From: Phytoseiulus persimilis | Taxonomy: Eukaryota; Arthropoda; Arachnida; Mesostigmata; Phytoseiidae | Reading direction: 5' to 3' | Length of the DNA stretch: 64,000 nucleotides | Assembly (NCBI GenBank): GCA_037576195.1 | Contig: JAQZDE010000066.1 | Location: 61,001 to 125,000, forward strand | Shown here: one piece after another, positions 1 to 64,000 of the stretch | How the letters are laid out: each line of letters opens with the position of its first letter | How positions within the stretch are numbered: position 1 is the first letter of the stretch | Position numbers and translations under genes: made by a program | Notes under the pieces: model-generated | The model's database searches: none | What the model saw: the letters and a program-made list of their open reading frames with translations, nothing else | What the model was told of the DNA's origin: nothing

Positions 1-2862
1 AGTGAAGCGACTCTCCGTGGATTGTAGCATCACGATTCTTGGAATGAGCACTAGACTCCGGAAAAGTACTAAGGTCAAAGGGACCTCAATGCTAAAGGAA
101 AACACCTCAAGTTTACGAATGATTCTGAGGCTTCGTTATCGTCATTGCACTGCCCATGGAAACACACGAATGCTGGTAGAACCGAAATCTGGGCAGTCGT
201 TTTCATAGAACATCGATCGAGTCGTCCTTAACCTTAGTTCTTCTCCGAAGTCTAATGAGCACGCATCGAGTTTGTCTCCCGGCTCGTCATCAGGAGAGGC
301 CACATCGGGGAGCAATCGGGTTCATCCGAGTTTCATTTCAGTCCCTCCTTCCAGTCACTCGGCCCCCCGCAGTGGGGGAATATAGGAGGCGAGAGACCTT
401 TGAGGTGAGATGGGTCAAAAAGATTACAGATTTCTCAATCGCACGGAAGCATCTCGAAGTTTTTCATAGACATTCGGTTATTCAGAACCGAGAACTCTCT
501 CTTCGCGGAAAAAAAGCATCCTTCTTGAAACGGATAATGAGCGTATTGATTTGGACTTGGTTCTTCACATACACAGGTTCTCATTCCGACATCCCTCCAT
601 TCTGGCTGCTTCTGCAGATCGTTCAGCCTCTTCCTTCCAGGTTCAATCTTGAGCATGTGTCGTCGCCGTGTTGTTCGGAAAGTCCCCTAGTTGGCAACAT
701 GTCTGTTCTAGCTAGGGCTCATAGATAACCAATCAATAAATAACCATAACCATCACCATAGAGCATCTCCTTCACGGTTGCCGTTGGCTTGAGACCTCGC
801 ACCAGGCGGAGTTTTCCCTCTCCGGTACAGGTTCAGGCTTGTTTTCAGGAGGATTCCCCGTCTCCAGCTGTGCTCTCGCTTTTCTATAGCTGTCTTTCTG
901 ATCTGCGAGTTATATGCATTTGGGGCTGGCTCTCCTCGACTCCATTTCATTAGCAGTCGTTCCCGCGACTTGTAGTCTGCTTTCGGGTGCAGATTTCTGT
1001 CTGTGTTCCAAGAAGAGATCTCGATCATCTTCAATGTGAAGAATCCACAGGGGTTGTCATTTCCGGAAGGCAAAACAGTAACGTACCTGCCCGCCGAACT
1101 CTTCAAATATGTGATACCTACTTTCAAGATCGATGCGTTTGTCATGTCAGGTTGCTCGCTTGAGAGTGGACTGGGAGTCAGAAAAGAAAATGTTCCATGA
1201 CTCGTCCTTCCCGATAATCTCGTTTCGAGTCGTAGCGGACGGCCATGTAAAGACGAGTCGGTGGACATTCGCGGAGACTGCACGCAGAGAGAGGGTTTTT
1301 CTTCCTAGCCTTCGATGCGATATGCGTCCACGTGCGGATGTGAGTGTGAATTCCTACGATACGTTTGCATTTGAATGTCTTGATGGATTCCCTCCCTTGA
1401 TGTGAGCGAGTCGGCTCGTGGATGACTGACTACCCGAGCAGTCGATGATGATGATGCAAGATGGGTTGGCCCTCATAGGGATGCTCTCTTCGCCTCATGC
1501 CCAATTCCCGGGTGGTTGGGGACAAGAGGAAGCGGGATGTACCTGATTAGAAGATAAAAGCGTCGAGAGCAGCTATCCTCTGACAAACGATGTATTCGGC
1601 ATCACCTGTCTTGGGATCCTCCATCGTCGATCGTGGGAGAGGGTTCGCTTGCTCCGATCATGGAGCGCAGAGAGAAACTCAGGGAACAAAAGGGAAAACG
1701 TAGATGAGCAGTCCTTAGATGCTCGGCTTCCAGGATAGGATGGGGACGGATCTCGGCGGATGATGTCCCGCAGTTAGCGAGAATGATGCTGACCTCCAAA
1801 GGGGAGTAGGCTGCATGATGGAAGGAGCGACTTCGAGCGCGGGAGTGAAGCGATTATCTCGGGGATCACTATATTCGGCATCGTATAGTTGGTCCCGTTC
1901 GGGCTTGGAGCTCTTTCTAGATCGATTCGCCTTAGACGGACGTTCCATAGAAAAACTAGCTGGATTTGAGCGGAGTACGTCGGTGAGATCGATCCGAAAA
2001 CCAAGAGAGGGAATCATTTACAGTGGGGCCTCGACTCAGGTCCGGCTCGGACTTGTGGATTCTGTGCCCGCCACTGTGCCCGCGGTCCGCAATGTGGTCC
2101 GCGGTCCGCACCATCTTTCTCATCCCTGTAACATACGGTGGTCTTGACTTGCGTCGTTTTCCGACTCACGTCGCTCAATTTGGCACCAATGGCCGACGTA
2201 AGTCGAGACACTGTTGTATACGTTCACGTGAGATTGCAGCGACTTTCACTTGGAAAGTCACCTGCGGTCTATTAAGATCCCACGCGGGAGTCTCTTAGTA
2301 GCTAGCGGCTGGGAAAAGGCCGACTCAGTCGCAAGAAAACATCCAAAGCAGAAAGGCAGGAGTTTGCACAAGTCGGTCAAGACTCCCGGATTCTCGAGTT
2401 CAGATGTCCCCCTCAAGCCTCCAGGAATATTCAGATGGGCTGCTCGGATTGGCTCTTTCTTCGATTTTTCTCCTGTCAACGAGGGAATGCGCCAACCTAG
2501 CTTGAGCCTAGCTTGAATACCGATAGCCAGTAAGCTGAGATAGCGTTATCCAATCCATTGTCGCGATCGTTGATCCGGAGATTCGACATTCGTGACGGTC
2601 GTTGCTCGAGCTTGGAGGAGCAACCGGAAGTCGATATAGGGCGGGAGAAACCTACGAGCATCGTGATATTTTTCCCATGATTCCTGAGAGCCTGGAGCTA
2701 TCAACCGGCTCCCGTGTTCCGAAACGATGTGTCTCGAAACGAAACCTCTTGGCTCACGGTTTCATCTTCAAAGTCATAGGACAACGCGGGGTGCACTTCC
2801 GTGAGCGCCGCCGGATTTCATGAAAAGTTCAATTCATCCAACGATCCATACCCTAGACCACA
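1..2862. other. Intergenic, no supported gene
   Basis: Several short open frames exist on both strands (the longest about 176 codons at 753-1283 on the minus strand), but none shows a recognisable domain, a convincing splice-site pair or a phase-consistent partner exon. The stretch just before 2900 should hold the cathepsin promoter and 5' UTR. Confidence 0.5.
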
Positions 2863-2868
2863 TATAAT
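2862..2868 (+). promoter_or_regulatory. TATA-like element upstream of cathepsin L
   Basis: An ATATAAT-like string lies about 35 nt upstream of the cathepsin L start codon at 2901. The spacing would allow only a very short 5' leader. This is an inference from sequence and position alone. Confidence 0.25.
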
Positions 2869-2900
2869 GGTTGATCGGCGGAGATCCCGCAATTGCTAAA

Positions 2901-3983
2901 ATGCGTGCTTTAACCGTTCTCGCTCTCGCTGGAGCATGTCTCGCCATCAGGGTTCCCAAACCCTCGGCTGAGCCTCACTGGCAGGCGTTCAAGGCCACCC
3001 ACCTCAAAAGCTACCGCGATACCTCGGAGGAACTCATCAGGAGATTCATTTTCGAGGACAACCTCCACCAGATCCAGGAGTTCAACCGAGTCAATGCATC
3101 CAAGGCTGGTTTCACCCTCGGAGTCAACTCCTTTGCTGACATGGTGAGCCTCAGCCATACCCGAATAAAATGTCATTGTTTTCTCAAATTGTAAAAGTCT
3201 CCCAATACCCATCGAGTAACGGAAGACCCCTTTCAGACCAACTCTGAGTTCTCTCAAAAACTCCTCGGTCTCAAAGGCTTGAAGAGCATTGCCGGCGACT
3301 CCGTGTTCGAATCTAGCAGCGTGCAAGACCTCCCCGCGGAAGTTGACTGGACCAAGCAGGGTTACGTCACTGGAGTGAAGAACCAGGGACAATGTGGCTC
3401 ATGCTGGGCTTTCTCAACCACGGGATCCCTCGAAGGCCAGGTGTTCAAAAAGACCGGGAAGCTAGTCTCGCTCTCCGAGCAGAACCTTGTGGACTGTTCG
3501 ACAGCCCAAGGGAACAAGGGCTGCGACGGGGGTCTCATGGACCAGGCATTCACCTACATCAAGAATAATGGTGGAATCGACACCGAGGCGTCCTACCCCT
3601 ACACGGGAAGCGATGACACTTGCCACTTCACGCAGAAAAACGTTGGAGCTCAGGTCACGGGCTTTGTTGATGTCAAAAGCGGAGACGAGACCGCTTTGAA
3701 AGAGGCTGTAGCCACCGTCGGTCCCATCTCGGTTGCTATCGACGCGTCCTCGATCTTCTTCCAATTCTACAGGTCTGGCGTCTACAACCCTTGGTTCTGC
3801 AGCTCCACTGAACTCGACCACGGAGTTCTCGTCGTCGGCTATGGTAATGAGGGTGGCAAAGACTACTGGCTGGTGAAGAACTCCTGGGGCTCGGGCTGGG
3901 GTCTTAGCGGCTACATCAAGATGATTCGCAACAAGAGCAACCGATGCGGCATCGCTACCCAGGGCTCCTACCCCACCGTCTGA
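2901..3983 (+). CDS. Cathepsin L-like cysteine protease (complete, two exons)
   Basis: A papain-family (C1A) endopeptidase precursor of 329 residues, the usual cathepsin L length. Exon 1 is 2901-3143 and exon 2 is 3237-3983, separated by a 93-nt phase-0 GT-AG intron that ends in a pyrimidine-rich tract. A signal peptide (residues 1-16, hydrophobic [15 protein letters not shown]) is followed by an I29 propeptide. That propeptide has a perfect ERFNIN spacing (E-x3-R-x3-F-x2-N-x3-I-x3-N) and a GxNxFxD motif (GVNSFAD). The catalytic residues are all present: Cys137 in QCGSCWAFS with the oxyanion-hole Gln just before it, His276 in [11 protein letters not shown], and Asn296 in KNSWGSGWG. The start is the first ATG ahead of the signal peptide. 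The protein is expected to be secreted or lysosomal and activated by propeptide removal; in arthropods such enzymes often serve digestion or vitellin processing, but the role here is inferred. A broken relative lies at 15.7-16.2 kb. Confidence 0.95.
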
Positions 3984-6900
3984 GGAGAACTCTCCGAAAA
4001 TCGGGAGAAGATGCTGCTACAGCAGGTGTCGGACACGGAGGAGCGTGGATCACGGAGTTATTGATTCAAGCTTCTGGAAGTTTTGATCTTATCCAGTCGA
4101 TCCCTCTCATCTTGGACATCCTTGGGGCACGTTCTTCACCTATAAATGAGCACATGAACGGACCTAACAGTAGTTGTCTATCAATGCATATTATCGCGAG
4201 CTCCGCTCGAGGCTGTGAAACTTCGGGAAAACAATGTTGTTGAGTCGTGCATCCTCCTCCATCATGGAAACGTTCTTCATGTACAAAAACGCGGCGTTCT
4301 GTGTCGAAATCTTAACAGAGCTCGAGTAATGGCATCGGCAGCACTCCTCTACTGATGTTTGGACGTACGTGAGCCGATGTGGTCCGTCGTTCCTAGTGAC
4401 TGTTTCACACTGAGGCTGAAAGCGAGAGGCCATGAATTCAAGTACAGAGACTCGTTGTTCTTCTGGGTATTGCCGATTCAAGCAACGTCGGTCGCGGAAG
4501 ATCGGACTGGATAGATTTCATGGCTTGACGGAGTTCGGTTTCCGGAGCTTATTCTCGGGAATTGAAGCTGCTGAGCAGCCCGCTTGTGAACTATTTCACC
4601 TGGTGTATTGAATCCAATGGAATCGTGCTCCCACTGGCCATTCGAATGCCTTGAGTAGCCACCTCTTCCTTTGAACCATCTTGTGTCTGGAAGCATGATT
4701 CTCGTGACGTTACTCCTTCAGCAAACTCATTGAAACGCGCCGAATAGTCAGCGGCAGGTCAACGGCGATGCGATCACGGGTATATCCCGAAGGCATGCCG
4801 GGCTGCGCCGGGCAGGAGAATCGGAATCAGATCTTCGAGAAAAATGGACGAAGATTCGAGAAATACCATCGTGGCTCACGGACGTCTCTATGGAATCGTT
4901 CCAGAGGCACAGTGATCGATTTGGGGAAAACCACTGGGAAAAAACTTTGCCGATTAAAAGACTTCGCCGATATCGATTGAAAGTCATAAGGACAAAGCTC
5001 TGCAGCCGAATATCGAAACGAAACGTCGCATACGTACTCTTGACGGGGCGGATTATATGCTGAGTCTATGATCGAGAAGTACATTAGTACGCAGGAAAAT
5101 CCCCTCAACATGAGCTGGCAACAACCCGTATTACCCATCCAATCATGCGCGACCGAGTTTTATATGGAAGATTCGAGTTCTAAATAATCTTGGAACAGAT
5201 GCATTCCGACTCTCCGGACAGAGAGCGCGAGCAAGACAACATAAACTCCATTCCTTCCTTATCTAACAAGTGTTTATTTACATGCCACGAATCAGGGGGG
5301 GGGGACGCCAAGTCATGCTAGTCGAGAGACATTCTCTTGAAGAATTACGGAAAAAAAAATTGGTCTCCAGCGCCCCATTTCATGTAGTGAGATTCTGCCG
5401 AGGCGTTCAAACAAGCTGGAGGTCGGGCGGAGCTTATATCCATTTTTTCTTCCGTAAATCTTGGAACAAGACGCACATTTTGCTCGTTTAGTCGACCCAA
5501 GCAGTACATGTGCTCGAGAGCGAGTCGAGGCTTAAGTTTCCATATGTTTCCTCATGTAGCCGAGCATCCCCTGGGATCGCAAAAGAAGTGCTCCATGTTG
5601 TGGACTCTTGGGCGGCAAAGAGGGATTCTGTACTCCTAGATGCCTGTACAGCGGCCGGAATCCAGCTCATGGGAGGATTTATTCCTGTGGAATGCATAAG
5701 TCTCGTTTAGCCACTGAAAGTCTCCTTTCTCCGACAATACGAATCATTCGTCCGTTTCATAACAGACACTGCCATCGTCGGAAGTTCGGGAGCCTGCCCA
5801 ACATGTGGCAACAGCTCAACATCTCGGCCCTGCAGTCCTTTGTACTCTCCAGTTCAGCGCCCCGACTCGGGTACATGATTGGATATGCCTCTCACGAAAC
5901 GGGGTATACGAGAGCGGCGCCGGGACCATAGATCTTCCCTCTTACAGTTTCGAAGTCCGGAAGTCCCTGGAGAGAAGTCCAAGCCGACTTTTCGTTTTCT
6001 TCTAGCTCGTTGACAGAATCTCGCCGGATGAATGAGGACACGGAGGAAAAATGTTCTTCGTCGTTCCTCCCGAAGGTCTCTCAGACTATCATGATCCGGA
6101 AGTGCCCCTGAATTCATCCGCAGTGAGTTGTCACTTGTAAGAGCCTAAACCGGGAATCATTAGACATCAATTTCTGGGAAGATGTGCGAAAATCGCGGAG
6201 AAAAATTCATTAGACGCGTCCTCTGATCTCGACTTGTCTTCGTGTGGAATCGGGAAGGCCTTGCCTATGAAGGGAACGAGCCCATCAAGTCCGGAGACGA
6301 GGGCGTACAGATTTTCCCGGAAACGGGTTCGTGATGAAAAGAAAAGTTGGTGAACGTTATTCTAGATCAGCTTCAGATGACGAAAGTTTTCCAAGGGAAT
6401 GATCCTTCGGGGTAGAACCAGTTCCAGGATCACTTCAGAACGCCTTTACCATGAATGGAACGATTTGAAAAACGAGCCAGCCACGATGCTGGTGGGTCCT
6501 GAGACCGTGAAATATACTCGCTGGAGCCTTTCCAAATGGTGAAAAATTTTCTGAGAGACAACACCGGGCTACAGTTGAATAGGAACAGAGACCATGAGGA
6601 AAACTTTTCTGTTCAGGCTTGTTTCAGAAATCTTTGACAACATAACTGTCATCAGCGCCCCCCCCCCCTCCTCTTTCTATGAAAACCTCGATACGCCAAC
6701 TTCTTCCCTCGAGCTTCTCGCACCCGCTGCAAACGACGCATTCGCCGTGAGCTCTTCAAGATCCAAGAGAAAAAGTTGAATAGAAGAAGTGAGCTATCCT
6801 CGAGTTCCATATGGACGATGTTAAACAACACGATCTTCTGCGCGTTTCGGAACGGACTGATTGAAGTCAAATGACGTTTCAACCATTCCGATACCAGAGA

Positions 6901-7591
6901 TGATCTCCCGAGAATCGGACGAACTCCGAAAGATCGTTACGGTGATAACGTATCTTCTGAAGCAATGAATTGAAATGATCAATCCCAAGTGAGAAATCCG
7001 CTGCGCATACCCAAGAAGTCAGTCCCGGCAGCGAAATTTGTTCCAATCGATTCTGTTCAGTGATCATCTTTCGGTCAAGAGGGAGGGACCGTCAAATCGG
7101 AGCTGAAGTCCTGTTCTTCATGCATCCGAATCACCGACGGCTCGAACACCGTCCATTATGAAGTCTCAACTCTCTTTCTCCTAGTTAAGCTTTGTTCCTA
7201 CCGGAGGAAAAGATTTTCCCGATTGGCTCCACCTCGATTGACCGTTAATCGCTCTTCCGAGAAATCATGGGCGAAACACGGAGGACAGATCCACGGAACG
7301 ATCTCCAGAAACTCGTTCTTTTATTTCCCAATTTTCCCGGACTATTGTTTTTCCTAGTAAAGAAACAAACGGAACAGATCCAGCTGTTTGAAATAGGAGT
7401 ATCTTATGAAGACCGAGAACGTATCCGATCCTGATATCCTTCCCGTAACTACCCTTCCTCGTCGTGCGGGAGGTAGACAATGTGCGGGGGGCACGTGGTG
7501 TACCTGGAGGATCAAACGGTGAGTGAGCGTTGCTGATTCAAATAGATGGATGATCTGTTTCAGAACGCGAAGTTCTATACGTAGGACGAAT
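3984..7591. other. Intergenic, no supported gene
   Basis: Only short open frames without recognisable domains. Homopolymer tracts occur, with a G run near 5287-5296 and a C run near 6659-6668. The 3' UTR of cathepsin L lies at the left edge, and the right edge approaches the 3' end of the minus-strand repetitive gene. I see no canonical AATAAA directly after 3983. Confidence 0.45.
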
Positions 7592-10500
7592 TTACCGAGA
7601 TTTGTGACAGTCTACGGGTTCGTGATCTGTGTTGAAGCACAGCTCTACGGCCGTCAGTAATATGTCACCGTCCGCACAAACCAGACCCGGATGGCTTGGA
7701 TGGAAGACCATTATAGTGTCGATCAAATGATCTCTTTTAACTGGCGGTGATCGCTTCGGCTTGAGCGCGATGATGCCCATAATATCTGAACATGGACGTC
7801 GGTTTACCAAATGATAGGTGGAGTAAATAATGACAGATTCAAGGCAAGCATACGTACTCTCAAAGTTACACTTCTTATGAAGCTCCTCCATCGTGGACAT
7901 GTAATTTTCCAGCCCCGCCAACCTGAAAAGGTAGGAATTATTTAACACTTCGGAGACGTTCGAATCGGAGTGCTGGAGATGGTGCCTCTGGCACACGACA
8001 CTCTCTCACGTTCGCCAAAGTTCCCGGAATACGGTTTCAGGCTTGACGTACGATTTCAAAATGCCTTGCCCAATCCTCTCAACTGCTTCGAGAATAGCAT
8101 TCTCGCGCTCACTGGCCTTCAACCTCAGCATCTTTTTTTCAAGATAGTCGATGGTTCCTCTCAATCCAGCCGCTTTCTCTTTCACTGGAAAAGCATTATA
8201 AAATCATTCGCGGATTCTGCACTGACCGTTTCTTGTGGACTCGGCTCATTACTCACATAGTGCTTTGTATTCATCAAGCACCGGTTCAGAAAGTTTCGGG
8301 TATTCTTTATCTAGTTCAGCTTGATCGTGCGCGTAGCCCTTGAGGCCTCTAAGGGTCCAACTGGCGGTCGAGATTGATAAGCCCGTTTAGAGAGCTTGAT
8401 CGTATGGCTGAGCACGTAATATCGCAGTTTTATAGAAGGCACGAGCTTACATTTCTGTAATCTTCCACGGAGCCTTCGCGTTCTCTCCAGCCGATTGTAG
8501 AATCGCCGGAACTTCCCCAAAAACAACGATCAATTGTGCTGACTCTGCTTCGCTGGAAAATTTGTGTCTAAATCTCGCGCCAAGATTCATGGCTGCATCC
8601 CAAACTACTCCTCGTCAGCCCACATCTCGAATGTTGAGAGCTCAAGCTAATGGGACAGAGGAGGGTGTGCGCCACCCAGCGGTGAGCGAAGCCAGGACCA
8701 AAATATTCAACCTATCACCGACAACGAATGGAACAGGTGAGTGCTCCGGTCCCTGTTGGAAAACCCCCATCGAGGAAATCAGCGCAGGATTTTCTGTAAC
8801 GAATGACGACCTTGGAATCCTCCGACGTGGCGCTCACCTTTTTTCTGTCTCTGAGAAGGTGGACTCTTCTGCTGGCTCTCCCCAATGAAGTCGACACCGT
8901 CGATAATCATCCTCGGGAGTCGCCTCGTCCACGGGCGGAGGCGTCCAATGCAACTCACATCTCCGATAATCATGCTGCGGAGTCGCTTCGTCCACGAGCG
9001 GAGGCTGGCGGCTGCCAGCCTGTTGCTCCCTGGGATACAATCTACATCGCCGATGATCCTTCTCAGGAGCTGCCTCGTCCTCGGGCGGAGGATTCCAGGG
9101 CAGCTCACATCGGAAAGGGTTACGTAGGGGAGTCGCCTCGTCCTCGGGCGGAGGATTCCAGGGCAGCTCACATCGGAAAGCGTCACGCATGGGTGTAGGC
9201 TGGTCCGTGAGATTTTTCGAGGCATTCTCTGTAGGGTACATTCTGCAACGCCGAGGATCGTGGAACGGAGGCGGAGGAGGATAGTCTGCACGATCACTGC
9301 TCTCCTCCGCCGCCGACTGGGGCAGCGCGGGTCTCAATCCGCTTTTCCGATAAGCCTCCAAGAATTTAGAGCGTCTCGGCCATCTTCGGTTCGAATCTCC
9401 GGATCTCAATTTTTTCTGGCTCGAACCCCGAGGTCCGAGCTTTCCTGGGTCCCGTCCTCGAGCTCCCAGCTCCTTGTTCTGACCTTGAGATGGTGTCTCG
9501 CTCTGGCTCACTTCTTGAGGTTCTAGCTCATCCCGACTCGAAGACTGCAACTCTGGTTCCTCTCCGCTCTGACCCTGAGAAGCCGGCTTTTCGCGACCCC
9601 GAAATCGGGGTTTTGGGTCGTCCTCGCCCAGCTGATGTGATGTTGGATCAGTCTGTGCCGTATCTGGGGCTCCTGGCTTGCCCTGAGCTGGCTCTTGAGA
9701 TCCGAGCTCGCTTCGGGTTGAAGCCTCGTTGGGATCCTGACTGTAATCAATTACGGTAAGCAATTGCGCCCTTCTGTGATCCTCCAGGGGAGTCGCCTCG
9801 TTGTCGGGCGCAGGATTCCAGGGCAGCTCACATCGGAAAGGGTCACGCGGGGGAGTCGCCTCGTCCTCAGGCGAAGGATTCCAGGGCAGCTCACATCGGA
9901 AAGGGTCACGCAGGGGAGTCGCCTCGTCCTCGGGCGGAGGATTCCAGGGCAGCTCACATCGGAAAGGGTCATGCAAGGGCGTGGGCTGCTCCGTGAGATC
10001 CTTCGAGGTATCCCTCTGCGGGGGATCCTTCTTCGCCGCCGGCTGGGGCAGAGGGGGTCTTAAACCGCTTTTCCGATATGCCTCCAAGATTTCAGAGCGT
10101 CTCAATCTCCATTGGCTCGGATCTGCAGATCTCAATCTTTCTTGGCTCAAACCCCGATGTCCCAGCTTATCTGGGTCCCGGCCTTGAACCCCCAGCTCCT
10201 TGTCCTGACCTTGGGATCCTGTCTCGCTCCGGCCGACTCCTTCACGTTCTTGCTCATCCTGACCCGGAGCCTGCGTTCCTAGTTCCTCCTGGCGCTGAGC
10301 CTGGGTTTCCGGCCTCTCATCCTCATGTACAGACCGTGTCTCGTTCTGGCTCAAAACCTCTAACCCTGGTCCCTCTCCGCTCTGACCCTGAGCAGTCGGC
10401 TTTTCCCGAGCCTGACTCCGGGATTCTGGGTCATCCTGGCCCAGGTGATGTGATGCTGGATCGGTCTGTGCCACATCTGGGGATCCTGGCTTGCTATGAG

Positions 10501-13500
10501 CTGGGTCTCGAGATCCTCGCTCGCTTCGGGTTGGAGCCTCGCTGGAATCCTGACCGTAATCAAATACGGTGAGCAATTGGGCTCTTCTGTGATCCAAAAA
10601 GGGAGTCGCCTCGTCCTCGGGCGCAGAATTCCAGGGTAGCTCACATCGGAAAGGGTCACGCAGGGGAGTCGCCTCGTCCTCGGGCGGAGGATTCCAGGGC
10701 AGCTCACATCTGAAAGGGTCACGCAGAGGCGTGGGCTGTTCCGTGAGATCCTTCGAGGTATCCTTCTGCGGGGGATCCTTCTTCGCCGCCGGCTGGGGCA
10801 GAGGGGGTCTTAAACCGCTTTTCCGATATGCCTCCAAGATTTCAGAGCGTCTCAATCTCCATTGGCTCGGATCTGCAGATCTCAATCTTTCTTGGCCCAA
10901 ACCCCGATGTCCCAGCTTATCTGGGTCCCGGCCTTGAACCCCCAGCTCCTTGTCCTGACCTTGGGATCCTGTCTCGCTCCGGCCGACTCCTTCACGTTCT
11001 TGCTCATCCTGACCCGGAGCCTGCGTTCCTAGTTCCTTCTTGCGCTGAGCCTGGGTTTCCGGCCTCTCATCCTTATGTACAGACCGTGTCTCGTTCTGGC
11101 TTAAAACCTCTAACCCTGGTCCCTCTCCGCTCTGACCCTGAACAGTCGGCTTTTCCCGAGCCTGACTCCGGGATTCTGGGTCATCCTGGCCCAGGTGCTG
11201 TGATGCTGGATCGGTCTGTGCCACATCTGGGGATCCTGGCTTGCTATGAGCTGGGTCTCGAGATCCTCGCTCGCTTCGGGTTGGAGCCTCGCTGGAATCC
11301 TGACCGTAATCAAATACGGTGAGCAATTGGGCTCTTCTGTGATCCAAAAAGGGAGTCGCCTCGTCCTCGGGCGCAGAATTCCAGGGTAGCTCACATCGGA
11401 AAGGGTCACGCAGGGGAGTCGCCTCGTCCTCGGGCGGAGGATTCCAGGGCAGCTCACATCTGAAAGGGTCACGCAGAGGCGTGGGCTGCTCCGTGAGATC
11501 CTTCGAGGTATCCTTCTTCGGGGTATCCTTCTTCGCCGCCAGCGGGGGCAGAGGGGGTCTTAAACCGCTTTTCCGATATGCCTCCAAGATTTCAGAGCGT
11601 CTCAATCTCCATTGGCTCGGATCTGCAGATCTCAATCTTTCTTGGCCCAAACCCCGATGTCCAAGCTTATCTGGGTCCCGGCCTTGAACCCCCAGCTCCT
11701 TGTCCTCACCTTGGGATCTCGTCTCGCTCCGGCCGAATCCTTCACGTTCCGGCTCATCCTGACCCGGAGCCTGCGTTCCTAGTTCCTTCTTGCGCTGAGC
11801 CTGGGTTTCCGGCCTCTCATTTTTATGTACAGACCGTGTCTCGTTCTGGCTTAAAACCTCTAACCCTGGTCCCTCTCCGCTCTGACCCTGAACAGTCGGC
11901 TTTACCCGACCCCGACTTCGGGATTCTGGGTCATCCTGGCCCAGGAAATGTGATGCTGGATCAGTCTGTGCCACATCCGGGGTTCCTGGCTTGCCATGAG
12001 CTGGGTCTCGAGATCCTCGCTCGCTTCGGGTTGGAGCCTCGCTAGAATCCTGACCGTAATCAAATACGGTGAGCAATTGGGCTTTTCTGTGATCCCGAAG
12101 GGGAGTCGCCTCGTCCTCGGGCGCAGGATTCCAGGGCAGCTCACATCGGAAAGGGTCACGCAGGGGAGTCGCCTCGTCCTGGGGCGAAGGCTTCCAGGGC
12201 AGCTCACATCGGAAAGGGTCACGCAAGGGTGTAGGCTGGTCCGTGAGATTCTTTGGGGGATCCTCCTTCGGGGGATCCTTCTTCGCCGCGGGCTGGGAAA
12301 GAGCGAGTTTGAATCCGCTTTTCCGGAATGCCTCCAAGATTTCGGCGCGTCCCATGCTTCTCCGGATCTGACCTTCGGGGCCTGTTTTTTTCTGTCTCAA
12401 GCCCCGATGTCCGCGCTTTTCTGGGTCCCGACTCTGAGACCCCAGCTTCTCTCCCCGACCTTGGGAACGTGTCTCTCTCTGGCCCAGCTCTTTGGGTTCT
12501 AGCTCGTGTCGACCAGACGCCTGGGTTCCTAGTTCCTCCTTGCTCTGACCCAGGGATTTCAGCTTCCCGTCCTGAGGCTCGGGCCGTGTCTCGTTACGGT
12601 CGAGCTCTTGAATTCTTCCGTCTTCCAGGCCTGAAGCCTGCAACCCTGGTCCCTCTTCGCTCTGACCCTGGGCTGCTGGCTCCTCCCGGCCCTGATCTCG
12701 AGGGTCTGGCTCTTCTCTGTCGAGCTGATGGGTTACTGAATCAGGCCGTGGCACATCTGGGGCTCCTGGCTTGCCCGGAGTTGGGTCTCGAGAACCTAGC
12801 TCGCTTCGGGTCGAAGCCTCGCTGCAATCCTGATCGTAATCAATTACGGTAAGCAATCGGATTCTTCTGTGATCCTCCGGGGGAGCAGCCTCGTCCTCGC
12901 GAGGAGGCTCCCAGTGCACCTCACATCGCCTATAATCATGCACTGGGGTCGCCTCGTCCCGGAGCGCAGGACGGCCGCCTTCAGTCTGCGGCTCCTTAGG
13001 ATACAATCTGCATCGTCGATGATCTTTCTCGGCAGTTGCCTCGTCCTCGGGCGGAGGATTCCAGGGCAGCTCACATCGGAAAGGGTTACGCAGGGGAGTC
13101 GCCTCGTCCTCGGGCGGAGGTGACCAGTGCGGTTCACATCGTCTGTAATCATGCAGCGGAGTCGCAACGTCCTCGCTGTGTGGCGAGAGAAGCGGCTCAA
13201 GCCTTTGACCGTCACGTATCGGCTTGGGCTCGCTGTCTCCGACAGCAGGTTCCTCCTCGTCTATTCTTCCCTCAGCTTGTGCTCCCGTTAATGATCTCTT
13301 CCGTGTTCTCGCTTTCATCTCTTCGGCAATTTTGTCCACTATCTCGGGCGTCGCTACCTCATGTTTCCCATCAACCACCACGTGAGGAACTTCGCTTTTG
13401 AGCTGACTAAGGAGCTTCCGATTCAGAGGAGCCCACTTTTTCTTCCCACCATGGTACACCGTCACTGCTCCTCTATAATAAGCAGCGAAGAGCTTGTCTA

Positions 13501-14221
13501 GATTCATGGTCTTCGGTCCCTCGCCATCGTCAACTTCGAAACCGTTCTTCATCATATCCGCGAAAACAAGCAGATCCAGCGCAAAGTCATTCGACATCTC
13601 GATCGGGTTGCCTTTCGTATCGAAGAACTGGATCTTTCCCCCGGGACCCACTCTGTAACTGGCTCGCCCTCGATCGAGACCGAGTCTCTCCACATGATTG
13701 GATAAGTCGGCCCATCTCCGCACGACGCTCGAAACCGGCACCCATTCCCCCTCTTCATCGAGCACGCGAAGTTTTCCGCGCTCGTCCGTTTGGTCATTGA
13801 GGAGCCCCTCGAGTTCTTTGAGGCTGACTTCTTTGTCCGGCTGCGATTGACGTCTAACGCGAATCTTCTTCGGAATCCTGTTCTTTATTTCTTCAGCCGT
13901 CATCCTCTTGACATTGTTATTCACGTAAACTACGAGTGCTGGTTCTTCCTGAGCGCCGGGTCTTCTCACATTGACAGGGATCGATGCCTTCCGAGGCCTG
14001 GGAACACGTCTCCCCCCATAGAGGATCCCATTGGACATCTGATCTACGGCTATGTGGAGAAGCCATAAGAGTGCGCTGGAAATGATCACGTACTCAAGTA
14101 ACCGTAAGTGTCCAGATCGGGCGGGTCCGCTTCCACGAAGCTCGGCGCGTCGACGGTAGAGTATCAGGCCGAGCAGAGCACTGCAGTAGAGTATCGAGGA
14201 TGCGAAGAAATCCACCGTCAT
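7592..14221 (-). CDS. Giant tandem-repeat protein with N-terminal hydrophobic segments and C-terminal coiled coil; function unknown
   Basis: I do not recognise this family. Exon 1 (14221-8838, 1794 codons plus 2 nt) starts at the first ATG. It has two hydrophobic segments (residues about 6-21 and 44-61) that suggest a membrane anchor. A charged globular-looking region follows (about 90-330), then five repeat modules marked by LLTV(F/I)DY at residues 456, 716, 966, 1216 and 1487. Between modules, and in both end blocks, are about 19 short Cys-containing repeats of roughly 21 residues with the core DPFRCELPWNP or DYRRCxxHW. The modules are rich in Gln, Glu, Arg, Asp and Pro and are probably disordered, apart from a basic helix-like stretch (EILEAYRKSGL). 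The exon ends AAAAAG|GTGAGC. Phase-compatible exons follow at 8552-8451, 8360-8257, 8184-8052, 7922-7858 and 7785-7592, giving about 1993 residues. The 8184-8052 exon reads as an amphipathic coiled coil (LEKKMLRLKASEREN). Exon 1 is solid; the downstream joins are inference, and the last exon could continue past 7592 through a GTAAAT donor. Confidence 0.75.
9750..12860 (-). repeat. Roughly 750-bp coding tandem repeats (five modules)
   Basis: Equivalent points (the TTG codon of LLTV) fall at 12856, 12076, 11326, 10576 and 9763, giving periods of 780, 750, 750 and 813 bp. All are multiples of three, so the reading frame is kept. The two middle units (about 10580-11326 and 11330-12076) differ at only scattered positions, while the outer ones are clearly diverged. 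The pattern fits recent unequal crossing-over in the centre of the array. A smaller 63-bp repeat encoding the Cys motif is nested inside each module. Confidence 0.92.
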
Positions 14222-15740
14222 TGCTGATTTGGCCGCATGCGAATCCCAATCGTCAGCTTGATTTCGTTGTCAGTGATCTATCAATCATAGCTGGGTAAAC
14301 GGGCTGAAGGTAGAGTGTTTTGCTTAAGCACTAGTCGGGCGGAGATCGGGACCACTGGCGAGCTTTACTCGACTGATTTTCACGCGAAATAGACCCCATA
14401 GAATCATGCGTCCGTGAGTTGTTGAGAGGAAATAGCCGTCAGGATGATGCGAAATTTTCAGGCTCTTCTATCCAGACCGCGAGTCTCTCTTCATTTGTTA
14501 ACTGCTGGATGCACTTGAGGGGGTACACGAGGAGTAATTTGATGGTTTCGAGACGCGGCGCAAGCCGTACCCATGTGGTTGCGAAAACCTAGAATTGTTT
14601 GATCAGGACCGCAGAGCTCAGCAAGAATTCTGCGTTTCCGAGAAAAAATTGAGCAGTTTGGCCGCGGCGAAAAAACCTCTTTCAAAATCGCTCAAGAGGG
14701 TGCCGAGTTATGGCGTCCTCAAAAACGCAACATGACTCTGATCGTATCAGAGCTTTCTTGAAAATCGCTCTCAAAACTCCAAATTTCAACGTCAGCCGGA
14801 ACTGTAACTTTTTTCATTTTTTTTTCTATGTACGAACCGGATAGAATCGGTCCGGACCGGCTTCGAGCTATCGGCCTGGGAGGTCCGATTTTGACTGATC
14901 TCAATTTCGCGGTTGCAAGAGAACTGCCCGCCATTTCTTGAAGAACAATGAGTGTGGATTCAATCGATTGATCGAACAAGGCGCTGCTGAAACGAGATTC
15001 ACAGCCTCGAGTCGAAACAATCGCAGCTACGCTTCAAGAACATTGGTGCACGTCGTAAATGGGTTCGATATAGCGTCACCGATTACCTCGGGAACCCAGT
15101 GTTTTCGGGGAGACCCAGCGTTGTCCCTCCACATACTCCAGCGCGTCCTACACCGAAATGTTTGTCTCAGTCGGGAATCGCCGAGCCCGATTTTGTTTTG
15201 CCCATATTTTTGTCAATCCTTGGAGTTTTTACAGAAATCAAGAGGTAGTCAATAGAGAATCTCGAGGCGGTCATCTCGCTGTGTTTTCACTGAACCGGAG
15301 TTGATGGAAATCGCGACCAGGAGATGGTATAGAAATGACCCTTTTTCCGAGGTCTCCCTGAAAGTTATCGGGAGAACTTCAAATTGTATCGGGAGGAAGC
15401 CGGTCATTCGCCGATCCTTCGCCACCAATCCGATTGGAGCTATCTCATTCGTTCGAAAAATGGCAAGCTATCGTATCCACCGCCCGATGGCTAATATAGG
15501 GTCTCAGATGTTGGTGTAGAACTCTCGAATCATTTTATATCCAGGCCAGGCGTCTTCCGGGAAACTCACGACTCGAACAATAACTCAGACAGGGAAAATT
15601 GCGTTTCGGCATGATACGAGTGGAATTTCGGTCGAGAGAACTCTGTGTGCTTGACCATCCGCTGGATATATTCCGCCGAAAATGAAGTCAACATTCCCTT
15701 GACACCCTGGGGTTAGCCTCCGTAAATTCGCGACGAGGTT
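14222..15740. other. Intergenic, promoter side of the repetitive gene
   Basis: No supported gene. The 14222-14400 part should carry the 5' UTR and promoter of the minus-strand repetitive gene; I see no convincing TATA box. A T-rich run is present at about 14810-14826. Open frames here are short and lack recognisable domains. Confidence 0.4.
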
Positions 15741-16200
15741 TCAAACGCTCTGGTCGGCGTAATTCCGAGGGTTCATCAACGTGGCTTTCAGCGCGCAATC
15801 ACTGAGATTGTTTGCGTCCTTGTCCTCGTCTTGACGCAACTTGATGTAACCGTTGAAGCCACATTCCTGACCCCAAGAGTTTTTCACCAGACGGTATTTG
15901 CCATTCTCATCCGTACCATACCCGATGACCGGCACAGCGTGAGTGTGAGTTCTCGCATAGCTCATCACTGGAGATATCATCGATAGCGGTCGTTCTAGAA
16001 CTTCGGATCGAAAATATGTTCGCCAACATGTTGACTGCGACTGGCCCCTTGATAGCAACCGCCATGAGGAGATTCAAATCACCCGTTAGGTTATGATAGC
16101 CTCAGAGATCGCGCATGTCATGTTCGCCAGCGATTTCTTTCCTGCATGCTTGCCAGTGGGTGACGTGGGGAGACGAAGCCTCGGATGGAATCCATCGTCT
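15741..16200 (-). pseudogene. Cathepsin-like cysteine protease pseudogene (3' part)
   Basis: Reading the minus strand gives pieces of a papain-family mature domain in the right order but in different frames. They are a segment like GIPSEAS-YP near 16190, a segment reading LMAVAIKGPVAVNML near 16060-16025, then HAVPVIGYGTDENGK and LVKNSWGQECGFNGYI at 15935-15840. The His and Asn active-site motifs survive. A stop interrupts the frame near 16100, and a frameshift near 15945 separates the middle and C-terminal parts. No CGSCWAF region is recognisable upstream. It differs enough from the intact cathepsin L at 2.9 kb (a longer insertion after the Asn motif) to derive from another paralogue rather than a recent local copy. 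Confidence 0.8.
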
Positions 16201-16504
16201 GGTCTTGACGAAATTCGGTGCCAAGGAAATCAACGCTCGCCTGTTATCAGCTTGGCGAGCGAAGAAGAAGCCCCGGAGAGCTTGGACCTGAGATATTCAA
16301 ATACCATTATTCTGATGCATGACCAGCATTAAGAAAGAATTCGGGAACAGAAGTGTATTTGTGCGGTTGATAACCACCAGCCCCGCTAAGAGCTAGTGTA
16401 CTCCTGAATAGGATCACCATCCTTACTATACGTAATCAGCTTCGTCTGTCAGATCTTCAGTTTGTCCGCACTCCTTCTGAATTATATGGGGGCGATTTCA
16501 GGAC

Positions 16505-16745
16505 CAGTCCGACCATACTTTTCCGCGTCTGAAAAGGTTATCCCGGTGTTGATCTGACCATACTTTCCGATGCCCATTCAGGTGATCCTGGAATCGATCT
16601 GACCATCCTTCTCGAATCTATCGAGCTGATTCGGGGGTCCGTCTAACCATTCTTTACGGGCTCTATGGAAGTGATTCCAGGATCGACCTGACCATACGTT
16701 CTGGATTCTAAGGAGAAGATTGCGGAGTCCATCTGACCTTAACAA
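16505..16745 (-). repeat. 45-bp minisatellite array, locus 1 (antisense orientation)
   Basis: The string GACCATACTT and its variants recur at 16511, 16556, 16601, 16645, 16690 and 16735, i.e. every 44-45 bp, each preceded by a GATCGATCTG-like segment. It is the reverse complement of the unit seen at 25.3 kb and 35.5 kb (core AGTATGGTCAGATCGATCC). Degenerate units may extend left to about 16415. Confidence 0.85.
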
Positions 16746-19700
16746 TATGTAGCAATCAATCGAATGAGAAGATAGTTTCAGGAATGATGCCGTCCCAATG
16801 AAGAGTCAGAAAAGAACTCCGATGCCAGGGACCGCGATCCAACCGCGCGAAGCGCGGCCGGCTGGTCTGCGGTACCCACCCGCATCAAGTCACCGATAGC
16901 CGTTTCACTAACATCTGATTTCATGCCTCCCTCGCAACTCCGTTTCTTTTACAGTCCACGAGGAATTTCTCGTGAAGTCTGAACGATTGGTCTCGTGTTC
17001 TGCAGTATAGTATTCAAGGAGGCCGACTGTTGCGAACGCCCAGCTAGTGGAATCACAGTCGGCCCCAGGAATGCCGCCTTGTTGTTTCGGATCGACGATG
17101 CGACCAGTATTTCTCCAATCTCCGGAAGGCGGGATCTATCTCAAGAGAGATGTAGCATGGATGAAATCGACCCCCTATGAAGGACTCTTCGTTTCTTCCA
17201 GGGCTCCTCCGGGATGCGATCGCTGCTCCAGGAGAAGCTCCGGAAGCCTGCTCGAGTCTTGAGGAGGAGTGGTGAGCTTGCGGTCATGGAGAGTGCTCCC
17301 CGTTTTTGTCTTCGTCGGTGGTCTTGGGAACGACTGATTTCGGAGAACATCTCTGCCTGCTCTGTAGGTTCTGTTGAGCTCGCTGCTCGATATCGAGCCT
17401 GTTCTGGGGAGACAGCACAAAACGCAGAAGCTTGAAGCACCGCGGAACATTAGAAAAACTAGCGGACTCTTCCCCAGCAAAACATCGTCGGGAAGGATTC
17501 GAGCCGGGTTGAAATTGCATCCGAGATCTGAGCGCTGATGGCCATTCGCCGCGACAATGGATGCGGCTCAAATACGGCTGGTTACAAAATACTTTTTTGC
17601 AGTCCGCCGAACAGGGGTGACTACGAGATTCATTAAGAGCCGTCGCGTAGGATTTGATTGTCCGACGGATCGGAGGGCGTATCGACAATTATGTTCGAAT
17701 GACTCATCTCGAGTCATGCAGTTCGAATTTTTAAGTATCCGTCTCTGCTTCATGTGCGGCAGCTGGAACTATGGTCATATCTTCTAGGAATCAGCTTGGT
17801 ACGTCCTACCTTATCCCTGATTTCTCGAGAATAAAGTGCTATGAGCTGTTCTGTTCTCCTCTTGTGATGACCCTGAATGAGGATCGGCGCTCAGGCAATA
17901 ATCGGGCGGTTAACACTCAATCTGCGTCAAGTCGCCGGAATCGTCGACCATGCGGCGCGGTGCGCAAGAACGTCGTAAGGTTTTTCGTCCAACTTTTAAA
18001 TCTCGCTTGGAATGATGTCGCTCTCCCCCCTACTCGGATCAGATTTGGCAATTGAAACCTTCCAATATCCAGAGGGGACTGCCCTCGTATGCGATTCACG
18101 GAAGGTACGTACAACCATCGGGCATGAAACATGATTATTGCATTGAGCTTCATCGATGAAACTGCCGATTCGGACGGTTAATCGAAGGCAGCTGACCTCC
18201 CTCGAACTGTGAGACGGAAGTCTGTGGTTGACGGATCCGCTGGAAAAGGAGGCCCGCCGCCGCCCATCTCGACGCCCTTTCTCCGAATGATTCGCGGAAG
18301 CTCAACCAGATATGAGTCGGTATGAGTTGTGGTATGAGATTCGACAATGTGATCCGAAACTACGCGCTGTCTTCGCGCTCATCAGAACCGCAGCCTGTGA
18401 GCGGTCGGAAGTTGAGCATCGTCGAATGAGCAAGTTGTTGTTCTCTACCTGTCTCCGATCCCGAGATCACAGTCGGCGTCGGAGAGTTGAAGCTCCGCTG
18501 TCTCCGGCATGAGCGAGAATCTTGTCAACTCGCCCTGGCCGTGCTTTTCAATGTCCTAACAGCTTGAGTCATACAAACACCTTAGAAGATCTGGCATCCA
18601 TCATTTTAAACCTCGCATGTTTCCGTACAGGAAGATGCATGAATGAGTCTCCGATAACCAAGCCATCAGTTCTCGTGCGAACGAGGCATTTTTCATCAAG
18701 TTATCCATTAATCTACCGAAATATCTATGGATTGATGGATGATGATCAATGAAAAGTGCCTGATGCTCTATTAATACCACATCCGATAGCTCCCCACAAA
18801 TGTTTCCCAGGGTAGAGAATCCAATAAATGGTCCCAAGCCGAGAATCGAGATCCGAGTGATGCCCAGCTTCGAGGTATAATTCGAAGACCAGGCCATGTC
18901 AAGCCTTGGCACGATAAATTATACCAAACCAAGGTTTGCTCGAGAGCAATAATGCATCCGTCCACTGATTGTTCTGGGGCGCTGTAACGCAACTCCGCAA
19001 ATGTTATTCGGTGAGCAGTGATAGCTGTTTCGGGCATAACTTCCACTTATCAAACGAGTTTGGACTGCTCGAATAGATTCCTACAAATGGCAGGAAAATC
19101 GCATCTCGCCACATGTTCCAAGCTCCACGCGTCCGCTCCTCGGGAGCCGTCATGCAATTTGGAATTTTCGAACACTTGCCACCTCCTTGAATTGGCTTCG
19201 AGTGTCTCACTCGACGAATCCGTTGTCCGTGATCACGAGGCGGTTCGTGCGCCATGGCGGAAGATTGAGGGTTCGCTTGATCATGAAAATTGGATGAGGA
19301 TGCGGTCTTTCCGATCCCCTGTTCTTCTGTTCTAAGTTAATGCACCCACTCCGGTAACCTGGCATCGCTCTTTAACGATGGCATATCAGAAAAATGGTTG
19401 AACCCCTCTCTGGGGCTGCCTCAAACTAAAGCGTGTGAGAGGGGTTCTCCGGCATGAGAGGGTCGTCTGTTTGATCAGTCGGCCAAACACCTCCGGCTGA
19501 TCAAGTGAACATTCTGTTCAGTGTATCTGGATCATTCCGGCAGTCAGCTCTATTACGTGGGAATCCGCGATGAATCGTTGGTGAGTATCGAGCGTGTTGG
19601 ATGTAGAGGATGGTTTTCGATTCCAATTCGTCACAATAGTTTATCCCTCGACCCCTTAAAGGTCGAGAACTATGTGTACCACTGGCGGCCGAGATAATTT

Positions 19701-21480
19701 GGACGATGTCGCTCCGGGTGTGTAAATCTTGGATCACGTATCGTGCACGCCTTCAAGCTCGAAGCCCTCACCGTATACAGGGAACTCGGGCACCAGTGGA
19801 AAGTCACTATAGAATTTGAGCAGTAGAGCCTACTGATCGCTTGGTCTCGAGAATGCTTGCCGCCATGCTATAGCTTTTCTCAAATCCTGAGAGGGGTACC
19901 GGGAATAACGCGCTGAATGCGTTCTAGGAAGCATACGAACAACGGTTCTAGCTCGTCCTTGCGTCGTAGTAGAGATATTTCCCCCGGATACTAGACGACA
20001 ATATATAAGCTCCAGCTGTAGTCAAGGCGATACCGAAGGCTCCAGGGTAGTTTACGGCCTGATGGGCTTGATGGGTTCACGGGCCAGAGAGAAACCAGAG
20101 CCTCTGATCTAAACGGGCGCGTTCTTCACGAGGAGTAGCGCGGACGAAAACAATCGAATGGTCGTCGAGGAGCTCAAGGCCAAACTCAAGGGGCGGAGAG
20201 CAATACATGGGAGGTTTTCTGTAACTCGCAGCACTCATGAAAGAATAGGATTCAGATACCAATGTATCGAACTGGAACATTCGCAGCAGCCACGCGACCT
20301 ACGACTCGAATTTCTGGTGTACTCGAATCAGGCTCTTCTTAGCCGAGAGAGGTATGGGTTACGAACAGCCTGATTAGAACTCTCTAACGGTTCGTCGCAA
20401 GTTAACGGCGCCGATTCCTCCTTCGCCTCCTTCCGTTCGATGTCACGAAACCTCTCTAGAATCGTTGTCAAAGTTACGGTGTGGATATGGTGTGAGATCG
20501 TAGCCACATGAATGACTATCACGATCACTATGGAAATATCCTCCTTGCTTGTACCGTGAATGGTTTGAAATCTGAAAGCAACATTGACCATCATATATGC
20601 GTCAGAGTGACGGAGGCTGTTCTCCCCGAAGAGTTGGGGGAGATGCACCGCCCAAAAGCTTGGTGGTGTGTATCTTCCTATGGCCGGCAGAGACAAAACT
20701 CCCCCTGGAACCTCTCGGAAACCTCACGACCCGATGTTCACGAGCTGTTCATATTTCGTGATTTTTCTGCGCCTCCTGGGAGCGGAGTTATGAGCGATTC
20801 TTATTCAGGGCTCCAGACCCAAATCATGGGAGCTTGGTAGGTCTAAGGAGTCTGTCAGGGGAGTTGAACCTTGTGCGGATGAGTGAATTCCAGCGTACAG
20901 TTCGGGACACAATTTCTCAAGCTATTCCACAGATAGGCACACTTGAGAGGCACACTCAAGCGGAGTTCGCTTGAGGAAATTCGGTGATGCAAATGACAGA
21001 GTCTCCGAAGTAACTAGCAACGAATTTCGGCAACTGCTCCAATTATCTCTATCTCCGCTGTTCAGCACAATTTGTTCATCGGATTTTTCTGACTCCGTAC
21101 TACATTTTGAGACAACTGGAAGAGCGATTGGGATATGCCTGCCTACACATAGTGACGATTTGAGAAACGGATCGATTTCCCATGAATGCCCGTGGATAGG
21201 GGAGTTCCTCCCCACATTCCTGTAGCTTGCGGGTAATTCTGATGAGTACGTAGTCATGGGTTTGGGTATTCATGGGCTATCTCATTGCGAATGCATCCGT
21301 ACCTCTCCCGTTTGACTGTTTTATCATCTCATGGACCTACTCGTCAATGTGGCAAAGGCCTCGAGATATTTTCAGTAATCCATTCAGAGTGCGTGGCTAT
21401 GATCCTCTGAGAAGTCTCTTAGCTGATGAGGGGTGGAAAACCTACTCGGATGCGGTCGTTCCGGAATAGCCCTAAAAATC
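16746..21480. other. Long intergenic stretch, no supported gene
   Basis: Many short open frames on both strands, none with a recognised domain or a phase-consistent exon pair. The only structure I can point to is a pair of hairpins at 19400-19504, listed separately. The last few hundred bases precede the F-box gene and should contain its promoter. Confidence 0.4.
19400..19504. other. Two adjacent short perfect hairpins
   Basis: GAACCCCTCTC (19400-19410) pairs with GAGAGGGGTTC (19437-19447). Directly downstream, TTGATCAGTCGG (19471-19482) pairs with CCGGCTGATCAA (19493-19504) with one mismatch. The function is unknown; they could be remnants of a small inverted-repeat element or a structured transcript. 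Confidence 0.4.
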
Positions 21481-23714
21481 ATGAATCTTTTCAGTGGAAC
21501 GCAACTCCTTCATCTTCCGGATGAAGTTCTCGAGAAGATTGCCGTTTGCTTGGACTTGGAGTCGAAGATGGCGCTCGCTCACACGAACCGACGCCTGCGA
21601 CGAGTATCATGGGCTTCTTTGAAATTTCTGAAATTGAACAATATCTCGAGGTCTCTCTCGCAATGTTTCATCTCGATTGGTGCTCATGTGCGCCACTTGG
21701 ATCTTTCTGGTTGCTGGACGACCCCTGTAGTGTCCATTATAATGAAATGTCCAAGGGTCACGGAGCTGAACGTTGTCAATTCAGTGTTCAAGTGCGTTGG
21801 GTCGCTGGAATCTCTTCGTGGCCTGAAAGAACTCGAAAGCATACGAATGAACGCTTTGCACCAGAGCAGCTCCGGTGGAGTGACTGCGGACGACTTCAAC
21901 TCGCTAAAGAAGATATACATCGAAACCATTCCTGAACGTCCTCGGCTCGAATTCATCTTGAAATTCATGAATTACTGCAGATCGATCGAAATTATCCATA
22001 TCAACATACTGGGGAGCGTCATGGAGGGAAGTGTCTATCGCCTGGTATCTTCGTTGGAAGAAGAGCGGTGGGGCACGCTTCATACTCTCGTATGCACTTC
22101 TCATTTCGCGAAATCAAAGAATGCGGTCAGAGTTCTTCTTCGAAGCATCTTTGCCCACAACTCCAGCCCCGAGATTCGCGAATGGATCGACAGTCACCGG
22201 GAATGCTACATTTATGAGCACGGCTTCCTCAACGGCTACGTTCCCAGCAATACTAGGTTCCGCGATAAGATACAGGTGCTGAAACAATTTCATTTCGTCG
22301 ATCTTGCTCCCGATGCAGACATCAACAAACAGTTTAAAGCGCTCCTGGGCTCGCCTCGATCGCTTCGCATCTCCGGAACTGCCAGATTCTCTACGAGATT
22401 GCAAGGCTATCAATCGGGAGTTCTCAGGGAGTTGGACATCACGGGGTGTCATGGAAACTTCCCAGGAGAATTTCGATTGGAGATAATCAAATCTTTGCCA
22501 TCTCTCGAAGCCTTGGCATGCTCGCGTTGTTTTTTCCTCCCACTAGAAGAGGGAAGCTCCTCCGAAGTATGCAACTCATCGCGTCAGAATGAAGATTTCA
22601 AGAAGGCGTTGCGGGAGCGCAGACTGCGGAAACTTTTCGTGAGAGGGACTTTACATGTGGAGAACTGCAAAACAGAGGCGTGTGCGTGTGATGAGGATTT
22701 TGGCTGCATGATATGTCGCACAAAGACGCCATTGTCTGCAGCAACGTCGGTAGATATGAACGAATTGTCATATCTGCAAGAAGTGACCCTTAGCGGTGTC
22801 AGCCTTGGATCTTGCGCCTTCACTGTAATCGGGAACCAGAGAGTCCGTGTTGTGAGACTATGCTTGAATTCAAACAACGATTATTCAGGTCTGCGAGGCT
22901 TCATCCGACGATGTGTTAACCTTAGACACTTCAAACTCGAGGGTTTCGATGTGAACTTCCAATCGAAACAACTGTGGAGCGCTCTCGCCGAGGCGCATAA
23001 TCTCAAACAGCTGTGCCTCAGATCAGCATTCAGAAACAATATGAATGTGTTCGAATATGACACTGCTCTGAGTCTTTCTCTGCTAGTCCTCCGACAACTC
23101 GACTTCTTACATCTCCATTCTCCAGGAAGGAGATTCGCTTCCAGCCTGCGCGAAATCTCTGAATCAAGATTCGAAGACCTCGATTTACCCATGAAGATCA
23201 CTACCGAGCATTCGAGATTCGCGAAAAGACACATCAGAAACCATACCACTGGAGATTTCTCCTCGGGACGCGGTCTATGTATCCCGGAGAGCTCCATAGG
23301 AATCGTACCGCTGGTCGGTTGGGATGTATAATAGTGTCATTTGACATGTGGTTCCAGAGAGTGTGTTCCGCAGTCTGGAGGATTCTGGGAGACGAGATCA
23401 GATACGAACTGTCCGGTCGAGTCATGCGCATTTTACCTGGTCTTAAGAGCTTGTTTGGGGAAACTGGTTCCACGTACATGGATTGGGAGAGACTCTTCGC
23501 TCTGTCTGTTTCGATGGAAAAGTGGAACTGTGATACATTCCTTCAAAAATTATCCGCGACAGGAATAGTCGAACCTATGTTGGTCAAAGAACCTGGTCCG
23601 ATAATAAAATACAACCATTATACCAATTCATTACACAAATTTCATGGTAATTGTGGCAGCCGTGGCGAACGATGTGTTCCAAGGCTATTTCCACAATATC
23701 AGAGCTTCCAGTGA
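21481..23714 (+). CDS. F-box protein with leucine-rich-repeat-like region
   Basis: Predicted substrate-recognition subunit of an SCF (Skp1-Cullin-F-box) ubiquitin ligase. The ATG at 21481 is followed almost at once by an F-box (residues about 9-45: LHLPDEVLEKIAVCLDL and so on), then irregular leucine-rich segments (for example VRHLDLSGCW, VTELNVVN) through the rest of the protein. A Cys cluster (CKTEACACDEDFGCMIC, about residues 395-411) interrupts the repeats. The first open frame would stop at 23329-23331. However, a donor at 23279 (phase 1) and an acceptor at 23373 (TTCCGCAG) restore a second open frame 23374-23714 containing WRILGDEIRYEL, so I prefer a two-exon gene of about 712 residues. 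If that intron is wrong, the protein ends at 23331 (616 residues). A splice acceptor-like CTTTTCAG sits inside the first codons, so the true start could lie in an upstream exon. Confidence 0.75.
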
Positions 23715-24914
23715 ACCTTTCGTTTTGAGCTCGAGGGAAAACTAGAGACGGAAAACCTCGAATACTCGAAATACTCCACGAAGCTCTTCGAGGTCTCTGA
23801 GGCTCGATCGCAACATCTGCCGGGAGCCATCGCACTTCAGTTGGGTAGTCCAGAGTCTTCGTGTCGGTTGTTTCGGCGTTTTTGGGATAGAAGGTCCTTC
23901 TTGGGAACGACAGCGATCATAAGCCCCGGAAATCGATATTGGCTTCCATGGATTCCTGTGTGGAAATTTGAGCTCACAATTCGGCGTATTCACTGCCCTA
24001 CTGGAATTCGGTGAGTATTTATGCCTCACCGAATGTCAAGGCTCTCTCAGACGACCCTTGACGAAATCCGGCACTGGTACTCGGTTCGAAGAGGCGTCTC
24101 TTCCTAGCAGGGATTGCTGGAGGGCCAACCACAGCCTCAACCTTGCTTCGAAGAAAAATTGCGATCCATGGCGTTCCTGCAGTCCTGGACGAATAATCCC
24201 GAACACTGCTTACTTACTTGAAGACCAGGACTCGAATCATCGAGTTGGATGCGGGGGAGAACCATCATGAGATGGGAGAATATCCACTAATTCCTCCAAG
24301 AGTATGTACCGTAAACTCTGCGACAGTAAGGGGGGGGGGCTCAATCAGTCGGACGATGTTCAACCAACAGGCGGGTCTCGATCATTCGAGGACATTAACG
24401 GGCTTCTTCCAATATTCGTTGAGCAGCTGGAGAATCTGAACTCTGCTCGTTCATGCCTTTGTGAATTGGAACTCGTGGAGAATCGTGAGATTCCAGAAAC
24501 GATGTAACCAAGTGTAGAGTAAGGAGCTTGTTATATATCTGAAATCTGTGATAAAGTGACGATTCTCCAAAGATCTGCCGGCTCAGACAACGTCACAGAA
24601 TCGTAACAGAGGAAGTGAGCTATGGGAATGCGCTCACCGCATTGATATTTCTCGTTCGGCCTCCTCAAGCGGTTGCCCGATTCAGGAGGATTCTCGTGGA
24701 GTCCGATCATGCTAACTGAGGGGTGATTTCCGAGCATATTCGGCTCTCAGTATCTAATCCTGCGACTCTTACTCGGAGGATGAAAAATTCTGATCGCTCG
24801 AGGCGGGATAGCGGAACCTCTAATAATCGGTCAGATATCTAACATTCGAAAGAATGAACGGGCAGCATTCAATAGACGGGCGATCTCTGATCGACGGGCG
24901 GGTCAAGAAAATGG
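23715..24914. other. Intergenic, no supported gene
   Basis: Short open frames only, plus a G run at about 24330-24339. A GTAATT donor-like site at 23647-23652 leaves open that the F-box gene has further 3' exons here, but I found no convincing continuation. Confidence 0.35.
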
Positions 24915-25319
24915 CCTGCCGGGATACGCGCCCCACCAAAAAAAAAATCGATATTTGAAAACTGGAAATGCTCATTTCTCGGGAACCAGTGAAGCTACCG
25001 CGCCGATAAAAAGACCGTTGTGAAGCTCTTTCCAAGGACCATCGAGCGTCGGGGGCAGCGGGTCCCAGAAATTCCTTTCCCGGTTGAGGAAAATTGAGAA
25101 CTCGTTGGTTTACCCGGAAGGAGAAGGCTGACCACTTTCTCAGATATCGCTGGAAGACTCCTCTTCATCGTCTACTCGAAGGGCAAGTTTCATCTCGATA
25201 CGAGTTCGCGGGGCTGAGATATCAACAGATTAACATCGGCGATGAAGCGGTTTTTCCCCAGAACTCGCTTGAAACCCAGCATAAAAATGGATAGAAGTCA
25301 TCGAATCAAGTCATCTTTC

Positions 25320-25560
25320 TTGAAATTATGGTCAGATAGATCGGAATCGCCCTCCCAGACTCGTCAAAGTATGCTCAGATTGGTCCCAGGATCACCCTTC
25401 CAGACACGGGAAAGTGTGCTCAAATTGGTCCCAGAATCACCCTTCCTGATTCGGAAAAGTGTGCTCAGGAATCGTCCCGAAATAACCCCGATCGACCCTC
25501 GGAAGTATGGTCAGTGAGTCAGTATGGTCGGGGACCGATCTGAGCATGCTTTTCCGAGTC
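25320..25560 (+). repeat. 45-bp minisatellite array, locus 2 (inside fold-back element)
   Basis: AGTATGCTCAG-type units start at 25325, 25368, 25413, 25458 and 25504 (spacing 43, 45, 45, 46 bp), with linker text such as GGTCCCAGAATCACCCTTC. After about 25520 the same unit appears reverse-complemented (GATCTGAGCATGCTTTTCC), so the array has a head-to-head turn at the centre of the fold-back element. Confidence 0.88.
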
Positions 25561-25909
25561 TGGGAGGGGTGTTTCCGGGATCGATCTGGGGGAGACCCGC
25601 TTCACCGCCGATGTTCAACTGTTGATATCTCGGCCCCGCGACTTGCCCTGCGAGTAGAGGATGAAGAGGAGTACTTTTAGCTATACCTGAGAAAGTGGTC
25701 CGCCTTCTCCTTCCGGGTGAACCAACGAGTTTTCAATTTTCCTCAACTGGAAAAGAGGTTTCCGAGATCGGCTGCCTACGACGTTCGAAGAGCTTCAAAA
25801 CGGTTTTTTGAATCGGCGCTGTAGCTCAACTGGTTCTCGAGATATGAGCATTTTGAGTTTTCAAAATCGTTTTTTTTCCGTGGGGCCGATGCCCCCTATG
25901 TTATCCCGG

Positions 25910-26466
25910 CAGTGGCGTAGCGAGCCTCAATGATGCCCGGGGCGGATTTGATGCCCCCCCCCCCTCTTGTTTTGGGGTCTGAGAGGTTGAATGCGTTTTA
26001 TGCACACTGAATGTATCTTTGGATGTCCTCGAACATAAAATATGATCATCTGAAATGGAGATCTTCCGAGAAATGGAGACAACTTGCGCGAGCTGACCCG
26101 AATGTGAGCAACTAGAATATTATATGAGCAACTGGATTACGTATTCTTGGAGGGTTATTTGCTTCGCTCCTGTAGCTGCGAATCCTCTGGCTCGATCTCT
26201 GGTCCGAGGCAGAAACAAAATGGACTCAACGTTGCCCCTCGATCAGGAAGGAGGACGAAAATTAAATGGTGGTTCGTCAATAGGGTGAAAATCAGATGCA
26301 ACGATCGGACTTCGCCCCCACTCTGAGGATTCCGGGAAGAAATTTACTTGGAAGAGCTGAGAAACCCTAATGTGATAGGCATGGAGAGGCATCCTGATGC
26401 CCCCCCCCCCCCCCCCCCCCGACCTGATTCCCGGGGCGGACCGCCCCCCGCCTCGCTACGCTACTG
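25910..26466. mobile_element. hAT-like MITE (557 bp) nested in the fold-back element
   Basis: The left terminus CAGTGGCGTAGCGAGCC and the right terminus GCCTCGCTACGCTACTG are inverted copies. The flanks TATCCCGG and CATCCCGC are 8-bp direct repeats with 6 matches, the size expected of hAT superfamily insertions. Removing the element rejoins the outer end of the fold-back right arm, which supports the boundaries. It has no transposase and contains a run of about 22 cytosines (26399-26420). Confidence 0.75.
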
Positions 26467-27398
26467 CATCCCGCAGGCCTTTTTTATCACGATTTTCTTT
26501 TACGAGTCGTGCGCCGCCTCGGCCCAGCTGGCAAGAGAAAGTGGATCTGGATCGGAAATGCTATAGAACTCAGATAATCGGTCGAAAATCGATGTTTGAA
26601 AGAGCTCATTGAGTCGATGTCGGCTCTCATGAATCACTCGCTGCGATTCGCTGAAGTCGATGCACTCAGGCTCCGACGATCAGATCTTTACTGGAGAGCC
26701 TCATTGCTATCGGTCTTATGACTGAACGAAGCTGCTGCATCGCTATGTGTACACCTGTTGAACCATTTCCTGCATTTGAGCCCCTTGGTGTGCTTTCGGA
26801 CAGGAGCCGAGCATACGAATGAAAACCTTGACTAATTCTCCCAGAGAGTGTTTTCCGAAAATACACCCAGCTGCTACGAAATTTTTGTGCTGTTCTTGGG
26901 TTCAAAGACCTGTTGAGAGATCCATCAACGAGAGAATGACTGGTGTATTATTTTATTATTATGTCAGCTGAAGCTCGAGCTACGGAGCAATCATGCTCTG
27001 CTGCCGATGAAGGTGGATTGACAATGTACGAATATACATGCTGCGAGGAGCGCACGTTACCGGAGGTAACGAATGCAAGGGCCCGCGAGTCGGCGAATTG
27101 GCAAGTCTGCGCAGCTAGGTCAGCTGGCCCAAAGACACATGTAATCTCAGCATCACGAGTTGATTCTCATACATGTCTCGGCATGTAAAAGTTATTCGCC
27201 TATTCGGAGTAACGTTTCATGACTTAATCACAGTTTTTGAACAGGCACTGTACGAAGAGTATACCTTAACAGGTTCCGAGATCCGATATTCGTGGCACCT
27301 CGCGAGTGAGCGGGCTCAGCGGCAGCCATGACCTCTGTCCCCAGCAGCGGCTTTTGTCATGGAAGGAAACTCATCGCGGATGCTATGGGGCTTTATGG
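26467..27398. other. Intergenic, no supported gene
   Basis: Beyond the last 12 bases of the fold-back right arm, only short unrecognised open frames are present. The right edge is downstream of the 3' end of the minus-strand FLYWCH gene. I did not see a clear AATAAA on the minus strand close to 27399. Confidence 0.4.
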
Positions 27399-29067
27399 TC
27401 ACAAAGGTAAGCCATACGAATGATCGCCAAACTGATGATTGGTAATAGACACATCGTACTCGTGGTCATGTTGCAGAGCCTGTTGTATGACCCATTGGTT
27501 CCATTCGGTGTAGGCATTCTGAGCGAATGTTGCCTCTCCTTCTTTGAGTTCGTCACCAACTGCGACTGACGAGATAGAACTTGGATTAGAGGTGATTATC
27601 CACGCATTCCCACTGCAACTACAACTCAAATGCCTGCGTTGTCGAAGGCCGCGACAAGATGACTCACCTTCACCGACTTCATCTTTAACTATCCGGTACG
27701 TGGCATCGGCTTTCAACACCGCGGTCAGCGATAGGCACTCTAGGTGATCACTGCTCGTCAAAATTATTCCATCTGGGTGTTCGCATCGGAAGCTTCCGAG
27801 CCTTTCATTGTCAGTTGTGATGTTGAAGTCCGACGACGGAAGAGTTCCGATTACATCACGTAACTCAAGCACGTCGCACACTCCGGGAGACTTCACAGCC
27901 GCCCTGTGTCTCTGCGCTGTGCGGAAGTGCCGTTTCAAAACAATCTGGCTGGCACCTTCCATAGGCAACCTTCAAAACAGAAGCCGGCCGATAATAATAC
28001 GAAGCTACCCGGTTTCTTTCGGTGGATCAATGCGTTCGAGAATGAAACAGTACCTTCTTCGCTCCTCTGCCACAGCATCCGAGATCGATTGTTGAGGATT
28101 GCTCCTCAGAGACCTGATCCAATTCCCTCTTGAGCGGAGGACCTTTATCCCCTGTCCATTGTATTCCGGTCGATGATTGTGAACCCCTGTCAGCTTCTGG
28201 ATTTCACCGATTCTCGATATCTTGCCGCGCACTGGGCAATTGGTCGGACTGGAGGGAGAAACGTATGCGGTATGAATTTTTCTGAAGCCGAGCTTTACAG
28301 GTGGCTCTTAAATCGATATGCTGAAGTCCCGCGAGGGGCCCCATAGACCCCATAATAGCCGGAAGCTTCACCTGATGTATGTGATATCCCCGCGAAGCAT
28401 TCTTCAACTAATTGAATGTCCTCGCGGATCGAGTACCGGTAATATTCACTCACTTGCGCCATTTTTTGCATCTGATTATGAAAGCGTTATCCGTAGTCGG
28501 TTTTTCTTGATGGAAGAAGAATTCTGAGACACCAGTCTCACCGTCCACCTCATAAGACCCTCGCGGATCACCCCAAATGAAGTTTCCATAGCGAGCACCG
28601 TCACATTGCGTAAGGAATTGTCCGGCACGTTCCATCATTGAAGGATCCTCGTCGATCGTCCACCCGACGGACCTGAGTACACAACTGGACAAGAGTGATC
28701 AGATCCCTGACGGCGCTTCGGCAAGCTTGCATAGGGATAGAGAAGGAGTGGAGGCAGTCGGCACGGAGCGAAGGACTCAAACACACGTGATTTCAGCTCC
28801 CTTCGCCTTATCAGCGAGTTATCCGCAGATGGTTGACTTCACTTCACCCGCGGCGTTAACCGGCAGTTCGATGCGCACTCAGCCGCAGCGTTCATACTCA
28901 GTCTCCTTCATGGTAGTATGAATCCGGACCAATCGCTCGTAAATCTCCGAAATCGCACAAGATTTCCGTTCAGCTGAGGTAGTGTTTACTCACATGGCCT
29001 CCTCTCTGACGGAGGTCCGCCGCTTTCCACTCTCGCCAGCGCTCTCGGACTTCTTGCAGACGTCCAT
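27399..29067 (-). CDS. FLYWCH-type zinc-finger protein with MULE transposase-like segment
   Basis: Five phase-consistent exons: 29067-28994, 28684-28454, 28248-28054, 27969-27668 and 27565-27399, totalling 322 residues. The first exon starts MDVCKKSES and ends at GTGAGT in phase 2. A FLYWCH-like finger is assembled across exons 2 and 3: an aromatic FFF at about residue 80, Cys97 (IIRCKKW), Cys106 (NCPVRGK), then GVHNH with His125 and His127. Next come a helix of the PQQSISDAVAEER type and the motif LKRHFRTAQRHRA, followed by segments resembling the start of a MULE-type transposase core (SSDHLECLS...DATYRIVKDE). The catalytic MULE core is not complete, so this looks like a truncated or domesticated transposase-derived DNA-binding protein. 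The last intron (27566-27667) is 102 nt, in frame and without stops, so retention is possible. Exon boundaries are inferred from splice signals and phase. Confidence 0.65.
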
Positions 29068-31060
29068 CTTGATCACTACTCGCTACCTTGTGACGCTGTC
29101 AGCTGTCAGTCAAGCTTTACGCAGACGCAGAATGACCGTCGCCTAAAATGGCGGGAGCAGACTCATTTGATGGCGAGGAGGAAAACGAGGCGGAGCTTGA
29201 AGCCCGCGGCGTTTCGAATCTGGAGAGTTCTCGAAAGGACAGATATCGGAGGTCGGGTGAGAACGATATTGAAGACGGATCGATGCAATAATTCTGCCGT
29301 CGATGCTGCAATCAGTCATTCCCTTGGACAGTTTTTGGAGAATGGTTCACCCACGTTCTCAGAAAGGTTGCTCACTGACGCTCACTGAGCAGCTGACGAG
29401 ATGTCAAACACCGCGCAGGAAAGCAATTCATCTCCCTTTGATTCCGATTACAGCACAACGGGGAGTAATGACAGTCAACCATAGATCATCTTCATAGTGA
29501 TGGAGTCGCAATGCAGCTCGAAGCTTGCACTGGAATTGACTGAAAATAGGACTTTCGCGATCAGTTTGGTTCATAACCCGTCCTGGGGAGCGTTCCCGCC
29601 TGAAGTGATGGACACGCAATAACTGACACATAACGTTGAAGTATCAGATTCTTCCCAGCCGGATTCGGAGAGCTCCCATGAAAACTAACTCCAACAACTC
29701 CACGTCATGACGGCAACCAAGATCGACGTTGCTGACGAGTTAACGTTTATCAGGGCTGGTCGGGGAACCGATTGAAAACGGTGTCAGCGGGTTTGTCTCT
29801 AGGGTAAAACATGGAGAAGAATAACAGTTCCGGCTGTGGGTGGGCTACAGAGTTTTGGGATCGATTTTCAAGAAAGCACTGATATGATTTGACTCACGTC
29901 GCATTCCCTTCCAGACACGACTACCTTTCCTCTCTAGCAGTTTCGGCCGAATTTTCTTCCCTGAAAGCTGGAATGAAACACATCTTTTCCGACCTCGTTC
30001 GTTCGAGAAATCTGGTGGATAAATATCAGAAGTCTATGAGAGATTTCACTTCGTTTGTTGGTGATTCATAGTGCCGAGATTCGCAAGGAATAGCCAACTT
30101 GAAAGTTTCGGAGAATGATGGAACTTCGTCCTCGTTTCTGGCGCACAGGAAACGCCTGATTCCAAAGGCGAAAGGTCGGAGAAGATGTGTCTCATCTCAG
30201 CATCCAGGTGTCAAAACGGTGTCTACAAGTACTCGGCGAACAAGACTTGCTTGTTCTTTGGCGGATAAAACTTCTGAGACAGCTCGCACATTATTGAGAT
30301 CCCAGCACTAACGGCCTCCACACAGGATGTACTGGCCGGACGAAGTCCATCGCGAAGACCGCTGCGGTTAACAACTCATTCTCGGGGAGGAGCTTTTCAA
30401 AGATTTCGAGAGCGCAAATTCCTTGTGATCCCTCTCTTTCTCTATAACACTCTAATGGTCCCAGTTTTGTGATGCCGATATCGTCCACACAAACACCCGC
30501 ATGTCCGAATAAAGAGTCATTGAATTGAATGGAACTCCATGAGGTCGTAATTTAGGAGGCTTTTAACCGCGGCTTCGAAAGCCTCCTAGATATCTCCGTC
30601 TTTTACGTTGTCGAGCCCGTTTTCGTCACCCAGCTGTATAGATTTCCCAACTGAAACTTATGATATCGAGGAATCGGGCACTGGTAATAATCAAAACCAG
30701 AATGCAGTCCGATGAGCCCATTCGAGCTTTCGTTTATTCAACCTTATTCTTAAGTTAACACAATGGCGGCATTTATTTCGACGGAGGTTACCACGAAATT
30801 ATTATATGTTCATTTTCTTCAATTATTGCTCGTAAACGTGATCTCTCCTCTTCCGTTCTGCCCAGAACTCGATGAATGCAGTCTCTGAATCTCTCTCTGG
30901 GAGGGCCGCTCGCTCCACCTGGAGTTTGAGCGCATCCCTGAATTGAAGCATTGACAAATATTCAGAGAACTGACGAGATAATCACAAGCGGAATGCCTCG
31001 CATTCTATTCACATTTCCGTACAGCCCCGGAGAACTTCTTCTACCATCGTTCCAATACAT
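29068..31060. other. Intergenic, no firmly supported gene
   Basis: One stretch at about 29940-30071 (+) encodes a protein-like segment (FSSLKAGMKHIF, then DLVRSRNLVDKYQKSM) with an acceptor-like sequence before it. It could be an exon or a decayed copy of one; I found no partner exons. The rest shows nothing I can support. Confidence 0.35.
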
Positions 31061-33297
31061 TCACTGCGTGGTTCTTGAGATAGCAGATTTCACCGTTGCT
31101 GTGGGAGTTTCATCGTCCGTCGCCGACTCAGGGAAACCTCCACAGGATGAACATATTTCCTCTTGATCATAAACGGGGAGAATCTGGTAATCCTCCCTTG
31201 AGGCATCTCCGTTGAGTTCGTCCATGAGCTGCTGCAGTTTCTTAGCTTTCCTGTTCTCGTTCTCTTCAATTATGAAACACAAGTGTTCCGTTAGTTTTTC
31301 CTTGCGGTCGAGCTTTTGATGCAGTATGAACTTAGATTCGATGAACTCCTTCTCGATCCGAACATAGTTTTTCCTGGAACATGATAGTAGTCTCGTTTAT
31401 AGTATCCACGTTAGTTCGAGAGTGCCGTTTCCTTCGGCTCGAGCCGGAGTCAAGAGGAGGAAACGAAGCTTTGGGAGTCGAAGAAATCGAGGTAGGAAGG
31501 GAGAAGACTCACTCAGCTTCATTGAATTCAACGCTCGCAGCCTCAATCTCCCGCCTGAGTATCGCGACGTCGGAGCTCAAGATGTGGTCGAGCCTCGCGA
31601 GCTCCGCTTTTATCCTTTCCAGGCGATGAACCTCTGCGGCTGTTCGTCGCTCCCGGTCGAGGACAGCTTGCGCGAGCAGAAGTTTCCGTTGAGAATTTTC
31701 CTGCTCGATACGCTTCTGATACTCGTCGACTTCATCAAGTTGAGAGATTCTTCCGCTAACGAAGGGAAATACTCTGTTGACATTCCCCATCATCATTTCC
31801 CGGAGTGATTCAATACAGTGCCCAGCTAAAGTCAGTCGTCATTAGAAACGCAAGGGATGGAGCGAATCCCTCACCTCTTGATAACCTCTGTACTCAAAGA
31901 TTCATCGTCTCCGCGGGCGACTGAGTGAAGTTTGGTCTCATTCTGCGTGGTTCTGTCATTGAGGAGCTCAAGTTGTCGGCGCTCCTTAATTTCGTCCTCA
32001 GCGTGTCTACGGTTGAAGTTTTTGACGAGAGCAATCTTTGAGATACCCTGCAGGACTTCCTGAGGTATGATGTCGGGAGAAGAAACGTGCGCGGACCGCC
32101 CTTGAGAGAGCAGCGGAGGAGGCGGGGACGATGACTCCGGGCTGCTCATGGGAGGGGTAGGAAGACGAGACCCCTGGAATACAACGACCATGTTTTCAGC
32201 ACTGAAGTTTCGTTTCCTTATCTTATCATTTGTTCCAATGATTGCGAATTCCGCCTGTAATAAAGACTCACTTCGGAATGTTGAGTGTCGGTTGGGGCGC
32301 CCGAGGTTTTCAACTTGATAGTCCTCATCGATGTTCTTCGCATGCCTGGGGAAAACTCTTATGTGACGTGAACCGTTATTGATAAGCCGTTCCTAGACGG
32401 TATTAGTTAGCTTTATGGACGCCGATTCTGCTCGGGGAACACGTCGATCCTGGTTCAAGATCGTCGGCTGCTGAGCCACGGCGTCGATCGGCACAGGGCA
32501 CAGTTTGTCACTATCTACGAGTTTCGGGCTCTGACCAATGAGAGCAAGAGTCAAAGTACATCGTCTTCCAACAATGAGCTCTTCCATCTATTCTTCTAAG
32601 ATGGATCGCGAGTCGTGGGCTCTGCACTGATTTATCGCAGTTCCGAGTTTTAGAGCTGTATCATTTTTGAACTCAACGCGTCTTACATGTGTTGAGCCCG
32701 AACCCGACCTAGAAAGTTGAGTCACGCAAGATGGAATAAGAGGAAACTTGGGTGACCCACTTTGCGCGGAGCCTGGCTGCATAGTCATTTAGGCATCGTC
32801 GCCACACATGACAGGCCGTCACACACGAAAGTGCTCCGACCGAAAAGACATTGTCTTCATTCAGCACAGCCGCTTTGAATCATTTTTGCGATCGCCCTGA
32901 TAATGCTGGAGGTTGCCCGCGACTCCTTTCTCAATGTCAACCATTCTCAAATGGTAAATCACATAACTCGCCCGGTGTCTGACAATCTCGCGTTGTTTGC
33001 TAAGGACCTTCGCTCTTGACGCGGGAACACTGACTGGGCTCATCACCGTCTAGCACGAGTGCAAAATCTGTCGGCTGATACCGAAGCTTTTATACCTTCA
33101 CGATGCATGAAGCCACCAGTCAGCCGAACGTGCAGCGTTTGTCTTCGCTAAACTGTCCAATCCGATTTTCACACAGCCACCAATTCCCGTTGAGCCGCCG
33201 CCAATCTTTGAGGAAACTTACCCCGCGGATTTTCCGTAGCCGATGCCAGTGATACGCCGTTTTCATTGAAAGCCGCGTTGCTGCCCGTCGACACCAT
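31061..33297 (-). CDS. GORAB: RAB6-interacting golgin (GORAB / SCYL1BP1 homologue)
   Basis: A coiled-coil Golgi protein; vertebrate GORAB binds Rab6 and SCYL1 and acts in COPI trafficking. Exons are 33297-33222 (start tentative), 32345-32272, 32173-31875, 31755-31513 and 31373-31061, about 334 residues against roughly 370-390 in vertebrates. All junction phases agree (1, 0, 2, 2). The diagnostic part is the coiled coil in exons 4-5. It contains SQRKLLLAQAV, RRTAAEVHRLERIKAEL and SSDVAILRREIEAAS, then KLTEHLCFIIEENENRKAKKLQQLM, matching the family pattern of a long helix with SAD(V/I)GILR and ELRKAKKLEELM. The exon 4/5 donor is GA|GTGAGT and the acceptor TTCCAG|G. The Pro/Ser-rich N-terminal half (SRLPTPPMSSPESSS) is poorly conserved in the family. 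The first exon is supported only by phase and its GTAAGT donor; it could extend upstream to 33336 from an earlier exon. Confidence 0.82.
32861..33094 (-). other. TATA box and small open frame inside GORAB intron 1
   Basis: On the minus strand a canonical TATAAAAG (33094-33087) is followed about 45 nt later by an ATG (33043) that opens a 60-codon frame ending at 32861 (starting MSPVSVPASRAKVL). It could be an alternative promoter and first exon, a small nested gene, or chance. No splice donor of the correct phase to reach the next GORAB exon was found. Confidence 0.25.
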
Positions 33298-35479
33298 CGA
33301 TCTGTCGTGTCGGGGAGCCGGAGTTACGTCCTTACTCTGAGTGACTCCAAAACGGAACACTCAACTCCGGCAGGCACGGTCAACGTGAACGATTCCTGGA
33401 TACGGCGTAGTATTCGACGTGGACGGAAACCTCGTGAAGCTCGCGCTGCTGACGTTTGTGGTGGCCCGGTAGCCACCATGAATGAATGGGAGCTGCTCTG
33501 GAGAGGGGGTAGCAAGCGGTCACTGACCATCGCCGCTCTGAACCGAACTGTCAAAGACACAAGCCATCGCAGACTTTTCTGCGCATCTGAGATTTTGAAC
33601 TGGGGCAGAACGAACACACGTGCTGAAGGTACTGAGTGAGAGATCCGTGAATGAGAGTTGAGGCCTAAGGAGCCAATGAAATCAGAACCCTGGATAATTC
33701 CTAGTTGGAACTCGCACTTGCCACGCATAACCGAGAACCATGTAGGACAGTCAGGGCGAGCGCTGAAATCATCCCGCCTCCGCGATAGCCACGGACAAAA
33801 AAAGGATGTTAGATTGGCTTCAACCCCAAGAAAAAACTTGCAACCCCGACGCACATAAAAGAGGGGGGGCTTCAAGAATACCCCTGCCCTCGATTCGCCC
33901 AGGTAGGCTGGTGTCGGAGATGACTCACACATAGCAATCAGCAGACTATTGAATTCTTGGAGCCAGCTCAACACCTGCTTCCCTCTGGCCCGTCGGATTC
34001 AGTGAATTGAAGGCGACACTCAATTTGTCGTATTAGTCGTTAATGTTTCTCATGCCGAACATTTGCCGTTTGCTGGTGAATTTGGGGGACATTTTGGATA
34101 TATTTTCCCGCTCGTCCGTTTAGGAACGGAGGGAGCTTGCTTCCCGTGCTCTAAATTAAATCAAGTACAACGACCTCAAACGTTCCGATGCTTCAAAAAA
34201 CCGTTTCCCCGAACGGGGAAGCTTGTTTGAAAGAACCACAGATGGAAGGAGACTGGCTCTGAGAGAGCGCCGAACCTTCACAAGTTAAGACACAATCTCA
34301 GTTCAGCTCCGAGATTTCTGAGGCATTCGGATCTGAAGTCGCATTCTCAAATCTACATATTTATTCACTTCTTTCCGGTTGGACGCACGAAAAATTGGCT
34401 TCAGTCTCCCTGGGAGCAGATGCCCATTGGGGAGCCGATTGCACTAGGACAGGCTAACTCTAGTTGACATTTTCCGGGGGTGAAACAATTTAAGCATACT
34501 TGCATCTAGCCACGATGTGCTCCAATCCTTCAGGTGTGACGGAGCAGAAGAACGAAGAAACTATTGTTCGTCACCTCCGACCACGACCTGATTTTCATTC
34601 GCTTCCTATCCGAGCGGTTCTCGAAGAGAAATATGCAGTCGAGTGTTCTCGGACTGGAGCGACCTCGTTTCTCTCCTAGCGGAAGTCTCGCAGGAGAGCA
34701 ATCGTGGGAGGAGCTGAGCAGCTGGAGCGGAGCAAAATGAGACCTTAAGAACTCTATTCCGGCACTACGGTGGAGTCTCGCTGTCTCAACAGGAGTGGAC
34801 AACCAATTCTTCAGGCACGTTTTAGGGGGCGGTCGCGTCCCCCGCCGGCTTCGGTGGGATCGTTCTTCCCTTGGCGCAGGAACTCCGAGAAGACTGCCTG
34901 GCTCATCATCACAGTTCGTTCGCAGCATGTCTTCCCCAAGAGAATATCTATGAACCAGCCGACCTTCGTCCGAGTGGAGTCGGCGTTTCGCTGGGTCGGA
35001 CTGTGCTTTCTGGCGTGGCGGCACTTCTATGTCTCTTCATTGGGTCTGCATCCTCCTTGAAACTATCTTCTCCTTCAGCTGATTGGTGCAGTTTGCTTGT
35101 CACTGATTGGAAATTTATATCGGAATGGTGGAATATCGTTGCAGATCGTTAATGCCTTTTGCTGTCTCTGAACCCTCCACGTGGATCTTATTCAAGCTGA
35201 ATGAATGAGACATTGAATCGCTCCATCGCACAAGGAGCTCGTTTCGTGGTTTCCGCTACAGCTCTTCAAAATCGACGTTGTGTCGTCTCCCTGGATGTTC
35301 CTGAAGCCCTTCTCGTGGATTGCTTATCAGCTCCTCAGATCGAACGCTGATCTGCTTCTTCGGGTGTTTCCGAAGCTTTCCCAGTAGCTTGTGAACGGCT
35401 AAGGTCCCGTAGAGTCTCGTAGGCGATCTTCGAGGCCCTCGTAGACATCGATCCCGGAATCGCCGGCCGAGATTCCGCA
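33298..35479. other. Intergenic, no supported gene
   Basis: Contains a 216-codon minus-strand frame (33324-33974) with no recognisable domain and low coding plausibility, and overlapping frames on both strands at 34530-35152. Part of 35210-35330 resembles the inside of the MITE at 40.1 kb (see that entry and the finding on dispersed repeats). Confidence 0.35.
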
Positions 35480-35665
35480 AAGTATGGCCAGATCGTTCCT
35501 GGGATCACCTCCTCAGACTTCGGAAGGTATGGTCAGATCGACGCCGTAATCTCCTCCTTGGACCCAGAAAAGTACGGTCAGATCGACCCCAGATACCCCT
35601 CCCTAGACTCTGATGAGTATGGTCAGATTGATCCCAAAACCACCTCCGAAGTCTAGAAGGAGGGT
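35480..35665 (+). repeat. 45-bp minisatellite array, locus 3 (sense orientation)
   Basis: AGTATGGCCAGATC and its variants start at 35481, 35526, 35571 and 35616, an exact 45-bp period. Each unit is followed by a C-rich linker with CACCTCC and GACTC. It is the same family as the arrays at 16.5 kb and 25.4 kb. Confidence 0.9.
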
Positions 35666-36383
35666 GGACAAGCTGTCAAAGTGACAAGCGAACTCACAGA
35701 CTAAGCGGATTATGCATATCGAGTATCATGAGGCCATCCGACGTCTGCTGTCCACTTCTCTTCGATAGATCTAGCCCTGTCGCAACCGCCGCAATTGTTC
35801 TTCCGACATTTTGCTCATCAGCCGAGGCCAGACACCTGTAGAAGGTCCGTTCGAGAATTGTAGTCCACTGCTGAGCGCCCAAACGACTGATTCAAGAGCT
35901 CGTGGATCGATCACATCGCGCGGTGCAGCATCAACAGCAGTATCTTGATACCTGAGGTCGAATGAAGATTACCCAGGAAAGACAAATCTCGAGTACTGAT
36001 CATTATAGAAAAGTGAACCGCTGAGCCCTTCCTCGAGCCGAGTTAAGCATCGGGTCGGGATCACCCCTTTGTTTTTGAGGACAACTCACAAGGGGTGACC
36101 CTGTGTTTCTCAAAAAAACTATGAGTGAGCAAAAAAGAAAAATGACGATCGGAAACGATAGAAGAGCCATAGGCAAAAGTGCATCTACGCACAAAGAATA
36201 ATAGATAATTCAGCTGGAGGGTGGGGCTCATACCAATGATATCCACTGAGAAAAACCCGAGGCTCATTTTCTGGAAGATTCGAGAGGATAGAAGTTTGGA
36301 AGAATTTCGCATTGAACGTTGGAGCGGAGACTTGGGAGGGAAGGGCATCCCGAAGGCGGGATGTGCGGGGGATGAAAGGAGGG
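35666..36383. other. Intergenic, no supported gene
   Basis: Only short unrecognised open frames. A 25-nt stretch near 36018-36060 vaguely resembles an internal part of 5S rRNA but is too short to call. Confidence 0.4.
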
Positions 36384-36907
36384 TCATACTGAACAGAACG
36401 ATTGATGAAGAGTTGAATAGAATAGGGATGCTGTCTCGAGCTGAGTCTGGTTACAACGAACGGTAACCGGAGGAGGGGGAAAGAGAGGAGAGATTCTAGC
36501 TGAAAATCTTGCGTGTAAGTATCGGTAAAATAGACAGAGATCGGCGACCTTCGGTTTCATCGTACGGATTGAGATACGCTGAACGGTTCCGAAAGAGAGT
36601 GAGTGCAATGCTTCAGCCGTTCTCCTCGTTCGGCTCAGAATAACGATGGAGCGAACGTTCGAACCTGTTTCGCTGCTCTCAAACATACTGATGGTTGCAC
36701 TGGCTGAAGCATGATTTGTCGGACGGGCACGGATTCGAGAGAGGAGGACAGGGTCTCGTCACTAATGAGACGAACAGCACGCTTTTGAATAGAATCGAGA
36801 ATGGAAAGGTATTCATGGGAGCCGCTCCCCTCTCTTGCTAGTAAACCGGCTCTTGCCAGGGCCAGGGGAGCGCCGCCTCTTCGGTTTGCGTAGAGGACGG
36901 ACTTCAT
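36384..36907 (-). mobile_element. LINE (Jockey/R1-like) reverse-transcriptase C-terminal remnant
   Basis: Two overlapping minus-strand frames together give the tail of a non-LTR retrotransposon ORF2. One frame has LDSIQKRAVRLISD; the other has ADLCLFYRYLHARFSARISPLFPPPP. Both motifs are typical of the region after the reverse transcriptase in Jockey/CR1-like elements. A frameshift at about 36680 joins the two parts, so the copy is dead. I did not identify the 5' part or a clear 3' tail. Confidence 0.75.
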
Positions 36908-37457
36908 ACCGAGGTCCCTTTAGCCTTGCCGGTGGAGCCCCAGACTCGGTTTCAGCGACACATCACGCTTCCAGCGCTGCATTCGCGAGTTTCGCAATCG
37001 CAGTTGGAATAATCAGGGTTGTACTGCGATGGGAGTTGGGAGAATCGAGGTTGTACTGATTCCGCACATGCTAATCTCCTCATTTTTTCGCCTTTTCAAT
37101 GATTTCCTTCGACGTACAATCAGTACATCGTGACCGGGCGAAGACAACCTGTCCCATGGCTCTGTTCCACATTGAATGTATAGGCGTGGCTGGTGGTTCC
37201 ATAGCCCCCGGTGGCTCGTCTCAGGTTTCCTCTTTGACGGAACGGGGCGATTGATTGTCGTTGCTGTTGTCCGCGACTGGCATCTCCCATTTCCCAACCC
37301 GCCGTCAGACTTCTCGGTGGCATGCTGGTATTCCCAGCTCACCTGCCAGCTCATGGTGCCTACTGATGTTAAACACAGAATGCTCCCAGCGGAACCTGAG
37401 GAAACCATCCTAACCAAGGCATTTATTGGGCGAAATAGAAAGCAGACAGCAAACATG
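36908..37457. other. No supported gene; possible LINE flank
   Basis: Open frames here (37013-37456 minus, 37176-37574 plus) are not recognisable. Some of this may be more decayed sequence of the adjacent LINE remnant, but no motif proves it. Confidence 0.3.
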
Positions 37458-37553
37458 TGGTGCCCAACATCTCAACCTCTCTGGAGCCCTACATCTCAAG
37501 CTCACTGGTGCCCTACATCTCGACCTCACTGGAGCCCGAAAACATCGAGGCGG
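37458..37553 (+). repeat. 24-bp tandem repeat, four units
   Basis: TGG(T/A)GCCC...CATCTC units start at 37458, 37482, 37506 and 37530. The first three are nearly identical and the fourth decays after GAGCCC. The unit is a multiple of three and stays open in one frame, encoding an 8-residue motif of the type PYIS(T/S)SL(V/E). Confidence 0.85.
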
Positions 37554-39895
37554 TGCCTGACCCCCGGAGTTTAGTGGGTAGAACCGGCCTGGAACTACGC
37601 CGAGTTAGTCCCACATTGTTCTCCGCAAGGAGTCCGTGCATGAATGCTTTTAACTTTACCCCTCAGAAAAGAGCTCCCCTGCCAACTGTCAGCGGGCCCT
37701 AGGCCCTCCAATCGCATTGGCTTCGGTTGCCAGCTGTGTGCTCCTGGACACGTCTTCTTTTGGATTCGATTCACGGAGTTTCGCGGTCTCTTCATTTTTA
37801 TTGCACTATCTCGGCTCGCAGTCATCGCTGCGCTAGTTCATAGGGAGTCCACATCCCACAACGGTTAGAGTCTCCAATAGCCTCTTCACCCTACGGGCGT
37901 GGCTCCCCGTTTCTCTCTCAGAATCCCTCTGCCTAACAATGGCGGGAAAAAACCTCTCGGAGCGTCGGGAGGGAGGGGGGGATGAGACTCCGAGCCACTC
38001 ATCCGAGTGCTCCACCGGTTCTCCTTGATGGACTAAGCTGTAAGCGTCGCGGAATCGATCAGGTCTACAAACGAAACAATTGGGGACGTCGCATCAGTAA
38101 TCCGGAATGAGATTCGGCAGCTCTGAAATAGAAGTAAGATGTTCAGAGAACGCAGATTTCCAGGTCAGGGATCCTACTCTTCGAAACAAGAATAAGGACT
38201 CCGGTTCCACCGGAGATGGAACTGCGGTCCGCACAAACGAGGCTGTCCAGTCGTTCCGGCCATGGTTACCTTGAGCAAGTTTCTTCCCTGACGAAGTGGA
38301 ACTCAATCAGCTGAGAGCCGAAATGTAGTTCGAAGACCGGCCATCCACTGCCATGGAAGAACAGCCGATCGGTATTCTCTGCGTTTGCCACGCGGGTGTC
38401 TTCAAGGAAAATGGAGCAGAAATACATACGGATTCGACAGTCGAATGAATGCATCATTTGTAGGTCCGGCGCGGGCGGGTGAAGACTTTTACGAACGAAA
38501 GTTGCACACCTTGTTCTCAACTCTAGCGGGTGGGTTTCTCAGGTTGTACACACGCACAGGCAGTGGTGAGCCACACCGAAGTGTTGCTCAGGGCAGATCT
38601 GTAATGTCGCCGCTCCTAAGGATCCATTTTCCCCATCGTCCGAGGGAACAAATCCAAGATCTTCCCTGCCACAGACCATCCAGAGCTCTCACAGTTATTT
38701 GCTCACGCTCCAAGTCCTCTCGTTTCTTTGAGAAAAATGAGAAATCTAAGGACAAATCGAGGAAGTGAGCAACTCTGAGCAGTCAGCTGAGATGCCGTCC
38801 TCGGAAAACTGGTGCAAGTGGCGTACAATGGATAATACGACGTGCTCTTGCATCGATGGAATTCTCAAACAGATCCGTCTGATGGAAGAAATCAAACCCT
38901 CGTTGGGCCGCTAAGCTTCCAGAATCAAGTGAACAGAATCGATCGTGAACGACCATGCATTCTTTGCCCTCCAGAGGGACGTTAACCTCGAGGTACACGC
39001 CACGACGCCACAGCACGGATCTTGGTTTCAGCTTTGTTGATGATGTTAGAGAGGTTAAGCTTTGAGGCACCAAGAACGAGCCGAGGTGGTCTGCGTCCCG
39101 TGATGACTGCTGTTGCAAGCTTCTTGAGAGACCATGGCAGGGCTGCTTGAAGCTTTGAGTCAGTCGATTGAATCCCTATTCCGATTTCCCAGAACACCCC
39201 GACGGTTCCAATCAATAAGATTGGATCCCGTTCCATTCTACCGAAAATGCTCGAAACTTTCAACCAGAGTCTTGCCATGATTTCGTTGGAAAACGGCACC
39301 CAAACGGAGTTCTCACGACCTTAACAAGAAAATGGGGAACTGATGCGTCGAATTCGATCCCAAGGGAGAGCCTCTCATAATTTTGAAAGATTTCGGATGA
39401 GTTTCCAGCGATCGTCAGCATCGGAGCGTATAGGTCTTCTCCTCATACGTCCCCCGGGACGTAAAAATCAAGATGGAATTCATGAATTCATCATCGTCGT
39501 CACTATCATAACATTCGATGGCCCCGACTCTAGAGTTTCATCTTCATGCATTTCACTCCCGAAACGGTTGGAATCGGGATTGAGAAAAAAAGAGAATGAT
39601 GGAGGGGGGGGGGCGAATATGAGAAGGAGACCACGAGTCTCGATGCCTCCCCGCAGAAAGGGGCGGCTGGTACTTAATATTGACCACCTCAGAATGACCC
39701 GATTCACCTCCTCAAGGAATGATACCTGTATGGAGCCACTTTTTTTTCTCCTTGAGGGGGTTTCGGTGAATGCCTGGTGCACATGCACTGCTGTGACCAT
39801 GCAGCAGATGTGAGACTTGCAATCTCTCTGAACACCGTACACCCCCGTCCCACTTCGGGTCGAGAACCTGAAGCCACTACATACAGCAATGCGGT
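37554..39895. other. Intergenic, no supported gene
   Basis: Short open frames only. A G run occurs at 39604-39612, and the left flank of the MITE inserted at 39896 is at the end. Nothing with a recognisable domain. Confidence 0.4.
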
Positions 39896-40284
39896 CAGTG
39901 GCGTAGCCAGGATTTTCTCTGGGGAGGGGTTGAAATGTTTTTCCGTCCACTTACCCCCCACGCGTTCCGTGAGACCTTAAACTATCTTCGGCTTATCGGT
40001 ACATGTTGTAAGTTTTCTGTGAAGCAGTTTGCACTGTACTGATCAAAAGTTTTGACTGAAATCAAGGAGTATCGTCGCAGCTTGAAGAATGTCTTCGGCG
40101 GTCTCTGGAGTGTCGCTCGTTGGTTTTGCTGCATGTGCATCAATATGACATTGGAGCGCTTCATCGAGTTTGTAAGGAGCTCGTGTTGTGGTTTTCACTT
40201 CAGCTCCACGAAATCCACGTTAAATGTTACTTTCGGATGCTTCTGGAGCCTGCTCAGACCTCCCCCCCCCTGGCTACGCCACTG
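39896..40284. mobile_element. hAT-like MITE (389 bp) with target-site duplication
   Basis: The termini CAGTGGCGTAGCCAGG and CCTGGCTACGCCACTG are perfect inverted repeats. The flanking 8-bp AATGCGGT (39888-39895) and AATCCGGT (40285-40292) match at 7 of 8 positions, as expected for hAT insertion. No transposase is encoded. The interior at about 40148-40230 resembles 35211-35295 (shared AAGGAGCTCGT and TGTGGTTTTC/CGTGGTTTCC stretches), so a related copy or shared internal sequence lies there. Confidence 0.82.
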
Positions 40285-40292
40285 AATCCGGT

Positions 40293-40397
40293 GCCTCGCA
40301 TAGAAACTCCCCTCGCTGAAAGTGAGCTCGAGATTGTGTCGCGGTGACGGGTTTTCGTCGTGATGGGCTGTGGCCGTGTTTTGATGGCCGGGAGCTG
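40293..40397 (+). repeat. Dispersed repeat, copy A (copy B at 49.4 kb)
   Basis: This stretch and 49393-49527 share an ordered series of words: GCCTCGC..AGAA, GCTGA(A/G)AG(T/C)GAGCTC, AGATT(G/C)TGT, CGGGTTTTCG and TCATGGG/TGATGGG. The match is patchy but colinear over about 100 bp. I infer an old dispersed element of unknown class. Confidence 0.55.
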
Positions 40398-41262
40398 ACC
40401 GGGGTGAGTCCAAAAGAGTGAAACCGTGAGTGCCTCAGAATAGGTTCCTGAACTTGCTCAGCTGAAGATAACCTCGGAAATGGTGATGCACAACGGCTGT
40501 TGGTGAATATCAGCTTTTCACCAGAATATCAGCAGAATACCTAATTGATTCAGAAAGAAGATTTCACTGTGCGTCTAGGGGCGGAAACAATGTTTTGAGT
40601 TTTCATCGTTGCATGTGAACACGGAATCCCCTCTCCCACTGGCGTCGATACTTCCTGCAGGAAATCCACTGAATCACGAAAAAACGTCGAATGGTCATCG
40701 ATGCCAGTGTACGTCTTGAATCAGGAACCTTGGGCAAGTAATTATGGAAAAGTTTCCTCGATTCTCTCGGAACTTTCTCCGTTCCGTCAGATCGGCACCA
40801 AATCTCGACGAAGTCCTGAATTACTTTCATGTTCTTTCGCCCACTTACGTCATGCGTCGGGCCCGAGGCCACTGCTCAGCTATGAGCTGTGATTGATTTC
40901 TCTTCGAAAATTCGCAGCTCCACTGGCTTCTCACCATGCAGATCCACCAACCAGTTCAAGAGCAAAGAAAGAGGGGAAAAAATCCCAACTGAGATAAGCC
41001 GGATAAGTAGCGCCTGCCGAGTTTCCACTCCGCGTGAGCATTCAATCGAGCTCATGCGAGGTTACGTCACTCGGTAGCTCCAGAAACCTCATAGCGAACG
41101 GAATCGATCACCGGCTTGTGCTCTTCAGGAACTCTTTCGATCCATCAGGACGTGGTTGCACCTGAGCGCGCAGCTTCGTTTCACCCAGAATACTGAGTTC
41201 GATATCCCATCAGGATGTTGGTTTGCTCATTGAGATACAGGAAAGTTGCTTTCATCGGACGA
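40398..41262. other. Intergenic, no supported gene
   Basis: No recognisable coding sequence; short frames on both strands only. Confidence 0.4.
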
Positions 41263-42156
41263 CCTTGGATTGGATTGGATTTATTTGATCTTTCATATAC
41301 ATCATATGAACCCTTTTTATTACAGGGGTGAGTTGAATTGTAGTCACAGATCTTGTCTCTCCCAGTTCATTAGGGTGGTTTTCGTCCTCCGTAGGACTGC
41401 CTGAGTTGTGTTCGGCGAGAGTCCGATGCGGTAGGGGAATTCCTCTGGGGAGAAAGAGTCTTCCTTGCATCCCAGGACCATGTGTCTGTCCGTTTCGGTT
41501 CTGCCGCATCTTGGGCATTTGATGTCGATGGAAGGGTCACGGTTCCGGTGCTTTTTCAGGATGGTTATCATCCCTGCTCTCGTTAGAGCTAAAAGCTGGC
41601 TTCCGCGTGTGTTGTCGTACAGCCTTTGTTGTAGACCTCTGGACTCCTTGTGTTGCCGATAACACGCCAATGTGGATTTGGAATGCATGGCTTGTTTCCA
41701 TGTAGAGCCCAGTTTATCTTGCACATTTTTTCTAAGGTCTTTGCGGATGACAGCCAATGCGTTCCACATTGGCTTTCCAGATGTGTTTCTGGCTATTCCG
41801 AAGTCACTCAGGTCAAATTGTGTTCTCATTTTTCTGACTTCAAGAAGATCTTCATGAAGGTCGAAATCTGTATTATTTTGAGAAGACTCAGTTTTTCGCT
41901 GTAATGCCTATGTGAGCATCCGAGGAGAGTTTTCGAACCGCAGCTAGTTTTCCGAAGAATGAGTGTCAGATTTTGCGTTTGCAACAATCCTAGGATTGAG
42001 CGGTACCACGAGTGTCGACGCAAGAACGTGTTGAGCCAGCCATGACGTATTTACATGAAGTCTCATGGCATGGAACGTACGGAGGAAATTCCGCCAGCCA
42101 GGTCGCAAATTACTCCGAGGTTTGCGTTGATTCGTTTTCGAGCTCAACAATATCAC
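41263..42156 (-). mobile_element. 5'-truncated LINE fragment (ORF2 C-terminus and 3' tail)
   Basis: A 161-codon minus-strand frame (41829-41344) carries a CCHC zinc knuckle C-x2-C-x7-H-x4-C (CPRCGRTETDRHMVLGC) preceded by LTRAGMITILKKHRNRDPS, a combination found at the C-terminus of many arthropod non-LTR ORF2 proteins. After the stop, the minus strand runs into AAATAAATCCAATCCAATCC (complement at 41265-41284), a short tandem 3' tail typical of LINE insertions. Upstream pieces at 41840-42156 look like more of ORF2 but in shifted frames, so the copy is inactive. Confidence 0.75.
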
Positions 42157-45100
42157 AGTCTCCTCAGGAGCAAGGCTGGAAACTGTGAGTGAGGAGCGAC
42201 ATCTATGGATTCCGGTACGGTACTGTGCTGATACCTCCTTTCCAAGACGGATCTGCTGTTTTTGTGCGTGTTCGTGAGCCGACGCAACGAACTTTCAGTT
42301 CGGACGGGCCGTGTGCGGAGGTTCCCCAGTCTTGTGTTCTTCGAAAACACGATTCAGGTGAGCAGGAAAGTGTGCGCAACTTCTAAATGAGCGGAATGTC
42401 CTTCCGACCCGTACCTCTAATCGATTTCTGGGAGGCCGGCGATAACAAGTATCGCACTTCCAATCATAACGAAACCACCGCTCAGCGTTTTCGCAAGTGA
42501 CAGGCGAAGCTGATAACTCGGTCCACTGAGCGGGAGTGAGAAAGTAAAAATCAGGCCCTGCAGAGCTATCAAACTATCAGATTCCGGTGGCTGCACAGGA
42601 ATCCTTTGTTCACCTATTTCTCAACTCAATCACCCTGCAAGATATGCAAGGAAGTCTCAGTCAAATCTCAAATGAGCTCCGGCCACCGTTCATCGCGACT
42701 TCAGAGAAGTGAATCGAAGAAACGGACTTGAGTTTCGAAGAAGATTCGCCAATAAGTAATGGCTCCGCGAAGAGAGATTCTCCCCAGATAGATCGTGAAG
42801 GAAGCAGAAATGCAACGATGAGAAAAAAGTGTTTGGACGTCAGAAATTTCCGTATCTTGTATGGCAGGCGATTTTCGTCGATCCGTAGTTGTCGATCCGA
42901 ACGCCGGATGTGAAGAGAGGTGCGTTGAGCAGCAGTCAGCAAGCCAAGTCGGTGAGAGATTATCCGATATTGCCTCGGCGGCCAATGCCAAACAAGATTT
43001 CATTTTCCGAAGTCAATTCGGGAGAAGATTGAAGAGAACGTAGCAAACTCCATCTTGACAATAGCGGCTCCTCATAGGTTGGAGATGGAGGGGTTCGGTG
43101 TTCGAGAACAGTCTGCAGTACCCCGCGAATTTCCTCTGCTTGCCGTGACGTTGCCCAAATAGTTCTGTCGCCACAATGGCAACTGGACTCATGATAGCCT
43201 CCCAGAGCTTTTCATAATTATCCTGAAGCCGGTCAACTGACTGACTGTATGGAGCGGAAAACGGGGAAGATTCGCTGTTCTCGCCGATGGCGACGCTCGG
43301 CTCGGGCAGCAGATTTTCCTCTCAGAAGTTTTGCACCGGATATCCAAGTCCCTGACGTAACCGAAGCCCTTTCCCGACTCGGCGAGTTTTTCTCTAAGTA
43401 GAAGACTTTTCCCAACACAGTAGCCCTGATTGCTCGCTCTTGCTTGCGGACACTTCGTGAATCTTGTTGTTGGATTTCATTTGTTCATCTCAGAATTCCG
43501 ACGCGCGGAGCGGAGTAGGAATCGAATCGCTTCGCTGCGTAGTGACTGGTCCACCAGTTACTGCGCGTATCAGGCAGCATCGTGCTTCCGCTGTGGGGAT
43601 CGTTCTGTAAGGTGGTGAAGAGAGTCAACGAATCACCCACTGCGTCCGGAGATAGTTTCCATTCGGAAACCACGTCGAGTTTGGTCAGTTGTAAGTATTC
43701 AAGTTTTGTAGTGCGCGAAACATCACCGAGGGGCATTCTTTCTGTGCTTTTGACAGCATTTGTAGGTGTCAATGCTGGTTATGGTGCAAGCTCATGGGAG
43801 ATGCGGAGATGATGACGCCGAGCGAGCGATTTACACTATCAGTGTCTATGGGAGAAGCGCCTACTTCTTCCCAGGTGCAATCGAATCGCGCTGAGGGGCC
43901 TCTCCTCTATCGAGCGAATTTGTTCGTTCCGGGCGCTCGAACTTCCTGAAAAATTCAACCTGAAAATTTTCAAATCGAGGTATGATGGGGGTGGTCCATA
44001 TCTCTACACGGCAATCAGCCGAGATGGTGGACATTTGCGGAGAAGGACTACGTAGGCCAGCAGACACCTTCAATGCACTCGACCCAATCCACCAATAGGT
44101 TGAGATTGGAATCATTTTAGAGCCGACAGCTTGGAGCTACAGGGCCCTCATTCGGCGAGCTTCTAAACCCTCAGAGCTCGATGCGGTCCAAACTACTCGT
44201 GAGATACTCCGCCGGAGAGCCTCATGGGGCCTATATTCAATTTTTCGCAATAACTCTCGAACAGTTCCATGTCAGGGTGATTCCAAGCAGTCAGGAAATG
44301 CGACACAGTTGTGCGATTGGATTCGAGGTAGTTACTCTTTCCTGCCGCGCTCAAGATATCATGATGCAGTTTGAACAAAGGGTCGGATTTGGTCGATGGG
44401 ATTCAAACCTTGGCGCGGTTTTGTTGTGGGAGAGAGGGTAACCGATTCAGAACACATAACACGACACCGCAAGCCAACCAGAGAAGTAACTCGGTCGACT
44501 CTTTTGACAAGCAGCGTCGACCGAAAGTAGACGGAACTTGGCCGTGTTTTTCTGTATGCTATTTTTTGTTTCCGAGGAAGATAGTGCCGACAGAGGGACG
44601 TGGATGTCGGGTTCCAGTGCGGGCTAGTGATATATCCGACAGTTTGATCATGTGGACGAATTCTCGCAGCAGGAAACAGCCTCGCGGCCGCAGAGGCGGT
44701 CAGCGTTCGAAAGGTTTGTCCGGATCTGAAGATGACTTCGGAACGCGTTGGAAAACTCTGCATCATTCAGGGATGTTGTCCATGAAGAATCAGTGTGGCT
44801 ATGCCACTTGAGCGGCATCAGAGTACGTGCCGCACGCTTCTGGTCTACGTTCAGCTGATCACGGAACTGCTCCCGTGATCTTTATCTGGAGCAGCTTGGG
44901 ATTTGGTGATGACGGAATCAATTCGAAGGGAAAGTTTGAACCCCCGAGAATGCGCTGCGCAGAGCTTCAGCCTCAAAGATCCGATACTCGTTGTGACAAC
45001 CTAAACCGCGCGAGCGGCAATCTCGCGTCGACAGCAATCAGCTGTTCGTGACAGTTGGCCCTAGAATGAAGGCATGGCATGGCTCTATTCTGCGGCAGTG

Positions 45101-46510
45101 TTCGGACGCCGGAGATCGGAGGATGGGACTCCGGCCGTTCGAGAGATGAGAGTAAAACCGTAGACATCTAATCCATAGGATGAACTTCCTCCCATCGGAT
45201 AACATAGCAGGTGCTCTGCAAACTCTGTAACTTTGCGACAGGACAGGGTTCTCCATCATCTTAACATCCGCCATTCCATCTTCTGGCCTCTCTCGAGTTC
45301 CGCGGAACTGATAGATCCACATGTGATGCGCATGTCAGAGGCGTCACTGATTAGAATCCGTTCGATGTACTGTAAAAAAGATGTCGCACATGCCGCACAG
45401 CATGTTTGAGAACATGCTGTGCCATCGACGGCCGAGATCGAATAATGCTTCCGGCGGAGAAAATCAGCCGTCGTCGGATCTTGTCGTCTTGTTGTCTCGA
45501 ATCTCCGCGGGCAGATATGGAGCTTATCGGATCCGAGCGAGAACGGAAAAACGAACGCTGCATTTTCCAATCGCACAAATTTGAAAACTTTTGCCCTGGA
45601 TGCTTGTTTAGATTGCGGTGCTTGCTGCGACTCCCCGTGTATCTTGCGTCACGGCCATTTCTCCCTTTCCGTTGTTCGTCGTAATTCATTATTTCTTTCT
45701 TCGATGGATCAGGGTTCAACTTTGCACTTGCCCCCGAATCGCGGAGGGTCTCCGGACCTTCCGGGAGAGTCGTAACGGGGCAAGCGAAAGATACTGCGAC
45801 AGGCCGAAACACCATCTGCTCGTACTCGGAGTCTGCTTTCGTCGCGGTCGACCCAGAATCAATGTCAAGATCGGGCCTTAGCTCGCTTTTTCGGTCTGTG
45901 CCGTTCCGGCGGCCAGCGACATTCCGTCTCAAACGGTCTGGGCCTGCTGCGCTTATCAGGTAGTGCGTCGGATCGCTTCACCCTTCCATGAAAGCCAGCG
46001 TGGCATGAAACTGCTTGAGGTATTCGGCCGCATTTCTGCTCTTCTGCTACTTGCCCGCTTGCTTCCTTACCGTCTACCCGACTGGGTACTAAGCAGGCAA
46101 GCAAACATGCAGACGGACGGGCTTTGAAACCCGAAGGCTGAAGTCGAGCGATCGTTCTCAATACTGCATAATGTGACTGTTGTCAAATTGTGGTTTTTCC
46201 CCGCTCTTTGTCAGATGATGATATGTGGAGTTTCCTGTTCGAATCTTGGAAGACGGACCGAGGGACGGAAGATCACGGTACAGTTTCCAAGCTAAGCTTG
46301 ACTGAAAATCACCTGTAGCAACCCCATCGCTCTTGGTTGCTGAAACTCCCAACCTCGCAGGAGCTGTGCGCTGTTACACAAGACTCCAATTTAGAAGTGC
46401 TGCGGATCAACATTGTTCCGAAAGAGCTCCGGTAGACATCAGCTCCACCTAGTGAATGCTAACGTCGAAGTTTTGTATTTTCCTCGTCAGGTTCAGACAT
46501 CCGCTCGTCG
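42157..46510. other. Long gene-poor stretch upstream of ACC
   Basis: No supported gene. The largest frame is 193 codons at 45351-45932 on the minus strand, hydrophilic and without a recognised domain. The right end should contain the ACC promoter and non-coding first exon: a pyrimidine-rich acceptor (TTTTCCTCGTCAG, ending at 46488) sits 22 nt before the ACC start codon. Confidence 0.4.
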
Positions 46511-49500
46511 ATGAGTGGTCATCCGGAAGAAACTGCAGATGAGATTCGCGCCGAAGAACACGCTCAGTTTTCCCAACAAAAGCAACCGACGCCAATTATC
46601 AAAGAGTCCAAGATGCTCAGCCTGGATGACGATGATGATAACAGCAGCCCTGTGAGAGTTGTCGTGGATTCTTACGACGACGATGAACCGTCAGCGTGAG
46701 TAATTCGATCGTCTCCTTCTCGCCTCTGTCGTCTTGGTTTACGGTGTGACATTCGGAATCTCTGTCTGAATTCTAGAATGTTTGCTTCGGACCCTGCTTT
46801 GGCGGGGGGATTCATAAATATGAGGATCTCGAGAGATTCGTCGAAGTCGCGATGCTTGATGAACTGATGAACGACTGCTTGATGAACTGTCCACACGGCC
46901 CGACCCGGTCAAAAATGTTGACAGCTGCTGTCAGGCTCGATCAGGAAGATGAATCCCGGTTAACTATTTCCTTCATCGATAGCGGCTAGTCTACAAATTT
47001 TAGAGTTCTTCCGTTGACAGCACCTGGCTGTAGAGCGCTATCGTAACGCGTGATGATCAGATCATACGATGTCAAGAGTGTGTTCGTGGAGCTCAGCAGC
47101 CTATGGCTCGACGCTTTATCAGCATTGCCGCTTAGATATTCTGGCCTAAAAATACGAGTCCTCGCCGAATGATTATCCTGGAGTTCCCGGCGATTCAGGC
47201 TCCGTTCTGTTCTGGGAACGAGCGCACCGATTTCAAATAATTCCCCCGAGGAGTCGCGCAGAGCGCGTTCGGAGACTCTCTCGTTCAATCATCTTGCCAA
47301 TAGCTAATCAGCGAAGCAGGGATTTCTGTGTCCGTAGTGGGAGATCGGTCCGTCTGAACTCGTCGAGGAGCGAAGTCCTTGTTCATGGATTGATTTCGAA
47401 CTCACTCGGGACTTCATTGCAATCGCTTTAGAGCCGCTTTGAGCTTGGAAACGCTGCCGTCCTGATAAGGAAACAGCAGTAGCTTCCACTCAAGGTTCCG
47501 AACGAGGATAATTCGATTCGAGTGGAAGTCGAGATGGATTTAAAGGCTTCAGAGGAATCGGACTTATCCCTCGGCGTTTCATTCTTGACTATGGTGAGTG
47601 CTCAACAATGTCGAGACGCAGTCTTCTACAGGAGATCTCCACGTCAGTTCTAGTGAAATTTCCCGCGGTTCCATCCTCAGAATTCAGTTGACCGCAGAAG
47701 GCAGATTTCCCCGGTGGGTAGAGTAATCTGGCTCGTAAAGGCTGCGAACGGGGCAGAAACTGAGCGATTTTCCCCGTCTGACCTTGCTGTTCGGGTTGTC
47801 GTGGAGTTGTTCCACATGCGGTGACACGAATCTTCACCGAAGAATGAAACTATTGTAATCAGCGAAACCTGAGTCCAAGGCTAGGGTCAGTGGCCGCCGA
47901 CCATCTGAATTTTACCGTGCCGGTGACCTTGAGCTTATGCAACGACTTAGATTTGTCGACTCAGTCAGGAGTAAATCCCGAGGATCTCGTCTGTAACCGT
48001 CAGCGAATCAAAGACTTCCTGACGAGATCAAAATTTTTTGGGGTCACGAGAACCAATTGCTCGGATGTAAACAAATACAAAAAGCCGGAGATTACTCTGA
48101 AATATCACGCCGCGAGTTGGAAAACCTTGCTTATTTGCTACCCGGATCCTATCGATTTTTCAACCAGATAAGCTCTGGCTGATTCATAAAAAACATACTT
48201 GTACCGCGTCCAGTTGTTCTCTTACCTGGGTTGGTAGCGTATTCTTTCACTCTCCGGCTGCTGGCGGCCGCGTTCTTCAACTGTCCAACGCGATCTCCAG
48301 TCCCACAACCTTGTGAGCGGCGCGATGTGGCTTTTCTTGGTTTCAATTTCTATCGTTTGACTAGCTATCGCGCTCGGCATGTCGCTCCGAAAATCTGTGC
48401 TCCGACGAACCTTCCTCGATAGGTAATATCGAAAACACGAGACGTGTTGACCCGTTCTCTTGTTCTTCGCATCCCTCCGGAAGACATTCTTCTGGTCGAG
48501 ATGCGTTTCTCATGAGCATCGATTCGAGTCGCCACAGAAACCTCTCCCGCTATTTCCTCCATTTGATTGCAATCCAACCATTCTTTTCCAGCGGATCGAG
48601 TCGAGCAACCTTCACGTTGGACGGCAGCGATGACGAGGGCAACGCGACTGAAGGTTCCATCCAGAACACGCTTTCTGTGGACTCCATGCGCGTCAAATTC
48701 ACCGGGAGCTCAAAGCGTCAGTTCAGGTTAGATGAAACTCGGAGATTCTTCCAGGAAGCGATTCAATGGATCAGCCGTGGCAGTGAATCTTGATCCAGTG
48801 TGACGAACACGTGCTTCGGATTTCGGAGAGAGAACGATTCCGCGGAAGGTTCAGACCTGAAGCCGTCTGGTTTATCAAGTCTGCTCTGAGCGCTCCGCTA
48901 GTGCAATGCGGAGGGGAGAACATGAGTTCTCCGGTATCGTCGGAAATACGATCCATGAATGCCTGGGGAGGATACCGAGGCGAGGAAGAACGATTCGAAC
49001 AGTTGATTGAATTGGGCGATCGGTCTCCTCGAGGGCTACAGCCCATCAACGCGGGAACCCGTAACCAGAAAACTAAAACTCATTTTGCTTCAGGGTATCG
49101 AGTTTCGCGGTCTGTTATTTAAACTCGTTTCCCCCCGTGGGGCGATGCTGGGGGAATATATGTGTGTAATCGTCACTATCGAGAATCTCAGAGTAGTTGG
49201 GAATGAATAGTTTCGAAAGATTGATTGAAAGTGATGCAAATCATTATTTCCGGCCTAAACATAAACGAAGAAGGTCTGCGATGGAGTGACATCTCTCTCA
49301 GGTTCGATTCGCTGGAGCGGGGGGCAAGATCCGCTGAGTCCTTCATAGGAATCGCGAAGTGCTTTAACGAAATGTACATCGCAGCATTTTGACGCCTCGC
49401 CCAGAAGCTGCGCTTGCTGAGAGCGAGCTCCAGATTCTGTGGCGGCGATGAGTTTCCGCGGCGGCGGGTTTTCGCGGTCATGGGTGCACACCCTCCCCGT

Positions 49501-52500
49501 GTTGTCGCCCGCGCGCAGCAGTGATGGCAGGCAACCGTTTTTCGGAGAGGGAGAAACGACAGCTCTAGACGAGATAAATACATCCACTCGAAAGATCTCC
49601 GTTGCGTTGCATCTCAAGTTCGCAGTCGACACACTGGACGGACCTGAGACAGGAACTCGCAAGCATGCGGCCCAAGTACGGTTTTGAAGTTCTCCATTCT
49701 TCATGAGTCAGTTCCAAATCGCGATCTGGTGCTCGAAACTGCGTTGTTCCGAGACCAAATCGATCACTGGTGTAGAGCAGTCGCTCAAGCATCGAGTCTG
49801 CTTCTATATCACACGTGAAATCGAACAGCTGATGCTCTCGCTGACAGTGATGAAACTCTCGTGTTGTGGAAAAGTTGAACTTCGTGCTGAATTTGCTGGA
49901 GCATCCGTGCGATCCTTTCCTTAGGCAAAACCACTGTCAGACGTAAGCTGAAAGCCCGCGCGAGTCATGACTCGCCCGGAGTTCAGTTACAGAGTGCTTT
50001 TTCCCTTTCTGGTCACACCATTTCCCTCCCGCGGCTGACTACCGCCCTGCCACTTGCCCTTGGTTGGCTTGTGTGCGAGCCGAGATCGCAGAATCCGAGC
50101 CACTCTACGGCATTTCATGTCGAGTGGATTGACTCGACTGAGTTGCATCGATTCTCAGACTCGGAATTGCCTGATCGATGGTTATCCAAAGTTCCGCCGA
50201 AAACCATTTCATAGGAGCTGTCGTTTCGCGCGCACGAACTGCCTCAGTTGAGCTCGATGCGTCTCGTGTCCTCTCTCTTGTGTCGTGTTAAACAAATGCC
50301 ATCCCTGAAGTGTCTACAAACAGGCTGCAGTTGTCTCTGGTTCGTTTGATTCTGGAAACTCTGACTTCAGTTCCTTTTCCTCACTTGATCAGTATGCCGC
50401 TCTTGGAGCTGAATAAGGTTGATCTTCGTCTGGGAGTAGTTTCTGCAGATAGGAGTGTCAAGGCAGCAAGCCCGTGCGGTGGACTCGGAGGAAGTGGGGA
50501 GTTTCACAGATGGTGAACCGGAAAGGTCTTTCCAATATTCTCGTGTGCGGAGGACACCGTGTCGAAGGCGCGCAGCTCCGTGAACTGTTGGGATTCGATA
50601 GCGGGAGACTTTTTCGGCGCAGGGATGGGGAATCGTTTCCCACCAGGGCTCTCGTCCTCTGTGGGTATCTCGATAGCTCCTCCAGTCGCTCATGGAATTC
50701 ACTCTCAACCGATCCCGATGTCTTTACAGGCAGTCCATGTCTGGCGTTCACCTTAACCAGGATGCCGAAGCGAAAGGATCGACGAAAGATTTCATCGTTG
50801 CCACGCCTGAAGAGTTCGTCAGTCTTTTCGGTGGAACTCATGTCATAAACAACATCCTGATAGCGAATAACGGCATCGCTGCCGTGAAATGCATGCGTTC
50901 GATCCGACGATGGTCGTACGAAATGTTCAACAACGACAGAGCGATCCGCTTCGTGGTCATGGTCACTCCGGAAGATTTGGCCGCCAACGCCGGTAAGTTT
51001 CTCTCTACTCAAAATGATTCCAGATCTTTGAATCCAGATCGCTCTCCGGAAAGAGCGTCTCCCAACGCTCGAACACCATCCACAACGATTTGGTCCCGAT
51101 GAACACATCTCGGACACTAGAGGAAGGGATCTGATGCGTAGCTTCCGTGCCACCGAGTCTCCTCCTGCGGCCTTGGCTCTTGAAAACGTGCCTGACGTCG
51201 GAAACTGGTTGAACTGCCTGAAAGTGATCCTCAGTATTCCTACTGAGGATCGGTTTCTATCGTGTCACCGGAGAGCCTGTCTTATCAGCCCCATCAGTGC
51301 TCTAACGTGGTCCTTATTGATCGGTTTTCCAGAATACATCAAACTGGCGGATCACTGTGTCCCTGTGCCCGGTGGATCAAACAACAACAACTATGCGAAT
51401 GTGGATCTTATCCTGGACATCGCGAAACGGGTCGGCGCTCAAGCCGTTTGGGCCGGTTGGGGACACGCTTCGGAGAACCCCCGGCTGCCCGACCAGTTGC
51501 GAGAGAACGGAATCGTCTTCATGGGTCCTCCCGGGAAAGCAATGTGGGCTCTGGGCGACAAAATCGCCAGCAGCATCGTTGCCCAAACAGCGGACATCCC
51601 CACGCTGCCTTGGAGCGGAGCCAACCTGAAAGCCGACTGGAACGGCAAGGATTCGAAAAAGCTGAGAATCAAACCAGATCTCTACAAGAAGGGCTGCGTA
51701 GGTGAGAACCGCGTCAGTCTGCGTGAATTCGAGAAGTATCCAGTTTAGGAAGAAATACGCGAGAAGCTGAAAACTGCGTCTCGCCCAACAGATTCTGTCG
51801 ACGCTGGACTTGAAGCCTCGAAGAAGATCGGCTTCCCGGTCATGATCAAAGCTTCGGAAGGCGGGGGAGGCAAGGGAATCCGGAAATGCGAATGCGTCGA
51901 GAGTTTTCCTTCGTGCTTCCGTCAGGTGCAGGCCGAGGTGCCCGGCTCTCCGATCTTCATCATGAAGCTCGCTACAAACGCGCGTCATCTCGAAGTCCAG
52001 TTGCTTGCCGACAATTACGGCAACGCGATTTCACTCTTCGGGAGAGACTGCTCAATCCAGAGGAGGCATCAGAAAATCATAGAAGAGGCTCCGTGCGTGT
52101 TTGCTGATGAAAATGTTTTCGACGAAATGGAGAAGGCCGCCGTACGTCTTGCGAAAATGGTTGGGTACGTTTCGGCCGGAACCGTGGAGTACCTGTACAA
52201 CAGCGACGGCAACTTCTATTTCCTCGAGCTGAATCCCCGCCTCCAAGTGGAGCACCCCTGCACGGAGATGATCAGTGACGTGAACCTCCCCGCGTGTCAA
52301 ATGCAAATCGCCATGGGAGTGCCGTTGTACCGTATCAAGGACATTCGCATGCTCTACGGCGAGAGTCCCTACGGTTCTAACGAGATCGACTTCGAACATC
52401 CGTACCATAAGCCACCTCCTTGGGGCCACGTGATTGCGGCCAGGATCACGTCCGAGAATCCAGATGAGGGTTTCAAGCCCTCCGCGGGCGGTTTGCAGGA

Positions 52501-55500
52501 ATTGAACTTCCGAAGCAACAAGAACGTTTGGGGATACTTCTCGGTGGGTGCGTCGGGAGGACTCCACGAGTTCGCGGACTCGCAGTTCGGCCATTGCTTC
52601 TCCTGGGGAGAGGATCGCGAAGAAGCGCGAGAGTGAGTAACTTCCCTCTCCTCCGCCGTGAGGAGGTTCACTCGATTCGATTTTCGCGTAACGGTTTCCA
52701 GCGCTATTCCGCTGATCGGATTAGCTCCTCTTTTCCTTTCCAGAAATCTCGTCATCGCTCTCAAAGAACTATCGATTCGGGGCGACTTCAGGACAACGGT
52801 CGAATACCTGATCACGTTGCTGGAGACTCAGGCGTTCAGAGAGAATTCTTTCGATACCGGATGGCTGGATCAACTCATAGCGGGGCGAGTGAAGGCAGAG
52901 AAGCCGGATATAATGCTTTCGGTCACGAGTGGGGCCCTCCACGTCGCATATAAGACCATTCGGGAGAACTTCCTAGGGTTCCAAACGGCGTTGGAGAAAG
53001 GTCAAATCCTCCCAATGTCAACGCTCAACAATACTTTCCCAGTTGAACTGGTCGCTGACGGCGTAAAGTACGCGGTCGAGGTGTCTCAAAGTGGTCCGAA
53101 CACGTACTTCCTCGTCATGAATGGCACGCACAGGGAGCTGGAAGCCCATCAGCTCTCGGACGACCGTCTCCTGATCAGCATCGACGGTTCTTCGTACACG
53201 ACTTATATGAAGGAAGAAGTTGACCGGTACCGAGTGGTCATCGGCAACCAGACCTGCGTTTTCGAAAAGGAGAAGGATCCGACGGTTTTAAGGTCGCCGT
53301 CTACAGGGAAACTCATCCAGTTCTTGGTTGAAGATGGCAGCCACGTCCTCGCCGGCCAGAACTACGCCGAGATCGAGGTGATGAAAATGGTCATGACATT
53401 GACCGTTGAAGAGACCGGTACAGTGTTCATCATGAAACGACCCGGTGCAGTGCTGGATGCCGGCGCTGTTTTGGCACGGCTCGAGCTGGATGATCCCTCG
53501 CGAGTGAACAAAGCGCAACCGTTCCTCGACGGTTTCCCGGCCATGAAATCAGAACGGCACAAGTTCGACAAGCTCAACCAGCAGTTCACGAGCGCCAAAA
53601 GCGACCTGGAGAACATTCTCGACGGCTACGTGATTCCCGAGCCGTATCTCTCGACTCGCATCCAGAATTCGCTCGAGATCTTCATGAAGACTTTGCGCGA
53701 CCCGCAACTACCGCTGATGGAGCTCAAAGATATAATCTCATCGATTTCGGGCCGCATTCCCCCGCAAGTCGAGCTCAACATCCGTCAGCTCATGAAGATG
53801 TACGACAAGAACATCACTTCTGTTCTTGCGCAGTTCCCCTCACAGCAGATCGCATCAGTGATCGACGGGTACGCAGCCACCCTTCAGAAGCGGAGCGACC
53901 GGGACGTTTTCTTCTTGACGACCCAGGGAATCGTCCAGCTGGTTCAAAGGCAAGTTTCCACCTCCAGCACTGCCAATCCTAATTATATCATCACCTGCAG
54001 AAAACCGAGTTTTTCGTAACGACTTCTCGCTTCCTCCACGCAGATACCGCAACGGAATCAGGGGCAGAATGAAACTCGTCTTGCAAGAGCTCCTGTGCAA
54101 GTACCTGAGTGTTGAAGTCGATTTCCAAAACGGACCTTATGACACGTGTGTCACAATCCTGCGCGACAAGCACAAGGATGCGACGAAGACGGTCGTGGAC
54201 AAAATATTCTCGCACTACAACGTCAGCAAGAAAAACTACCTCATGATCAAGCTGATTGATCACCTTTGCGGCCACGAGCCCGGACTGACGGACGAACTCA
54301 GCGCTACGCTGAACGAGCTCACGACGTTGAGCAAGCAGGACAACGCGAGAGTCGCTCTCCGCGCACGACAAGTGCTAATCGCGACCCATCAACCCAGCTA
54401 TGAGCTCCGCCATAATCAAATGGAATCGATATTCTTGTCAGCCATCGATATGTACGGGCACGACTTCTGTCCTGAAAATCTTCAGAAGCTCATCATGTCC
54501 GAAACATCGATCTTCGATGTTCTCCAAGATTTCTTCTACCATTCGAACCACGTTGTGCGGAAAGCAGCTCTCGAGGTCTATATTCGGCGAGCGTACATCT
54601 CGTACGACTTGACGTGTTTGCAGCACTTGGAGTTGCGGAGCGGAGTCTGTGCCGCACAATATCAGTTTTTGCTCCCTAGCTCACACCCGAATCGGTAAGT
54701 TGAGGGCTGCAAGCCGCCAGAGCGAATTTTCACTAGGAAACCCGTAAGAGTCGGACGCGGGATCCAGTTCAGCGGCCTCGGCTGAGTGATTTCGTCGTAT
54801 CAGAATATCCAAGATTCTATCTTGGGAGAGCGAACGAGATTTTGCCGTAGAATTATCGCCTACAACACAACGAGCGTCTTCGAAGTGTTGATTTCGGACT
54901 CTTATGAAGTTTATCGCTCCGGATGTGGCAATTTTGTGTCTAATCCTTCTCATGTTTGTCGCTAGGCGGGCAAGCTTACCTCATATAACGAAACGGTGAG
55001 TGCTTCGGGGAGCCTTTTGACGACCGCATCGAAGCCTGTGATTCGCTTGAGACCTGTCGAGCTTGATGAGTTGAATTGGTTTACTGATCGGCATCCTCGA
55101 CCTGAGCATGCATTCGATCTCGTCGACAACGACAGCGGCCCTTGAGTCAGTCGAGGAGCTGGTCGAGCCCGCTCTAGAGCAACGTTCCGACCTCTCAAAC
55201 TCTTCGATTTGTGCCCGCATGGCTGTCCGTGTCCGTTAGTGTAGGATGCATGCACTCCCGTCCTGATTCCCGCTCGAGAGACGGGGATTTTGTCGTCAGT
55301 AATTAGTTGAAGTGATTCGGAACCTTCCTTCCTCGGTTCCATCCTCCTCTCTATTTTGCCCGTAGTCGATGCCTAGTCAGCGTGAGAAAGTGAGAAGACT
55401 GACGTCGTTTTCTTCCATAGCCTCGCCAATCTGCCCGAGCAGGAAGACAAGGTAACATGGGAAGAGGGACCCACGCCCGACTTCGACACTCAAAGGGTGG

Positions 55501-58500
55501 GAGTTATGGCAGCATTCAACACTTTCGACCAATTCGTCAGCGAGTTCTACAATGCCCTAGATTTGCTCAACTGGACCCCTATTCCTGAATTCACTGGCGG
55601 TGAGCTTCGGTTCCGTTGTAATGTACAGCGGCAGACTTTGCACCACTGTGTGCGGAGCTGAATCTTATGATCTCTTGCTCGGTTTCAGTTCGCGAGAGGA
55701 GTTCCGGTTCTGTTTGCGAGAATGCGGAAGCTACGGACGAGGAGTCGGAACCGATGAACATAGTGACCGTCGCTGTGAGGTACGAAGGCGAGCCAGAATC
55801 TCATCTGAAAGAGAAGTTCTACAATTTCTGCCAAGAACGCCAAGAGGACTTGAGGGATCGGAGGATCCGGAGGATTACATTCCTCGTCCTACAGAAAGGG
55901 AAATTCCCACAATACTACACGTTCAGGTAGGGAGAGTGGAGTTTGCGAGTTTTGATCCCACGGACTGGCCGGTCCTCCGAAGAGACGGAAGCAACGCTTG
56001 ACTCGTTAACTATCCTTCGCAGACATCGTGATGACTACCGTGAAGATGCCATCTATCGTCATTTAGAGCCGGCGCTGGCTTTTCAACTTGAGATCAATCG
56101 CCTGAGGAATTATGATCTCGAAGCAATTCCCACGGCAGCGTTGAAGATGCACCTCTATTTGGGCAAAGCCAAAGTTCCCAAGGGGTTCGAATCCGCGGTA
56201 ACAGACTATCGTTTCTTCATCCGGGCGATCATCCGCCATTCGGACCTGATCACGAAAGAAGCTTCGTACGAGTACATGCAAAACGAAGGAGAGAGACTGC
56301 TCCTCGAAGCCATGGACGAACTCGAAGTGGCCTACACGCACCAGTTCGCAAAGAAAACTGACTGCAATCATATCTTTCTCAACTTCTTGCCAAAAGTCAC
56401 TATGGATCCAATGAAAATCGCCGAGAATGTCAATTCCATGGTCCTCCGGTATGGTCCCCGTTTGTGGAAACTTCGCGTGCTCCACGCCGAGGTCAAAATG
56501 ACCATCCGGCTTCCAGGATCTGGTGGGAAGTGCATTCCCGTGAGAATTTTTTTGGTCAATGACAGCGGCTATCTACTGGACATATATGTTTACAAAGAAG
56601 TGGTCGACCCCAACATGGGCATAATGCGTTTCGAAGCGTGGTCTGATACCAAGAAAGGCCCTTTCCACGGACTTCCGATTTCCGCACCTTATGTCACCAA
56701 GGGCTACCTCCAGCACAAACGTTTTCAAGCACAATCTAACTACACGACCTACGTGTACGATTTCCCTGATATGTTCAAACAAGCACTGCAGCGGCAGTGG
56801 GAAGAGTACATCGACTTGCATCAGCTCGAAATGGAGATGCCGAATACAGTGGTTGAAGCTGTCGAACTGGTCTTGGACGCCGACAACAAACTCATCGAGA
56901 TGAAGAGACTGCCCGGGGAGAACGACATTGGAATGGTCGCTTGGCGTATGCGTTTGTACACCCCGGAATACCCAGACGGCCGAGAGGTTATCGTCATCGC
57001 CAATGACATCACTCATCTTTTGGGAACCTTCGGACCTCCGGAAGACCTCTTGTTCTGCAAGGCGTCGGAGCGCGCGCGGGAGTTGAAGGTTCCCAGGCTG
57101 TACATCTCTGCCAACTCTGGTGCCCGCATCGGGCTTGCGGAGGAAATGAAACATCTGTTCAACGTTGCCTGGATCAACCCTGACGTTCCTGACGAGGGTT
57201 ACAAATATCTCTACTTGACACCGGAGAATTACAAGAAGGTGAGGCGGCCATGAGTGGTTACTCTCGTATCCAAGCTCGTCGGTCGGGTCGCAACGAATTT
57301 GAAATATCGTCAATGTTCTTTCAGGTATCCACTCTGAACTCCGTGAACACCGAACTCATTGAGGATGATGGCGAATCTCGATACAAGATCACGAATATTA
57401 TTGGCAAGGAAGATGGTCTTGGAGTTGAAAATCTCAGTTACGCCGGTATGACAGCCGGAGAGACCTCTCGTGCCTACGACGACATCGTGACCATTTCATT
57501 GGTTACCTGCCGAGGAATCGGCATCGGAGCCTACCTCGTCCGACTCGGCCAGAGAGTCATCCAGTTGGAGTCTTCTCACATCATTCTGACTGGCGCTGGA
57601 GCCTTGAACAAACTTCTCGGACGAGAAGTTTACACATCGAACAATCAGCTTGGCGGAACGAAAATCATGCACGAAAACGGCGTGTCGCACGTCACCGTGA
57701 ACGACGACCTCGAGGGTTGCGCGGTCATGCTTCATTGGCTGTCGTACATGCCGAAGTCAAAGGGTAGCGAGCTGCCAATCATGGAAAGCATCGACTCATA
57801 CGAAAGGGAGGTCGTTTTCACCCCGACTAAAGCCCCATACGATCCTCGTTGGCTGCTCGCTGGGCGAGAAAGTCCGAACCTGCCCGACTTCTGGGAAGAT
57901 GGGTTTTTCGATCGAGGTAAGTGAATGTTCATTCGCCCGAGTGATTCGCTGTGGCCGCTCGTTGTTTGTTCTATGGCGGCTCCAGCTGTTGCACTGGTTC
58001 CAACTGGTCTTTCCGATTTTCAGGGAGCTTTTCAGAAATACTGCCCGCCTGGGCAAAGACTGTGGTCACTGGACGAGCCCGTCTGGGCGGTATTCCAGTG
58101 GGTGTCATCGCTGTCGAGACTCGCACAGTGGAGATCGTTTACCCGGCAGATCCAGCCAATCTGGATTCAGAGTCGAAAATCATCTCACAAGCGGGTCAGG
58201 TGTGGTTCCCTGACTCTGCGTTCAAGACTGCCCAAGCCATCAACGATTTCAATCGTGAAGGTTTACCCCTGATGATCTTTGCGAACTGGCGTGGGTTTTC
58301 CGGTGGCATGAAAGACATGTACGACCAGGTTCTCAAGTTTGGCGCTTACATTGTGGATGCGCTTCGCGCTTATAAGCAACCCGTCTTGGTCTACATCCCA
58401 CCCCATGGAGAACTGCGCGGTGGTGCTTGGGCCGTTGTTGATGCCACCATAAATCCCTGCCACATTGAAATGTACGCAGACCCCGAGTCTCGAGGCGGTG

Positions 58501-59231
58501 TGCTGGAACCCGAAGGAACGGTTGAAATCCGTTTCCGCAAAAAAGATCTGATCAAAACGATGCATCGCATCGATGCGCAATGCGTCGATCTGCTCCAGAA
58601 GATCGCCGCCACCGAACCAGGGGACGAGAAATCCGCCTTGGAGAAGCAGCTGCGGGTTCGAGAGGAACAGCTCTGCCCAATGTACCATCAAGTCGCACTG
58701 TCATTCGTGGATCTCCACGATACGCCTGCTCGAATGATGGAGAAAAACGTCATCCGAGACGTCGTTCAGTGGTCGAAATCTCGCCAAGTTCTCTATTGGC
58801 GACTTCGAAGACTCCTCCTGCAAGACAAGATGAAAAAAGCTATTTCATCGGAAAACGTGCAGCTCAAAGAAACCGAGCTGGAGTCGACATTCAGGCGCTG
58901 GTTCCTAGAATCACAAGGAGCCGTTAACAACTATCTTTGGGACAACGACAAGGTTGTCACGAAGTGGCTCCTGGAGCAACTGCATCCAACCGGCCGAGAT
59001 TCAACTCTGATCTTGGATAACATACAGAGTATTAAAGACGATGCTGACCTCTCGATAGTGAAGAAAGTTGTACAGGATAATCAGCGTATTTTGATGAACA
59101 GTACCGCCTTCAATGTCAGCCAGATGAACATGCGTATGCTGCAAGAAGCCGCTGAACTCATTTCAGAGGCCATGAAAAAGAAGGCCGCGAACGACAGCAG
59201 CTCCGGGGAAGATAGCCCCACGGAAGCATAG
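46511..59231 (+). CDS. ACC: Acetyl-CoA carboxylase (multidomain eukaryotic ACC, 12 coding exons)
   Basis: Catalyses ATP- and biotin-dependent carboxylation of acetyl-CoA to malonyl-CoA, the committed step of fatty acid synthesis (cytosolic in animals). Coding exons: 46511-46695, 48592-48726, 50730-50992, 51333-51701, 51792-52632, 52744-53949, 54044-54694, 55421-55599, 55689-55926, 56023-57238, 57325-57916 and 58024-59231. All phases agree, giving 2360 residues (animal ACC1 is about 2350). Domains in order: acidic N-terminus; AMPK-type site at Ser111 ([10 protein letters not shown]); biotin carboxylase with [16 protein letters not shown]-grasp [15 protein letters not shown] (335-349) and [13 protein letters not shown]; biotin carrier EVMKMVM with biotinyl Lys812; the ACC central region; then carboxyltransferase with [13 protein letters not shown] (about 1718), [17 protein letters not shown] (about 1849) and [20 protein letters not shown]. 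Intron 53950-54043 is GC-AG. Introns 1 and 2 are about 1.9 and 2.0 kb, the rest mostly about 90-110 nt. Exon 1 is the least certain part: it has no conserved motif, but its GC|GTGAGT donor fits exon 2 in phase. Confidence 0.96.
49393..49527 (+). repeat. Dispersed repeat, copy B (in ACC intron 2)
   Basis: Colinear partial match to 40293-40397; see that entry. It lies inside the second intron of the carboxylase gene and does not touch an exon. Confidence 0.5.
53950..54043 (+). other. GC-AG intron in acetyl-CoA carboxylase
   Basis: The exon ends CAAAG and the intron begins GCAAGT, ending CCACGCAG before ATACCGC. Joining them gives [10 protein letters not shown], the conserved family sequence; no GT donor near the site restores it. 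GCAAGT preceded by AAG is the classic strong consensus of GC-AG introns. Confidence 0.9.
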
Positions 59232-59394
59232 TTTTTTACACAGATTAGGAACGAAATTATTATCCTCTTTATAACTGATATTTGAGTATGTATGACACAC
59301 TATACTTTGATGAGGCTGGTTCACGTTAATGTTTCTCTCATGCAATATCCTAGTGTATCATATCTGGACGTTTGAAGTTGAAAAAAACAACTGG

Positions 59395-59400
59395 AATAAA
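59395..59400 (+). terminator. Polyadenylation signal of acetyl-CoA carboxylase
   Basis: Canonical AATAAA 164 nt after the ACC stop codon at 59229-59231, in an A/T-rich 3' UTR, followed by TG/T-rich sequence near 59420-59450. Cleavage is expected roughly at 59415-59425. Confidence 0.7.
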
Positions 59401-62370
59401 CAAGATCGAAATCACACTGTCTTGGTGTGAAAATACTTTTTCCTTTATTGCTCCTAGCTTTTTCTCCTGTTGCTCAACTCTCTTCCTCTATCTCCAGAGG
59501 ATAGAATTTTGCTTCGAGAGAACTGAGTTGAGGGGTCTCAACATAGAGCCCCAATCCCAATGATTTGTTCTAGGAGCGCAAACGGCATGAAAATGTGCCG
59601 CATGTCTCCTGGATGCAGCTTTGAAACGCTCGGGAACGGTGTGACATGACCTCATGTTATGAGGATATGCCAGCTTTTTGCGACGGAAATCTCCATCATT
59701 CCGGTTTCGACGCCGGTTCCGAACGGAAACTCATGCGACTATCCCAAGGGTGGCGATGATACTCGTGAGAACATCTCAACGTGATCTTGAGGGAATCAAA
59801 GTACGTTCACTGTAGCCGGGGAAGGGAGGAACGGTTTTCATGGCCCTCCCGCATGTCTCTGGACGGATCTCATCGAAGCGGCGAATGGATGCCGACTGGA
59901 GAGGACTCACAAACCTCCATTGCCTCACTCGATCAGGGACTCCCATCATTAATAGTGGCAGTGATACCCCAAAACGATACATCGAGTTCAGAAAAGTGAA
60001 AGATTTCGAAAACTCTCGGGTAAAAGAGCAAATATGAGCATCGGACAGCACTGCCGCTGATCGCACCCGCGATCCGGCAGAGAGTTATTCTCTCTGATGC
60101 AAAACTGTTCCCGAAGATGATTGTTAAACTGTGGCTCCGCGGATGTATCGCGTGCAGTGGATCGCATACCCCTCGTCACGCCAGTAACTCTTGCACAACC
60201 GGACCCAGTGCCCCACGAGGATCCAGAGATTCACTTAAAACGAGTCCCGCAATCATAGATGGGCGTATTCATGTATGAGAACACATGAGAAAGCGCATGG
60301 ATCAATCTATCAGATGCATGAGAATTAGCTGACTTTCGGTCGGTTACGCTGGTCGACCCGTTCATAGCTTTGGAAGTCCACTCATGACAGACTCTCATGT
60401 AGTATAGTATCAAGTGTCATCATTGGAGAGGGTGGGATAGACAGCGAATGGTTGGCCTCTGTTCCTATATTGATTCGGTGTCTCGGACCGTCGTTATGCC
60501 GTGGTTGGTGGCCAGGGGCGTGAACGAGGGGAAGGGGCGATCGCCCCCCAACTCTCGATCCGAGCCCGGGCGCTAATTTTTGGTCACCATTTTGAGCTTC
60601 GATTGTCGTGGAATTGGCGTATCTTCGCTCAGAGGAAGAGATGACCATGTACATTTCCGCAATCCTCTCGCTCGACCAGCAGAGTCTCTGCGCGCCTCTT
60701 GTGAGTACGGCCCGTTCTCTCTTTTCCTCAGTCTCCCCTCTATGATGTAGAGAGTTGGACGAAGAGAGGGAGAAAACTTTCAAGGTAGCGGATGGGTGGC
60801 ATCCGTCCTAGCTTGTGAGCCGCTCTACACCCCCAAGTGTCGCCAGTCCCACGTCGATCCGATCAATCGCGAGCAACTTCATCGAGGACATGCAAACGTC
60901 CAGAGCCGAGGTCATAAAAATTTGAGAGCATGTAAACATATAACAGAACTATCTCTGGTGGAAGTTTCGTGCGAGTTGAAGCCACGGCCTCTGAGCTAGA
61001 ACAGATAAAAGGCAATTGTTGTCGGAGAAAAGCAAAAGTTTCCTCCTCTCCAGCCGACGACTAGAAAACTATGGTCCCCACAACAAACTTCCGTTGCGCT
61101 CTTTGTTACGGATCTCATTCGCGGACACTTTGAGGCAAAGTTGAGCGTAATCCGATGATCCGTTCAGTTTTCAACGCGAAAAACTTGAAACAACGAAAAC
61201 ACTCCTTCACCTGAAATCACGGCATCACGTGTGGGAACAGCGGGAAGATGGTCTCGATTATTTTGGGGCAACAAGCCGGTTGCACCAAAGTCCCGTGCTT
61301 CTTGTGTCCTTGGGACAGCCGAGCGTGCGACGAGCATTGGGCTCGGACGATTCGGCTTTCCAGGGGATATCTGAGACCTGGGCAGCCCATCGTGCTCAGA
61401 GGCGCTTCGGCTGCGATGGAAAAATTATGACACGAAATTTTCACCGGACATAGTACTGTTATGAGTCTATATGCTCCCAAACATTCACATATCTGGCGCT
61501 CGCGGGAGCAGAGATAAAAAGTCAAACATGAAAGGAATCACGAAAATCCGACAAATCGGGATATCGAAAAAACTAGAGGGAATCCGAGGAAACGGTTGAC
61601 AGATTCGGAGTCTACGACCTCAATTCACTCCAACCTATGTGTCAGCTACTTTCTTACTTTTTTCTGTCGGGCAGTGTTATCTCATATAGGAAGAGGGGGT
61701 GGTCTGCCCATGTGGTCCTTATGAACCGTTGACAACATGTTGTCGGGTCCGCGTCGATCTGCTCAATCGCGTGGAAGTTCATCGCGGATCTACCAACGAA
61801 CAAACGCTCCCCGATTCCAATACATGGGTATATGCATGTGAATATCGTATCACATCGTAACGAGGTTTCCGCTATCTGCTAAAGCTCGCTCACAGGACGT
61901 CCTCGTGACCTGGGGAGAAGATAGGCCGTCGCTCCCGAAGTAAGCAGGCGAACTTACTCGGACACAACTCGGAAGCGTGGAAGGGCGAGGTCTGACGGTT
62001 CTCGGGGTGCTGGCGTAGGGAAGAACGGGGCGCGGGGTCAAGCACAATTACTCTCAGAGCAAAGCGTGTTACTTCAACTCTAAAGCTGGGGCTGTTGGGG
62101 TGGAAGAAATGGACGGGCGTGAGGGTCCACAATTCGACTCCCCTGTGTTCGTCTCGTCGTCTCTTTTTTTATTCAATCTCTCCTCTCTCGCCTTTCCCTC
62201 GCTCCCTACACGTCTTGCGCACAAAATCGCCTGCTTCGACGTACATGTGGTCTCCGCTGACTGCTCTCTGGCTACCAGTCCAGATACGGTCGTCTTTGGA
62301 GTACCTCGACTGAATGTGGCTTCCTTGAGCTTCATGACAATGTTAGAAACATATGATAACATGGAAGCAT
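59401..62370. other. Intergenic, no supported gene
   Basis: Short frames only. Two weakly similar stretches (about 60845-60900 and 61738-61795; shared CGTCGATC, TCAATCGCG and TTCATCG) suggest an old dispersed repeat. CAGGGGCGTGAACGAGG at about 60513 resembles a degenerate hAT-like terminus, without an identified partner. Confidence 0.35.
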
Positions 62371-63650
62371 TCATATATTGGATGTATGAGAATATGTACA
62401 GCGTGTGTACTTTTCGCTGCAACATTTTTGTGGCCTCCGCGTTTCGAGCTGTGTTTCGCTCAAATTTTATCCGATCTGGGATTTTTGTTTATCAAACTTT
62501 GTTGTTAACGATCGGACCAGTGTTGCGTTCTCCAGAGCTCGTCGAAGTTCTCTTCAATACAATCCATGGACCCTGAAATAACTGACCAGAAGATCGCTTG
62601 TTTCGAAAAATGAATGACGGAAAGATTCCTCCCGGTGCCACCTACTGAACGCCCGCAAGATCGCACAGATCGGTTGCGAGACGGGCAAACGGTATTCAAT
62701 ACGATATTCCCCTAAATTGAGCATCTGGACCCCATTTCGACCCCTTCCGTGAAGAATCCCTTGTAAGCTCCCAGGGAAACCGATCTCAGAAATTTCAGTG
62801 ATGGCAACAGTCGAGCCGAATTACCCGTAAACGAAACAACCGGGTCGACCCGATAATTTTTTTTGTTCACCTCGAAAGTCTTTGGGCGCTCATCTATGGT
62901 CCCAGCCTGGAAACGCGCCGACAGCTCGGCAGGGCTCATGACGGATACGACGTATAACAGATAACAGCTCGGGAAATTCGCGAGAAATCAAAGTTCTTGA
63001 TTCTTGAGGAGCAGTTTGCGCGATGACTTTCTCCAGTCTGCTGCGGAAACCGAGCTGTCGGCGCATTTCCGGGCGGGGACATGATATGAGCGCTCAGTGT
63101 CTTGTGCCGTGAAAGAAAATTCTCGAGTCGACCCGCTCACTTCTTTTTCGGGTAGTTTGGTTCGAAATAAAAAACTTGTGCCATCGGTGAAATTTTTCGA
63201 AATCTGCTTCCATGTGGACTTACAGGCGGTTCTTCACTGGAGGGGTCGGCAGGGGGTCTGGGGGGCTCATGTAGGGGTATCTCGTATTGAATACCGTTTC
63301 TCCAATCCGCTACCGATCTGCGCGTTCTTGTTAGCGTTTTGTAGGTGGGATCGGGAGGAATATTTCCGTGTTTTATTTGAAATCGGTAGAGAATCGGCGA
63401 TTTCCTGGTCAATTTCCTCAGGGCCCAGGGGATAAATTGAGGGAAACTCCGACGAGCTCAAGGAAATGCAACAACGATCTGATTGTTGAAAATAAGGATG
63501 CGAGAAGATGCGCCTCTTGAAGTGCTTTCGATCAAAAAAAAATCCCAGATCGGATGAAATCTGACCGAAATACAGCGCGAAACACGGAGGTCACAAAAAT
63601 GTTGCAGCTTGAATAATACACCCTCTATACATCAATATCCATATTCGTAC
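62371..63650. mobile_element. Long imperfect inverted repeat (fold-back-like element)
   Basis: The left arm (about 62371-62935) and right arm (about 63050-63650) are reverse complements over more than 550 bp with scattered mismatches, around a spacer of about 115 bp. Paired landmarks: CGCTGCAACATTTTTGTG with CACAAAAATGTTGCAGC; TTTTATCCGATCTGGGA with TCCCAGATCGGATGAAA; GGTATTCAATACGA with TCGTATTGAATACC; GACCCCTTCCGTGAAGAA with TTCTTCACTGGAGGGGTC; CGCCGACAGCTCGG with CCGAGCTGTCGGCG. No transposase is present. It is a different family from the fold-back element at 25 kb. Confidence 0.85.
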
Positions 63651-64000
63651 GATGGATCAAGAAGCGGCCTCTCTGCTTCCTCATGTCCGGGACGAGCCAT
63701 GAGGAGGTCACTGCCGAGAGTGACTCGACTCAGCTCAGCTCGCTCCTGGTAAGATAGACTTGATACGCTTCCTTCTCAACTGTTCGCCATTGTTTCGGTT
63801 CTTCGAGCTTGACCTGGTGTATTGGGTTGATGCAGAAGTCCTGCGCCCATAATTTCAATCGCTCTCAGGAGGCCAAGAGAGATAGTAAAGCATAAAAAAT
63901 TCGCGACATGGAAAATCGAGCATTTTCGCCGCGGCGAAGCCGAGGTATCGGTCTGCTCCAGCGACGGAAAAGTAATTCCTCTCCCGTTCCCTTCTACTCG
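63651..64000. other. Window end, nothing recognised
   Basis: No open frame, repeat or regulatory motif that I can support between the inverted repeat and the edge of the window. Confidence 0.4.

Follow-up and report, generated by a model that had tools for sequence, protein, structure and literature searches.

A gene on the minus strand of a contig from the mite Phytoseiulus persimilis (GenBank assembly GCA_037576195.1, contig JAQZDE010000066.1, positions 61,001 to 125,000; this whole stretch of 64,000 nucleotides is called the window, and all coordinates refer to it) probably encodes, in six exons, a membrane-hairpin-anchored pseudo-RNase T2 with an expanded tail. The original prediction had seen at 7592–14221 a giant protein with nested cysteine motif repeats that belonged to no known family. 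As the span of the gene these coordinates stand, but the description omitted five more predicted exons, and the open frame of 1795 codons is only the first coding exon. When profile searches were run with the repeated motif and with the N-terminal region, no described family was found for either, as had been claimed; the last part of the gene model, though, is a degenerate RNase T2-like domain, which the original prediction had not named.

The predicted end of exon 1

An open-reading-frame scan of the window confirmed the 1795-codon frame (14221 to 8834, minus strand). Its apparent stop codon is enclosed in a predicted splice donor, GTGAGC (8832–8837, minus strand); coding exon 1 (8838–14221, minus strand, 5384 nt) ends in phase 2, and the open frame continues to the in-intron stop at 8834. 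On the same strand the gene model goes on with predicted exon 2 (8451–8552), where the T2-like domain begins, exon 3 (8257–8360), exon 4 (8010–8184), the T2-like exon 5 (7858–7922; LENYMSTMEELHKKCNFE) and exon 6 (7592–7785), which carries the T2 C-terminus VCADG...VELCFNTDHEPVDC and the final stop at 7592. The five predicted introns are all of the GT-AG type, with phases 2, 2, 1, 2 and 1, no stop lies inside predicted exons 2–6, and the predicted protein has 2007 amino acids.

We infer that exon 1 is spliced onward to the five T2-like exons. In all 16 family members described below the stop of exon 1 reads G/TAA or G/TGA and coincides with a donor context whose phase is always 2, as expected from a shared intron. 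At donor position 5 the G is missing in two members (L011 and L020). Among the stops of the window G/TRA has a background rate of 0.177, from which 16 of 16 would have a probability of 9e-13 if the members were independent, but they are relatives. If so, the gene is an example of how a splice donor can conceal where a giant open frame really ends.

The membrane-hairpin family

The protein begins with two hydrophobic segments, amino acids 5–21 (14159–14209, minus strand; mean hydropathy 2.09) and 41–57 (14051–14101, minus strand; mean hydropathy 1.87), both of which the original prediction had recognized. Between them lies a basic loop with the sequence LRGSGP (14123–14140, minus strand), a form of the family signature LRGxGP, in which G30 and G32 are invariant among 12 aligned members. 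The signature TM1 - basic LRGxGP loop - TM2 - LRGGA is present in the window protein with LRGSGP and LYGG, and is followed by the family N-domain at about amino acids 90–310 (13292–13954, minus strand), which is internally duplicated according to the family profile: the profile aligns with itself out of register, columns 80–167 with 184–272 (P 3e-6). The family consensus matches the window at 2.5e-15, a value obtained with an alignment that includes the window itself.

When residues 1–311 were searched against the mite's own genome, the window and eight other places on C1 and C2 matched with E ≤ 1e-7, all eight of the latter without internal stops; there were also weaker matches, including some on C3, and additional genome searches yielded one further member on C4 and more on C3. 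The family has at least about 18 loci, 16 of which were examined and two of which are known as matches in the searches. Left out of the counts were L022 (E 1, with a stop), L023 (the same gene as L014), L053 (E 7.3) and C2:26944417 (E 0.48). In the N-terminal alignment 11 other members are 18–26% identical to the window. Common to the members are a hydrophobic segment, the basic LRGxGP loop, a second hydrophobic segment and, mostly, LRGGA and the N-domain, most of which is missing in L021, L058 and L074. The second hydrophobic segment is weak in L014, as is the first in L011, where the start codon is doubtful too. Beyond the N-domain the tails are mostly unrelated between members, apart from a common ending in L018 and L020, and some have low complexity. 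The comparison of exon 1 of L015 with that of L017 (dN 0.46, dS 2.05) counts for constraint on exon 1 of the family.

Lysine and arginine residues, summed over the 16 members, number 4 ahead of the loop, 77 within it and 32 over the next 15 residues. By the positive-inside rule a positively charged loop lies on the cytosolic side of the membrane. From this distribution and the rule, the loop is predicted from the sequences to be in the cytosol and the remainder of the chain, with its tail, on the lumenal or extracellular side. The membrane anchor of the original prediction is thereby supported and refined to a hairpin with a positive loop.

None of the 12 members scanned against Pfam matched a family there, and among the literature matches listed no title or start of an abstract dealt with such a family. 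The N-domain has no convincing relative in Pfam, PHROGs or PDB sequences and may represent a new domain family. Three faint matches to it were judged to be due to chance: KH_TffA (E 0.045, with 14.2 bits where the cut-off is 22.6), phrog_7534 (in one of 12 members, E 0.017) and the PDB chain gp41-5 (0.038, with three other chains above 1). Structure prediction from a single sequence was poor for this domain (mean pLDDT 45, pTM 0.39), and the beta-beta-alpha pattern of the model is only a hint. A search of viral contigs and prokaryote genomes with one protein as query, by which close relatives alone are detectable, found no relative, and Rfam gave no match at gathering score within 6500–16500.

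The RNase T2-like C-terminus

The last exons of the window gene had been judged RNase T2-like by eye prior to the Pfam scan. In that scan T2 was the sole match of exons 2–6 (E 0.0074; 16.9 bits against a curated cut-off of 26), covering positions 108–188 of the 188 of the profile. The C-terminus alone (218 residues) found no T2 chain in PDB, the matches being to DNA gyrase, an Hsp70-binding protein and P13 with E values of 0.14 or worse. A profile of the C-termini of eight family members, in contrast to the single sequence, matched T2-type structures in 16 of 17 cases with E ≤ 10 and in 15 of 15 below 0.001 (best 3.4e-13). Since L074 is already strongly T2-like by itself, the search was repeated without it; the seven-member profile still found T2-type structures in 12 of 13 cases and in 11 of 11 below 0.01 (best 2.5e-9), with alignments mostly to the C-terminal half. 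Trichomaglin, Actibind and CalsepRRP are among the PDB matches, and we take them to be of the T2 type. Against Pfam, T2 was found with E ≤ 1 in six of the eight members and in five of seven when L074 was left out (best member 2.2e-30 with L074, 8.6e-9 without). Two cysteines in the C-terminus of the window protein, C199 and C209, which correspond to C-terminal cysteines of T2, are invariant in all eight aligned members. In these alignments L018 is represented by its last two exons only, L012 lacks exon 2 and some other ends are trimmed; L083 and L084 were left out.

The eight T2-like C-termini (window, L012, L016, L017, L018, L020, L049 and L074) come from an exon-chain search with fixed phases behind the 16 exons 1. 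A search that used no references other than the window peptides recovered T2-like exons 5 and 6 downstream of exon 1 in L012, L016 and L017, and in L012 also exon 3 (WTLKGV); those of L018 and L020 appeared once the peptides of L012, L016 and L017 were included. The final references contained the own peptides of the window, L012, L016, L017, L018, L020 and L074, and the scores of these seven loci are therefore partly circular. The clean test is L049, of which no peptide was in the references and which gave a full five-exon chain with a total of 258. Chains with totals of 85–96 in L010, L013 and L019 are without likeness to T2, and no chain was obtained for L011, L014, L015, L021, L058 and L083, the last being a T2 match itself. 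Within the 1.3–3.1 kb downstream of L010, L011, L013, L014, L015 and L019 there is no convincing T2 exon; L021 and L058, covered over 0.4 and 0.8 kb of downstream DNA, respectively, showed no more than a stretch resembling exon 2. One T2 match lies 8.2 kb downstream of L010 and was not linked to it. The model of L018 has a stop at the junction of exons 3 and 4, and exon 2 of L012 and exons 3–4 of L016 and L017 align poorly.

The genome contains at least 22 T2 matches (20 candidates scored), some of which are exons of one gene. Six of the 22 listed have one of 14 family exons 1 on the same strand at most 10 kb upstream of them, where 0.0085 would be expected; two of the six may be parts of other genes, as L074 is itself a family member and L084 comes after another T2-like set. 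At L074 the T2 exons follow directly after a very short exon 1, and this locus is the only one of 21 T2 loci scanned that shows the hairpin pattern; the 1.5-kb flanks used also miss exon 1 of the known members L078, L081 and L082, which makes this a weak check of whether the ordinary T2 loci lack the hairpin.

Loss of the catalytic histidines

The CAS I position in exon 3 of the window gene reads WTLRGLKG, not (F/W)TIHGLWP; the catalytic histidine of TIHGLWP is gone. CAS II (HEWxKHG) is absent as well, exon 4 having no histidine at all, at the aligned position or elsewhere. Lacking the histidines of both motifs, the window protein is, as judged from its sequence, most likely catalytically dead. 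Among its relatives CAS I has kept the histidine in L074 (WTIHGLW), L049 (FSIHGLW) and L018 (WSLHGLG) and has lost it in L020 (CIRGLTG), L012 (WTLKGVR) and L016 (SLYAVQ); L017 gives no clear reading. CAS II is partly present in L018, L049 and L074, as read from an uncertain alignment. The ordinary T2 locus L064 has both motifs intact, and TIHGLWP occurs in 13 of the 21 T2 loci scanned, several of which are pieces of one gene, with a CAS II-like motif in some. With members that keep the catalytic residues in part (L074, L049, L018) and others that have lost them (window, L020, L012), the loss could be traced within one genome.

The cysteine motif array

The tail of exon 1 (amino acids 356–1790; 8852–13156, minus strand) consists of 24 copies of a 21-residue motif and long linkers rich in proline, glutamate and arginine. 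Nineteen copies contain one cysteine each, the number originally estimated, and five are without cysteine and continue into LLTV[FI]DY. The frame has 21 cysteines in all, the remaining two being C466 and C13, which sits inside the first hydrophobic segment.

On the minus strand the array begins with an N-terminal end block (12872–13141; HDYRRC, NPFRC, KDHRRC, HDYRRC), followed by module 1 (12095–12874, 260 amino acids), module 2 (11345–12094, 250), module 3 (10595–11344, 250), module 4 (9782–10594, 271, with one additional cysteine motif), all four delimited by the spacing of their LLTV anchors, the partial module 5 (9266–9781), which merges into the C-terminal end block, and this end block itself (8906–9175). 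Five modules of 250–271 residues had been predicted; the spacing is right, but the anchor intervals of 260, 250, 250 and 271 amino acids amount to slightly fewer, namely four complete periods with a fifth that is partial. The end blocks do share the motif order NPFRC-KDHRRC-HDYRRC, as had been noticed, and are 83% identical over 270 nt. Repeats recur at spacings of 63, 150, 660, 687, 717, 726, 750, 780, 786, 813 and 3966 nt, all multiples of 3. A genome search with the motif found no relative outside this gene; the next-best match has an E value of 0.41.

Between modules 1, 2 and 5 the cysteine block is 83–89% identical, the linkers only 46–69%; between modules the LLTV segment is 70–75% and the RRSEILEAYRKSG segment 56–83% identical. 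Modules 2–4 are near-copies of each other. The pairwise dN/dS values of the modules (0.38–0.75) indicate that constraint is weak and that the likeness is partly due to recent duplication. Synonymous divergence, too, is lower in the cysteine block than in the linkers for two of the three pairs of modules compared, from which it follows that homogenisation contributes, and in one of three pairs dN/dS of the block reaches 0.84. At the second codon positions of the block none of 47 differs in any of the three pairs among modules 1, 2 and 5. Extracellular cross-linking via the single cysteine of each motif is possible, and would be consistent with the predicted lumenal side of the tail. A motif scan of the exon 1 protein gave furin-type sites (R-x-[KR]-R) at amino acids 121, 872, 1122 and 1372; three of them are equivalently placed in modules 2–4, but modules 1 and 5 are without them, and for this reason no conclusion is drawn from the sites.

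Proposed function and its alternatives

We propose that the two hydrophobic segments and the short, strongly basic LRGxGP loop between them, which would face the cytosol, form a hairpin anchor; the rest of the chain would be held in the lumen of the secretory pathway or at the cell exterior. The hairpin would be followed by the duplicated family-specific domain, by a probably disordered Pro/Glu-rich tail and by the RNase T2-like domain. In the window member the tail would have grown by tandem duplication to an array of Cys/Trp motifs 1.4 kilo-residues long, and the T2 domain has lost its catalytic histidines. This pseudo-RNase could bind a ligand, which may be RNA or else a partner of those T2 enzymes that are active and secreted; the single-cysteine repeats could bind multivalently or join adjacent chains through disulfides. 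Taken alone, the mechanism of a tethered non-enzymatic binding scaffold is tentative, and we lean rather against it than for it. More speculative, and in our estimate rather unlikely, is the wider picture of a lineage-specific family of tethered pseudo-RNases T2 that, instead of cleaving RNA, captures RNA or a partner at the cell surface while its tails evolve freely, the giant member forming a disulfide-linked, multivalent surface matrix out of one repeated Cys/Trp peptide.

An intact reading frame up to its stop is also what two adjacent genes would show, namely a gene for a repeat-rich membrane protein ending at the stop of exon 1, followed by an independent T2-like gene or pseudogene, and for six of the 16 members T2-like exons were not found within 1.3–3.1 kb. 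We nevertheless consider two genes quite unlikely, for the stop stands in a phase-2 donor context in every one of the 16 members, T2-like exons on the same strand and in matching phase follow at several dispersed loci, and L074 passes directly from its very short exon 1 into T2 exons. Less likely still, and indeed very improbable, is a decaying pseudogene: the lost catalytic motifs and the weakly constrained modules would fit, but 1795 codons and five further exons have remained without a stop, and the five introns are GT-AG with consistent phases.

The array itself might be a structural cross-linking material (a surface coat, a cuticle-like or a secretion protein) with the T2 remnant as a roleless leftover. 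The 19 single-cysteine motifs on the predicted lumenal side and the higher identity of the cysteine blocks as compared to the linkers of modules 1, 2 and 5 are in favour of such a material, which we think is improbable all the same: the array was found in one gene only, and the invariance of C199 and C209 in eight aligned members, together with T2 exons free of stops in the window gene, argues that the T2 domain has not simply decayed. Possible, if doubtful, is that the array arose by near-neutral expansion of a tandem repeat in a disordered tail of variable length, without any function and different in the other members. The near-identity of modules 2–4, the module dN/dS values, the homogenisation in two of three pairs and the dN/dS of up to 0.84 in one cysteine block comparison agree with this; that about 5.4 kb has stayed open in frame and that the second codon positions of the cysteine block do not differ in three pairs do not. 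Since the tails of the other members are quite different and the modules weakly constrained, a mostly passive repeat expansion explains the array nearly as well as does binding or disulfide linkage.

Relation to known RNases

The gene model retains features of the RNase T2 family (PF00445; human RNase T2, ribonuclease MC1), its C-terminal domain of about 210 amino acids aligning in the family-profile searches and having the C-terminal cysteine pattern. It differs from that family in the loss of the histidines of CAS I and CAS II and in the position of the domain behind a membrane hairpin, an unnamed domain and a giant repeat tail. If the model holds, a dispersed family of membrane proteins has taken in an enzyme family as one of its domains. 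Functions without ribonuclease activity would not be new for T2 enzymes, many of whose functions are independent of it according to passages of a review (PMC10452627); the passages there on catalysis-independent roles do not describe hairpin-anchored, repeat-tailed T2 proteins.

Expanded sets of RNase-like proteins that lack catalytic residues are found, as stated in passages of PMC6464244, in the RALPH effectors of powdery mildew, one of which has been proposed to be a pseudoenzyme. These effectors have the fold of T1/F1 RNases and are secreted by the fungus (PMC6464244, same passages), and the comparison is one of analogy only. If the cell-surface family of pseudo-RNases T2 proposed above exists, it would parallel in an animal the enlarged sets of pseudo-RNases that fungi have.

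Origin of the contig

The contig C65 (125 kb) contains an acetyl-CoA carboxylase stretch of which a second copy, 85% identical, is present on C3, and this had raised the question of contamination. Contamination was rejected: a repeat of about 570 bp in the window recurs on C1–C4, mostly with 85–96% identity and in two pieces with 73–74% (40 of 157 candidates scored), which argues that C65 is native to the genome.

Further members of the LRGxGP hairpin family

The short family member L074 (C3:38305976-38309164 on one of the large contigs of the assembly) begins with an exon that encodes the membrane hairpin, about 55 amino acids in length, and the T2 exons come next. Its CAS I motif is intact (WTIHGLW) and its CAS II motif is partial. 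L074 is possibly a bridge from active T2 enzymes to the degenerate members of the family.

Downstream of the gene of L017, another member, there is farther on a second set of T2-like exons (L078, C1:39950682-39953885, and L084); this set is possibly a tandem second domain or an adjoining gene.

In L015 the tail of exon 1 (C2:50288050 region) carries a short imperfect repeat of its own that contains Trp, EDGIWYESEMPSDVSPGEG / GIWPERGASADVLPGEG / EFWYENV, hinting at repeated expansion of tails within the hairpin family.

Other features of the window

A papain-family cysteine protease is encoded on the plus strand at 3279-3983 (Pfam match, E 9e-88). The C-terminal piece of a papain-family protease was found on the minus strand at about 15740-15970 (E 1.2e-12), upstream of the giant gene and on the same strand, with further such pieces possible in other frames nearby; it may be a gene exon or a decaying copy.

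The acetyl-CoA carboxylase piece at 52658-54019 (plus strand) includes a 260-amino-acid stretch of which a second copy with 85% identity lies at C3:13063465, and because of this copy the gene is possibly duplicated.

The segment at about 41265-41840 is a roughly 570-bp dispersed repeat that has copies, mostly with 85-96% identity, on all four large contigs; the frame within it at 41344-41829 (minus strand) had no Pfam match at E<=0.01. A 632-amino-acid frame at 21433-23331 (plus strand) weakly matches the F-box, with E 0.0003 and a score that does not reach the cut-off.
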